Assembly: GCA_030765645.1 (NCBI GenBank)
Contig: JAVCCE010000055.1
Span: forward strand, 1-50,123
Direction: 5' to 3'
Origin: Candidatus Hinthialibacter antarcticus
GTDB taxonomy: Bacteria > Hinthialibacterota > Hinthialibacteria > Hinthialibacterales > Hinthialibacteraceae
DNA: 50,123 nucleotides
Shown: piece after piece, positions 1 to 50,123 of the stretch
Layout of the letters: each line of letters starts with the position of its first letter
Position numbering within the stretch: position 1 is the first letter of the stretch
Position numbers and translations under genes: made by a program
The notes under the pieces: model-generated
What the model was told of the DNA's origin: nothing
The model's database searches: none
Seen by the model: only the letters and a program-made list of their open reading frames with translations

Positions 1-192
1 AAAGCGCCAGGGGGGATCTCAGAACAGCACAAACAAAGCGATACATTTAAGCAATATCTCAAGGGCTGCCGTCGCTTCGCGACGCCTTGCCCTTGCCACC
101 CCTTAAGTCAATGACATTGGCACTGAAGCGAGCAGAGTTGCACCCATGCCTGATACAGCGAAGGATCAAAGCATCCAAATACCGGATGAACC
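1..192. repeat. Family A repeat, right part, carrying a family B insertion
   Basis: Right end of a family A element cut by the window edge. Bases 1-119 are the right part of a family B element (its terminal CATTG ends at 119). From 120 the family A sequence resumes with GCACTGAAGC and runs through the right arm of the large hairpin to the right terminal repeat, which ends GGATGAACC at 192. The same nested arrangement is seen complete at 5330-5755. The flank after 192 is ATAAAAAA, matching the A/T-rich 8-bp target preference of the family. Confidence 0.8.
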
Positions 193-194
193 AT

Positions 195-224
195 AAAAAA
201 GGGAGAGCGCAAAACGCTCTCCCC
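195..224 (-). terminator. Rho-independent terminator of the CBM9-like pseudogene
   Basis: An inverted repeat (GGGAGAGCG / CGCTCTCCC, 201-223) is followed on the minus strand by six T (195-200). It lies about 85 bases past the stop at 309. The T-tract is the sequence bordering the family A right end. Confidence 0.75.
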
Positions 225-308
225 AATCAATTCGGCAATTCGAGGTATGCTCAGACTGCTTTTGATGAGATGGTTCCCATCAGTGACGGGCAAAGCCCAT
301 CGTGTTGT

Positions 309-2051
309 TTAATACAGGCCCCAGTCAGAAACGCCGGGAATTTCAGACGTCGGCAACAGGGTCAAACGGCCCCATCCGCTTTCGTCGTTCCACGCATCGA
401 CTCGACCGCCAGTGGCGTTGTCAAAGTGCCACCACGCCCACTTGCCTGTGCGGTCTGTGTCGCCAACACTGACATCGTTTAGACCGATGTCGAAGCCAAT
501 TTCTGAAATGTCGAGTGGATCAAGAATCAACTCTTTATCGACTTTATACTCAACGATGTAACCCGTGCCGTCATCTTTGGCTCGGGCGCCAGCGTTCCAA
601 AAACGACCGTCGATATCAACTGCGCGGCCGCCATTGGCTAGGTCGACGGCGTCTGTTGCAGCGGGAGCGCCGCTTCCGCCCCAGATGGCGCCGTTGCCCA
701 TGACCGTCGCTTGGAATCCAAATTCGTTGTCATCTTTAGCGCCGGATTGCTGGCTATCGTCTCCGTCCATGTAAAGTTCGACTGAGTCGTTACGCCACGC
801 ATCTGATGCGCTGGCTTCAAAATTGACGGATGGATCAAGCATGTCACAGCCAACAAAGATATAGCGTTCATCATGGAAGATGTGAACGGTCATGTTTGAC
901 TCTGATGGCGGATACGAATCGCCGCCAATTAAAACGCCGGGGGCAACCGCATTGGCGCGGTCGAAGGTAAAGACATAAGCGCCGTCATATTCGCCAGCGT
1001 TTAATTCACCGTCTAAGACAACATTATTGGTTGTAATCAACGGTGCGACTGCTGCGTTAGCGCCTTCGATGTCCATGCCGACGGTGCCGCCGACGCCAAA
1101 GGTTTGGTCGCCCGCTTCGATAACGCCAGAGAATGTGACGCCTTCAGACGTGTCAGCGGTGGTGCTGAGGCTGTAGGTGATTTGAGTATCGCCTGACGCG
1201 CCGGCCAGGTTCCAGGTAATCACATTACCGCTTTGAGTTCCCGTTGGGCTTGAAGAGGTAGCGTCCATCCTTCTGGAACCGTTTCTTTCACGACCAAATC
1301 AGCGGTTTTACCTGATTCAACTGTGACATCAATTTTGACTCCACTCACAGGTGAACCTGCGGCGAAGTTTTCAGACGGAAGCGTACGCGATCCAACAACG
1401 CCAACTGGGATTTCATCAATTTGAAATGCGCTGAATTTTCCGATTTCAATGTTGTTAACATCGTGTGATGTAACTGCCAGACCAATGCTCAAGTCGGCGG
1501 GCAAATCGAGTTCATACGAACCAACGGTGCGAAATGAACCATCGGATTGAACGCGCAACATGCTGAAGGTGTTCAACACGCGTTGTAAGATGATGGTATC
1601 CGTTTCGCCTGCGCCTTTACCTTGCAGGCCAACGCTGACGCTTTCGGCGTCGGCTGTCGGACGATTGGCCAAGTCAGCGCCAAAATCGCTGCGAAGCAAC
1701 GCAAAAACTTGTGGCGAACCGCCTGCTTCCGGGTCAACGCGTACCATAATGCCCGCTTTGCGCCAATCATTAACGGCATTGGTGCGGATGGCGTTATCGT
1801 CGTCCCAAGCCAAGGTCACTTTCGCTGAAAATGAGCCGGAAATTGGCTTATAAATCCAGTACATATTGTCAGCGGTTCCCCAAATGTCTGAACCGCCTGC
1901 TTCGATGGTATAAACGCCGCCGCTAAAACTGGCAGCGCCTAAAAAATCCGTCGTCGCCTAATGAAGTTTCGCCAGTGAAGTCGCCTACTTGCGCAAATGC
2001 CAACGGCGCAACCAGACAGAGTGATAACGTTAGAATAGTCTTAAATTTCAT
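309..2051 (-). pseudogene. Secreted DUF1349-like / CBM9-like protein, broken by two frameshifts
   Basis: Start ATG at 2051 follows a good GGGAGG ribosome site and encodes a signal peptide ending LAFAQ. The frame then breaks twice. The first break is at the run of six A at 1941-1946: one base fewer would join the signal peptide to the frame covering about 1938-1220. The second is near 1262-1275, where that frame must shift into the one ending at 309. Joined, the product would be about 580 residues. First comes a concanavalin-like region with a GSDIWGTADN motif, as in DUF1349-type domains. Next is a short beta domain with VPEGWT. Last is a CBM9-like domain (VLDGELNAGEYDGA start, then a WRNDSVELYMDG strand) of the kind found in secreted carbohydrate-active proteins. 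The C-terminus is SDWGLY. The long intact downstream reading suggests recent decay or base-calling errors. Confidence 0.7.
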
Positions 2052-2311
2052 AAACTTATGTACCTCCCACAGGTTATTTCGGGTTTTGGGTTCTGCATCC
2101 TTTGTTGCCGAAAAAAAAGAAATTGTTCAACAAAAATACATACTGTGCAGTTTGCACCTCCAACAATAAATTTTAAAAAAGCGTTAATCACGTAAATTAA
2201 AGTACAATTTTTCTTGTCATAAGTCAACAGAAATTGCACATTTCATTAACTTTACGCTCATTAGAAAATAATAGTCCAAATGATCTGGCGCATGTGAAAA
2301 GTCATTCTTTT

Positions 2312-4108
2312 TCACTTTATTTGAATTTCTTTGCGAAAATAGACCCATTTCTCTCCACTGATGTCTGCTTCCGGTCCGATCAGTCTGCCAGCAAACAGCG
2401 GCGCGTAAAACGCAAACGGCGAGCGGATCGAGCGCCAGGGATCAGCGTTTAATTCGCCTTTGACGGCTGCATGCCCCCAACCCGAGTCATCAAACCGGGG
2501 CTGGTTCCAGCCTTCGGTTTCTTTCAGTGAATAGTTCCAGGTTTCATCGGTGACGGCGACGCCTGCGCGATGGCCTAGGTGCAACATCCAACCGGGATGC
2601 GCCGCGTCCATGCGGCAACGCGCTGCGATGACCGCTTTGCCCCGGGCCTTATCAATCTCGATGGAATGAATGTTCACCCAGCCATTGCCGCCGCCGACTT
2701 TTTCGCCGTTCCAATACAGTTCAAATTCGTTACAGCCAGTGATGTAGGCCCAGCCGCTGCGGCCCTCATCCAGCGTCTTGATTTCGCGCTCAGAAACCTG
2801 GCGAATCCAGAAGGCGTCGCGCTCATTGGCGGGGTCGTTCGCCTGGCTCTTGCGCAGCGCGGTTTGAAATTGCTCAAGCGCTTCGTCGCGTTTCCCCTGT
2901 TCTTGCAGCAGCAATCCGCGCCGCATGGAGAGATAGCCAAATTCATCCGCGATGGGGTGTTCTTCTCCAAATTGACTGACGGCGTTCAGCGCTTCTTCGA
3001 GGCGGTTTTGTTGGCGGTGAAGCGCGACCTGTTTATGTAAAAACTGCAACTGCGCATAGCTTTTGCCTTCTTTCGGCAGGCGCTCCATCACCAGCGGCAG
3101 CGGCTCGAATTTGGGGCTGGGCAGCGTCTGATACCAGAAAGCCGTGCTGGTGAAATCATCCTCGCGGTCGTTGGCGTGGCCGTGTTCAATCGTGGCTTTC
3201 AGCGACGACTCAAACGCAATCGGGTCGTTGATATGCCATCGGTAGGCTGTCCCCCGGTCGCCCGATTTCATGCCCTCCCAAACGGTGACGCCGTAAAATG
3301 GATAAGCGAATTCGCGAAAGCCCCAAGCGTCGCTGAAGTAGTCTTCCGTCCCGGTCCCGCTCAAGCGCGGCTGTTCTGCGCCGTCGATGAAGAACATGTC
3401 GTCGCCTTCGCCGAACCAGCCGTCCTGGTTGGTCTGAACATTCAACACGCTGCCGACGTACTTGCCCTTGCCCCGGGTTTCGAGCAGCACATAGTTCGAC
3501 TTGCCGTCGAGGTTGACGCCCTTGAGGTCGGCCTCCGCATTGGGGACCGCCTGCTGGTAGCGGGCGTGGAAGTACAGCGTATCGTCAGGCAGCGAGCCAT
3601 AGGTTTGGTAGTCGATGTAGTAATAAAACGCGCGCACCGGATCGAAGCCCTCGTGCAGGATCGTCACCCGGGCGGATTTTTGAAACGGCATGTACCAGTA
3701 ACAATTGCGGGCGCGTCCATCAGCGGAAACCGCCACCGGAAGGCTTTGAAACGGGCGTTCCAGTCCATGCCCCACGCCGAAGAAATCGCCCAGCGGCGCT
3801 TCGACCGACGGCGTTTCCTGTCCGTCCCAATAGATGCGCAGCACCACCATGCGCGGGTAATATTTTTCGGCGGAAATGGTGTTCCAGATATGGGTAATCG
3901 CCCCCGGCCCTTCGATCTCGGCGATGGTGACTTCCTGCCCGGGGGGGATCGAGATGCGGTCGTCGTTGCCGCCGCTGGGGTCGTAGCTGGAGATGCGATG
4001 GGTTTGGAAATCCGGCGATTGAGACAAAGCGCGCATCGCGTCCGGCGCTTGCGCGTGGGCGGTCATGGTGAACAGTGTGAAGAGTAAAAAGGGGATGAAT
4101 CGAAACAT
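2312..4108 (-). CDS. GH172 (DUF2961) glycoside hydrolase-like exported protein with TPR and sugar-binding tail
   Basis: 598 residues with a signal peptide (cleavage near TAHAQ). The start follows CGGAGG. Residues ~40-330 match the DUF2961 fold, now classed as GH172, whose characterised members act on fructofuranose dianhydrides and D-arabinofuranosides. The hallmark GTGTEDYF, holding a catalytic glutamate, is present, with a later IEHGHANDRED segment. Residues ~345-440 resemble TPR helices (AQLQFLHKQVALHRQQNRLE). Residues ~450-598 form a beta-sandwich of GH2 sugar-binding type ending in VYFRKEIQIK. The substrate cannot be read from sequence. The TPR insert between catalytic and beta-sandwich parts is unusual for the family. 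The gene stands alone; both neighbours are on the same strand but more than 190 bases away. Confidence 0.85.
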   Translation of the reverse strand: MFRFIPFLLFTLFTMTAHAQAPDAMRALSQSPDFQTHRISSYDPSGGNDDRISIPPGQEVTIAEIEGPGAITHIWNTISAEKYYPRMVVLRIYWDGQETPSVEAPLGDFFGVGHGLERPFQSLPVAVSADGRARNCYWYMPFQKSARVTILHEGFDPVRAFYYYIDYQTYGSLPDDTLYFHARYQQAVPNAEADLKGVNLDGKSNYVLLETRGKGKYVGSVLNVQTNQDGWFGEGDDMFFIDGAEQPRLSGTGTEDYFSDAWGFREFAYPFYGVTVWEGMKSGDRGTAYRWHINDPIAFESSLKATIEHGHANDREDDFTSTAFWYQTLPSPKFEPLPLVMERLPKEGKSYAQLQFLHKQVALHRQQNRLEEALNAVSQFGEEHPIADEFGYLSMRRGLLLQEQGKRDEALEQFQTALRKSQANDPANERDAFWIRQVSEREIKTLDEGRSGWAYITGCNEFELYWNGEKVGGGNGWVNIHSIEIDKARGKAVIAARCRMDAAHPGWMLHLGHRAGVAVTDETWNYSLKETEGWNQPRFDDSGWGHAAVKGELNADPWRSIRSPFAFYAPLFAGRLIGPEADISGEKWVYFRKEIQIK

Positions 4109-4245
4109 GGCGTTCCTCCGGTTGAATAGAACGCCATGCTACCACGCAAGTGAAATTTGAAATAGATTGTTGTCGGGGGAGAGACGAATAAGGTTGAGGG
4201 CTTACCGATGAGTCGAAAATGAACCCACTCTACGATTGTCTGTTT

Positions 4246-4278
4246 GTAAAATAAAAAAGGCGCTGAAATCAGCGCCTC
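4246..4278 (-). terminator. Rho-independent terminator after the 4306-4914 gene
   Basis: Perfect inverted repeat GGCGCTGA/TCAGCGCC (4259-4276), followed on the minus strand by a T-rich run (4252-4258), about 30 bases after the stop at 4306. Confidence 0.85.
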
Positions 4279-4305
4279 TACAAGATTTTCGATAATACGA
4301 AATGC

Positions 4306-4914
4306 TTATTCGTCTTTGAATTGCAGGCTGATGAAACCGTAGGATTCAACGTCGTTTGATTCTTTGTCAGCGTTATAAAACGCGATGAAATGTTCGATGC
4401 CGGTCTGTTCGCCCATCAGGTCAATCATCGGCAATGTCTTGGCGCCGACCAGATGGCGTTGTTTCTCGGTGATGTCGTCTTTCTTTTCGGTGTCGATTTC
4501 CAACCACGCGCCTTCTTGTTCGATGGGGTCAGATTCTTCAGGAAACAAATCGTCAAAGAAGGGAAGCGATGAGATGTAACAGGTGTAACTATCTTGATCG
4601 ATTTTCAAGTCGCGCTCAAACGAACCGACTTCTTCATATTCTTTGATATCGTTGGGTTCTTTTAAAACCGATTTGCCGTCGTCATCAACATCAACCGCGC
4701 CGCTGGCGGCGAAGGCTTTGTACGCGCCGTCTTTTTTAACCGCAACAAAGAAATAAATGCGAACCAGTTTGTTGGATTCAGCAAGTTGTTCTTCTTTACG
4801 AATGCGGTCAATATCGAGAGAGTCGGCGTCAATAAACGCACCTTGTGCGTAGACCGATGTGACGGCGAGTGATAAGGCTATAGGTAAAAACGCGAACAGG
4901 GCGCGGTTTTGCAT
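4306..4914 (-). CDS. Exported acidic protein of unknown function
   Basis: 202 residues. ATG is preceded by AAGGAG at good spacing. A signal peptide (MQNRALFAFLPIALSLAVTS, cleavage after VYA) points to export. The mature part is strongly acidic, with a DVDDDGK motif and a DPIEQEGAWLEIDTEKKDD segment, and alternates short beta strands with charged turns. No family is recognised. It has its own terminator, so it is probably a single-gene unit. The 415-base AT-rich stretch upstream probably holds its promoter. Confidence 0.7.
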   Translation of the reverse strand: MQNRALFAFLPIALSLAVTSVYAQGAFIDADSLDIDRIRKEEQLAESNKLVRIYFFVAVKKDGAYKAFAASGAVDVDDDGKSVLKEPNDIKEYEEVGSFERDLKIDQDSYTCYISSLPFFDDLFPEESDPIEQEGAWLEIDTEKKDDITEKQRHLVGAKTLPMIDLMGEQTGIEHFIAFYNADKESNDVESYGFISLQFKDE

Positions 4915-5329
4915 CTCTTTTCTCCTTATATTCGTCGCAACACCCCCAACGCATTGCTACGACGATAACTCCATATTCCCAAGAGACGCCCGATACTCTC
5001 GAGTTAGCCGTTTTGGCTTGCTCTCTTATAAAACTATAAAATAAATTTGCAATAGGCCTAAATTATATTACGTTTTTTCAGAATCGCAAGTTCTTTTTCA
5101 CAAAAAAGCCCATTGACTACGAATCTGCTTTTACAACTTACTACACTACTAAGTCGATCATACTCTAAAAATGTTCGGCGGAAAACTGTTTTTTTTGACT
5201 TTTTTTTTGAAATACGTCAAAAAATCAAGCGAGTTAATTGGCTTTTAACATTCAATTTACTCTGTTTTTGTTAAGATCGATTTGAATATAAAACGAACCA
5301 GAAACCGAAAAGCCACGCAGATAATTTTC
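4915..5329. other. AT-rich intergenic region
   Basis: No coding sequence is supported here. It is rich in T- and A-runs (for example 5191-5212) and lies between the start of the minus-strand gene at 4914 and the family A element at 5330. It likely contains the promoter of the minus-strand gene, but no clear -35/-10 pair was found. Confidence 0.5.
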
Positions 5330-5755
5330 GGTTCATCTGGTAATTGAGTACCTATATTGATGGATGCAATGATTTTGATTACGAAAACGTATCCCGGCGT
5401 ATCAATAATTGACAAACCAATTCAGGCATGGACGTAACTCTGGGAGCGCCTGTGCATAAGGGCCTGAAAGCCCGCACTGAAGCCAATGTCATTGACTTAA
5501 GACTCGGAGCCCAGGCTTTTCGCCCCTCTTTTTAAGGGGGGTGGCGCTGAAAGCGCCGGGGGTATCCCAAAACAGCACAAACAAAGCGATACATTCAAGC
5601 AATATCTCAAGGGCTGCCGTCGCTTCGCGACGCCTTGCCCTTGCCACCCCTTAAGTCAATGACATTGGCACTGAAGCGAGCAGAGTTGCACCCATGCCAA
5701 ACGCAGCGAAATCTCAATTCAATTTATAAAAAAATACCCAGTTTTCGGAAGAACC
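5330..5755. repeat. Family A repeat interrupted by a family B element
   Basis: Family A terminal repeats are GGTTCATCTGG (5330) and CGGAAGAACC (to 5755). The flanks TAATTTTC and TTATTTTC match at 7 of 8 positions, as a target duplication would. Inside, the family A sequence is split at GCACTGAAGC, which appears on both sides of the inserted family B copy (5474-5483 and 5668-5677). The left arm of the large hairpin has several changes that break pairing (GGCATGGACGTAACTCTG), as expected in an already disrupted copy. Confidence 0.9.
5484..5667. mobile_element. Family B MITE-like element (184 bp)
   Basis: Ends are CAATGTCATTGACTTAAG and its inverse complement CTTAAGTCAATGACATTG. It is flanked by the exact 10-bp direct repeat GCACTGAAGC. 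The interior carries GGCGCTGAAAGCGCC and GTCGCTTCGCGAC stem-loops and no open frame for a transposase, so it is non-autonomous. End sequence and duplication length would fit an IS4-like transposase, but that is inference. Confidence 0.85.
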
Positions 5756-5824
5756 TTATTTTCGCTGGTGGAAATGAATCGCTGGGTAGACAGGGCGGCG
5801 CCCGGCGCCATAATCCTACCATCT

Positions 5825-7819
5825 ATGATTCATATTCTTCCTCCTGAAATTGCCAATCGCATCGCCGCTGGCGAAGTGGTCGAACGCCCCGCGTCGGTGG
5901 TGCGCGAATTAATCGACAACGCCATTGATGCGGGCGCCCGGCGCATTGACGTCGAAGTGCGCGACGGCGGCTTGGGGCTGATCCGCGTAACCGACGATGG
6001 CGTGGGCATGGCGCCGGAAGACGCGACCCTGTGCGTAAAACGCCACGCCACCAGCAAAATTCAAACGGGAGACGACCTCGACTCGATCACAACCAAGGGC
6101 TTTCGCGGCGAAGCATTGGCGGCGATTGCGTCTGTCTCGAAGTTTGAGGTCAAAACCCGTCAGCAAGGCGCTGAATGGGCCACCCGCTTATTGGTCGAAG
6201 CCAGCATCGAACGCGAGCCGGAACAAACCGGGGCGCCAGTCGGCACCACCATTTCAGTTAGCGATTTATTTTATAACACGCCCGCGCGCCGCAAATTTTT
6301 GAAGAAACCCGCCACCGAGTTAGGGCATGTGCTGGCGGCGATCAATACCCACGCGCTGGCGCATGAGTCGATCCATTTCACGTTCACCAACAATCAAAAC
6401 CGTTCGCTTGATCTGCCCGCCGTGGCCAACCGCCCCGAACGCATCAAGCAGATTTTCGGCGGTACGATTCTGAGCGAAATGATCCCGGTGGATTTTGAAT
6501 CGCCGATCCTTTCGATCAGCGGGTTCGTCTCGCGTCCCACCCTGACCCGCAACGGCGCTCAGCATCTGTTCTTCTTCGTCAACGACCGCTACATCAAAGA
6601 CCGCCTGCTGCATCGCGCCGTGATGAACGGCTATCGCAACCTGCTGCCTACCGGGCGCTACCCGGTGGTGTTTTTACATCTGCAACTCGACCCCGGCGAG
6701 ATCGACGTCAACGTGCATCCCACTAAACAGGAAATCAAATTCTCGCGTGAGGACGCGGTCTTCTCAGCGGTGTATGGTTCGATCCGCCAATCGTGGGACA
6801 AGCGCGACGAAGCCAAGCAGGAAGTGCAACACATCTTTGAGGAACTCGACGACGACGCGCCTACAAGGCCGAAGAAGATCGAGATGCCGCCGAGAGAGTC
6901 TTGGTCGCCGCCTGCTTCGACGCAGGCCGCGCCGGCTAGCCCGCCTCAACAGACAACGCCGCCGCCTCGCGTAGAACCGCAAGCGCCGCAGCCAATACAG
7001 GCACAAGAGAATGACGCCTCGTCCTCGTCTGAGACAACCGACAACGCGGCGCCGGGTTCGACTGCGCCCGGGCCGACGCCTGAATCGCAAGCCCCCGCCG
7101 CGCCAGACCCGATCATGGAACTGAACCGGCGCCCGGTCGGCGACGCATCGCCGCCGTCATCTCGCGACGCCGCGTTTCATGATTTAGGCAAAGCAGAAAA
7201 GCGCCTCGACGATGTGTTCGAAGCGGTGTCGTTAGAAGGCGTGGAGCCGCTGCAAGTCATCGGACAACTGCTCAATAGTTATATTCTCGCCGAGTCGAAA
7301 GAGGGCTTTTATCTCATCGACCAACACGCTGCGCACGAGCGTTTGATGTTTGAAAAATTTCTGGTGCAGTCGCAAAACGCCAGCATCGCCAAGCAGGCGC
7401 TGCTGTTTCCATTGACGATTGACCTCTCCACGCCGGAAGTCGTGTGGATCGAAGACCAGACCGACATGCTCGATCATTTGGGCTTTGAGATTGAACCCTT
7501 TGGCCCGCAGACGATTATTTTGCGCACCCTGCCGTCGCACATTAACGCCGAACAGGCGGAAGCGTTTTTGAAAGACCTGCTGGGCGAGATGCAGCGCGAG
7601 GGCAGCACTGCTGAACGGCAGGACCGCGCATTGCACACCATGGCGTGCCGCGCGGCGGTGAAGTTCGGCGACCGCCTCACCCCTGACGACATGACGGGAA
7701 TCATTCGCGGTTTGGAGTCGATCCCGCGCCGCAACGTCTGCCCGCACGGGCGCCCTTCCATTCTCTACGTCGGCGACGGCGACCTGCGAAAATTATTTAA
7801 ACGCACCGGGTTTGATTGA
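5825..7819 (+). CDS. mutL: DNA mismatch repair protein MutL, endonuclease type
   Basis: 664 residues from ATG 5825 (MIHILPPEIANRIAAGEV matches the conserved MutL start); the frame is open to 5768, but those residues have no family counterpart. The N-terminal GHKL ATPase has ELIDNAIDAGA, DDGVGM and TKGFRGEAL motifs. Residues ~350-450 are a Pro/Ala/Gln-rich linker. The C-terminal dimer domain keeps the full nicking motif DQHAAHERLMFE, that is DQHA-x2-E-x4-E, plus ACRAAVK and CPHGRP metal-site motifs. It is therefore of the latent endonuclease class found in bacteria without MutH, and links mismatch recognition by MutS to strand nicking. Its start lies only 69 bases after the family A repeat, so its promoter lies in or next to that element. 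No strong ribosome site is seen. Confidence 0.96.
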   Translation: MIHILPPEIANRIAAGEVVERPASVVRELIDNAIDAGARRIDVEVRDGGLGLIRVTDDGVGMAPEDATLCVKRHATSKIQTGDDLDSITTKGFRGEALAAIASVSKFEVKTRQQGAEWATRLLVEASIEREPEQTGAPVGTTISVSDLFYNTPARRKFLKKPATELGHVLAAINTHALAHESIHFTFTNNQNRSLDLPAVANRPERIKQIFGGTILSEMIPVDFESPILSISGFVSRPTLTRNGAQHLFFFVNDRYIKDRLLHRAVMNGYRNLLPTGRYPVVFLHLQLDPGEIDVNVHPTKQEIKFSREDAVFSAVYGSIRQSWDKRDEAKQEVQHIFEELDDDAPTRPKKIEMPPRESWSPPASTQAAPASPPQQTTPPPRVEPQAPQPIQAQENDASSSSETTDNAAPGSTAPGPTPESQAPAAPDPIMELNRRPVGDASPPSSRDAAFHDLGKAEKRLDDVFEAVSLEGVEPLQVIGQLLNSYILAESKEGFYLIDQHAAHERLMFEKFLVQSQNASIAKQALLFPLTIDLSTPEVVWIEDQTDMLDHLGFEIEPFGPQTIILRTLPSHINAEQAEAFLKDLLGEMQREGSTAERQDRALHTMACRAAVKFGDRLTPDDMTGIIRGLESIPRRNVCPHGRPSILYVGDGDLRKLFKRTGFD

Positions 7820-7852
7820 GGCGGGAGTCCCTTCCGATACCGGTCGCTATAT

Positions 7853-9313
7853 TCACAAGCGCATGTTGAAGCCGTCGGGTTCATAATTCGGATCGGCCTG
7901 TGTGGGGACGGGCGCGTTAACCGAGTCGCGCCAGGCGCGCAGATCGTCTAACAACTCGCGGGTTTTGTCTGGCTCGTGTTTCGCTAAGTCGGTGGTTTCG
8001 CTGAGGTCGTTTTTCAGGTCATACAACTCAAGCCGGTTCGGGGTTCCCTCGGGTTCAAAAAATTCCAACAACTTCCAGTCGCCTTTGCGGATCACGCTCA
8101 CAGGCGTGGTGCGCCAGGGGCCGTCGTTACAACTATATTGTTCAAGATAGGCGGGGAAATGCCAAAAGAGCGACCCGCGCTTGAGCGTCCCCGTTTGGGC
8201 TAGCAGCGGCGTGATGCTCTGCCCGTCGAGGATTTTACCCTCCGGCGCCGACAGCCCCGCCAGTTCGAGAAACGTCGGATAAAAATCAATTGAAATAATG
8301 GGCGTATCACACACGCTGCCCGGTTGCGTCTTGCCCGGCCAGCGCACCATCGCCGGTACGCGAATTCCGCCTTCGTATAGCATCCCTTTCGCGCCGTGCA
8401 ACGGCTGGTTGGATGTGATGCAGCCGTGCCCGCCGTTGTCGGATGTGAACACCACCACCGTGTCGCCAGACAGGCCGAGTTGGTCGAGCGTCTCGAGAAC
8501 GCGGCCCACGCTGTCGTCTACGCTTTCGATCATGGCGGCGTAGTCGGCGTTCTCTTGTCCGTGGCGTGGTGGTTTGCGTTCATATTTTTGGGCGATTTCC
8601 GGCTTCGCCTGAATCGGCGTATGGACGGCGTAATGAGATAGATACAAGAAAAACGGACGGTCTTTGTTGGTTTCAATAAACGCAACCGCGTCATCAGTCA
8701 GGCGGTTGGTGAGATATTCGCCTTCAGGGCCGTCGGACAGGTTCTTGTTTTTATAGGGTGGAAAATAGCCGCCGTTGGGCGAGCCGGAATGGGTCCCGCC
8801 GATGTTTTGGTCAAACCCTTGCCCGGTTGGCAGGGTTTCGGGCGTCGCGCCCAGGTGCCATTTGCCGATGCTGACGCTGGCATAACCCGCAGGCTTGAGC
8901 GCTTCCATGAAGGTCAGGTTGTCAGTCGCGAGGGTTTGGTTGTTGGTGACAGGGACCAGTTTGCGTTTGTTGTCAGGTTTTCTCGCAGAACTGCCGACGG
9001 TGTAGACGCCGTGGCGCGGGGTATATTGCCCTGACAATAGACAGGCGCGGGTGGGGGCGCAATTGGGCGCGTTTGCATAAGCGTTGGTGAATGTCATGCC
9101 TTGGCGCGACAAGCGGTCGATGTTGGGGGTCGAATAAAATTCGCTGCCCATGCAGCCCAGGTCTCGCCATCCCATATCATCAATGAAAAAGAAAACGATA
9201 TTCGGCGGACGCTTAGACGTAGACGAAGAGCGCGCGGCACGATGCGAACATCCCGCCAAAGTTGCGCCCGCCGTCGCTGCTGTACATTGAGAAAGAAAAT
9301 CACGCCGTTTCAT
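7853..9313 (-). CDS. Sulfatase (formylglycine type), Tat/lipoprotein signal
   Basis: 486 residues. The N-terminus MKRRDFLSQ is a twin-arginine signal followed by a TLAGC lipobox, so the enzyme is exported folded and probably lipid-anchored. The sulfatase core starts with NIVFFFIDDMGWRDLG, containing the first metal-binding aspartates. The active-site signature is CAPTRACLLSG (CxPxR), whose cysteine must be converted to formylglycine by a separate maturase. FTSDNGGHG and HGAKGMLYEGG further support the S1 arylsulfatase family. It would remove sulfate esters, typically from sulfated polysaccharides or small aryl sulfates; the true substrate is unknown. GAGAGG lies before ATG 9313. It ends 34 bases from mutL, convergently. 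Confidence 0.93.
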   Translation of the reverse strand: MKRRDFLSQCTAATAGATLAGCSHRAARSSSTSKRPPNIVFFFIDDMGWRDLGCMGSEFYSTPNIDRLSRQGMTFTNAYANAPNCAPTRACLLSGQYTPRHGVYTVGSSARKPDNKRKLVPVTNNQTLATDNLTFMEALKPAGYASVSIGKWHLGATPETLPTGQGFDQNIGGTHSGSPNGGYFPPYKNKNLSDGPEGEYLTNRLTDDAVAFIETNKDRPFFLYLSHYAVHTPIQAKPEIAQKYERKPPRHGQENADYAAMIESVDDSVGRVLETLDQLGLSGDTVVVFTSDNGGHGCITSNQPLHGAKGMLYEGGIRVPAMVRWPGKTQPGSVCDTPIISIDFYPTFLELAGLSAPEGKILDGQSITPLLAQTGTLKRGSLFWHFPAYLEQYSCNDGPWRTTPVSVIRKGDWKLLEFFEPEGTPNRLELYDLKNDLSETTDLAKHEPDKTRELLDDLRAWRDSVNAPVPTQADPNYEPDGFNMRL

Positions 9314-9371
9314 CGAACTAACGCCTCTCTATTATTGTCAGTTTCTAGGATTTTCGTTTGATAATCACCGG

Positions 9372-9743
9372 TTGCTTCGGTCGCGATCGCTTTCTCGCAA
9401 TGACGCGGATGCGGTAAAGGGTGATGATCCGTTAAAGTTCCGCCCCCAAAGATTGGGGGCGGTTAGGCGAGGGTTGACTAGCGGCGTAGCTGGCAGCAAT
9501 TCAAAAAATCAACCAACCCCCCTCTAACTCAATGTCACTGACTTAAGACTTTTAGCCCCCTTTTTTAAGGGGGGACGGCGCTGAAAGCGCCAGGGGGGAT
9601 TCGGGCGCAACACGTTGCGCCCCTACAGGGCTGATATGCTTATGTTTTGTTGCATCAAGGGCTGCCTGCTTCGCGGCCTTGCCCTTGCCACCCCTTAAAT
9701 CAATGACATTGCCCTCTAACTCTCCCCGAACTTCGAGGGTGAT
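9372..9743. repeat. Dispersed intergenic repeat, copy split by family B element
   Basis: About 190 bases of repeat (TTGCTTCGGTCG at 9372 to the GAACTTCGAGG region) matching 39347-39533. It includes CGCCCCCAAAGATTGGGGGCGG and is interrupted at 9530-9711 by family B. Similar TTGCTTCGGTC...TCGCAATGACG sequences are widespread intergenic repeats in bacteria. Confidence 0.8.
9530..9711. mobile_element. Family B MITE-like element (182 bp)
   Basis: Ends CAATGTCACTGACTTAAG and CTTAAATCAATGACATTG, flanked by the exact 10-bp repeat CCCTCTAACT (9520-9529 and 9712-9721). The uninterrupted target is present at about 39496-39505 in the other copy of the host repeat, which fixes the element's borders. The interior differs partly from the 5484 copy (for example an inverted GGGCGCAACACGTTGCGCCC), so the two copies are not recent twins. 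Confidence 0.88.
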
Positions 9744-9747
9744 TTAT

Positions 9748-10821
9748 TCAGGCTTCCATGTTGGCTTTCCAACTTTCGGCGCCGAAGAAATCCATGTTGA
9801 AATCAATAATTTTGGCGCCCTCCGCCTGGATGGCTTTACGCACCTGGTGTTCGCGTTCCGGGCGGCAATAGAACAGGATGCAGCCGCCGCCGCCCGCGCC
9901 GCAGGCCTTGCCGCCGAGTGCGCCGTTCTCTTGCGCGGCCTCAAAAATTTTCTCCATGGCGCCGTTGGTTACTGACGGGTGCAGGCGCTTCTGGCATGAC
10001 CCGTTGCGCAACAGCAGCCCGGCGAATTCGTCCATCTGTTCCGACAACAGCGCGTCTTTCATTTCCAGCGCGATTTCTTTCATCTCTTCGATGGCGCCGA
10101 CGGTGTTGGGGTCGCCGCTTTCAAAGCGCTCTTTGACGCGACCGTGAACGTCGCCCGACAGCCGCGATTGTCCGTCGTAACACAGCACCAGGTTTTTTTC
10201 TAATTCCAACGCAGCGGCGCGGGACAATTGCAGCCGGGTGGCGCGCACGTCTTCCCCGCGAAATTCCATGAACGACACCGATCCCATCGCGGCGGCGTAG
10301 TGGTCTTGCTTGCCGCCGAGAATACCCAACTCTTCGCGTTCGATGCGGCTGGCTTCTTCGGCGAGTTCATAGTCGAGCATGTGCGATCCGGCGTAGCGGT
10401 TGAGCGCCGACAACAAGGCGACGCCCATCGAGGCGGAGGTGCCGAGACCGCTGCCGGGAGGCGCGATGGATTGGGTAATCAACGTGAAATCTTTATCGAC
10501 GCCCAGTTTGCGGACGGCGGCTTTAACGAGGTCGATGTTGCCGTCGTATTCCAACTCGCGAATATTTTCCGCGTGGACGTATTGGTCGAAGTCGCTGGAA
10601 TAAAGCGTAACGCCGCTGTGCATTTTTCCGCGCGGTTTGAGAAACGATTGCGTCTTCGGGTCGAAATCAATCTTCTCGCTGATGGTGACGAATGAATAGA
10701 CATTAATGGCCGCGTTCACGACGTAGCCCGGCGTATCGCGGCAAAAATCGGCAACGTCCGTCCAACCGCCGCCAAAGTCAATGCGCACCGGGGCGCGCGA
10801 GCGGATCAGTGGTTCGCTCAT
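9748..10821 (-). CDS. GHMP family sugar kinase (HddA/fucokinase-like)
   Basis: 357 residues. The N-terminus RSRAPVRIDFGGGWTDVADF is the sugar-binding start of the HddA/fucokinase branch of GHMP kinases. The ATP-binding loop is PPGSGLGTSASMG, and the third motif is GGKACGAGGGGCILFY. The family phosphorylates sugars at the anomeric carbon or, in HddA, heptose 7-phosphate at O-1 on the way to GDP-heptose for surface polysaccharides. Which sugar is used here cannot be told. AAGGGGAAG precedes ATG. It lies 12 bases downstream of the DJ-1-like gene on the same strand, so the two probably form an operon. Confidence 0.88.
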   Translation of the reverse strand: MSEPLIRSRAPVRIDFGGGWTDVADFCRDTPGYVVNAAINVYSFVTISEKIDFDPKTQSFLKPRGKMHSGVTLYSSDFDQYVHAENIRELEYDGNIDLVKAAVRKLGVDKDFTLITQSIAPPGSGLGTSASMGVALLSALNRYAGSHMLDYELAEEASRIEREELGILGGKQDHYAAAMGSVSFMEFRGEDVRATRLQLSRAAALELEKNLVLCYDGQSRLSGDVHGRVKERFESGDPNTVGAIEEMKEIALEMKDALLSEQMDEFAGLLLRNGSCQKRLHPSVTNGAMEKIFEAAQENGALGGKACGAGGGGCILFYCRPEREHQVRKAIQAEGAKIIDFNMDFFGAESWKANMEA

Positions 10822-10833
10822 AAAATCTTCCCC

Positions 10834-11415
10834 TTACAATTCGATTTTTGTTCCCAACACGTCAAGAAATTGCTTTAACCAGTTTGGATGCGCCGGCCAG
10901 GCGGGCGCGGTGACCAGGTTGCCGTCTACATGGGCGTCGGTCATGGCGAGGTCAATGTAGGTCCCGCCGCCGAGTTTGACCTCAGGCGCAACCGCCGGAT
11001 AGGCCGAGCAGGATTTTCCATTCAGGGCGCCCGCCGCGGCCAATAACTGCGCGGCGTGACAAATTGCGGCGATGGGTTTGTTCGCCGTCGAAAAATGCTG
11101 CACCAACTCAATCACGCGCGGGTTGAGGCGAATGTACTCTGGCGCGCGGCCGCCGGGCAGGCAGAGCGCGTCATAGTCTTCGGGGTTGATGGAAGCGAAA
11201 TCCGCATTCAAAGCGAAATTGTGCCCGGGTTTTTCGCTATAGGTTTGGTCGCCTTCAAAATCATGAATGGCAGTGCGAACCGTCTCTCCCGCTTTTTTGT
11301 CGGGACAAACGGCGTGGACGGTATGCCCCACCATTTGCAACGCCTGAAACGGGACCATGACTTCATAGTCTTCCACAAAATCGCCGACGATCATCAAAAT
11401 TGTTTTTGCCGTCAT
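10834..11415 (-). CDS. DJ-1/PfpI family protein
   Basis: 193 residues from ATG 11415 ([19 protein letters not shown]), with GGAG 12 bases upstream; a longer frame exists only from a TTG at 11448. The class-I amidotransferase-like fold is shown by GDFVEDYEV at the start, [11 protein letters not shown] in the middle and the nucleophile elbow AICHAAQLL, holding the reactive cysteine. Members act as deglycases, chaperones or cysteine hydrolases; the specific role is open. It is the first gene of a probable pair with the GHMP kinase. Confidence 0.88.
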
Positions 11416-11586
11416 TATCGTTTCGTTCTCCAAGGGGTGAGTGGTCAATCAGGCCATTATAGAAGCAAACGCGCGGTTCTCCACATTTGAAACACTGGAT
11501 TTTCGAGGTTTTTCTGCGACTTCCATTCAATAAGTGTACAGAAATTCAACTCACTGTACGCCATTTTTGATTGAGGAGCGCAGACG

Positions 11587-11823
11587 ATGTGGAACTTGCT
11601 GAAACTTTGGAGTTTGTTTAACAACAAGAAGACGTCAATTGGCGCGGTATTGATGTTGGCGGCCATGGTATTGCAACAAGCGACGGATATCTGGGCTGGA
11701 ACGGTTTCGCCGGAATGGATGTTGAAACTCATTGAGACATTGCAATGGTTGGGAGGATTATTCGGCGGAGTCGGTTTAGGACACAAAACCGTCAAGACGA
11801 TGAGAGAACGGCGCAAAAAATAA
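11587..11823 (+). CDS. Small membrane protein, holin-like size
   Basis: 78 residues with a strong ribosome site (GAGGAG) before ATG 11587. It has one or two hydrophobic stretches (TSIGAVLMLAAMVLQQA and LQWLGGLFGGVGLGHKTV) and a basic tail RERRKK. Small proteins of this make-up are sometimes annotated as holin-like, but there is no lysin or other phage gene nearby, so no function is claimed. It ends three bases from the convergent fliN. Confidence 0.6.
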   Translation: MWNLLKLWSLFNNKKTSIGAVLMLAAMVLQQATDIWAGTVSPEWMLKLIETLQWLGGLFGGVGLGHKTVKTMRERRKK

Positions 11824-11826
11824 CGG

Positions 11827-12366
11827 CTAAAGAGCTTCGATGATTTCGGTCACGGTGAGGATGTCAGTCACACGGACGCCGAAGTTTTCGCCGATGACGA
11901 TCATTTCGCCTTTGGCGAATGATTTAGAATTGACCATCAGGTCGCACGGCTCACCGTTGAGTTTGTTGAGTTCCAACACCGAGCCGGAACCCATTTCGAG
12001 AATATCTTGAACCGAACTGTGCGTCTTGCCCAACTCGACCCGGATATCTAAATCCAGATTCAGAATGACATCCAGATTGGTGGTCTCCATCGCCGGTTCT
12101 TCTTCGTCGAAGGGCATGAAGACCGCTTTTTGGATGTTGACGCTTTTTGATTTATCGAGTTTGGCCGAGGGCCGGGTTTTTGAAGGCGCGTCTTGTCCGC
12201 TTTCCGCTCCATACTGCATCTGGTCGAAACTAGAAAAATTTTGAGACGGAGACGGCGTTGGGGCGGGGGCGGCAGGCGCAGGTTCGCTGAAATCATCGGA
12301 CGAGTCATCGCCCAATCCAGCGTTTAGCAGCATATCAATTTCTTCTTGAGAGAGCAAATCACTCAT
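11827..12366 (-). CDS. fliN: Flagellar motor switch protein FliN
   Basis: 179 residues. The N-terminus MSDLLSQEEIDMLLNAG is the FliN/FliM-type switch peptide, followed by a Pro/Ser-rich linker (~25-95). The C-terminal ~75 residues are the SpoA domain (LDVILNLDLDIRVELGKT, then GSVLELNKLNGEPCDLMVN and GENFGVRVTDI). FliN forms the lower C-ring and helps switch rotation. GAGGAA precedes ATG. No other flagellar gene is present in the window, which is unusual because fliN normally lies beside fliM or the export genes. Confidence 0.9.
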   Translation of the reverse strand: MSDLLSQEEIDMLLNAGLGDDSSDDFSEPAPAAPAPTPSPSQNFSSFDQMQYGAESGQDAPSKTRPSAKLDKSKSVNIQKAVFMPFDEEEPAMETTNLDVILNLDLDIRVELGKTHSSVQDILEMGSGSVLELNKLNGEPCDLMVNSKSFAKGEMIVIGENFGVRVTDILTVTEIIEAL

Positions 12367-12478
12367 AGACGGTTCCTCAACCGCTCACTCGTCCAGCGTC
12401 CATATTATCGCCATTGTAACACGATTTATTGATTTTTTTTATGGTTTTCTTTGAGAAAACATTATGCCGGGTCGGCGA

Positions 12479-13477
12479 TCATTCGCGGTCGAGTTTTTTG
12501 CGCCATTTGTGATACACGCTAAACGCATATTTAAATACCGCTTCGTTGTGTTCGTTCCAATCGAAGTAATGTTCTTTGAGGCCCTCGGCTGAAATCAGCG
12601 AACGCCCGAGCGACTCTTCGCCGCCGTGGAACGGGACCAGTTCGTCGGCGATGGCGATGTATTGGATCCCATAACCGATTGGATAGGGATAGGGGCAGTT
12701 GGGCGGCTCCGGCCCGGTATGTTGGATGCGGATGACGCCTAACATTTTGACTTTGGAGAACGTAATGCCGATTTGTTGTTGGGCTTCGCGGCGAAAGGTT
12801 TCTTCCGGCGCTTCACCGATATCAATGCGCCCGCCGATGATTTCCCAGCCGCGTCCCGGGATGTTCGCCAGCACCAGTTTGTCTTGATAAAAGACAAACC
12901 CGCCCGCCACGCAAGTCAGTTCACGCGGAGGCTGATGTTCGGTCGCTTCAAAGTGAATTTCCGCGCCGCTGCCCCAAGACGTGGGGGGAAACTGAGGCGT
13001 GTTGGATTTATGAACGGTCGGCCTGCGCCTCGGCGCGGGTTTTTTTGCCGCAACCAGTTTTTTGCTGACAGATTTGGGAGATGAACTTTTTTTGCTTGAG
13101 GCTTTTTGGGGTGGAACTGTTTTTTTTATGATTTTTTTTGCCGCCGTTTTTTTTGTTGCTGTTTTGCGATTGGATGGCTTAGACGTTTTTGATTTTGCGA
13201 TTTTCTTTACGGTAGTTTTTTTCACGACCGCTTTTTTGGCGGTGATTTTTTTCTTGATGGCCGCTTTTGTTTTCGTGAGCTTCGCAGCGGTTTTTTTTAC
13301 GACCGATTTGGTTGCCGTTTTCGATTTCACGGCCGCTTTTTTTGACGGGGATTTTATGGTTGATTTTTGGGGCGATTTGGTTGCGGTTTTTTTTGTTTTT
13401 GCACGTTGATCTTTTGCCGCCGCCTTAGAGGACGTTGTCTGCTTTTTCTTAGACGTGGTAGACTTTGCGGCCGCCAT
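12479..13477 (-). CDS. Histone-H1-like Lys/Ala-rich domain fused to a NUDIX-fold domain with altered NUDIX box
   Basis: 332 residues; AAGGAAG before ATG. Residues 1-~155 are low-complexity Lys/Ala/Thr/Ser with repeated KKTA and KKAVVKKT units, like bacterial H1-type nucleoid proteins. Residues ~175-332 are a NUDIX domain (ELTCVAGGFVFYQDKLVLA, GRGWEIIGG). The NUDIX box runs GRIDIGEAPEETFRREAQQQIGI in two halves: the G-x5-E and RE parts are present, but the two metal-binding glutamates of the usual REUxEExGU are both glutamine (CAA codons). Catalysis by the standard mechanism is therefore doubtful. A DNA- or RNA-tethered nucleotide sensor is one possibility; this is inference. The Lys-rich region causes long T-runs on the plus strand. 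Confidence 0.85.
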   Translation of the reverse strand: MAAAKSTTSKKKQTTSSKAAAKDQRAKTKKTATKSPQKSTIKSPSKKAAVKSKTATKSVVKKTAAKLTKTKAAIKKKITAKKAVVKKTTVKKIAKSKTSKPSNRKTATKKTAAKKIIKKTVPPQKASSKKSSSPKSVSKKLVAAKKPAPRRRPTVHKSNTPQFPPTSWGSGAEIHFEATEHQPPRELTCVAGGFVFYQDKLVLANIPGRGWEIIGGRIDIGEAPEETFRREAQQQIGITFSKVKMLGVIRIQHTGPEPPNCPYPYPIGYGIQYIAIADELVPFHGGEESLGRSLISAEGLKEHYFDWNEHNEAVFKYAFSVYHKWRKKLDRE

Positions 13478-13946
13478 GGTTCTTCCTTACTGTTTGCGCC
13501 GCTCGCTCAGGTTGGTTGCGTTTACCCGGGTGTATAACTCACTGTGTAACTGACACGATGTACCCTAGCGATGGAACTGCGCTTTGCCATGCGCTTTATA
13601 AATTATATTCGATTTTACTTTGCCAGCGCAATATCCAAGTTAAGGCTTTTGCTTTATTTTTTTACACTCAACCTGCAAGCATGTTCTTGTGGCCTGTTTA
13701 ACTGGCTGATTTGTAGCGCCTTATAGAGACGGAACCCCAAAGGCCGCCGTTTTGGCGCAGACCGAATTTTCTTCAAGAATACAGAGAATCGAGTGAATTT
13801 TCAGAGAAACCCATCTTTATTTATCGCCCATAAATAAAAATTCACCAACCCTCAACGAGCTTTTAAGTGAACTGGGCAGAAAGGGAAGTGTGTAGTATAA
13901 TCCAAACTAAATTGTTTATTTAATTTGAGATAGAGAATATTGTTCT
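13478..13946. other. Intergenic region between divergent genes
   Basis: 469 bases between the NUDIX-fusion start (minus) and the phosphodiesterase start (plus). Apart from a probable promoter at 13873-13901 nothing coding or repetitive is supported. Confidence 0.6.
13873..13901 (+). promoter_or_regulatory. Probable sigma-70 promoter of the phosphodiesterase gene
   Basis: A consensus -10 TATAAT at 13896-13901, with TGGGCA 17 bases upstream as a weak -35, 45 bases before ATG 13947. Confidence 0.5.
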
Positions 13947-15758
13947 ATGAAACGTATTGGATTGTTTTCCTTCATTTCTGTAGGATTCTGGCTGCCGATT
14001 GGGCTGAGCGTGGTGTTTTCGCGTGCAGATGGATGGAGTTTGGGTGAGCTTCCTGTTTATTTATTCTCTGTATCTATTGGACTTGCGTTGATTGTCGGCA
14101 TCTTGCTCGAGCGATTAGGGGCGCTGATTGTCGCGCGCTATTTGCAACCGCAATTTTCTCAAACACTATATAAGAAATTCCGGTCAAAGCGATTTCTCTC
14201 TGTCTTTGCTTTGGCGCCCTTCGTAATCGGCGGTTGCTTCTTTCTTTTTTCTGCGCCCAAAGCGTCTCTCGCGTCACCGAAGTTAATCATCCTCGGGCTG
14301 GACGCCGCGACCTGGGAGGTCATCGACCCGCTCATAGACGCCGGCCGGTTGCCAACCATCGCGGGGCTGAAGCGTGACGGCGCATCCGGCAACCTCTATA
14401 GCCTTGGTCCCATGCGCTCGCCCGCATTATGGACCAGCATCGCCACCGGACGCCCGCCCGAAGCGCACGGCGTTACAGGCTTCTTTTCAACCCGGGCGGA
14501 CGTTCGCCAACCGCGCTTGTGGGACATCGCGCAGCGCAACGGCTTTCGCGTAGGGCTGTTTCGCTGGTTGGCGATGTGGCCGATTCTAGATGAATACGCC
14601 TTTGTGGTCCCATCATGGATCGCCCGCTCGAACGACGCCTGGCCCAGCGACTATGAATGCCTGCAAAGCGTCTTGTTGCATTCGCCGCCGGATGCGTTCA
14701 GCCAATTGAGCGCTTTGCTGGAGTGTGCGCGGCGCGGCGCCGGGTTACGGGCCGTCGATCAAATGATCGGAGTGACGCTGCGCGAGGCGGCGGGGCAAGA
14801 CGAACTCGCCTCGCTTGCTGACCGCGCTTTGAACGATGTCCGGCTGCAAACAGACCTGTACCTCGCTATGTTAGAGCGCCATCAGCCCGATCTCTCAGCA
14901 TTTGTATTGTACGGCAGCGACCAATTGGGGCACCGCTTCTGGCAGTATCACCAACCGCAAGCGTTCGCAGGGCATGATCTGAAAGAAGACGCCCGCTTTG
15001 CTCATGTTATTGAAGAGTATTATATCGCCGCCGACCGGGCGTTTGGGCGCATCCTCGAACGCTTGCCGCGCGATTGCCGGGCCATTTTGGTTTCCGACCA
15101 CGGCATGAAAGCCGACGCCGCTTTGCCCGGGCAATATTTTATCCAGGCGGAGAAACTGCTGCGATTGTTGGGTTTCTCTTCCGACGTGACCCATCAGTTC
15201 ATCGAACGCCGCTGGCTGATTGACGCCAAGCCCGGCGGAGAACAACCGCTGCCTCTACTGGCGGACGCCTTGTCGGAGATTCGCTTCCAAAACGGCGACG
15301 CGGTATTTGATGTCGTTCAAGAGGGAGGCGCTCTAACGGTCCGTACGCAATTCTCTTTAACTGCGCACCCCGACTCGCCGCTGCGATTGAACCCGCAGAT
15401 TGTGATTTACGGCAAGACGCGCCAGACGGACGATTTCTTTTTTGCGCGGTATTTTTCGGGAGCGCATGACCCGAAGGGTGTGTTTTTGATGAAAGGCCCC
15501 GGCGTTCAATCCAACGCCTGGGTCGAACGCGCCAGCCTGTTGGATGTTGCGCCCACGGCGCTGTATTGGATGGGGTTGCCGCTTAGCCGCGAGTTGGAAG
15601 GCGAGGTGATCGAGGCGGCGTTTGATGAGGAATATTTGCGCGCGAATGCGCCGATTGAGGTCGAGGCCTATGCACCGTTAAGCGACGGCGAGACGATTGT
15701 CCCCGACACGCCCGCCGACGTGATGGAACGCCTGCGCAGCCTCGGCTATGTGGAATGA
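13947..15758 (+). CDS. Membrane-anchored type I phosphodiesterase / alkaline phosphatase superfamily protein
   Basis: 603 residues. Three hydrophobic segments (about 4-24, 36-58, 88-108) place it in the inner membrane, with the catalytic domain following. KLIILGLDAATWEVIDPL provides the first metal aspartate and SPALWTSIATG the nucleophile threonine. The late VSDHGMKADAAL supplies the second metal site, and SGAHDPKGVFLMKGPGV a further histidine. This is the phosphodiesterase/nucleotide pyrophosphatase branch, not sulfatase: there is no CxPxR. The C-terminus LRSLGYVE resembles the tail of the protein encoded at 28788-30461. A substrate is not predictable. Confidence 0.88.
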   Translation: MKRIGLFSFISVGFWLPIGLSVVFSRADGWSLGELPVYLFSVSIGLALIVGILLERLGALIVARYLQPQFSQTLYKKFRSKRFLSVFALAPFVIGGCFFLFSAPKASLASPKLIILGLDAATWEVIDPLIDAGRLPTIAGLKRDGASGNLYSLGPMRSPALWTSIATGRPPEAHGVTGFFSTRADVRQPRLWDIAQRNGFRVGLFRWLAMWPILDEYAFVVPSWIARSNDAWPSDYECLQSVLLHSPPDAFSQLSALLECARRGAGLRAVDQMIGVTLREAAGQDELASLADRALNDVRLQTDLYLAMLERHQPDLSAFVLYGSDQLGHRFWQYHQPQAFAGHDLKEDARFAHVIEEYYIAADRAFGRILERLPRDCRAILVSDHGMKADAALPGQYFIQAEKLLRLLGFSSDVTHQFIERRWLIDAKPGGEQPLPLLADALSEIRFQNGDAVFDVVQEGGALTVRTQFSLTAHPDSPLRLNPQIVIYGKTRQTDDFFFARYFSGAHDPKGVFLMKGPGVQSNAWVERASLLDVAPTALYWMGLPLSRELEGEVIEAAFDEEYLRANAPIEVEAYAPLSDGETIVPDTPADVMERLRSLGYVE

Positions 15759-15862
15759 GTACATGATTTTAGTGCTCATCATTTTTTTTAACTCTACGTT
15801 TAATATGAGTTTCATGTCATAATCAAATTAGGATGTTTTTTCAATAGAAGTTTGATTTTTTT

Positions 15863-16123
15863 GGTTCATCCAGTAAGTGACTACCTACCTTGATGGATGG
15901 TCATTTCTTTGATTCAGAAACGGGCTCCGGCATTTCACAAATTGACAAACCAATCAAGCATGGGTGCAACTCTGGGAGCGCCTGTGCATAAGGGCTTGAA
16001 AGCCTGCACTGAAGCGAGCAGAGTTGCACCCATGCCTGATACAGCGAAAGATCAAGAATTCACGGAAAAGCGTCAAAAAACGCAATTCAATTTGTGATAA
16101 AGTACCCAAATACCGGAAGAACC
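15863..16123. repeat. Family A repeat, intact copy (261 bp)
   Basis: Terminal repeats GGTTCATCCAGTAAGTGACT and the inverse of TACCGGAAGAACC are flanked by the exact 8-bp duplication ATTTTTTT (15855-15862 and 16124-16131). The interior holds the large hairpin GCATGGGTGCAACTCTG / CAGAGTTGCACCCATGC with a nested GTGC...GCAC stem. A short frame (15897-16097) within it repeats in other copies and is not a gene. Confidence 0.92.
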
Positions 16124-16163
16124 ATTTTTTTGTTTTTTTGTGATTGCAAGGTAAAACATTCGG

Positions 16164-16817
16164 ATGAAACTCAAACTAACTCGTGGACGGTTGAGAAAGG
16201 CTGCGCAAGAATTTAGCGTAATTGAGTCGAGTCACGATGAACCCAAACTGTATGGCGTTACGGATGGTAAGGCTATTGGAACATACTTAGAGCATAAATT
16301 TAATGATTATTTAAGCGCTCGTTTTGATTATTCAGTTGGTAATTCTGCCAAAGGAATTGATTTCCCCAAACTTGGTATTGACATAAAGGTAACAAGTATT
16401 AAGCAACCCCAATCCTCGTGTCCATATAAATCGGCGCGTCAAAAGATTTTTGGACTGGGTTATGCGTTATTAATCTTCATTTATGAAAAATCAGACAATG
16501 ACGAAACTCGAACCGGACGGCTTGATATTCGTCACACAATATTTGTAAGCGCCGAAAATACAGCAGACTTTCAGACTACCACTGGAATTCTTAGAATTCT
16601 TGAAAATGATGGAAACAAAGATGATCTGTTGGCTTTCCTTGAAGAAAGGATGCTCCCCGCTGACAGTATTGAGGCAGAACGCATTGTTGACGAGATACTC
16701 AACACCCCGCCAGCCGTAGGATATCTTACGATATCGAATGCGTTGCAATGGCGGTTACAATATCGGCGAGTCATCGACATCGCAGGAGACGTTGAAGGCG
16801 TTATACGGGTTTTTTGA
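16164..16817 (+). CDS. Type II restriction endonuclease (PD-(D/E)xK type)
   Basis: 217 residues. The catalytic core is visible in GIDFPKLGIDIKVTS: D66, then D73-I-K75, a PD-(D/E)xK arrangement, preceded by the helix GTYLEHKFNDYL with a conserved-looking glutamate. The C-terminal LQWRLQYRRV could contact DNA. The specificity is not recognised. Its stop overlaps the start of the methyltransferase, so the two are translationally coupled. It starts 40 bases after the family A repeat. Base composition is clearly more AT-rich than the flanking genes, which suggests horizontal acquisition. Confidence 0.8.
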   Translation: MKLKLTRGRLRKAAQEFSVIESSHDEPKLYGVTDGKAIGTYLEHKFNDYLSARFDYSVGNSAKGIDFPKLGIDIKVTSIKQPQSSCPYKSARQKIFGLGYALLIFIYEKSDNDETRTGRLDIRHTIFVSAENTADFQTTTGILRILENDGNKDDLLAFLEERMLPADSIEAERIVDEILNTPPAVGYLTISNALQWRLQYRRVIDIAGDVEGVIRVF

Positions 16818-18346
16818 TTGTGGTGAACGTATTGCCATATAAAACAATAGAAAAAACAGAATTTGGTGATTGGCAAACCCCGTTGCCTCTTGCAAAAGAA
16901 ATATGTGCTTTGATCACTCAAAAAGTTCAACCCCGGTCTGTTTTTGAGCCAAATTGCGGAAAAGGCGCGTTCCTTCATGCTGCAATGGAGTCTTGCACTG
17001 AAGCCGTTGAATTTGTTGGTTTGGAAATCAACAAAAAATATGTTGATGAAGTCCGTTCGATAGAATCAGGTATGTTAACGGTAATCCATGACGATTTTTT
17101 TTCTTGTTCTTTAGAAAACATCATTCAAAAGTTACCTGAACCGTTGCTTGTGATAGGCAATCCTCCTTGGGTTACCAATTCTGAACTGACGCGAATCCGT
17201 AGCGAGAATCTCCCCAACAAAACAAACTTTAATGGTGTGAGTGGAATTGATGCCATTACAGGAAAAAGTAATTTTGATATTTCGGAATGGATGCTGATTC
17301 AGGAGGTTGAAGCATTGCAAGGGAAAGATGCTCTCCTCGCAATGCTTTGCAAGACAGCAGTTGCAAGAAAAGTTATTTTATTCATGTTGAAAAAAGCGTT
17401 TGATTTTTCAGAGGTGGAAATCCGAAAAATAGACGCGCAAAAATTTTTTCGCGTTGCCGTTGATGCTTGTTTGTTTGTTGTTCGTTTTCTGCCGAAACAG
17501 CAGTGTCAGCATTCAGATTGTCGAATTTATTTGTCTCTCAAATCGAACATTCCCTCCGATGTTCTTGGAATGCGCAATGGCCGGCTCGTTACAGATGTTG
17601 AGACCGTTGATCGATTTCAAGACGTCCTCGCGCTGAATGCAACAGACTTTACATGGCGTTCAGGGGTTAAGCACGATTGTTCTAAAGTCATGGAATTGTT
17701 TGTTCAATCAGATGGGCGACTCAAGAACGGCTTTAAGGATTATGTTGATATAGAGGACGCATTGCTGTATCCGATGTTGAAAAGTTCTGATTTGGCGAAT
17801 GGTCGAACTCGCGAAATCCACAGACGTATGCTTATTACTCAGCAGAGCGTAGGCAGCGATACAAAAAGTATTCAATATTTGTATCCAAAAATGTGGCATT
17901 ATCTAAATGAACACGCCGAAAAATTAAATAATCGGAGAAGCAGTATCTATAAAAATCGACCTCCGTTTTCCATTTTTGGCGTAGGAGATTATTCATTTAA
18001 ACCGTGGAAAGTCGCAATTTCCGGTCTGTATAAAAAATTACAATTCAGCATCATTGGCCCCTATGAAGGAAAGCCTGTTGTCGTTGACGATACTTGTTAT
18101 TTTTTATCTTGTGAATCAGAAGAAGAGGCGAATGTTATCGGGAGTATTTTTGCATCAAAAGTTGTTCAAGATATTTTGATTGCGCACATTTTTTGGGACT
18201 CTAAGCGTCCGATCACTAGAGATATTCTAAGTATTATTGATATTCCTGCTGCTGCACGAAGAATTGGCTGTTTTGAGGCGCTTGTCAAAGTTTGTCGAAG
18301 CCTCTCGCATCATAAACAGTCAGACCTTTTTGCAATGCGTTTTTAA
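16814..18346 (+). CDS. Type II DNA adenine-N6 methyltransferase
   Basis: 510 residues from TTG 16814, which overlaps the endonuclease stop as TTGA; GTG at 16820 or 16823 is an alternative. Motif I (SAM binding) is VFEPNCGKGAFL at ~residues 42-53 and the catalytic motif IV is NPPW at ~116, which identifies an amino-methyltransferase acting on adenine. The order and long C-terminal target-recognition part fit the gamma-type type II enzymes. It protects host sites from the partner endonuclease. It overlaps the convergent transporter gene by four bases, and its AT-rich codon use matches the endonuclease. Confidence 0.88.
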   Translation: MIVVNVLPYKTIEKTEFGDWQTPLPLAKEICALITQKVQPRSVFEPNCGKGAFLHAAMESCTEAVEFVGLEINKKYVDEVRSIESGMLTVIHDDFFSCSLENIIQKLPEPLLVIGNPPWVTNSELTRIRSENLPNKTNFNGVSGIDAITGKSNFDISEWMLIQEVEALQGKDALLAMLCKTAVARKVILFMLKKAFDFSEVEIRKIDAQKFFRVAVDACLFVVRFLPKQQCQHSDCRIYLSLKSNIPSDVLGMRNGRLVTDVETVDRFQDVLALNATDFTWRSGVKHDCSKVMELFVQSDGRLKNGFKDYVDIEDALLYPMLKSSDLANGRTREIHRRMLITQQSVGSDTKSIQYLYPKMWHYLNEHAEKLNNRRSSIYKNRPPFSIFGVGDYSFKPWKVAISGLYKKLQFSIIGPYEGKPVVVDDTCYFLSCESEEEANVIGSIFASKVVQDILIAHIFWDSKRPITRDILSIIDIPAAARRIGCFEALVKVCRSLSHHKQSDLFAMRF

Positions 18347-19539
18347 TTACAGTCCGAATGATGGTGTTTTTCTCTTCGCAGCAGCGCTGCGGAGGCGAGG
18401 GCGCAGGGCAAGGCGACGGCGAGGCATAGCCAGATTGCGTTTGCGTATGATCCCGTCAGATCATAAATGCGTCCGCCGATCCACGGGCCTGCGACGCCGG
18501 ATGCGCCATACACCAAAAATACAATCGGATACAAATCATTGACGCGCCCGCTTCCATATTGGGCGGCGATGTGGGCGGCGTATAACACAAAACAGGCGCC
18601 AAATGAAAAGCCGATCAGGGCGATGCAAACCAGGTAGGCGCCGTAGGAAAACATGAGTTGCAGCGCGAGCGAGGATGCGCCCAATAACAACAGCGACAAT
18701 GGAATCGCCGTCCAACCGATGCGGTCATAAATCGCGCCCCATAACACCCGCCCGCTGATGTTGCCCACCGCGAAGATGCTGATGGCGAATGCCGATTGGG
18801 CTGAGGTATAGCCCTCATACAGCCCCAGCGGTTTGAGGTTGGCGATGATTAACAAGCCGCCGAACGTGCCGGCGAACATGCCCAGCGACATGGCGATGAA
18901 GGTGGGTGACGCGACCAATTGACGCAGCGGCGCCTGGTTGAGCGATTGGGCTTCGGTTTGCTTTTTTATTTTGGGAAGGCGAAGCGCACAGGCCGCCAGC
19001 GCAGTCAACAGCGCCGAAGCGGCGCCGATGGCGAGCAAGACGTTCAGTACCTCCATGCCGCCGTCGATGAGGCGCTGCGCAACGAAGGCGACGATGATCG
19101 AGCCGCCGCCGAAGCCCGCCACTGCGACGCCGGTGATGAGGCCTTTATAGGCGGGGTGCCACTGGATGCACACGGTGATCGCGCTGAGGTAGCCCAGGCC
19201 GATGCCCGCGCCCACCATGACGCCGGCGCCCAACAGCAATAGCCAGAAATTGCCCGCCGAAAACGAGGCGAGCCAATAGCCGCCGCCGAACAATCCCGCG
19301 CAGGCCAACGAACACGCCCGCGGGCTCCACACGGTGAGCAAGCGCCCGCCGCCGACCATCGAGATGGTGAAAGATGTAATGGTCAGCCCGAAGATCAGCC
19401 CCAGTTGCGCGGCGGTCAGGTGGTAGCCTTCGATCAAGGGCGGCGTGTAAACGCTCCAGGCGTAAATGCCCCCCAAACATGACTGTATGATGAACGAAGC
19501 GATGACGACGTTGATTGACGTGGGGAAAAAAAATCTCAT
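18343..19539 (-). CDS. MFS transporter, OFA (oxalate/formate antiporter-like) family
   Basis: 398 residues with 12 predicted membrane helices. The N-terminal QSCLGGIYAWSVYTPPL is the OFA-type signature (GxxYAWSVxxxP). An inner loop RLPKIKKQTEAQSLNQAP separates the two six-helix halves, and the tail is LLRREKHHHSDCN. OFA proteins exchange small carboxylates such as oxalate, formate, lactate or pyruvate; the cargo here is unknown. The gene is GC-richer than the adjoining restriction-modification pair, and its 3' end overlaps the methyltransferase 3' end by four bases, marking the island border. Confidence 0.88.
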   Translation of the reverse strand: MRFFFPTSINVVIASFIIQSCLGGIYAWSVYTPPLIEGYHLTAAQLGLIFGLTITSFTISMVGGGRLLTVWSPRACSLACAGLFGGGYWLASFSAGNFWLLLLGAGVMVGAGIGLGYLSAITVCIQWHPAYKGLITGVAVAGFGGGSIIVAFVAQRLIDGGMEVLNVLLAIGAASALLTALAACALRLPKIKKQTEAQSLNQAPLRQLVASPTFIAMSLGMFAGTFGGLLIIANLKPLGLYEGYTSAQSAFAISIFAVGNISGRVLWGAIYDRIGWTAIPLSLLLLGASSLALQLMFSYGAYLVCIALIGFSFGACFVLYAAHIAAQYGSGRVNDLYPIVFLVYGASGVAGPWIGGRIYDLTGSYANAIWLCLAVALPCALASAALLRREKHHHSDCN

Positions 19540-19950
19540 GCAATGCCTTTGTCGGATTAAAAAATGAACCCGGATTGTGCTTCATTCTGTCTATTCATTC
19601 AAGATGATGGGGTTGTATTTATGTCTTGAAATTTTAGGGAATTGTTCAACATCGGGAATAAAAATCAGCAGAGGCTGGGATTGGGGTATTGTGACTTCGG
19701 TTCTGAAAATTAGAGGAATTGAAACACTTTGATGCCAACCAGCGTAAATCACTAACAAGTGCAAGAGAAAGAGCGGCGGCGTGAAGATCGCTCCGTTACT
19801 GAGTGTTGTTTAGACCGTTGAAATCGTTTAGAGTTATGTTTTCAGAGCCAAAGACATCATAATGCATTTTTGGGGAGCCAAACCCATCTCAATCGCCGCT
19901 GGATGGCGCATACTCGTTGTCGAAACGCCGCCCGTAAGGAAAAGGGACGA
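19540..19950. other. Intergenic region before the ExbB operon
   Basis: 411 bases between divergent genes. It should hold the promoters of the transporter and of the ExbB operon, but no convincing -35/-10 pair or repeat was found. AAGGAAAAGGG just before 19951 is the ribosome site of the first operon gene. Confidence 0.5.
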
Positions 19951-20766
19951 ATGAATAACCGAATCCTCACCGCAGCCGCACTTGTAATCGTATTCGCCAT
20001 TGGAATCCACACTGTGGGCTTCGCCCAGCCCGACAGCGCCACCCAGGCCGTAAGTGGGGCGTTGACGGGGGATGAAGGCGAACAAGGCATGACCCTGTTC
20101 AACCTGTTGCAGACTGGCGGGTGGGTGATGGCAGTGTTGGCGGCGCTGTCGATTTTGACGCTGACGCTGGTGATTTATTACTTCACGATCCTAACCGAAG
20201 GGCGCTTGTTGCCGGGTGATTTTGTCACGCAATTGCGCAACTTCGCCCGCGACCAGAAACTCGAAGAAATTTCGCGTCTGTGCCGCCGTTCGCGGGGTAT
20301 GCTCGCAAAAGTCGTATTGGCGGGCGTGAATAGGGCGCCCAACGACCCCACCGCCGTCAGCGCGGCGATGGAAGCGGTCGGCAAGCGTGAGGCGCAGGGG
20401 CTGATGCGCAAGGTGCGCTATTTGTCTGACGTCGCCACTGTGGCGCCAATGTTGGGGCTGCTGGGGACAGTGCTCGGGATGATTCAGGCGTTTAATTTCA
20501 TTGCGTTCGATATCAGCGCGGTGAAGCCGGTCGCGTTGGCTAGCGCGGTCGCGCAGGCGCTGGTAACGACCGCCGCCGGGTTGATTGTGGCGATTCCCAG
20601 CATGGGCTTCTACTTCTTTTTCCGCAGCCGCCTGGAAGGCATCATCGGGCGGGTGGAGGAAATCGCGTCCGAAACCGCTGACCAGATCGCCCATCCACCG
20701 CAATCCACTGCGCGCAAGACGGTGCGAAAAACCACCACCGCGCGCGCCAAGAAAACCACGGCCTAA
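19951..20766 (+). CDS. MotA/TolQ/ExbB proton channel family protein
   Basis: 271 residues from ATG 19951 (ribosome site AAGGAAAAGGG). An N-terminal signal-like segment ending GFAQ precedes a short periplasmic part and three helices. The TM2-TM3 core is APMLGLLGTVLGMIQAF and AVAQALVTTAAGLIVAIPS. The threonines matching ExbB T148 and T181 are kept, but the position of the near-universal glutamate (E. coli ExbB E176, in IAEAL) is Gln202. The tail is a basic Lys/Thr/Arg-rich segment (TARKTVRKTTTARAKKTTA), absent from classical ExbB. Together with the ExbD 15 bases downstream it should form the proton-driven motor of the operon. Confidence 0.92.
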   Translation: MNNRILTAAALVIVFAIGIHTVGFAQPDSATQAVSGALTGDEGEQGMTLFNLLQTGGWVMAVLAALSILTLTLVIYYFTILTEGRLLPGDFVTQLRNFARDQKLEEISRLCRRSRGMLAKVVLAGVNRAPNDPTAVSAAMEAVGKREAQGLMRKVRYLSDVATVAPMLGLLGTVLGMIQAFNFIAFDISAVKPVALASAVAQALVTTAAGLIVAIPSMGFYFFFRSRLEGIIGRVEEIASETADQIAHPPQSTARKTVRKTTTARAKKTTA

Positions 20767-20781
20767 AGGGAAAACGCAGGC

Positions 20782-21216
20782 ATGAACCTATTACCGAAAG
20801 AAGCCAGCGAAGAGCCGGTCATCCCGATGGCGCCGATGATCGACATCATCTTTTTGCTGCTGATCTTTTTTATCACGACTTCGATTTTCGCCCGGCTCGA
20901 AAATGAATTGTCGATTACCGTGCCGACGGCGGAATCATCGGTCCCGCCCAAGCGCGACCTGGGCGAATTGATCGTCAACGTCAAAGACGACGGCTCGATC
21001 ATCGTTAATCAAAAACAAATTACCATCGACCAACTCGGTTTGCTGGTTTCGCGCATCGCCAAACAGTTTCCCGACCAGTCAGTCATCATTCGCGGCGACC
21101 GGGGAACCCGGTTTGAAGACGCGGTATCAATCTTAGACGTGTGCGCGAAATCCGGCGTATGGAACGTATCGTTTGCGGCGCTGCCGCCCGAAGAAGGTGA
21201 AGCCGTCGGCGGCTGA
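20782..21216 (+). CDS. ExbD/TolR family protein
   Basis: 144 residues. A single membrane helix carries the proton-carrying aspartate (APMIDIIFLLLIFFITTS, D21), followed by a periplasmic domain of ExbD type (ELIVNVKDDGSIIVNQKQI, then VIIRGDRGTRFEDAVSILDV). The intact Asp contrasts with the changed residue in the partner channel. Spacing of 15 bases to the channel gene and 29 to the TPR gene supports one operon. Confidence 0.93.
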   Translation: MNLLPKEASEEPVIPMAPMIDIIFLLLIFFITTSIFARLENELSITVPTAESSVPPKRDLGELIVNVKDDGSIIVNQKQITIDQLGLLVSRIAKQFPDQSVIIRGDRGTRFEDAVSILDVCAKSGVWNVSFAALPPEEGEAVGG

Positions 21217-21245
21217 ACATTCGCCCCGGTTGCTGGATCGACGTT

Positions 21246-23729
21246 ATGAAATCAACTCCAAGGCATATTCATCGAATGGCTCTTCATTGCTGCGCGGCGC
21301 TGTTGGCGGCGCTGGCGATGTGTGCGGTTGCCTCTGCGCAAAACGCCGCAGGCGAGGCGGTACTGTCGGCGTCGCAACAAGCGCGGATCGAGCAGCAAGA
21401 CCTCGATTTCGCCGACGGCTTATATCAACGCGGTATGTTCGAGAGCGCGGCGCGTCATTATGAGGAGTTCATCGACAAGCACTCACAATCGAGCAACCGT
21501 GAACTGGCTATGTTTCGCCAGGCCGAGTCGCTCTATCAACATGCGACCAAAATTCTCGACGGCGACCCGCTCAACGGCAACCTGTTTTATATTGACGCCC
21601 GCAGCATCTTGCAGGCGCTGATTGAAGAGTTCCCAAACGGCGCCAAACGCTTCGACGCCCGCATGAGGCTGGGCGAGATCGGCTACAAGATCGGCGACGC
21701 CGAAGGCGGCCTGCCGCACTTGGAATACGTCGTTAAAGAAGCGAAGGAACCGACGGTGATCGAGTCGGCGCTGTTTTATGCGGCGCGTTGCTATGACCGC
21801 CTGGGGCAAAATCCCAAAGCGGAAACCAATTACAAACGCATTCGCGAGCAATACCGCAAAGGCGCATTTGGAGCGTTCGCTTCGTTTCTGCTGGGTGAAT
21901 TGCTGTCAAAACAAGACCGCTTAGACGAAGCCGTCCCCGTACTCAATCACCTCTGGCAAAATCAAAACGACTATCAAATTCCCGAAGGCTCCGGCCTCAT
22001 TGGCGACGCGCAATTGCTCGCGGCGCAATTGCTGTACAAACAAGACCGCTATACCGAAGCCGCAAACGCCTACCGCGCCTTCGCTGAATCCAGCCCGGAC
22101 GGCTCCCAAAAAGCGCGGGCGCAATACGGCGCCGCCTGGGCCGAATATCAACAACAAAACTACCCCGCCGCGCTGACCATCGCCGCGCAATTGAAGCGCC
22201 AGTTTCTGCCCGCCGATATGGTGCCCGGCATCTTGTTTTTGCAGGGCGCCTGTTCGTATCAGAAAAAAACCTACCAGGACGCCATCAGCTATTTTCGCGA
22301 GACGATTGCCAACCCCGACGCGGGCGAATACCGCGACCGCGCCTGGTATCAACTGGCGTGGTCGTATTATCTGGCGGGCGATTATTCGCAGACGGAAGTC
22401 GAGTGCCGCAACCTACTGCGCATTGGCTCCACGCCGGATGTCGCCGCCAAGTTGCATTTTCTTTTAGGACAGGCGTACGCGCAGCAAGAAAAATACGAAA
22501 CCGCCGCCGAGGAATTGATGAAGGTCGAGTTGCTCGACCCGGCCAGCGACTTCTGCGAAGACGCGCTCTATCTGTTGGCGGACTTGCTCTACCGCGCAGA
22601 GCAATACAGCCGCGCCAGCCATGAGTTTGCGCGGTATTACAAGAAATACCCGGATTCAGAACGCACCCGGCAGTCTTTGGTTTGGGCGACCAACGCCGCC
22701 TTCGCCGCCAAAGATTATGCGAACGCGATTGATCTCGCCGAGCAATTAATGCGCACCTATCCTGATATCCCGTCGCTGCACGATTTGCTCTATCGCAAAG
22801 CGCTGGCGCAATACCATCTCAAACAATTAGACGACGCGCTCGATACGCTGCTCATGCTGTCGCAATCCGACCGCAGCGAAGAACGTAAGCCCGAAGCGCT
22901 CTACTGGCAGGCGTACATCTATGAGATGAAACAAAACCTGACGCGGGCGTCCAGCGTCTACGGCGAGTTGTTGGAGCGCTACCCGCAATTCGGCAATAAC
23001 GACGAGGTGCGGTTGCGCAAGGCGTTCTGCGACTATCAGGACGAAAAATTCGACGAAGCCTACGACGGCTTTCGCTTGTTGCTCGATAGTCCCAAACAGA
23101 AAGACGTCCCCGTCGAGATCGGCTTCTGGATGATCGTTTACGCCGACGAAGCCGAACGCCATGAAGACGCGCTGCAAGTGGCGGAGGCGCTGTTGAAAAT
23201 CCACCAGAAAGATGACGTGCAAGAACGCGCCCGAATCGCCCAAGGCAATCAACTGATCGCCCTGCAAAAATGGGCGCAAGCGAAACTAAGCGCCGAAGCA
23301 TTCTTGAAGACATTTCCCGATAGTTTATTCAAGCCGGAAATTCACTGGGTGCTGGCCAAGGCGCTTGAAGGCCTCGGCGAGAGCGATAAGGCCGCCCAAT
23401 ATTTTGAAGAAAGCCTGTTGCAGTTGCAGGCGATGGCCAATCCCGACCCCGATTTTGAAGCCAAGATTTACGTCGATATGGGCCGAGTGTTGGACTCGCA
23501 AAACAAACGCAAAGAAGCGCTGGACGCTTTTCTGCGCGTCGCCATCTTGTTTGACCATCCCCGCCTGACGCCGGAAGCGATGTACCGCGCCATTCGCTGC
23601 CACCTCGCTGACGAACAGACCAGTGAAGCCGCGACGTTGATGGATGAACTGGTCGAAAAATATCCTGACTCGCAATGGGGCCGCCGCGCGCGCGAAGAAT
23701 TTCAATCGCTGGCGCAACCGGCGCCCTAA
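21246..23729 (+). CDS. Periplasmic TPR-repeat protein of the Exb-VWA operon
   Basis: 827 residues with a signal peptide (hydrophobic CCAALLAALAMCAVASA, cleavage near SAQ). The rest is an array of about 15 or more TPR-type helix pairs (for example GLYQRGMFESAARHYEEFI and LYRAEQYSRASHEFARYY), of the YbgF/BamD-like periplasmic type. TPR arrays scaffold protein complexes. Lying between the ExbD and VWA genes, it probably links the motor to its target in the periplasm or at the outer membrane. No catalytic motif is seen. The next gene starts 12 bases later. Confidence 0.88.
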   Translation: MKSTPRHIHRMALHCCAALLAALAMCAVASAQNAAGEAVLSASQQARIEQQDLDFADGLYQRGMFESAARHYEEFIDKHSQSSNRELAMFRQAESLYQHATKILDGDPLNGNLFYIDARSILQALIEEFPNGAKRFDARMRLGEIGYKIGDAEGGLPHLEYVVKEAKEPTVIESALFYAARCYDRLGQNPKAETNYKRIREQYRKGAFGAFASFLLGELLSKQDRLDEAVPVLNHLWQNQNDYQIPEGSGLIGDAQLLAAQLLYKQDRYTEAANAYRAFAESSPDGSQKARAQYGAAWAEYQQQNYPAALTIAAQLKRQFLPADMVPGILFLQGACSYQKKTYQDAISYFRETIANPDAGEYRDRAWYQLAWSYYLAGDYSQTEVECRNLLRIGSTPDVAAKLHFLLGQAYAQQEKYETAAEELMKVELLDPASDFCEDALYLLADLLYRAEQYSRASHEFARYYKKYPDSERTRQSLVWATNAAFAAKDYANAIDLAEQLMRTYPDIPSLHDLLYRKALAQYHLKQLDDALDTLLMLSQSDRSEERKPEALYWQAYIYEMKQNLTRASSVYGELLERYPQFGNNDEVRLRKAFCDYQDEKFDEAYDGFRLLLDSPKQKDVPVEIGFWMIVYADEAERHEDALQVAEALLKIHQKDDVQERARIAQGNQLIALQKWAQAKLSAEAFLKTFPDSLFKPEIHWVLAKALEGLGESDKAAQYFEESLLQLQAMANPDPDFEAKIYVDMGRVLDSQNKRKEALDAFLRVAILFDHPRLTPEAMYRAIRCHLADEQTSEAATLMDELVEKYPDSQWGRRAREEFQSLAQPAP

Positions 23730-23741
23730 AACGGAAGACTG

Positions 23742-25559
23742 ATGTCTCAAGCCGCTTATTCGCCCACATGGAACGCCGCCGCATCGCGACGCTCAACCGC
23801 TGACCGTTTTTTGGTTGTTGCGTTGGTTGCATCGTTGGCGCTGCATGGCGGGTTTGTATTGTGGTCGTATTTCAAAATCGTCAATGTCGCCCAACAGGCG
23901 CAAGACGACCTCGAAACCTTGTTCAAAGTGAACCTCGACCAGCTGACGTCGAGTAACTTCGTTTCGCGGCCCAACCAACGTCAATTGATCGAAGAACGCG
24001 AGCGCGTATTAGAGCAAGAAGTGATTGAACGGGCCGAAGCGCGGCAACGGGCCGTTGAAGGCGCCATCTCACAGATGGGGGTTCCATTTGACGGCGACGT
24101 GCCCTCCAGCCAGGGATCATCGTCTGATTTATTTATTGACGACCGCTCGGCGCAAAACCTGGTCACCTCCGAGCTGGGCAAAGCCTCGGTAATGGATTTT
24201 GAAGATGACGCAGGCGTTAACTCGATCATGGACAACGTCGCGCCCATCCCGAAGATGGCGCTGTTGGGACGCGGCACCGGTTCAGGACGCAGCCTGCTGG
24301 CGAACCTGCCGCCGCCCGTGTTGGACGACCAGCCTGCCGTGCAGCGCTCGATGGAAAACGACATCCTGGCGCAAACCGCGCCGCCCGTCCCCGATGTGGA
24401 AGCCGAAGACCCGCCCATCATCCTGCCGCCGGTGACGGAACTGCTGCCATCGCCTGATCTCATAAAACCCAGCGACTTCAAGTCAACGCTGCCGTCTGAA
24501 GAAGCCGCCAAACAGGCGATCGAAGAACGCTTTGTGAAATTAGACGACCTGCTCGACGTGGAGTTGAAAACCTATCATCACATCGGCGGCGACGGGTATT
24601 TCATGCTGCGGTTGCGTCCCAAAGGCGCCGACGACCGCTTGCGCGTCTTGCCCAAAGACGTGGTGTTTGTGCTCGACGCCTCACGCAGTATGGGCAGCCG
24701 CCGCTTGCGTACGATCAAGGGTGAAGTGAACGACATGCTGGGGCGGATGCGCGAGGGCGACCGCTTTAACGTGGTCGGTTTCAAAGGCCGGGTCGATTTG
24801 TTTACCGAAACCCTGGCGCCGGTCAGCCCCGATTCGATTCAGCAAGCAAAAGAGTTTCTCATTGATCTCGACTCGTCAGGCCACACCGATATTTATCGCT
24901 CGATGGAGCCGCTGGTCAAACTCGGCGTCGAGCGCGCCCGCCCGTTGATTCTATTATTGTTCAGCGACGGCCGCCCGTCGGTGGGCGTGGTCAATAGCCG
25001 CAAGATCATCAACAACCTGACTCAATATCGCGGGCCGAGTACGTCGATATTTTGCGTAGGCAGCGGGATGCAGATCAACCGCTACCTGCTCGACATGCTA
25101 GCGTTTCGCAACCGCGGCCTGGTCGCGTTTGAACCCGAGCGCGAGGGCCTGCCGCAAGTCATTCAATCGGTTTATGGATATGTGGAAGACCCTGTCTTGT
25201 TGCGGGTCGAGGCGGACTTTGGCTTCCTCGATAAAAGCGAAGTGTTCCCCAAACGGCTGCCGGACTTATTTCTCAAAGGCGAGTTGCGAATCTGGGGGCG
25301 CTTGCAGCAGCAGGATTACATCACCGTTCGCATCACCGGCGAAGCGTTTGACGAACAGAAAGAAACCATCCTGCGCCTGCCGGTGCCAGAGATCGACAAC
25401 GCCACCTTTGAAGTCGCCCGCCAATGGGCGCTGCATAAAATTTATGACCTGATCGGGCGCATGGTCGAAGAAGGCGAAACGCCGCAAATTTTGCAAGAAA
25501 TCCAGTCCATCAGCGACACCTACAACGTCGTCACTCCCTACTCAGAACAAATCGACTAG
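23742..25559 (+). CDS. TonB/TolA-like anchored protein with von Willebrand A domain
   Basis: 605 residues. Residues ~22-44 form one membrane helix (FLVVALVASLALHGGFVLWS) with S31 and H35 spaced as SxxxH, the pattern that TonB and TolA use to engage ExbB/TolQ. Residues ~60-100 look like a coiled coil (QRQLIEERERVLEQEVIERA), and ~110-250 are Pro-rich and extended. Residues ~305-490 are a VWA domain with the full MIDAS: DASRSMGS (DxSxS), the threonine in SGHTDI and the aspartate in FSDGRPS. A beta domain and helical tail follow (ARQWALHKIYDLIGRMVEE), as in VIT/VWA proteins. There is no TonB C-terminal domain. It is the last gene of the operon. Confidence 0.9.
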   Translation: MSQAAYSPTWNAAASRRSTADRFLVVALVASLALHGGFVLWSYFKIVNVAQQAQDDLETLFKVNLDQLTSSNFVSRPNQRQLIEERERVLEQEVIERAEARQRAVEGAISQMGVPFDGDVPSSQGSSSDLFIDDRSAQNLVTSELGKASVMDFEDDAGVNSIMDNVAPIPKMALLGRGTGSGRSLLANLPPPVLDDQPAVQRSMENDILAQTAPPVPDVEAEDPPIILPPVTELLPSPDLIKPSDFKSTLPSEEAAKQAIEERFVKLDDLLDVELKTYHHIGGDGYFMLRLRPKGADDRLRVLPKDVVFVLDASRSMGSRRLRTIKGEVNDMLGRMREGDRFNVVGFKGRVDLFTETLAPVSPDSIQQAKEFLIDLDSSGHTDIYRSMEPLVKLGVERARPLILLLFSDGRPSVGVVNSRKIINNLTQYRGPSTSIFCVGSGMQINRYLLDMLAFRNRGLVAFEPEREGLPQVIQSVYGYVEDPVLLRVEADFGFLDKSEVFPKRLPDLFLKGELRIWGRLQQQDYITVRITGEAFDEQKETILRLPVPEIDNATFEVARQWALHKIYDLIGRMVEEGETPQILQEIQSISDTYNVVTPYSEQID

Positions 25560-25686
25560 CGCTTTTTTACGACTTGTTACAAAACATTTTTCTAAATTTT
25601 CGATTTACTTGTACGATTATTTGTGAGACAATCAATCGGATGACTCATTTTTTAGATTGCTTTACACAATTGGGAGGTCGAATCAA

Positions 25687-26346
25687 ATGCGTAAATCGGG
25701 TTTTACATTGATTGAATTACTCATTGTCGTCGCCATTATTGGAATTTTGGCTGCGATTGCCGTCCCCAACTTTTTAAACGCCCAAATCCGCGCCAAGGTC
25801 GCCCGGTCTCAGGCCGATATGCGGTCAACGCTGACCGCCGTTGAACAGATGCGCCTCGAGCGCGGCTTGATGCTCGTTGACTTCTGGGACGACGACACCG
25901 ACTGGGGCAAAAAGCGAATGGCTGAAGATTTTGGCGGCGTGGGCGACGTGGGAGAAGCAAATCGCCGTCAGGTTCATGTGTTGGCGCCGCTCACCAGTCC
26001 GATTTCGTATATGAGTTCCGTCCCGCAAGATCCATTCGCGCCCAACTCTCTTGAAAGCGCATCCGGCGGACACTCTGAACGCTTTGGAATCTCAGGCAAT
26101 GATGTGTATTACTACGCTGATTTTGATATGCAATCTGATAGCGGCGGCTACGGCGGAACTCAATATAACCCGCCCTTCAAAAAAGGCGATTACATTTTGA
26201 TGGCGTTTGGGCCGGCGTCGGCGGAGGTGTATGCGACAAACGGCATCCGCTTCGGCATCCCTTATGACGTGTCGAACGGCACTCATAGCATTGGCGATAT
26301 TATGATGAAATCCGGCGGCGGGACAGTGCGTTCTGACGGTCGCTAA
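25687..26346 (+). CDS. Type IV prepilin-like protein (PulG/GspG type)
   Basis: 219 residues from ATG 25687 with GGGAGG upstream. It has a classic prepilin leader MRKSG followed by FTLIELLIVVAIIGILAA, cleaved between G and F, then the helix VPNFLNAQIRAKVARSQADM. The remainder is a globular beta-rich head with many Gly/Ser/Tyr (SDSGGYGGTQYNPP). Such single prepilin-like genes are abundant in PVC-type genomes, and their assembly partners are usually elsewhere. It follows the VWA gene by 127 bases and probably has its own promoter. Confidence 0.9.
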   Translation: MRKSGFTLIELLIVVAIIGILAAIAVPNFLNAQIRAKVARSQADMRSTLTAVEQMRLERGLMLVDFWDDDTDWGKKRMAEDFGGVGDVGEANRRQVHVLAPLTSPISYMSSVPQDPFAPNSLESASGGHSERFGISGNDVYYYADFDMQSDSGGYGGTQYNPPFKKGDYILMAFGPASAEVYATNGIRFGIPYDVSNGTHSIGDIMMKSGGGTVRSDGR

Positions 26347-26372
26347 ACGCGAGACAAGTGAATGAAAACTCA

Positions 26373-26402
26373 AAGCGGGCGTACAATGCGTCCGCTTTTT
26401 TA
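26373..26402 (+). terminator. Rho-independent terminator of the prepilin gene
   Basis: An imperfect stem AAGCGGGCG / TGCGTCCGCTT is followed by six T, 30 bases past the stop. Confidence 0.75.
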
Positions 26403-26506
26403 TTTAGAGCGTTTGTCATAAATATGTGCGTAAAGCGCGCCCGTAGCCTGCCTGCCGCAGGCAGGGGATCAGCGATAGATACCGTTACGTAAACTCAACC
26501 CGCACA

Positions 26507-26752
26507 GTATTCGGGCATATTGAAAATTGACGAACCAATCAGGCATGGGTGCAACTCTGGGAGCGCCTGTGCATAAGGGCCTGAAAGCCCGCACTGAAGC
26601 GAGCAGAGTTGTACCCATGCCTATGAAATGGCTTCAAGGAATCTTCTCACTTTGTGAAAAAGTATCCAAATAACGGAAGAACTATAAAAAAAACTCCTCC
26701 CTCAAAAATGGCTTGAGAGAGGAGCCTTAAAAGTTGAATAAATCGTTGCACG
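26507..26752. repeat. Family A repeat (left-truncated) plus adjoining hairpin; direct repeat of 28482-28728
   Basis: The family A sequence is missing its left terminus: it begins at GTATTCGGGCATATTG and ends at CGGAAGAACT (26683). The similarity to 28482-28728 continues past the element through the terminator hairpin to GTTGCACG, so a unit of about 247 bases, differing at few positions, occurs on each side of katA in the same orientation. Confidence 0.88.
26684..26728 (-). terminator. Rho-independent terminator of katA
   Basis: A stem made of CTCCTC-CTCAA and TTGAG-GAGGAG is followed on the minus strand by a long T-run (26685-26693), 45 bases after the catalase stop. A near-copy is at 28659-28704. 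Confidence 0.75.
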
Positions 26753-26772
26753 AATACGGCTACGGTGCGTCT

Positions 26773-28230
26773 TTATGAGACTTCGCTCAGTGGAATCCCT
26801 AAGGCGTTTGCGACCCCTTCACCATAGGCGGGGTCTGCTTTCAGGCAGTTTCCAATATGGCGAACCTTAATCTCTTTCGGAGCATCACCCATTGCGCGCG
26901 CCGTATTCTCGAATAGCGCTTTTTGCTGCTCCGGTTTAAACATACGGAACAATGCGCCAGGTTGCGAGAAGTAATCGTCGTCATCTTCACGATGGCTCCA
27001 ATGGTCCGCCGCGCCTTCGAGGTTGAGAGGCGGTTCCTTTGATTCTGGTTGTTCCTGCCACTCACCATAACTGTTCGGCTCATAGCCCAACGTGCCGCCG
27101 TAGTTATCGTCTACGCGCATGGAGCCGTCGCGGTGGTAACTATGAAATGGACAACGCGCCTTATTAACCGGAATCAATTGATGATTGACTCCAAGGCGGT
27201 AGCGTTGCGCGTCTCCATAAGAAAATAATCTTCCTTGAAGCATTTTATCGGGAGAAAACCCGATCCCGGGAACGATGTTGGCGGGATTGAAAGCCGATTG
27301 TTCAACCTCAGCGAAATAATTTTCCGGGTTTTTATTTAATTCCAACACGCCAACGTCAATCAGGGGGAAGTCTTTATGCGACCATACTTTGGTCAGGTCA
27401 AATGGATTAAATGGGCATTTCGCCGCATCGCTCTCTGACATGATCTGAATCTTCATGTTCCATTTTGGATACTCGCCTTTTTCGATGTTGTCAAACAAGT
27501 CGCGTTGGTGGCTTTCTCGGCATTGACCAATCAAGGTTTGGGCTTCGGCGTCAGTGAGGGTTTGAATTCCTTGCTGGGTTTTCAAATGAAACTTCACCCA
27601 ATTGCGCTCCCCGTTGGCGTTAATCATACTAAATGTATGGCTCCCATAGCCGTTCATGTGGCGGTATGAGGAGGGAATGCCCCGTTCGCTCATGGTGATG
27701 GTTACCTGATGCAACGCTTCGGGCAGCGATGTCCAAAAGTCCCAATTGTTGCGGGCGCTTCTTAAATTGGTTTTTGGGTCGCGCTTCACGGCGTGATTCA
27801 AATCAGGAAATTTAAGCGGATCGCGTAGAAAAAAGACCGGCGTGTTGTTTCCAACCAGGTCCCAGTTTCCTTCTTCGGTATAAAATTTAATGGCGAATCC
27901 GCGAATATCACGCTCTGCGTCAGCGGCGCCGCGTTCGCCTGCGACGGTTGAAAAGCGTACGAATAAATCGGTTTTTTTTCCGATCTCAGAAAATATGTTT
28001 GCTTTTGTGTACTTGCTTATGTCATGCGTTACCGTAAACGCGCCATACGCGCCAGACCCTTTCGCATGCATCCGCCGTTCTGGAATCACTTCCCGGTCAA
28101 AATGGGCGAGTTTTTCCAGAAACCATACATCCTGCAAAAGCATCGGCCCACGCGGCCCTGCGGTCATTGCGTTCTGATTGTCAGGAACAGGCGCTCCCGC
28201 CATCGTTGTGAGTTTTTTCTTGTCGTTCAT
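26773..28230 (-). CDS. katA: Catalase (monofunctional haem, small subunit)
   Basis: 485 residues, the length of clade 3 catalases. The distal histidine is in [12 protein letters not shown], the distal asparagine in [11 protein letters not shown], and the proximal haem tyrosine in [31 protein letters not shown] is the classic signature segment. It breaks down hydrogen peroxide in the cytoplasm. GGAAAAAAG precedes ATG. The gene lies between two 247-base direct repeats, an arrangement that could allow its loss by recombination. Confidence 0.95.
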
Positions 28231-28421
28231 TTCTTTTTTCCAATCTACCTATCGTTGTCGGACTCATTTGTGATGCAACAGTATTTTACAGTTTGCTCTC
28301 ATAAAACGAGTGGATGCGTAACCCGGTATTCCGTGGTCGCAATACGCGCTTAATAAGAATTGTTCTTAATTAGGAAAAATAACACACTTGGGTGGGAATG
28401 TAAAGTAGAAAGTTTAAAAAA

Positions 28422-28658
28422 GGTTGATCCCGTCAGTGAGTACTTACATTGATGGATGGCCAGAATTTTGTTTAAGAAAACGTATTCGGGCATATTGAAA
28501 ATTGACGAACCAATCAGGCATGGGTGCAACTCTGGGAGCGCCTGTGCAAAAGGGCCTGAAAGCCCGCACTGAAGCAAGCAGAGTTGTACCCATGCCTATG
28601 AAATGGCTTCAAGGAATCTTCTCACTTTGTGAAAAAGTATCCAAATACCGGAAGAACC
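28422..28658. repeat. Family A repeat
   Basis: Left end GGTTGATCCCGTCAGTGAG and right end TACCGGAAGAACC, with flanks TTAAAAAA (28414-28421) and ATAAAAAA (28659-28666) matching 7 of 8. The hairpin right arm has GTTGTACCC, a G-T wobble against the left arm GGGTGCAAC, shared with the 26.5 kb copy. Confidence 0.9.
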
Positions 28659-28728
28659 ATAAAAAAAGGCTCCTCTCTCATAAATGGCTTGAGAGAGGAG
28701 CCTTGAAAGTTGAATAAATCGTTGCACG
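28482..28728. repeat. Second copy of the 247-bp direct repeat flanking katA
   Basis: It overlaps the family A element and extends through a hairpin (28667-28704) to GTTGCACG. Equivalent to 26507-26752. Here the hairpin is not placed just after any gene, so this copy is probably the derived one. Confidence 0.8.
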
Positions 28729-28787
28729 GTTCCCACTGTTTATCGGCCTAGCCGGTCGAAGTTTGGCAGCGACTTACTATAATAAGA

Positions 28788-30461
28788 ATGATCGAAGAAA
28801 AAGTGAGTTGTTCATTGATGAAAACCGTATTTCTATTTTTCGTTTTGATCGCGCCGGGTTTGCTCTACGCGAATTCGCCCGACGCCGTGGTTCCCTTGTT
28901 TCCCGTGAATTCGGAGAACGGCGAGTTGCTGTATGAGTCGCCGGAACTCACTTCCACTGTTGCACCAGATGAGGGCGGTTTTTATCCAGAATTGATCCAA
29001 TTCAACAATTGGACGGTTACGTCCACCCGCGAAATTGAAAATTCAACCGATTTGACGTCTCGCATCCAGTGCGTCATCGAATATACGGGCGAGGTTTCAT
29101 TGAGCGCGGCGCAGTTGCACGCTTGTAAGCCGGTTGTGTTGTTCTTGCCGACGAGTGGAATCACCTACAAACCCAAAGCGCCCAGCCCGTCCTGGGGGCG
29201 GGCGGCCCCGAAACGGCGCGAGGGCAGCGAAGGGCCGCAAAACCTGGTCCTCTTGATGATTGATACCTTGCGGGACGATTGCACCCCGCCTTATGGGCAC
29301 CCCTTCGTGATTGCGCCCCATCTCGACCTGTTGGCGTCAATGGGAACCACATTTACGAACGCGTACGCGGCTTCGTCGTCAACGCGGCCCAGCATTGGGA
29401 CCTTTTTCAGCGGCTTGCACCCCATCGCGCACGGCGCAGAACGCCATGCGCTGACTGGCGCCCGGTTGCGCCCGGGGTTCCCGGTGATCGCGGAATATAT
29501 GTCGAGCATGGGCTTTGAAACCGCAGGCGCCGTCAGTAACGCGCAGATAACGTCTGCGTATGGCTTCGAGCGCGGGTTCCAACGCTATCACTGCCCCATT
29601 CGCGACCATGAAGTGACCGAAATGGGCATGAAGGAATTGCAGCGCCTCAGCGAGCCGTTTTTTCTCTATCTCCATTACATCGCGCCCCATCAGCCGTATG
29701 AACCTGCCGGGCTCTACAACGGCTTGTACGAAGGCCGGACGCCATACCCCGAAATGGACGCCTATTTGGCGGAAGTGACCCAGGATGACCGCCGCGTCGG
29801 GCGTATTCTGTCTGAATTGGCGCGGCAAGGCCTGCTCGACCGCACCCTCATCTGGACGCTGTCTGACCACGGCGAAGAATTTTGGGAACACGGTTGGAAC
29901 GGACACGGCGCCAATCTCTACGAAGAATCAGTGCGTACCGTTTCGATTGTGAACAGCCCGCCATACACGCCGCCCGGTCAGACAATCGAAACGCCGGTCA
30001 TGCACGCTGATGTGTTGCCTACGCTGCAAGATTTTTATCAACAGTCGGCTGGGTTTCTTTCCGCCGGGTTGAGCCTGAAGCCGTTTTTACAATCGCAGAA
30101 AACAGCCGTCCTCGCCGATTTTATTCAGCGGCCTGTCTTTTTACATCATGGCGGTGGAACAAAAGCCGATGCGCATCCGTCTGATAAGCAAGCGATTTTA
30201 CACGACGGCGAAAAGTGGGTCTGGTGGACGCAAACCAACGCCTGGGAGCACTATCAGCTCGATCAAGACCCCCAAGAGGCGAATGACTTAGCCAAATCGG
30301 CTTCGGGTGCGATATCATCTATGCAAGAAAGCCTGATGCGCGTCAACAACATCCAACATCAGTTGGCTGAACGATTTTCGACGCCAGGCGGAGACGGGCA
30401 GGGAATCAACCTGAGTCGCCAGGAGATGGAAAATCTACGCGATTTAGGTTACGTCAAATAA
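28788..30461 (+). CDS. Sulfatase-fold hydrolase lacking the formylglycine cysteine
   Basis: 557 residues as given; an inner ATG at 28818 (MKTVFLFFVLIAPGLLYA) makes a cleaner signal peptide and may be the true start. Residues ~40-130 are an extra N-terminal beta region. The alkaline phosphatase superfamily core begins NLVLLMIDTLRDDCTPPYG. At the nucleophile position it has SSSTRPSIGTFFSGLHP: threonine stands where sulfatases have the CxPxR cysteine, and isoleucine where they have arginine. LSDHGEEFWEHGWNGHG supplies the second metal site. It is therefore more likely a phospho- or phosphonate-ester hydrolase or transferase than a sulfatase. The C-terminus LRDLGYVK is shared with the 13947 product. 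Confidence 0.85.
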   Translation: MIEEKVSCSLMKTVFLFFVLIAPGLLYANSPDAVVPLFPVNSENGELLYESPELTSTVAPDEGGFYPELIQFNNWTVTSTREIENSTDLTSRIQCVIEYTGEVSLSAAQLHACKPVVLFLPTSGITYKPKAPSPSWGRAAPKRREGSEGPQNLVLLMIDTLRDDCTPPYGHPFVIAPHLDLLASMGTTFTNAYAASSSTRPSIGTFFSGLHPIAHGAERHALTGARLRPGFPVIAEYMSSMGFETAGAVSNAQITSAYGFERGFQRYHCPIRDHEVTEMGMKELQRLSEPFFLYLHYIAPHQPYEPAGLYNGLYEGRTPYPEMDAYLAEVTQDDRRVGRILSELARQGLLDRTLIWTLSDHGEEFWEHGWNGHGANLYEESVRTVSIVNSPPYTPPGQTIETPVMHADVLPTLQDFYQQSAGFLSAGLSLKPFLQSQKTAVLADFIQRPVFLHHGGGTKADAHPSDKQAILHDGEKWVWWTQTNAWEHYQLDQDPQEANDLAKSASGAISSMQESLMRVNNIQHQLAERFSTPGGDGQGINLSRQEMENLRDLGYVK

Positions 30462-30548
30462 GAGAACGTATTTCGTCGATGCGAACCCTTTACCAAAAGG
30501 CGTTCCACGGTGACAATAGTTGCTCACAAACCACCATCGGAGGATGTT

Positions 30549-31190
30549 ATGTTCAAAGGTATTGGCAAACGATCAATGATTTTATTTTCCGCTGCAATGG
30601 CGTTCAGTTTTGCGCTGACGGCAACTGCGGCGGATGACGGCTTTGTCTCAATTTTTAATGGCAAAGACCTGACGGGCTGGACCGTGCAAGGACTCGAAAA
30701 AGCCGTTCCAAAAGTGAAAGACGGCGCCATGGTTGTCGGCGGCTGGGATTATTGGGCCGTGATTTCTGAAAAAGAATACGGCGACTTCATTTTGAAGTTT
30801 GACTGTATGTTCGACAAAAAAGGCAACAGCGGCATTTGCGTTCACGTCCCCAAAAAAGACGTATTCAAAAAGCAATCGTTTGAAATCCAATTGGATGCAG
30901 ACGCGGGCGAAGTGGGCAAAAAATGCACCGGTTCACTTTTTACCAGCAAAGGTGAATTCAAAACCGCCGAAAAGAACCCGACCAAAGCGCTTGGCGAATG
31001 GAACAGCGTTGAGATCAAATATCAAGGCAAAAAACTTTCGCTGACCATCAACGGCGAAGCGGTTCATACCGATCTCGACATGACTCAGTTCGACAACCTG
31101 AAACTGAACGACAAAGGCCACATCGCGATTCAACGCAACGACTACAAAAAGGCCGTTTCGTATAAGAACATCATGATTAAAGAGCTGTAA
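30549..31190 (+). CDS. DUF1080 family exported protein (3-keto-disaccharide hydrolase-like)
   Basis: 213 residues from ATG 30549, preceded by GGAGG; the longer frame from 30510 lacks a ribosome site. There is a signal peptide (FSFALTATAA). The concanavalin-like jelly roll starts with GFVSIFNGKDLTGWTV, the DUF1080 hallmark. GNSGICVHVPKKD, FEIQLDAD and LGEWNSVEIKYQGKKLSLTINGE follow in family order. Characterised members hydrolyse 3-keto-glycosides or bind glycans. It lies 87 bases after the sulfatase-fold gene on the same strand. Confidence 0.92.
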   Translation: MFKGIGKRSMILFSAAMAFSFALTATAADDGFVSIFNGKDLTGWTVQGLEKAVPKVKDGAMVVGGWDYWAVISEKEYGDFILKFDCMFDKKGNSGICVHVPKKDVFKKQSFEIQLDADAGEVGKKCTGSLFTSKGEFKTAEKNPTKALGEWNSVEIKYQGKKLSLTINGEAVHTDLDMTQFDNLKLNDKGHIAIQRNDYKKAVSYKNIMIKEL

Positions 31191-31250
31191 TCGGCTGGTG
31201 GGGTAAGTATAAAGAACCCACACTACATGCAACATTGAGATATAATCGAA

Positions 31251-31286
31251 TCGGCTGACGGGGAAACCTGCCAGCCGATTTTTTAT
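31251..31286 (+). terminator. Rho-independent terminator of the DUF1080 gene
   Basis: A stem TCGGCTGACGGG / CCTGCCAGCCGA is followed by six T. Its right half is included in the 115-bp tandem duplication. Confidence 0.8.
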
Positions 31287-31485
31287 TGTTGATCCATAAA
31301 AGGTTTCAATTGATCTCAACGAAAAGCAAGAAATGGGGAGAGCGAGGCTCCCGCCGAGCCGCGCAGTATCTGACGGGGAAACCTGCCAGCCGATTTTTTA
31401 TTGTTGATCCATAAAAGGTTTCAATTGATCTCAACGAAAAGTAAGAAATGGGGAGGGCGAGGCTCCCGCCGAGCCGCGCAGTATC
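31256..31485. repeat. 115-bp tandem duplication (two units)
   Basis: Units 31256-31370 and 31371-31485 differ at only a few bases. Each contains the terminator's right half and GGCGAGGCTCCCGCCGAGCC, which recurs at 50098-50117. Confidence 0.9.
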
Positions 31486-31565
31486 AATGCGTTTTTATTT
31501 TATCGCGGCCCACCAGCAGCCATCCTGCGGCAGCCTGCTAACCGTAGGCTAGGCAGGCTGATACA

Positions 31566-32120
31566 TCATATTTTCTCTTTCATCTCGCTGATCTGCAATT
31601 CAAGTTCGAGCAATTTCTCTCGCAGTTTAAGTTCAGTGCGTTCGATCATGCGTTGAATCATAAACAGCGCCCCCATGATGAGAAACACGGTCGCGTACGC
31701 GATCATGCGCCCGCCGGCTGCGGGCTCCATTTGCATTCCCAACATCAAACTGACAACGGTGGAAAACACCACCATGCCCCAGATAGACCCGATCATGATA
31801 TCGGGGTCGCGCTTGAGATTCATTGACCCGCGCCGCGCCATACGGAAGCAGATCACCGCCCAAACGGCGGAACCAGCGGCGCCGACCAGAAACAACAAGC
31901 GCGCCAATAGCGGGAGTTCATCCGGGGCAATAAAGAAGATAACAACAAAGTGGATACAAATGACGGCCCCGACGACGGACACGACATAATGCCAGATGCG
32001 GTTCTTGTTGCTCAGCGGTTGTTCAGTCATGGTTTTGAGTTCCTTTTCGTAGCGTTCTTTGAGTGACGGGGTGACGGTTTCCGCTGCCAGGAGCCGTTCG
32101 CGAAGATTGGAATCATTCAT
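31566..32120 (-). CDS. Membrane protein, probable partner of the ECF sigma factor
   Basis: 184 residues. A soluble N-terminus (LRERLLAAETVTPSLKERYE) precedes four hydrophobic helices at ~45-66, 71-93, 106-126 and 137-155, and the C-terminus is a coiled coil (RTELKLREKLLELELQISEM). Its ATG at 32120 overlaps the sigma gene stop (32113), the usual layout of a sigma factor and its membrane anti-sigma. It carries no recognised zinc anti-sigma motif, so the anti-sigma role is inference from position. Confidence 0.75.
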   Translation of the reverse strand: MNDSNLRERLLAAETVTPSLKERYEKELKTMTEQPLSNKNRIWHYVVSVVGAVICIHFVVIFFIAPDELPLLARLLFLVGAAGSAVWAVICFRMARRGSMNLKRDPDIMIGSIWGMVVFSTVVSLMLGMQMEPAAGGRMIAYATVFLIMGALFMIQRMIERTELKLREKLLELELQISEMKEKI

Positions 32121-32694
32121 GGGTCTGGCCCCTTTCGTTGAGCAGCTTTCGTAGTTCTCGTTTGGCGTAGTGAAGGCGTGATTTCACCGTGCCGGTCGGC
32201 GCTCCGACAATGACGGCGATTTCTTCCAGCGAAAAATTTTCTAATACATGCAACGTAATCACTTCGCGGTGCGGCAACGTCAACTGCTGTAAGGCGTGAT
32301 GAAGATCAATGGCGTCATCGGCGGAAAAGCCTGAATCATTTTCGAGCGCCGCGTCGACTTCGGCCTCGTTTTCATCATCAAGCGGTACATAGCGCTTTTG
32401 TTTTCGCCAGTGGCTGACAGCGGCGTTGCGGGCAATTTGGTAGAGCCAGGCGGGCAACGCTTTCGGATCGCGCAACTGGCCAGCGCCGCCCAGCGCTTTC
32501 ATCCAGACGTCCTGCAGAACGTCCCAACAGTCGGCTTCGCTATCCAACAAGCGCCGCAGGTAATAGAACAGCGGTTGTTCCCACTGACTGACCATACGTC
32601 GCGCGGCGTTGGGCGCCCCGTTTCGTAGATGCAGCCAAAGCAGTTCGTTTTCGATATCGCGCCGGGTGCGTGTCATTTTGGTCTCCGCCTTCAT
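32113..32694 (-). CDS. ECF-family RNA polymerase sigma factor
   Basis: 193 residues; ATG at 32676 (MTRTRRDIENELLW, with GGCGGAG upstream) is an equally good start. Region 2 is LLDSEADCWDVLQDVWMKAL with LPAWLYQIARNAAVSHWRK. Region 4 is LTLPHREVITLHVLENFSLE followed by EIAVIVGAPTGTVKSRLHYA, a helix-turn-helix for the -35 element. It directs transcription of a target set that is unknown here. It is cotranscribed with the overlapping membrane gene. A set of 68-bp tandem repeats lies about 210 bases upstream. Confidence 0.93.
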   Translation of the reverse strand: MKAETKMTRTRRDIENELLWLHLRNGAPNAARRMVSQWEQPLFYYLRRLLDSEADCWDVLQDVWMKALGGAGQLRDPKALPAWLYQIARNAAVSHWRKQKRYVPLDDENEAEVDAALENDSGFSADDAIDLHHALQQLTLPHREVITLHVLENFSLEEIAVIVGAPTGTVKSRLHYAKRELRKLLNERGQTHE

Positions 32695-32749
32695 TTGACA
32701 AGACGCAGGAGAAGAAGAAAAGGTTCAAATGAAAAAATGCTGTTTTTCT

Positions 32750-32795
32750 GCCCCCTTTTATAAGGGGGGGTGGCGCTGAAAGCGCCGGGGGGATT
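32750..32795. repeat. Family-B-related internal fragment
   Basis: CCCCCTTTTATAAGGGGGG followed by GGCGCTGAAAGCGCC matches the interior of family B (5517-5565, 9557-9601) but has no CAATGTC termini. Confidence 0.7.
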
Positions 32796-32842
32796 TGCCG
32801 TTTGAAAATGACTCAATCAATACAAAAGGCGGCGAGGCCGCC

Positions 32843-32883
32843 CTCCCTCATCCCAACCTTCTCCCAGAGGGAGAAGGGGCAGG
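32843..32883. repeat. CTCCC/GGGAG intergenic palindrome
   Basis: CCTTCTCCCAGAGGGAGAAGG with flanks of the common CTCACCCCAGCCCTCTCCC type; a related copy is at 35442-35487. Confidence 0.6.
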
Positions 32884-32904
32884 TTGCAGGCTTCGTTGAA
32901 TACC

Positions 32905-33120
32905 AGCGGTAAATACGAATTCGTACAGCCTAGAGAATTGATAAGCAGTGTATCAGTGCGTCCGCAGGGCTCAGCGGTAAATACGAATTCGTACAACCTG
33001 GAAAGTTGACGAGCAGAGTATCAGCGCGCCGGAACGGCTCAGCGATAGATAAGAATTCGTACAGCCTAGAGAATTGATAAGCAGAGTGTCAGCGCGCCGG
33101 AACGGCTCAGCGATAGATTC
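32905..33120. repeat. 68-bp tandem repeat array (three units plus a partial)
   Basis: Units start at 32905, 32973, 33041 and 33109, an exact 68-base period. The first two contain the perfect palindrome TACGAATTCGTA; the third has AAGAATTCGTA. There are no spacers, so it is not a CRISPR array. Confidence 0.88.
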
Positions 33121-33159
33121 AGAAAAGGTATGAATAAGAAAACGTCGCTAAATATCAAA

Positions 33160-33771
33160 TCAATAGTGTTCGTGGCGGCGTTGAGAGGTGATTTCGTTGG
33201 TGAATTCATTGGCGATGTTCACCGCCGACGCGGAAACTTTCAGCTGGCTCACTTCAACTATTTCTTCGTATTGTTTGTAGTAGTCGAGTAAAAACGAGTC
33301 GCCGCCTTTGTTGTTGAAATCATAAATATGCTCAAAGAAAACCCGCTTGATTCCCGCGCTGAGCAGCACCTTAAAGCAATTCACGCAGGGCGACATGGTG
33401 CAGTAAATGGTGCTGCCTTCGATGGAGATGCCCGCGCGGGCGGCGTGTGCGATGGCGTTCATTTCGGCGTGGACGGCGCGGGAGAGTTCGCGGGGTTCGA
33501 TGCCCTCGACGTGATTTTCGGGTTGGCGCCAGTAGCACTGTTTTTTGTCGATGCAGTGCCATGTGCCGGGAGGCGCTCCGTTGTAACCGGTCGCGAGCAT
33601 ACGCTTGTCGCGGGCGATGACCGCGCCTACTGGACGCGAAAAACAGGTCGAGCGCGTCGCCGCCAACTTCGCCAGCAGCATGAAGTATTCGTCCCACGAG
33701 GGGCGGTTTTCGCTCAATGCGGCAGAGAGTTCCGAGCCTTCGTGCGGCTGGTGAATTGGCAAATCATTCAT
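33160..33771 (-). CDS. dCMP/cytidine deaminase family protein (ComEB/dCMP deaminase-like)
   Basis: 203 residues from ATG 33771 (MNDLPIHQPHEG, AAAGGA six bases upstream); the frame opens eight codons earlier. The zinc-dependent deaminase core shows RPVGAVIARDKRMLATGYNG, then HAEMNAI with the zinc histidine and catalytic glutamate, and SPCVNCFKVLL with the two zinc cysteines. The insert containing HCIDKKQCYWRQ fits the dCMP deaminase group, which makes dUMP for thymidylate synthesis. The C-terminal ~30 residues look variable. Confidence 0.93.
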   Translation of the reverse strand: MNDLPIHQPHEGSELSAALSENRPSWDEYFMLLAKLAATRSTCFSRPVGAVIARDKRMLATGYNGAPPGTWHCIDKKQCYWRQPENHVEGIEPRELSRAVHAEMNAIAHAARAGISIEGSTIYCTMSPCVNCFKVLLSAGIKRVFFEHIYDFNNKGGDSFLLDYYKQYEEIVEVSQLKVSASAVNIANEFTNEITSQRRHEHY

Positions 33772-33994
33772 AGTAAATCCTTTGATGAAACCCAATATAT
33801 TGTGCTTGGTGCGATAATAGCAACAAAATATGCTGGTTTCAAGTCGAAGTTCAGCGCTTTTGAGGGAGTGGATGGATTCTATTTTCGAATGAGAGGTAAA
33901 TTAATATTAAATAAAAAATTAATTCGATTATATGAATGACTGTGCTAGGATTGTCGGAATGATGATTCAATCACTTTTTGGGGAGGTCAGTTTT

Positions 33995-35041
33995 ATGAAA
34001 AAATGGATTCAAAGAAGTGCGGTATTGTTGTGTGCGCCTGTTTTTGTCTGTGCAGCATTCGCCCAAGACACATCGGTGAACGTGAACGAGTTTCAGATTC
34101 CTGAACTCGCGACGGTTCCAGTGATCGACGGCGATCTGTCGGATGCCGCGTGGGACAACGTCCCAGTCATTCCGATGGATCAAAACGGCGACAATGATGC
34201 GGCGGAAGCGGGAACGGGCGATTTGGACATCACTCTCAAAGTAGCTTGGGATGATGAAACCAACGCGCTGTATTTTCACATCAACGTCATTGATGATGCG
34301 TTGGTTTCAACACGAGGCCGCGGCTCATCGGCTGGCGACGGCGGTTGGGCGAATGAGCGCTTGGAAATCATTCTCGACGGCTTGAATACTGGCGATGCGG
34401 CTTCTGCAAACACAACGCCGTTCCACCATCAGTATGTATTCGATATGCCAAACACCTGGGACCCCTGGGCCTCAGACAACGACATCGAAAACGGCGTGTT
34501 CTTCGACCAGGAAATCGGGTTGTTCAACACGGCGGACGGCGGAATTCCTGTTTCGTCAAGTTTCGTCAGCATTCCAATATTTGAGCGCATTGAAGGCGCT
34601 CTGGATGTGACCAATGCCCACGCGCCATGGAATGTGAATGATTCATACCTGGAGTCTGCTGCGATGATTCGCGTTACAGACCCAGGCGCCTCTGAGTGGA
34701 TTGAAGCCCCGGTTGAATATAACTACGAAATCAAAGTGGTTGTCTTTGATGAGTTGTGGCCGGCCGCTGATCTCGATTATGAAATTGATAATCCAGATAA
34801 CGTCGCCGCAGGTTGGGAAAGTTTCTTCGCAGATGAGTTTCACATTGTGAAAGACCTCGAAGTTAATTCTGTAGTCGGGTTCTCTTCGCAAATGAATGAC
34901 GCTGATATTTGGTCGGACGCTCCGACCCGTGAACACCAGACCAATACAACAGGAGTCGCTGGCAACTGGAACAGCAGCGAAAGCCTGTCTGCATTGGTAT
35001 TGGTTGGCGGCTCGTCCGTTCCTGACTGGGCGTTGCAATAA
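33995..35041 (+). CDS. Secreted CBM9-like protein
   Basis: 348 residues from ATG 33995 (GGGGAGG upstream). Signal peptide MKKWIQRSAVLLCAPVFVCA, cleaved near AFAQ. The CBM9-like beta-sandwich begins VPVIDGDLSDAAWDNVPVI and continues DITLKVAWDDETNALYFHI and NERLEIILDG, the family pattern. It is a close functional relative of the broken gene at 309-2051, and the C-terminus PDWALQ resembles that gene's SDWGLY. It probably binds glycans outside the cell or in the periplasm. A strong terminator follows. Confidence 0.85.
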   Translation: MKKWIQRSAVLLCAPVFVCAAFAQDTSVNVNEFQIPELATVPVIDGDLSDAAWDNVPVIPMDQNGDNDAAEAGTGDLDITLKVAWDDETNALYFHINVIDDALVSTRGRGSSAGDGGWANERLEIILDGLNTGDAASANTTPFHHQYVFDMPNTWDPWASDNDIENGVFFDQEIGLFNTADGGIPVSSSFVSIPIFERIEGALDVTNAHAPWNVNDSYLESAAMIRVTDPGASEWIEAPVEYNYEIKVVVFDELWPAADLDYEIDNPDNVAAGWESFFADEFHIVKDLEVNSVVGFSSQMNDADIWSDAPTREHQTNTTGVAGNWNSSESLSALVLVGGSSVPDWALQ

Positions 35042-35074
35042 ACTGAACTGTCGCAAAACCTCGTATGAACAATG

Positions 35075-35112
35075 AAGCCCCGGGCGAGAGCGTCCGGGGC
35101 TTTTTCTTTTTT
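35075..35112 (+). terminator. Rho-independent terminator of the CBM9-like gene
   Basis: A stem AGCCCCGG...CCGGGGCT is followed by TTTTTCTTTTTT. Confidence 0.92.
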
Positions 35113-35128
35113 GGGATTTGGAAATTGA

Positions 35129-35386
35129 TTAGCGAGCGGTGATTTCCAGGTTTAACTGGTAACCAAGTGTATCCAAAATTGCTTCGCAATCGGCGACAGT
35201 AAGACCGAATTGGCGCACGTCAATCGCGCCGATTCGCGCAACCGCGTCTCGAATCGCATCATGTTTGTCCTGATGAAATTCGGCGTTGCGCATCGCCGTT
35301 TCCGCCCAATCAACGACTTTCGCCTCTGTAATCTCATGTCTGAGAAAGGCGGACATTTTCGCCGCGACGTCGTCTTTGGTAATCAT
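35129..35386 (-). CDS. Small conserved-looking helical protein of unknown function
   Basis: 85 residues; GAGGAT before ATG. All-helical make-up: MITKDDVAAKMSAFLRHEIT, then AKVVDWAETAMRNAE and ARIGAIDVRQFGLTVADCEA. This resembles a family of short hypothetical proteins scattered in bacteria with a VDWAE motif, to my recollection without a known role. It ends close to the terminator of the opposite-strand CBM9-like gene. Confidence 0.72.
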   Translation of the reverse strand: MITKDDVAAKMSAFLRHEITEAKVVDWAETAMRNAEFHQDKHDAIRDAVARIGAIDVRQFGLTVADCEAILDTLGYQLNLEITAR

Positions 35387-35441
35387 CTTACTTATCCTCA
35401 GTTTGATGGCCTAAATCAACAGGGTATTTCCTGTGGATTAC

Positions 35442-35487
35442 TCAACCCTCACCCCAGCCCTCTCCCAGTGGGAGAGGGGGGAGGGCG
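35442..35487. repeat. CTCCC/GGGAG intergenic palindrome
   Basis: CCCTCTCCCAGTGGGAGAGGG, a common short bacterial intergenic palindrome, related to 32843-32883. It may also serve as a transcription end for the gene stopping at 35501. Confidence 0.65.
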
Positions 35488-35500
35488 GAGTGAATTATCT

Positions 35501-36379
35501 TTACACGTCGCAGACGCCGACGGCGTGTTGCAGGGCTTTGACGGCGCCGTCTTTGTCCTTCGCGCGCGGGACAAACTCATGAGCGACGTATCCGTCGTAT
35601 CCCGTATCGACAATCGCTTTCATGACGGCGGGCCAGTAGACTTCCTGGGTCTCGTCGAGATCGTTGCGGCCCGGGTTGCCGCCCGTGTGGTAGTGACCAA
35701 ACGCATGGTTATGGTCGCGGATGTTGCGCATCAGGTCGCCTTCCATGATCTGCATGTGATAGAGGTCGTTGAGTAATTTAAAATTGGGATGATTGACCAT
35801 CTTTACCAGGGTCACGCCCCAGTCGGTGTGGTCGCACATATAGTCTTTGTGATCGACCTTGCTGTTAAGCAACTCCATACAAATGATGACGCCTTCGTTG
35901 GCGGCGATCTTGCAGGCTTTCTCTAAAATGTCCGCGCAGTTGCGCATACCGTCATAGTCGTTCATGCCGTGGCGCTCACCCGAAAAAGTGATGAGGTTGC
36001 GCGCTTTGTATTTGGCGGCGAGGGGGATGTTTGTTTCAAACGTCTTCATCTGTTCGGCGTGCAATTTAGGGTTGTTCAGCCCATCGCGAATCGAGCCGGA
36101 GCCGGGAGAATACATCGTCGGAACCAGACCGAAATCTTTCATCACCTTGGCGTCATTTTCACCGACCAGGTCAATGCCGTGCAGGCCCATATCGGCGCAG
36201 ATTTTGCAAAACTCTTTGAGGTCGGGCACGGTGTTGCCAAAACACCAGCGGGATACGGATTGTTTGATATTTCCTTTCATGGCTTCCCCTTCTTTGGCGG
36301 ACGCGCCCAGCGTACTGACCACTGCGGCTCCAGCGGCGATTGCGGTTACGGCGTCGCGCCGGTTAATTGCTTGTGACAT
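35501..36379 (-). CDS. Xylose-isomerase-like TIM barrel protein (hydroxypyruvate isomerase-like), Tat-exported
   Basis: 292 residues with AGGAGG before ATG. The N-terminus NRRDAVTAIAAGAAVVSTLG is a twin-arginine-type signal, so it is probably periplasmic. The AP-endonuclease-2-type TIM barrel shows SVSRWCFG, MGLHGIDLVGE, GVIICMELLNSKVDH (metal glutamate), KLLNDLYHMQIMEGD (metal aspartate and histidine) and the late DGYVAHEFVP (metal glutamate). Members isomerise hydroxypyruvate or epimerise keto sugars. Exported versions are typical of PVC-type bacteria. It is divergent from the GntR regulator, which may control it. Confidence 0.9.
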   Translation of the reverse strand: MSQAINRRDAVTAIAAGAAVVSTLGASAKEGEAMKGNIKQSVSRWCFGNTVPDLKEFCKICADMGLHGIDLVGENDAKVMKDFGLVPTMYSPGSGSIRDGLNNPKLHAEQMKTFETNIPLAAKYKARNLITFSGERHGMNDYDGMRNCADILEKACKIAANEGVIICMELLNSKVDHKDYMCDHTDWGVTLVKMVNHPNFKLLNDLYHMQIMEGDLMRNIRDHNHAFGHYHTGGNPGRNDLDETQEVYWPAVMKAIVDTGYDGYVAHEFVPRAKDKDGAVKALQHAVGVCDV

Positions 36380-36550
36380 GAGATATTCCTCCTAATGATT
36401 GTGTGAAAAATCGGCAAAAGTTTTATCCATACTACAGGAGAAATTCCGGCTCGGATAGAAGAATTGCGCGAAGATTTTTTGTGAAATCTTGGTTAATTCT
36501 CGTTCGGCGCCTTTACAAAAATCTATACTTGGGGCAAATATCATAATGTT

Positions 36551-37291
36551 ATGAAAATCATAGATCGACAGAGTCCACGTAAATTATATCTTCAGTTGGT
36601 TGACGTTTTGTTATCCGGGATGGAAAGCGGAGAACTCAGCGTTGGTTCGCAGCTACCGACTGAAGACCAACTTTGTACTCAACAAGGCGTGAGCAAAGCC
36701 GTGGTGCGTTCGGCGATGCAAGAACTGGCCCGTAAAGGCTACGTTCGTAAGATTCCCGGCAAGGGGACTTTCGTCGAAACGCCGCCCAGCCAAAAAGGCG
36801 TCTGGCTTTCGACCGCCATCACCGAAAACATGCTCGATTTCGGCGCCCAGTGGGATACCGAAGTCGTGCAGAAAATGCTGACCATTTCGCCGTCAGACCT
36901 GACCGACTTGTTCGCCCAAGAGACCGGGCATCAGGTGTTTAAGGTATTGCGTCTGCGTTCGATTGAAAGCGAGCCGGTTGCGCTGGAACTGGCGTATGTG
37001 TCGCACGATTTATGCCCCGGCCTGCCGTTGGAAGACCTGCGCGGGCAGTCGCTGTTGGATATCATCACCCAAAAATACGGCATCCCCATTGTACGCGCGG
37101 CGGATTCGTATGAAGTAACGACTTTGGATGAGCGCGAGTCGGAACTGCTCAAGCGCGATGAAGGCGAGCACGTCTTATTGGCGGACCGCATTCTCTATAC
37201 GTCAAACAACCGCGTGGTGGGTTTCATGCGCATCATCAACGTTTCAACCAAACACCGCATCACCGTCGAATCGGTGCGAACGTCTGTATAG
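36551..37291 (+). CDS. GntR/HutC family transcriptional regulator (UTRA domain)
   Basis: 246 residues. N-terminal winged helix: PRKLYLQLVDVLLSGMESGE, LPTEDQLCTQQGVSKAVVR, GKGTFVETPP. The C-terminal UTRA ligand domain (~90-240) contains VFKVLRLRSIESEPVALELA and ADRILYTSNNRVVGFMRI. It likely senses a sugar or amino-acid derivative and represses nearby genes, the divergent TIM-barrel gene being the first candidate. TATACT at 36524-36529 could be its -10, which would give a very short leader; no clear ribosome site is seen. Confidence 0.92.
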   Translation: MKIIDRQSPRKLYLQLVDVLLSGMESGELSVGSQLPTEDQLCTQQGVSKAVVRSAMQELARKGYVRKIPGKGTFVETPPSQKGVWLSTAITENMLDFGAQWDTEVVQKMLTISPSDLTDLFAQETGHQVFKVLRLRSIESEPVALELAYVSHDLCPGLPLEDLRGQSLLDIITQKYGIPIVRAADSYEVTTLDERESELLKRDEGEHVLLADRILYTSNNRVVGFMRIINVSTKHRITVESVRTSV

Positions 37292-37364
37292 TATCAATTT
37301 TAGTTTGAATGCTGTCGGGGTGTTGTTGCTGCGTCTGTGTGTATTTCAGTGTTATTGTTTGCTA

Positions 37365-37883
37365 TCAGGTCTGGTCTATCATTGTTTTTCGAATATCTTT
37401 CACCATCATAAACAAATGAAATTCATTTACTGGCGAAGAGACAAAGCCGAACCGCTGATAGAATGCCTTGGCTTGTTCATCTTTGGCATGTACCAAGACT
37501 GCTCGCAAACCGGCGATATCGGCTGCTTGCAGCGTTCGGATGAGCGCATCACGCAACAAACCAGCGCCCAACCCTTTCCCTTTTTCATTGAGATCAACAG
37601 CCAGGCGGGTTAAAACAATAACCGGGATTGGATAGCGGCCCAGGCCTTCGCGTATGCGCGGCGGCGAATCATCGACTTTGGTTGAACCATAGGCCAAGGA
37701 ATAAAACCCAACCACCTGATGATCTCGCGTCGTTACATAGGTTCGCGCTCCACCCGCGCGATGGTTTTGGAACGCATAAGACTTTAGGTATTTATTTAAG
37801 GCGGGAACGCCGCAGTCGAAATCATCCAATACATGAAATTTTTCGATCGGAACAGGCGGGTTGGGCTTACGGCTATCGCTCAT
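37365..37883 (-). CDS. GNAT acetyltransferase toxin (TacT-like)
   Basis: 172 residues. The DFDCGVPALNKYLKSYAFQN start is characteristic of the TacT/AtaT group. The acetyl-CoA loop is EKGKGLGAGLL, and the catalytic tyrosine is in AFYQRFGF. These toxins acetylate the amino group of aminoacyl-tRNAs and stop translation. The start overlaps the antitoxin end by 11 bases, so the toxin is translated after its antidote. The pair sits next to a family A repeat. Confidence 0.92.
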   Translation of the reverse strand: MSDSRKPNPPVPIEKFHVLDDFDCGVPALNKYLKSYAFQNHRAGGARTYVTTRDHQVVGFYSLAYGSTKVDDSPPRIREGLGRYPIPVIVLTRLAVDLNEKGKGLGAGLLRDALIRTLQAADIAGLRAVLVHAKDEQAKAFYQRFGFVSSPVNEFHLFMMVKDIRKTMIDQT

Positions 37884-38169
37884 GAAATGGGCTCGGTTTG
37901 CTGAACAACTCTTTCAACGCGGGCACTGATTTTGGCGGGGCGTCGAGGGCGTCGCAAAACTCTTCCCACTTATCTGGTGACAATGTGAAGTGGGTTTTGT
38001 CAGCCAAAACCTGGGATGCCGCGTCATAGGCGTTCTCAACCACAAACTCGCTCAGGCTGCGCTTGCTCAAGGCGGCTGCTTGACCGATCAGGTCTTTTTG
38101 CTGTTCGTTTATCCGTATATTCAGAAAAGCCGTCTTGGCGGATTCTCTGGATGGCTCCATATTAGGCAT
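37873..38169 (-). CDS. DUF1778 antitoxin (TacA-like)
   Basis: 98 residues; GAGGAT upstream of ATG. The ribbon-helix-helix N-terminus (TAFLNIRINEQQKDLIGQAA, ALSKRSLSEFVVENAY) binds the operator DNA, and the C-terminal tail (SPDKWEEFCDALDAPPKSVP) wraps the toxin. The DUF1778 plus GNAT order is the standard TacA-TacT layout, with autoregulation expected. Confidence 0.92.
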   Translation of the reverse strand: MPNMEPSRESAKTAFLNIRINEQQKDLIGQAAALSKRSLSEFVVENAYDAASQVLADKTHFTLSPDKWEEFCDALDAPPKSVPALKELFSKPSPFHER

Positions 38170-38243
38170 GGCAATTCATCCTCTATGCTGATTTTCTATC
38201 ATCAGTATACCTACGCGTCTTTACAATGTAAATACATTTTTCA

Positions 38244-38433
38244 GGTTCATCCGGTAAGTGAATCCCTACATTATTAGATGAGTATGATTTTGATTCCGAA
38301 AACGTATTCCGGCATGGGCGCAACTCTGTGAGCGCCTGTGCATAAGGGCCTGAAAGCCCGCACTGAAGCGAGCAGAGTTGCGCCCATGCCACATGCAGCG
38401 AAATAAAAAAGTATCCAATTTTACGCAAGAACC
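38244..38433. repeat. Family A repeat (190 bp, short form)
   Basis: Ends GGTTCATCCGGTAAGTGA and the inverse of CGCAAGAACC. It lacks the ~26-base ATTGACAAACCAATC segment of longer copies. Its hairpin arms are GGCATGGGCGCAACTCTG and CAGAGTTGCGCCCATGCC: both arms differ from other copies at one paired position (T-A to C-G). The right flank is ATTTTTTT, the left CATTTTTCA. Confidence 0.9.
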
Positions 38434-38481
38434 ATTTTTTTAGAAAAAAAACAGGATGCAATTAATAGCATTCTAAACAAG

Positions 38482-38507
38482 GAGGGGTGCAGCAAACTGC
38501 ACCCCTC
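38482..38507 (-). terminator. Probable terminator of the VOC gene
   Basis: A perfect stem GAGGGGTGCAG / CTGCACCCCTC with a CAAA loop, 36 bases after the stop at 38543. The T-run on the minus strand is weak, but T-rich sequence follows further on. Confidence 0.65.
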
Positions 38508-38542
38508 GGATAAACATTCTGTAATCACAAACTCTCGATATT

Positions 38543-39085
38543 TTATTCAAACACCGAATCGAAGCGTTTTTGTTGAGTCATCGGGCCGATGAGTTCGACG
38601 AAGGTGCCGTCTGGGTCTTTGACCATAACAAAATGGCGTTTTCCCAGGGGGATGGGCGTTTCGCCCAGAAATTTCACTTTGTGCTTTTTGATACGCTCAA
38701 CAATTGGCGCCAGTTCTTTGACGTTGATGGTGATGTATTGGATGCCGGTGTTGGTGTGAATAAATTCGTTGGTTTGCTTTTTGGCTTTGTTGCCGAAGGT
38801 CATGAGCTTGAGTTGAGTGGCGTCTTCTCCTGCGCCCACTTTCAATACGCGCACTTTGACGGGCAGCGAGTCGGTGAGGCCGGAGCGCTTGCCAAAGTCG
38901 GCGTCAACTTCAAAACCGGCTTGCTCGGTAAGGCCAACGACTTCGGTATAAAACTTCACAGACGCGTCGAGATCGCTGACGATCATACCAATTTGAATGA
39001 CTTTGCTGGTGAATTCATCCTCGGCGCTAAACGCAGGGGCGATCAAAAGAGCGGCAATCAACAGGCTAAACAGTGTGCGATACAT
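38543..39085 (-). CDS. Exported VOC (glyoxalase/dioxygenase) superfamily protein
   Basis: 180 residues with AGGAG before ATG. A signal peptide (MYRTLFSLLIAALLIAPAFS) precedes a single VOC unit: IGMIVSDLDASVKFYTEVVG, then GIQYITINVKELAPIVERIK and HFVMVKDPDGTFVELIGP. The glutamate of FVEL and HFV-type residues could bind a metal. Export is unusual for this mainly cytoplasmic superfamily. The reaction is unknown. Confidence 0.87.
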   Translation of the reverse strand: MYRTLFSLLIAALLIAPAFSAEDEFTSKVIQIGMIVSDLDASVKFYTEVVGLTEQAGFEVDADFGKRSGLTDSLPVKVRVLKVGAGEDATQLKLMTFGNKAKKQTNEFIHTNTGIQYITINVKELAPIVERIKKHKVKFLGETPIPLGKRHFVMVKDPDGTFVELIGPMTQQKRFDSVFE

Positions 39086-39346
39086 AGTTTTATTCTCCTA
39101 ACGATTGAAAGTTGCGGTGATGGCTCGCCATGAGCATAGAGAATGTGTATAAGGTTGGTCAATAGGCGAGGCGGATTTCTATCGCCGCATGAATTTTTTT
39201 TATGATATATTCTTAGTGTCAGTTTCTGGGAGAAACCCCCTCGCCTTTAGGCGATGACTTTAGTTTGAGAATCTATGTTGTGTCATCGCGAGCGTAGCGA
39301 AACGACCAGCCTGCGGCAGGCTGGTCTCGCTTTTTGATCCATGAGA

Positions 39347-39533
39347 TTGCTTCGGTCGTATATGCTTTCTCGCAATGACGCTGATGCGGTAAAGGGTGAT
39401 GATCGGTTAAAGTTCCGCCCCCAAAGATTGGGGGCGGTTAGGTGGGGGTTGACTGGCGGCGTAGCCGGCAGCAATTCAAAAATCAACCACCCCCCCTCTA
39501 ACTCCCCCCGAACTTCGGGGGGAGAACCTGTGA
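39347..39533. repeat. Dispersed intergenic repeat, uninterrupted copy
   Basis: Matches 9372-9743 without the family B insertion. It contains CCGCCCCCAAAGATTGGGGGCGG and ends with CCCCCGAACTTCGGGGG. The unbroken CCCTCTAACTCCCCC shows the empty target site. A further palindrome, CCAGCCTGCGGCAGGCTGG, is at 39306-39324. Confidence 0.85.
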
Positions 39534-39717
39534 ATTTTAAGGCGGATTTATCCGCTAACCTTTAGTCGAGAGTGATTTAGTCGTTGTTCTATACACGTCT
39601 CCGGTGGGCCATTCGGCTCCATGATCCATCGGCGTAAGCGAAAGGAGACCTCGTGCTCTTATAGATAATTTTACAAGAGGTTGCGTTTGGCGGGAAAATT
39701 CGCTAAGCGCCTGAATT

Positions 39718-39746
39718 TTGACAGGCTAGAGCAGCCTCGATATACT
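39718..39746 (+). promoter_or_regulatory. Consensus sigma-70 promoter of argC
   Basis: TTGACA (39718-39723), a 17-base spacer and TATACT (39741-39746), 34 bases before ATG 39781. Confidence 0.85.
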
Positions 39747-39780
39747 GACCGTTACTTCTATGCGTGGTAAAGGTCAAACT

Positions 39781-40842
39781 ATGTCAACGAAAATGATACG
39801 CGTTAAAATTGTTGGAGCCACTGGATATTCAGGCGGGGAATTAATTCGCCTATTGCTCAACCACCCCCAGGTTGAGATTGCGGCGATTACCGCCTCGAGC
39901 GTAACCGGCCCTGAGCCGATTCACGCCTTCTGGCCTGCATTGCGCGGAATGCTCCAAGTTCCTGTGATTAAAGAAGTTCCTGGCGACGCGACTGACGTGG
40001 ACCTGGTGTTTGTCTGTACGCCGCACGGCGCCGCGATGGCGATTGTCCCGGCATATATTGAAAACGGCAACGTCGTGATTGACTTGTCCGCCGATTTTCG
40101 ATTTAAGGACCCGGCTGATCGCGCAGGCTGGTATGAGGGCGAACACACCGCCCCCGAATTGTGCGCAACGGCAGTCTATGGGATGCCGGAACTGTTCCGC
40201 GAGGAGATTCGCGGCGCCCAGTTGATTGCGAACCCGGGCTGTTACCCGACCGGGTCGATTCTCGCGCTGCATCCAGGCATTCAATCCGGCCTGTTGTCGC
40301 CGACGGGCATCCATGTCAGCGCGGCCTCGGGCGTGACTGGCGCCGGTAAAAAGCCCAAGCCGCATCTCCACCACCCCGAACTCGACCAGAATTTTCTGGC
40401 GTACCGAATCGGCAAACATCAACACGCGCCGGAAATTATCGGCGTGTTGAACCGTTCGACCGGCAAGCCGGTTTCGCTTTCTTTCGTGCCGCACCTGCTG
40501 CCGTTGCAGCGCGGTATTCTGTCCACCATTTTTTGCCAGAAAACCAATGCCGTCTCGTTGCAAGACCTGTGGGCGGTTTACGATCAAGCGTATCGCGATG
40601 AGCCGTTCATCCGTTTGTATCCTCTCGGCGAAGCGCCGACGTTACATGCGGTGCGCGAAACAAATTTCTTAGACCTTTCGTTGCAAGAAGACGCAACCAC
40701 GGGCGAGATCATCATCGTGTCCGCCGAAGACAATCTGACCAAAGGGGCCGCAGGCCAGGCCGTGCAAAACATGAACTTGCGCATGGGCCTGCCGGAAGCG
40801 ACTGGTTTGCTGCCTTCTTCTGCTTTAACGGTTTCACATTAA
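39781..40842 (+). CDS. argC: N-acetyl-gamma-glutamyl-phosphate reductase
   Basis: 353 residues from ATG 39781 (AAAGGT upstream); the frame is open to 39760 but the family start and ribosome site favour this ATG. The NADP-binding loop is IVGATGYSGGELIRLLL, and the catalytic cysteine lies in NPGCYPTGSILAL. SAASGVTGAGKKPK and GKHQHAPEI are typical of type 1 ArgC. It reduces N-acetylglutamyl phosphate to the semialdehyde, the third step of arginine synthesis. Other arg genes are not in the window. It is followed after 27 bases by the giant C25 gene. Confidence 0.96.
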   Translation: MSTKMIRVKIVGATGYSGGELIRLLLNHPQVEIAAITASSVTGPEPIHAFWPALRGMLQVPVIKEVPGDATDVDLVFVCTPHGAAMAIVPAYIENGNVVIDLSADFRFKDPADRAGWYEGEHTAPELCATAVYGMPELFREEIRGAQLIANPGCYPTGSILALHPGIQSGLLSPTGIHVSAASGVTGAGKKPKPHLHHPELDQNFLAYRIGKHQHAPEIIGVLNRSTGKPVSLSFVPHLLPLQRGILSTIFCQKTNAVSLQDLWAVYDQAYRDEPFIRLYPLGEAPTLHAVRETNFLDLSLQEDATTGEIIIVSAEDNLTKGAAGQAVQNMNLRMGLPEATGLLPSSALTVSH

Positions 40843-40869
40843 AACGGGGATTTCTCGTTGGGGAAAATT

Positions 40870-43800
40870 ATGAATTCTTTTCGATGCCGCGCCGCTGTAG
40901 CCATTCTACTGATTGCCTCGTTCGCTTCATTCTCTTTTGCGAACCGAAACCGGCCGAATGATCCGCCCGCGTCTTCGCCGGAATTCACTCTGCTTGAATT
41001 GGGCGCCGAGTCTTTGGTGGTGCGCTATACGCGCCCCGATGACAGCGCGACGTCGCAACTGAAAACCGAAACTTTTATCGCAGTCCCGCCGGGGGCGGAG
41101 TTTACCGTCGAGCCAATCGCCTGGAATTTCCGTTTGGAACATGAGCGGAAATTCGAAGAGCCGATTGAAGGTTCTCTGGCGGATTTGACCCGTTCCGCAT
41201 CGGACCCGGTTGCGATGCTAGGCAACGCATTTACCGCGAAACGCCGAATGTATCAGGAACTCGATGTCATCGAACTGACTTTTTCGCCGACCTCTGATTC
41301 TCCGTTGTCCGCCACCATGGCGGCGTATAAACGCGATAAAGTTCACTTAGACCATTTGGACGTCAAGGTGCAATGGTCGGGCGGCGCCGCTCAAATCCCT
41401 AAGCGCGACAGCGAACTGGATGCGGGCTATCGGCGCATGTTCCGTACGCTCTTTATTAATCACGATCAGGCCGAGGCGATGCGACGCAAACGCCCGCCGG
41501 TTGAAGACGAAATCAACCAGGGGTTTCACCCTGTCTCCATTGGATACGCGACCGGGGCGCCCGTGACCAATGCGGCGGTGGGGCAACTTCAACCGCGAAA
41601 AGACGGTATCCGCGTTCAAGTCGAGAGCGACGCTGTGTATGCCGTTCGCCCCGGGCAACTGCGTAAACTGGGCGTTGATCTGAACGCGGTCGCGTTAGAC
41701 CAGGTGCGCGTGTGGCATCGCGGCGAAGAGCAACCCGCCGCCATTCTCGATGACGACGGCGCCTTTCGCGGCGAAGACGCGATCTGTTTTTATGGACGCG
41801 CGTCAGATTCCGACTACACAAAACTCGGCCATTATTTCATTACGTGGTCAGAGTTCGATTCCGCGCCGATGCGGATCGAGTCGAAAAACTTAACGCCGAA
41901 AGAGGACGGCGGTTCGGTCTTAACGGCGGAAGTTCTTTTTAACCAAGAGAAAGTGTTGGTCAAAAAAGGCCTTCGTACTTTTGATTGGTACTATCTTCAA
42001 ATGGACCATCTCGAAGAGGAAATGGTCCTGCCGCTTCGAGGTTTGGCGCCGCAGGGCGAGATCATGATTGAAGTCGATTATTATAACAACATGCGCGATT
42101 TGCCGGGCTTCTCACTTTCGCTTGGCGATGCGCAGAAACATTTTCGCACCCGGCCTGACGAAGCCACCGCAGCGGTCTTTGTCGTTTCCGCCTCTGGAAT
42201 CATCGAAAACCCGACATTCGCGATCACTCTCGATAAAAAGCCGTCGATCAACGCCGGGCCTGCGGGGCTGAGCGACAAAATTAACGAACTGCAATACCTG
42301 TTTATCGACTCTATCCGTGTTTTGTATTCACGAACAATTGATTTGAACGATGCGCCCATCGCGATGGAGAAAACCGATTCGGTCCCGGCGGCGGTACAAT
42401 TGGCTTCGGCGTCCTATGACGCCAGCGCGGCCTGGGGGTTATGGTCCGTCAACGAAGGCAAACTCACCGGACATTATGATTTCTCTGCGATGGGCGACAG
42501 CCCCGCCTTTGAAACGCCGCAAAGCGATTGGCAATTTCTCGTCATTGAACAAGACAAGCGCCTACCGCCGCCGCAAGAAATCGCGCTTGATTACGCCTCG
42601 ACCTTACACAACGCCGATCAGGGCTATGACTACATCATCATTTCGTACAACACATTAATGGACAGCGTCCTGCCTCTGGCGGAGCGCCGTACGAAAGGCG
42701 GCTTCAAGGTTCTGCTGGTTGATATTCAAGACATTTATGACGAGTTCAATTTTGGCTACCCCGACATCGAAGCGGTCAAGCGCTTTTTGCGGTATGGGCA
42801 GTCGGTTTGGACTGGCGCCTCGCCGGAGTTCGTGCTGCTGGTGGGCGACTCGTCGTGGGACCACCGCGACAACGAAGGCTCGGGAATGATCGACCAGGTT
42901 CCAACCTACGCGCCGCTCAACAACCCGCAGCGTTTTGCGTCGGATGAACATTACGCCTATCTCTGGGGCGGCGAGAGTGATTACTACCTGGACGTACTGC
43001 CCGGACGGATTTCATTGCGTACGCCGCAAGAGGTAAGTAACTACGTCACAAAAGTTGAAACCTACGAAGACAAGGCCCCGGTCGGCCCCTGGAAAGCGCG
43101 CAATGTCTGGGTGTCGGACGACACCTTCGAGCGCTATGCGGCGCGGCAGTCAGAAACCAGCGCGCCGCCGTTTTTAAAGTCTGTTTTTATTGACCAGATT
43201 GATTATCCTCATGTGACGAACCCGTATCTGTATCACCGTTTTTACGGTGACGAAAGCGCCAGCGCACAAGAGTATCTCAATAAAAAATACAGCCCGGAAA
43301 CCACCTTGGCGATTTTAGATAACCTCAATCAAGGCACCTCGGTGTTTCAATATATTGGCCACGGCGGCAACCAACTGTGGTCGCATGAGCGTATTTTTTA
43401 CGGCACCGCGCGCCCCACCAGCAATATCATTGAATTACAGCCGAACCAGCGTTTTCCGTTTATTATGAGTTGGTCGTGTTTGACGGGCTATCTCAATTAC
43501 AACCGCCCGCCGTTTCACATTTGTTTGTCCGAAGAATTTATCCGCTACCCCGACCGCGGCGGCATCGCCGTCTGGGGGCCGAGCGGCGGCGGCACCACCG
43601 ACCAGCACATGGTCATGTCTCACTTAATCATGCGGCTGCTGTATGAAAACGGACTGACGCGATTGGGCGAGGCAACCTCTTTCACAAAGACGGAATTCAT
43701 GCACACCTACACCAATTCAGACCTGATTGACCAATACATATTATTTGGCGATCCCGCGATTGAATTAAATACTCCTGGCGAACAACTCGACGTTGCGGCG

Positions 43801-46341
43801 GGTAATGATTTTTATTACCAGGGCGAAGACATGGGCTATCAAGTGACGGCGCAAACGGCAGGGTTTGATTCGGGGGTCGCCATTGTTTCCATGTCCGCCG
43901 GGCGTGAATCGATTTATGAAAGCAAGCCGTTTTCGTTTTCCAACTCGACCATTCAACATGCATTCACGGCGGCGGTTGACGCAGATTTCGCCACGGCGGC
44001 GGTGCGGGTGTACGCCTGGAACAAAGAACGTAACCTCGACGCCTGGGGCGGGACTGAAGTCTCTAAATATGAATCGACGCTGTCGTTGTCGAACGGCTCG
44101 GTCACGATGGAGAACGACGAAGCCGTCGTAGAATTTTCGGTCGAAAACACATCGCCGTTTCTGGTGGACGGCGCCGAATACCAGTTGTATTTTGGCGCGA
44201 CGCCTGAACGGATTTCGTTAGAGCCAATCGAGCCGCATAGCGCCATTACCGCATCCTGGCGGGGCGCGTTGCCGCAAGGCGCGGTGCGGGCCAATGTGAA
44301 ACTGGTCGAAGACCCCTATCTGAACATCACCGCGAAGCAGGGCGGCGGCGAACTGCTGCTTGATTTGCCCGTTGAACTTGAGCATCCCATCGCGCCGATC
44401 TTGAGCGAGATGCGAACCAGCGCGCCTGATCTCATTAGCGGCGATTCGGTGCGCCTCCGCATTCCCTTTGAGAATATCGCTGGCGCCACGCGTGAAGCGC
44501 TCAACGCCAAACTCGTCGGCCCCGGCGCTGACGCAAATATTATCGGCGTCACCCTCGACGCGGGCCGTGACCGCACGGTGGACTTTCGCGTTGATTTGCC
44601 CGAGGCCGGAACGGCGGATTATATACTGTACGTGTCGGACGGCGCCTATTCCAATGAATTCCCTCTGTCGCTGGAAATCTTTGGCAAGCCCGATCTGGCG
44701 ATGGCCGAAGGCGGGCTGACCTTCGAACCCAAACAGCCAATCGTCGGCAAAACCGTCTTCTTCAAGACCACGGTTTATAACGTCGGAGACGGCCCCGCCA
44801 ATGATGTCAGAATCGAAGCCTACTTAGGCGACCCCGCCGAGAAGCAACGCCTGCTGCCTTTCAACCGGGCGCAGCGCACCACCATCGACCGGATCGAGCC
44901 GGGCGAACTCGCGTCGATTGAACTGCGGTGGGACCCGAAAGGCTATGAAGGCGCCGGGTCGAATAAAGTGTTCATCGTGGCAGACCCCAACGACCGCATT
45001 CAAGAACTGGATGAATCAAACAACCAGGCGGGAACGGTTGTCACATTGGCCGATTTGCCTGATTTGAAAATTGAATCTTGGTCCGATCATGAGTTGAAGC
45101 GTAAGAAAAACACGAAAATCCCCATTTGGGGAGAACCGCTCGAGATCCAAGCCCGTATTCGTAACATTGGCGACTCGAGCGCTGAATACGTGCGGTTGTC
45201 AATTCATCACAGCGGCAAGGAACTGACCCGTTTCTTTGATACAATCGCGAAGAAAGGTATAGCCGAAACCCGATTTGAGGTCCCTTTGGTTTCGAGCAAA
45301 AACACCTTGCGGATTGTGGCCGACCAATATGATTTGATTGGCGAAAAAGGCGAAGAAACCGCAGACGACAATAATGCGTCTCTGGAAAAACGCTACGATT
45401 TTGATCTGCAAATGCCGCTTGCTGCGTTGACCAGTGGAGAGCGCGTTTATTCAGTGACCAGCGAAGACCAGTTCACCGCAGGCTGGATGGAATTTTTTAG
45501 TTTCAATGAATTAGAACAGCGCCTGGAAATGATCCCGGCGGTCAACGAATTTACGTTTCGGGTCGCGCCTTCGTTTGTGATGGACGAATCGGCCTTTAAC
45601 TATCGCAACGCGAGTAAAGATTGGTTATGGTTCTCGCGTTTCAATGTGTTCGTCAGCGCATTACAAGAAGCCAGGATTCTGCCTGTGCGCCTGCCTTCCG
45701 CGATGGGGACGTTTCGCGTGTTTGTTAAATTGGCCTGCCCGGAGTATGAAAAGCGGGACGCGAACGACGCCGCGATCAGCGGCAGCCCGCCGCCAGGTAT
45801 GCAAATCAAAACCGGCGGCGAAACCGATTATGTCACCATTGAATATGGCGCCTATGGCGCGGATGACGGCTACGTGTTGCTGGGTGAAAAAACGATTATC
45901 GATAACTCGTTTTTGATTGATTTCAAAACCATGCCGGGCTTGTTCTCATCCAATGTCTCCGATGTGCGTTTCGAGCGCGTTCAGAACGGCGAACCGGTTA
46001 GCACGGATTATATTTCTCCCTTGTTCCCGTCCGACGGCGCCACCGGACGCCCGGCGACTCTCGCTTGGGAGGCCGGCGAACCCGAAGGTTCGTCAATCAC
46101 AATCTGGGCGCGATGGGTCAATCAAAACCAAGACGGCTCGCTACAATATTTGCCTTGGGCGAAACGCACCGAGGCCAGTAAAGGAAAACTCACGCTCAGC
46201 GGCAAGGGCGATTACATTCAGTATCGCGCCCGTTTCTCTACGCTGACGCAAGATTTTCAATCGCCTTGGTTGAAGAATCTATCGTTGCGCATTCCCGGGC
46301 GGGAAGCAAGAAATTCGGCGAATATTGGGGCCGCGCGTTGA
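40870..46341 (+). CDS. Very large exported C25 (gingipain-like) cysteine peptidase with CARDB repeats
   Basis: 1823 residues from ATG 40870 with GGGGA upstream; an in-frame TTG lies 12 bases earlier. Signal peptide ending FASFSFA. Residues ~1-560 are beta-rich pre-domains. Residues ~570-960 are the C25 fold: YDYIIISYNTLM, PEFVLLVGDSSWD, the catalytic histidine in YIGHGGNQLW (~830) and cysteine in MSWSCLTGYL (~867), then ILFGDPAIEL. An Ig-like stretch and at least two CARDB domains follow (PDLAMAEGGLTFEPKQ; PDLKIESWSDHELKRK), then a C-terminal beta region. No type IX sorting domain is evident. Likely a surface or secreted protease or protease-like adhesin. Confidence 0.88.
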   Translation: MNSFRCRAAVAILLIASFASFSFANRNRPNDPPASSPEFTLLELGAESLVVRYTRPDDSATSQLKTETFIAVPPGAEFTVEPIAWNFRLEHERKFEEPIEGSLADLTRSASDPVAMLGNAFTAKRRMYQELDVIELTFSPTSDSPLSATMAAYKRDKVHLDHLDVKVQWSGGAAQIPKRDSELDAGYRRMFRTLFINHDQAEAMRRKRPPVEDEINQGFHPVSIGYATGAPVTNAAVGQLQPRKDGIRVQVESDAVYAVRPGQLRKLGVDLNAVALDQVRVWHRGEEQPAAILDDDGAFRGEDAICFYGRASDSDYTKLGHYFITWSEFDSAPMRIESKNLTPKEDGGSVLTAEVLFNQEKVLVKKGLRTFDWYYLQMDHLEEEMVLPLRGLAPQGEIMIEVDYYNNMRDLPGFSLSLGDAQKHFRTRPDEATAAVFVVSASGIIENPTFAITLDKKPSINAGPAGLSDKINELQYLFIDSIRVLYSRTIDLNDAPIAMEKTDSVPAAVQLASASYDASAAWGLWSVNEGKLTGHYDFSAMGDSPAFETPQSDWQFLVIEQDKRLPPPQEIALDYASTLHNADQGYDYIIISYNTLMDSVLPLAERRTKGGFKVLLVDIQDIYDEFNFGYPDIEAVKRFLRYGQSVWTGASPEFVLLVGDSSWDHRDNEGSGMIDQVPTYAPLNNPQRFASDEHYAYLWGGESDYYLDVLPGRISLRTPQEVSNYVTKVETYEDKAPVGPWKARNVWVSDDTFERYAARQSETSAPPFLKSVFIDQIDYPHVTNPYLYHRFYGDESASAQEYLNKKYSPETTLAILDNLNQGTSVFQYIGHGGNQLWSHERIFYGTARPTSNIIELQPNQRFPFIMSWSCLTGYLNYNRPPFHICLSEEFIRYPDRGGIAVWGPSGGGTTDQHMVMSHLIMRLLYENGLTRLGEATSFTKTEFMHTYTNSDLIDQYILFGDPAIELNTPGEQLDVAAGNDFYYQGEDMGYQVTAQTAGFDSGVAIVSMSAGRESIYESKPFSFSNSTIQHAFTAAVDADFATAAVRVYAWNKERNLDAWGGTEVSKYESTLSLSNGSVTMENDEAVVEFSVENTSPFLVDGAEYQLYFGATPERISLEPIEPHSAITASWRGALPQGAVRANVKLVEDPYLNITAKQGGGELLLDLPVELEHPIAPILSEMRTSAPDLISGDSVRLRIPFENIAGATREALNAKLVGPGADANIIGVTLDAGRDRTVDFRVDLPEAGTADYILYVSDGAYSNEFPLSLEIFGKPDLAMAEGGLTFEPKQPIVGKTVFFKTTVYNVGDGPANDVRIEAYLGDPAEKQRLLPFNRAQRTTIDRIEPGELASIELRWDPKGYEGAGSNKVFIVADPNDRIQELDESNNQAGTVVTLADLPDLKIESWSDHELKRKKNTKIPIWGEPLEIQARIRNIGDSSAEYVRLSIHHSGKELTRFFDTIAKKGIAETRFEVPLVSSKNTLRIVADQYDLIGEKGEETADDNNASLEKRYDFDLQMPLAALTSGERVYSVTSEDQFTAGWMEFFSFNELEQRLEMIPAVNEFTFRVAPSFVMDESAFNYRNASKDWLWFSRFNVFVSALQEARILPVRLPSAMGTFRVFVKLACPEYEKRDANDAAISGSPPPGMQIKTGGETDYVTIEYGAYGADDGYVLLGEKTIIDNSFLIDFKTMPGLFSSNVSDVRFERVQNGEPVSTDYISPLFPSDGATGRPATLAWEAGEPEGSSITIWARWVNQNQDGSLQYLPWAKRTEASKGKLTLSGKGDYIQYRARFSTLTQDFQSPWLKNLSLRIPGREARNSANIGAAR

Positions 46342-46401
46342 CGCGCCGGGGCTGACACACTATTTCTTCTGTATAGAGCGTGTGATCGAAGGGGAACGGT
46401 T

Positions 46402-47832
46402 GTGGCGACGATAGATGTGTCAGGGTATTTACGGCGTGGTAGTCAGGCAGTGAAAGACGGCGAGTTTGAATTGGCCGAGCGTTACTTCAGCCAGGTTCTC
46501 GAACAGTTTCCTGAAAACGCTGAGGCGCAGACCGGGCTTGATTCGATCAGCGTTGAGCGGGCGCGGCGACATAAAAATCCCATCAGTTGGTATGCAGGGT
46601 TGGCGGGCGGCCTTGTGATGAAAGCCCTGGGTAAGACCGAAAAAGCCTACGATAAATTAAAATTCCAACACCAGGTCAAACCCACTGACGCCAAGGCCGC
46701 GTTGGGGTTGGCGCGATGCGCCGCAGCGCTCGATAAACACGAAGAGGCGTACAGCGCCTATCGCGTTGTGCTCAAACAAGACTCCAACCATCAGGCCGCG
46801 CTGCGTGAAGCGGCGGAAGTCTTGGTGGTGTTAGGGCGCCACGGCGAGGCGTCAAAGTTGCTGCAAAAATTGACCACGCTGCGCCCCAACGACGATAAAC
46901 TCGCCCACCGGATGCGCGACGTCTCGGCGATGGACTACACCAAGGTCGGCATCCCCGAAGACCTCAAAGCGCGGCGCCGCGAGATGGAAAAAGAAAAACT
47001 CGACGCGCTCGACACCGATGAGTTTATGGGAAAACTCAACAAGTTAATGGAGGCTTACAAGGCCAGCCCCGACAATCACCACATCGGCGTCGAAGTCGCC
47101 GCGCATTATCTCAGCGGAAACCACCTCAAGCAGGCGTCAAAAGTATTGGCGTTGATCCTAGATAAAAATTCAGAATTCGAACCCGCCAAGCGCGAACAAG
47201 CCCGCGTATGGCGCCGCACCGGCGAGTTGGATATTTGCGTGGGGTTGTATGATGACCTGTTCCAACTCCACCCGGATGACCTGGCGCTGGCGGACGAGCG
47301 CCTGGATGCGCAAATCGCCCACATGGAGTCGCGCCGCAATGCGCCGCAATGGAGCAAAGAGGATTTTAACCGCATCGAGATGTTGAAACTCGAGCGCCAA
47401 AAAGTGCGGATTAAACTGCTGGAAGCCATTCTGCTGGATCACCCCGAGCGGCATCCCGAACGCGCCGAGTTGAGCGAACTCTTATTGAAGTTTGGACGGA
47501 CGCAAGACGCCATCACTAACCTGCAACGATTGATCCATGAACCCTCGTGGGCGGGCAAGGGGTTCTTTTTGTTGGGGCAATGCTTCCGCGCTCAAAAAGA
47601 CCTGCCGCTGGCGGTGCAGCAATATGAAAAGTCGTTGGAGTTTTTCAAAAACCGGGGCTACTCTCACGTCCCCACCCAGGAACTCAAAGAGGTCTACTAT
47701 TATCTGGGCGTCTCGCTCGACCAGTTGGGCGACAAAAAAGGCGCACGCGAAGCTTACGGCCAGATTTACACGTATGACATTAAATTCAAAGACGTGAAAG
47801 ACCGCTACGAAGCGTTGATGGGCGCGTCTTGA
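46402..47832 (+). CDS. TPR-repeat protein, cytoplasmic
   Basis: 476 residues from GTG 46402 with AAGGGG upstream. There is no signal peptide. TPR pairs run through the protein: AVKDGEFELAERYFSQVLEQ, LGLARCAAALDKHEEAYSAY, LLKFGRTQDAITNLQRLI, LGVSLDQLGDKKGAREAYGQ. The middle (~195-225) is charged and helical (RRREMEKEKLDALDTDEF). A scaffold role is likely; partners are unknown. It lies 60 bases after the C25 gene and could be cotranscribed. Confidence 0.83.
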   Translation: MATIDVSGYLRRGSQAVKDGEFELAERYFSQVLEQFPENAEAQTGLDSISVERARRHKNPISWYAGLAGGLVMKALGKTEKAYDKLKFQHQVKPTDAKAALGLARCAAALDKHEEAYSAYRVVLKQDSNHQAALREAAEVLVVLGRHGEASKLLQKLTTLRPNDDKLAHRMRDVSAMDYTKVGIPEDLKARRREMEKEKLDALDTDEFMGKLNKLMEAYKASPDNHHIGVEVAAHYLSGNHLKQASKVLALILDKNSEFEPAKREQARVWRRTGELDICVGLYDDLFQLHPDDLALADERLDAQIAHMESRRNAPQWSKEDFNRIEMLKLERQKVRIKLLEAILLDHPERHPERAELSELLLKFGRTQDAITNLQRLIHEPSWAGKGFFLLGQCFRAQKDLPLAVQQYEKSLEFFKNRGYSHVPTQELKEVYYYLGVSLDQLGDKKGAREAYGQIYTYDIKFKDVKDRYEALMGAS

Positions 47833-48031
47833 TTCCGTGCTCACTCAAAACTGGTTGGTCCACATATCGACGAACAACGCCGCTGACGCCGCAGCCGATG
47901 AATATCCATTTTCTTTTACTCATATCGAAAAGAATGCTCCATCTGCTTGATTGGTTCGCGGCCTATCGCCAAAATACGATATGAAATGTGTTTTGAATAG
48001 ACAAAATTTGAATCAAATGAAATGATCTGAT

Positions 48032-48529
48032 ATGCCGATTCAACGGTTTGGATTCATCAGCGACACCCACGGCGAAGTCCATCCGGCTCTCACCGAATTG
48101 TTCGCGGGCGTACAAGCGATTTATCATGGCGGCGACGTGGTCGGCGCTCAAGTCTTGGATGCGCTCAATGCCATTGCGCCTACCTTCGCGGTTGCGGGCA
48201 ACTGCGATTCGCTCGGCGATGGGCTTCCCCTATCGCGCGTAGTAGACGCTCCCTTTGGACGAATTGGCATTGCGCACGGGCACCTGTATTCAGCCGACAA
48301 AATACAGCGTTACCGCCAGATGCTAACGGAATTCAAAGGCGACGACGTGCGCGTGATCCTCACTGGACACAGCCATCAACAGCATTTGGAATTCAGCAAT
48401 AATATTTTCCTCGTCAATCCCGGCTCGGCGTCGCGTCCGCGTTTAAAGATGCAATCATCCGTCTGCATGATGGAATGGGACCCGCAGACGGACTTGTTGC
48501 GGTTTGATTTTGTTCCGCTGAAATGCTAA
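48032..48529 (+). CDS. YfcE/MJ0936-type metallophosphoesterase
   Basis: 165 residues, the usual family length. Metal-binding motifs are all present: GFISDTHGE, YHGGDVVG, VAGNCDSL, IAHGHLYS and TGHSHQQH, with NPGSASRPR at the end. Members hydrolyse phosphodiesters such as cyclic nucleotides or model substrates; the physiological substrate is unclear. Cytoplasmic. It ends 37 bases before the lipoprotein gene. Confidence 0.93.
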   Translation: MPIQRFGFISDTHGEVHPALTELFAGVQAIYHGGDVVGAQVLDALNAIAPTFAVAGNCDSLGDGLPLSRVVDAPFGRIGIAHGHLYSADKIQRYRQMLTEFKGDDVRVILTGHSHQQHLEFSNNIFLVNPGSASRPRLKMQSSVCMMEWDPQTDLLRFDFVPLKC

Positions 48530-48566
48530 CGATGGCTTAGATGAAACGTGAACTGGGGAGATCGTG

Positions 48567-49709
48567 ATGAAATCGCAACGGCTTCTTTTGGCTTGCCTGC
48601 CTTGCCTCATCGTTTGGATGGGGTGTTCTTCTGAGAAATCGGTCGAGGTCGGGCCGCTGCAGCCGATCGAATCCCGCTCATTCTATATGGGCTTCACGCC
48701 GTTTCCGTCTGATATCACGATTGACGCCGTTGTCGCCGCGCAGCAGTTTGCCGTTCAACACGGCGACTTGATCTCTCACCATCTCGAGCAGGGCGTGCCC
48801 TGGACGGAAGCGCTCAGCAATCAGCCCTACCATGAAAAATTAATCAATGAGTGGAATAGCCGGGTTGAGTATTCCAAAGGGAAAAAGATATTTCTGTCGC
48901 TCAATGCGCTCAACGACGGCCGCAATGGACTGGCAATGTATCGCGGCGAAAAAGACAACATGCCGCTGCCGGAGGCGTTTGTCGGCAAGGCGCTCAATGA
49001 CCCCGATGTGAAAACCGCGTATCTGAATTTTTGCCGACGCGCCATTGAGACCTTCAAGCCCGATTATTTCGCCATCGGTATCGAAGTCAACGAACTGATT
49101 CACAATGCGCCTGACCAATGGCCTGCGTACAAAGAGTTGTACTTATTTATTTATCAGGAACTCAAAGCCGCGTATCCCGATTTGCCGTTGATGGCGACGG
49201 TCTCGCTGCATAATTTGACGAACAAAGGCTGGAAAGACCTCGAATTTCAACAGAAAGAAATTAAAGAACTGCTGGAATCTATCGACATTCTGGGCATCAG
49301 TTTTTATCCCTTCATGGCTGGATATAACGAGCGCCCGGTCGAACAATTACAGTGGCTGCGTGAATTTACTGACAAGCCGATTGCGATTTCAGAAACAGGT
49401 TATCTGGCTGAGACGCTGACGCTTGATTCGTATAATCTGAAAATTCCCGGTTCGCAGGCGAAGCAGTTGGCGTATATCGAGACGCTTTTAGATGCGGCGC
49501 AGAATGACGACTATCTCTTCGTCGTGCAGTTTTTAACCCGCGACTACGACGCGCTATGGAACTCGATCCAGTCGTTTGCGCCGGAAGCGTTTAAGGTGTG
49601 GCGCGACACCGGCATGGAAGACGAACGCGGCGTCCCGCGCCCGGCGTTGCAGGTGTGGGACCACTATCACAACGCGCCCTATAAACGCACACATACGGAT
49701 ACAGAATAA
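48567..49709 (+). CDS. Glycosidase-like TIM barrel lipoprotein (clan GH-A, GH53-like)
   Basis: 380 residues from ATG 48567, preceded by GGGGAG (an in-frame GTG is one codon earlier). A lipoprotein signal with WMGC as lipobox suggests membrane anchoring. The barrel shows the two clan GH-A glutamates: acid/base in AIGIEVNELIH and nucleophile in PIAISETGYLA. LGISFYPFM also fits endo-galactanase-like GH53 proteins. Substrate assignment is tentative. Confidence 0.8.
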   Translation: MKSQRLLLACLPCLIVWMGCSSEKSVEVGPLQPIESRSFYMGFTPFPSDITIDAVVAAQQFAVQHGDLISHHLEQGVPWTEALSNQPYHEKLINEWNSRVEYSKGKKIFLSLNALNDGRNGLAMYRGEKDNMPLPEAFVGKALNDPDVKTAYLNFCRRAIETFKPDYFAIGIEVNELIHNAPDQWPAYKELYLFIYQELKAAYPDLPLMATVSLHNLTNKGWKDLEFQQKEIKELLESIDILGISFYPFMAGYNERPVEQLQWLREFTDKPIAISETGYLAETLTLDSYNLKIPGSQAKQLAYIETLLDAAQNDDYLFVVQFLTRDYDALWNSIQSFAPEAFKVWRDTGMEDERGVPRPALQVWDHYHNAPYKRTHTDTE

Positions 49710-50123
49710 CGAATACTGATTTTTGATTTCAAAAACATATATCGGCATAGTTAGAGCGTTTGTCGAAAATATGTGCGGCAAGCACGGTAGGGTGCGCTCA
49801 AACGGCAAAGCAGTTTAGCCCGCCAAGCAAAGGAATCAATTTTTCGCGGTGGCCTGCCTGCCGCAGGCAGGCCACCGCGAGCCCCCCCCCCTACTGCGGA
49901 TGAATGATGCATTTCAAGTAGGGTGGCGTTGAGCGCAGCGATACCCACCAATAAAAACACAGCGAAATACAACGGTGGGATTCATTCCATTCATCCGACC
50001 CTACGGGGGCGCGTATAATTACAGCCTTCAAGGGCTGATCGCTTCGGCGAGTTCGCAGCCTTGGTTCGGCACTCAGGCGAATTGATGTTTTGGGGAGGGC
50101 GAGGCTCCCGCCGAGCCGCGAAA
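49710..50123. other. Repeat-rich intergenic end of window
   Basis: No gene is supported. It holds GCCTGCCTGCCGCAGGCAGGC (49852-49872, also in shorter form at about 26448), a run of nine C (49883-49891), a GTAGGGT...ACCCTAC pair spanning 49919-50004, and GGCGAGGCTCCCGCCGAGCC (50098-50117), shared with the tandem repeat at 31.3 kb. 49718-49750 resembles a fragment of family A. Confidence 0.6.

Follow-up and report, generated by a model that had tools for sequence, protein, structure and literature searches.

A probable proton-motor operon with a putative VWA force transducer in the uncultured phylum Hinthialibacterota

Known ExbBD-type motors and VWA transducers

To our knowledge, the known outputs of ExbBD-type motors are limited to the Ton and Tol systems and a few others. 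The gliding machinery of Myxococcus combines the TolQR-type motors AglRQS with GltC, a TPR protein, and CglB, a VWA adhesin which is an outer-membrane lipoprotein. VWA domains of the type found in inter-alpha-inhibitor heavy chains (ITIH) serve in protein binding in many roles. The closest described systems are the ‘vWA force transducers’ of Williams-Jones et al., 2025 (PMC12204202), which are anchored by an SHLS helix and encoded beside TPR, tolQ and tolR genes. The helix was modelled with AlphaFold3 at the edge of the motor, the full SHLS motif was found in many but not all of these proteins, and paired tolR-like genes were reported to be frequent in the PVC group without being defining (PMC12204202). 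The same study described the motor box strand of TonB and TolA, named YfbK as a likeness of the vWA head, and suggested a gliding machinery of the Agl-Glt kind as a possibility (PMC12204202). A text search of the literature for the combination of motor, TPR, and VWA returned nothing besides this paper.

The operon analysed here is well supported as a further case, in an uncultured phylum, of this kind of transducer already published in 2025. Both share a Ser/His helix (with His35 identical in number), a disordered linker with a possible motor box, a VWA head replacing the TonB C-terminal domain, and adjacent TPR and TolQ/TolR genes. The present operon differs in encoding one exbD rather than a pair, in its exbB-exbD-TPR-VWA order, in belonging to a phylum outside the published list, in lacking the final two letters of SHLS (Leu and the second Ser), and in a head that is nearest to ITIH-type VIT-VWA proteins, with YfbK far weaker. 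New here are thus the phylum, the single exbD, the apparent ITIH-type ancestry, an invariant MIDAS, the TPR-VWA pairing, and His-to-Tyr variants of the helix.

Organisation of the operon and its motor subunits

The window, the whole 50,123-nucleotide stretch of contig JAVCCE010000055.1 of Candidatus Hinthialibacter antarcticus, contains four open reading frames on the + strand at 19951-25559, in the order exbB, exbD, TPR, and VWA, as given in the first-pass annotation, which had listed ExbB-like, ExbD, TPR, and single-helix genes in tight series. The intergenic gaps are 15, 29, and 12 bp. The first gene (19951..20766, +) encodes a 271-aa ExbB/TolQ-like putative proton channel with an additional hydrophobic N-terminal segment, identified by Pfam MotA_ExbB (2.9e-27), a phylogenetic tree, and alignment to TolQ. 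The second (20782..21216, +) encodes a single-copy, 144-aa ExbD/TolR-like protein (Pfam ExbD, 1.2e-25), the Asp21 of which aligns to Asp23 of TolR. A sequence search of the PDB with ExbB returned only TolQ/ExbB. The NCBIfam TolQ and TolR models were the best matches to the motor pair, yet scores fell far under their cut-offs, and the motor is therefore regarded as a distinct paralogue. The pore Thr residues of the TolQ-type channel are kept in the ExbB alignment, and where TolQ has its conserved Glu (IAEAL), the ExbB of the window has Gln (VAQAL). Most operon members have Gln or Lys at this position, differing from ordinary TolQ, and Glu is found in G011; proton coupling may therefore differ.

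The third gene (21246..23729, +) encodes an 827-aa protein with a Sec signal peptide and Pfam TPR matches, and no lipobox was found in any homologue examined by comparison of N-termini. Its AlphaFold2 model (mean pLDDT 90) consists of helix pairs throughout, forming a long solenoid, and Foldseek returned generic TPR solenoids only. A single long open frame in G011 (L044:4676-9367) spans both the TPR and the VWA gene, which may reflect a fusion or a lost stop.

The anchor helix, linker, and head of the VWA protein

The last gene (23742..25559, +) encodes a 605-aa single-helix protein with a C-terminal ITIH-type VWA domain, the putative force transducer. Its AlphaFold2 model (mean pLDDT 70) shows a confident helix and head separated by a largely unstructured linker. 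The N-terminal membrane helix was placed by hydropathy at residues ~23-48 (23808..23885, +), within a modelled helix spanning residues 17-61. Inside this single membrane helix lie S31 and H35, the S31-x3-H35 putative motor-binding motif (23832..23846, +), which align with S16/H20 of E. coli K-12 TonB and S18/H22 of TolA, in keeping with the earlier description of a TonB/TolA-type motif. Among 13 homologues of the same GTDB class, which share 27-62% identity with the VWA protein of the window, H35 is the sole invariant residue before position 285, the next being G285. Conservation of S31 reaches at least 90%, with AxxxH in place of SxxxH in one class member. A wider survey covered 76 homologues from three phylum-level groups, in which helices were chosen by hydropathy alone and then aligned. 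The His was kept in 63 of 76 and Ser at -4 in 56 of 76, with three long third-phylum open reading frames (L218, L221, L224), in which the helix may be misplaced, counted as lacking the His. In the second phylum, Tyr replaces His in 9 of 30 VWA proteins (L125-L154). SxxxH was absent from the VIT-VWA paralogues (22 loci, including some duplicates). As judged from these alignments, conservation of SxxxH exceeds chance expectation, and the possibility raised at the outset that the pair might not be conserved in homologues was not borne out, the pair being largely conserved in both data sets.

Of the remainder of SHLS, neither the Leu nor the second Ser is kept, the residues at +7 and +11 from His being Ser42 and Ile46, and the family has mostly Ser at +7. 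Following the helix, the conserved stretch LETLFKVNL (residues 57-65; 23910..23936, +) coincides in position with the motor box of TonB and TolA, and may, from its alignment, be the equivalent element. The linker (~67-265) is mostly low-confidence or disordered in the model, save a helix at 79-111.

The VWA domain (residues 306-464; 24657..25133, +) was recognised by Pfam (PF00092, 7.8e-11). No TonB_C domain was detected by Pfam, and the model and Foldseek agree with the proposal that a VWA domain takes its place. The complete DxSxS MIDAS that had been read from the sequence was likewise confirmed: D312-A-S314-R-S316 (24675..24689, +), completed by T382 and D409, is invariant in 13 of 13 class homologues. 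The top Foldseek match was inter-alpha-inhibitor heavy chain 1 (ITIH1, 2.4e-22), and ITIH4 came first (2e-42) when PDB sequences were searched with a profile. YfbK of E. coli, considered as nearest relative, was rejected, scoring 29.5 bits against 245-273 bits for bacterial VIT-VWA proteins. Alignment with ITIH heavy chains and bacterial VIT-VWA proteins extends through the VWA and next domain over ~300 residues, but the VIT domain, present in the paralogue L019, was not found by Pfam in the VWA protein of the window, which has a helix and linker instead. From the ITIH-first matches and the weak YfbK score, the head therefore looks to be of ITIH-type ancestry, with a putative motor-binding helix and linker where the VIT domain would stand. 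The designation as an ‘adhesion domain’ did not hold up: it finds no support beyond the name of the fold, because the protein is inner-membrane-anchored and periplasmic and ITIH-type VWA domains are not confined to one role.

Two variations in gene structure were observed among homologues. The VWA gene of G010 is frameshifted, either genuinely or through an assembly error (L046:5971-7726), with two pieces present, the first containing SVLIH. Some VWA proteins of the third phylum (L218, L221-L224) are roughly doubled in length, at 1,121-1,305 aa.

Distribution and gene order

The VWA profile detected the gene in every one of the 14 class genomes, in 61 of 68 second-phylum genomes (where a few hits are partial or belong to VIT-VWA paralogues), and in 85 of 151 third-phylum genomes. 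VIT-VWA matches in other phyla lack the anchor and were told apart from true members on that basis. The exbB-exbD-TPR-VWA order, for which a search of genomes had been recommended, recurs in both the class and the second phylum. It is intact in nine of the 14 class genomes (G000-G004, G006, G008, G009, G011), in G290 and G153, and in each of the 17 other second-phylum loci long enough to test, one of which (L199) has ~1.2 kb between exbD and the TPR gene; exbD is single in every linked locus. In these two groups, the VWA gene does not normally lie away from exbB/exbD, an outcome that would have spoken against the proposed coupling. The locus of G007 is interrupted by a contig end. In the other four class genomes (G005, G010, G012, G013), the TPR-VWA pair is detached and orthologous exbBD genes lie elsewhere in the genome. 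A tree of 24 ExbB-like proteins joins the detached ExbBs to those of the operon at 90/90 support and separates them from TolQ and MotA. In the third phylum, 20 of 20 loci have the TPR and VWA genes as a pair, with exbBD not adjacent. As TPR-VWA stays paired where exbBD has moved, this pair appears to be the conserved core. The invariance of this pairing also makes it plausible that the TPR protein acts as a scaffold or partner of the VWA protein.

Relationship to the other motors of the genome

Three MotA/ExbB proteins are encoded in the genome: the ExbB of the operon, a flagellar MotA (L060), behind whose gene lie two MotB-like genes, and a TolQ (L059, on contig C57) from a cluster that also contains tolR, tolA, tolB, and a pair of pal-like genes. 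The sole TonB_C protein of the genome is the TolA of this tol-pal cluster, whose helix also carries SxxxH. Since a complete Tol-Pal system and MotAB are encoded separately, the operon represents an additional third motor and not the Tol system. The two have in common motor subunits nearest to the TolQ/TolR models, the helix motif, and a helical-repeat periplasmic partner, but the neighbours of the operon include no TonB_C-like domain, TolA C-terminal domain, TolB, or Pal. With the ExbB-ExbD-TonB system the operon shares the type of motor and the SxxxH helix, and differs in its VWA head without TonB_C and in having no receptor gene nearby. Zorya defence was rejected as an identity, with 14.8 bits to ZorA and no ZorB. 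The pal-like genes of the genome's own tol-pal cluster form a tandem pair encoding Pal-like lipoproteins (L059:3563-4890). Another motor set was observed in G001 (L122), comprising 653-aa and 212-aa ExbB-like proteins, an ExbD, and a 226-aa single-helix protein; it is absent from the genome of the window.

Proposed function and alternative explanations

Together, these data point to a dedicated trans-envelope motor in which the VWA protein docks on ExbB and the TPR protein is the periplasmic partner, a reading to which we assign a probability of roughly 0.75. The coupling of an Exb-type motor to a TonB/TolA-like anchor, the central claim of the first-pass annotation, is well supported, neither helix conservation nor gene linkage having gone against it. 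By homology with TonB and TolA, the VWA protein would dock on the side of ExbB via the S31/H35 helix, and proton coupling by ExbBD would allow the flexible linker and ITIH-type VWA head to carry force into the periplasm. The MIDAS metal site, if it binds metal as its homologues suggest, may grip a partner there. The secreted TPR solenoid would be the obligate periplasmic partner, probably contacting the VWA head or linker as a scaffold or adaptor.

Part of the evidence runs against a dedicated motor, namely the third-phylum motor genes that are not adjacent to TPR-VWA, the replacement of His by Tyr in nearly a third of second-phylum members, the AxxxH of one class member, the incomplete SHLS motif, and the Gln or Lys found in most operon ExbBs in place of the conserved Glu. 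The Tyr variants, and the persistence of TPR-VWA pairs with exbBD elsewhere, would fit a helix that is a mere membrane anchor, its SxxxH inherited or fortuitous, with the VWA and TPR proteins acting without the motor. This is nonetheless unlikely given that no residue other than the His is invariant among the first 284 and that the detached ExbBs are still specific to the operon group. The operon might also be the TonB system of the organism, the VWA protein replacing TonB to energise TonB-dependent receptors, as two Plug-domain proteins are encoded in a genome whose single TonB_C protein belongs to tol-pal. However, TonB boxes are bound by the C-terminal domain of TonB, to which the VWA head is unrelated, G001 possesses the operon in addition to its other motor set (exbB-exbB-exbD plus another single-helix protein), and the operon is present in most second-phylum genomes (counting the few paralogous or partial profile matches), which together make TonB replacement quite improbable.

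The set of TolQR-type motor, TPR protein, and VWA protein parallels AglRQS, GltC, and CglB, so that a gliding or surface motility machine of the Myxococcus Agl-Glt type, with the VWA protein as adhesin, has to be considered. We hold this to be improbable: the VWA protein is anchored in the inner membrane, unlike the surface lipoprotein CglB, no Glt family match exceeded its cut-off (the TPR protein scored 23.8 bits with the GltC model, for a cut-off of 450), and the TPR-VWA pair occurs in the third phylum, the 1-3 Mb genomes of which (probably Chlamydiota) are a poor fit for such a machine. A Bat-type operon, in which VWA and TPR proteins of the BatA/B/C kind lie beside exbBD by chance, would account for BatB (3ibs) among the structural matches of the VWA head and for a weak BatC match of the TPR protein. 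It is very hard to reconcile with four genes that travel as a group across two phyla and with an ITIH-type VWA protein bearing a motor-binding helix motif, and neither MoxR nor DUF58 was found among the annotated neighbours.

It can be proposed, tentatively and at somewhat less than even odds, that the family stands next to Ton and Tol as a third, likewise proton-driven and widespread class of envelope machine. Its ITIH-type VWA head would have exchanged VIT for a motor-binding helix and would pull on a TPR scaffold through a metal-gated grip, and the motor of the TPR-VWA core can be encoded elsewhere. The retention of a transducer with a VWA metal site across the class and the second phylum points to a task of importance in the envelope of lineages which, at least here, have Tol-Pal as well.

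Neighbouring genes

A prepilin-like gene (25687-26346, +) lies ~130 bp 3' of the VWA gene. Of six same-family genomes, five have it in this position, at 57-71% identity. A strong terminator-like hairpin follows it at 26372-26398, none equally strong being present before the gene, and a promoter scan found nothing. With 82 pilin-like matches in the genome and the best G002 copies located elsewhere, the prepilin-like gene was set aside as a functional part of the operon and treated as local synteny. Upstream of the operon, at 16164-18346 (+), a type II restriction enzyme gene overlaps a type II DNA methyltransferase gene, forming a compact restriction-modification pair (PADLOC, 1.2e-98 and 3.8e-155).
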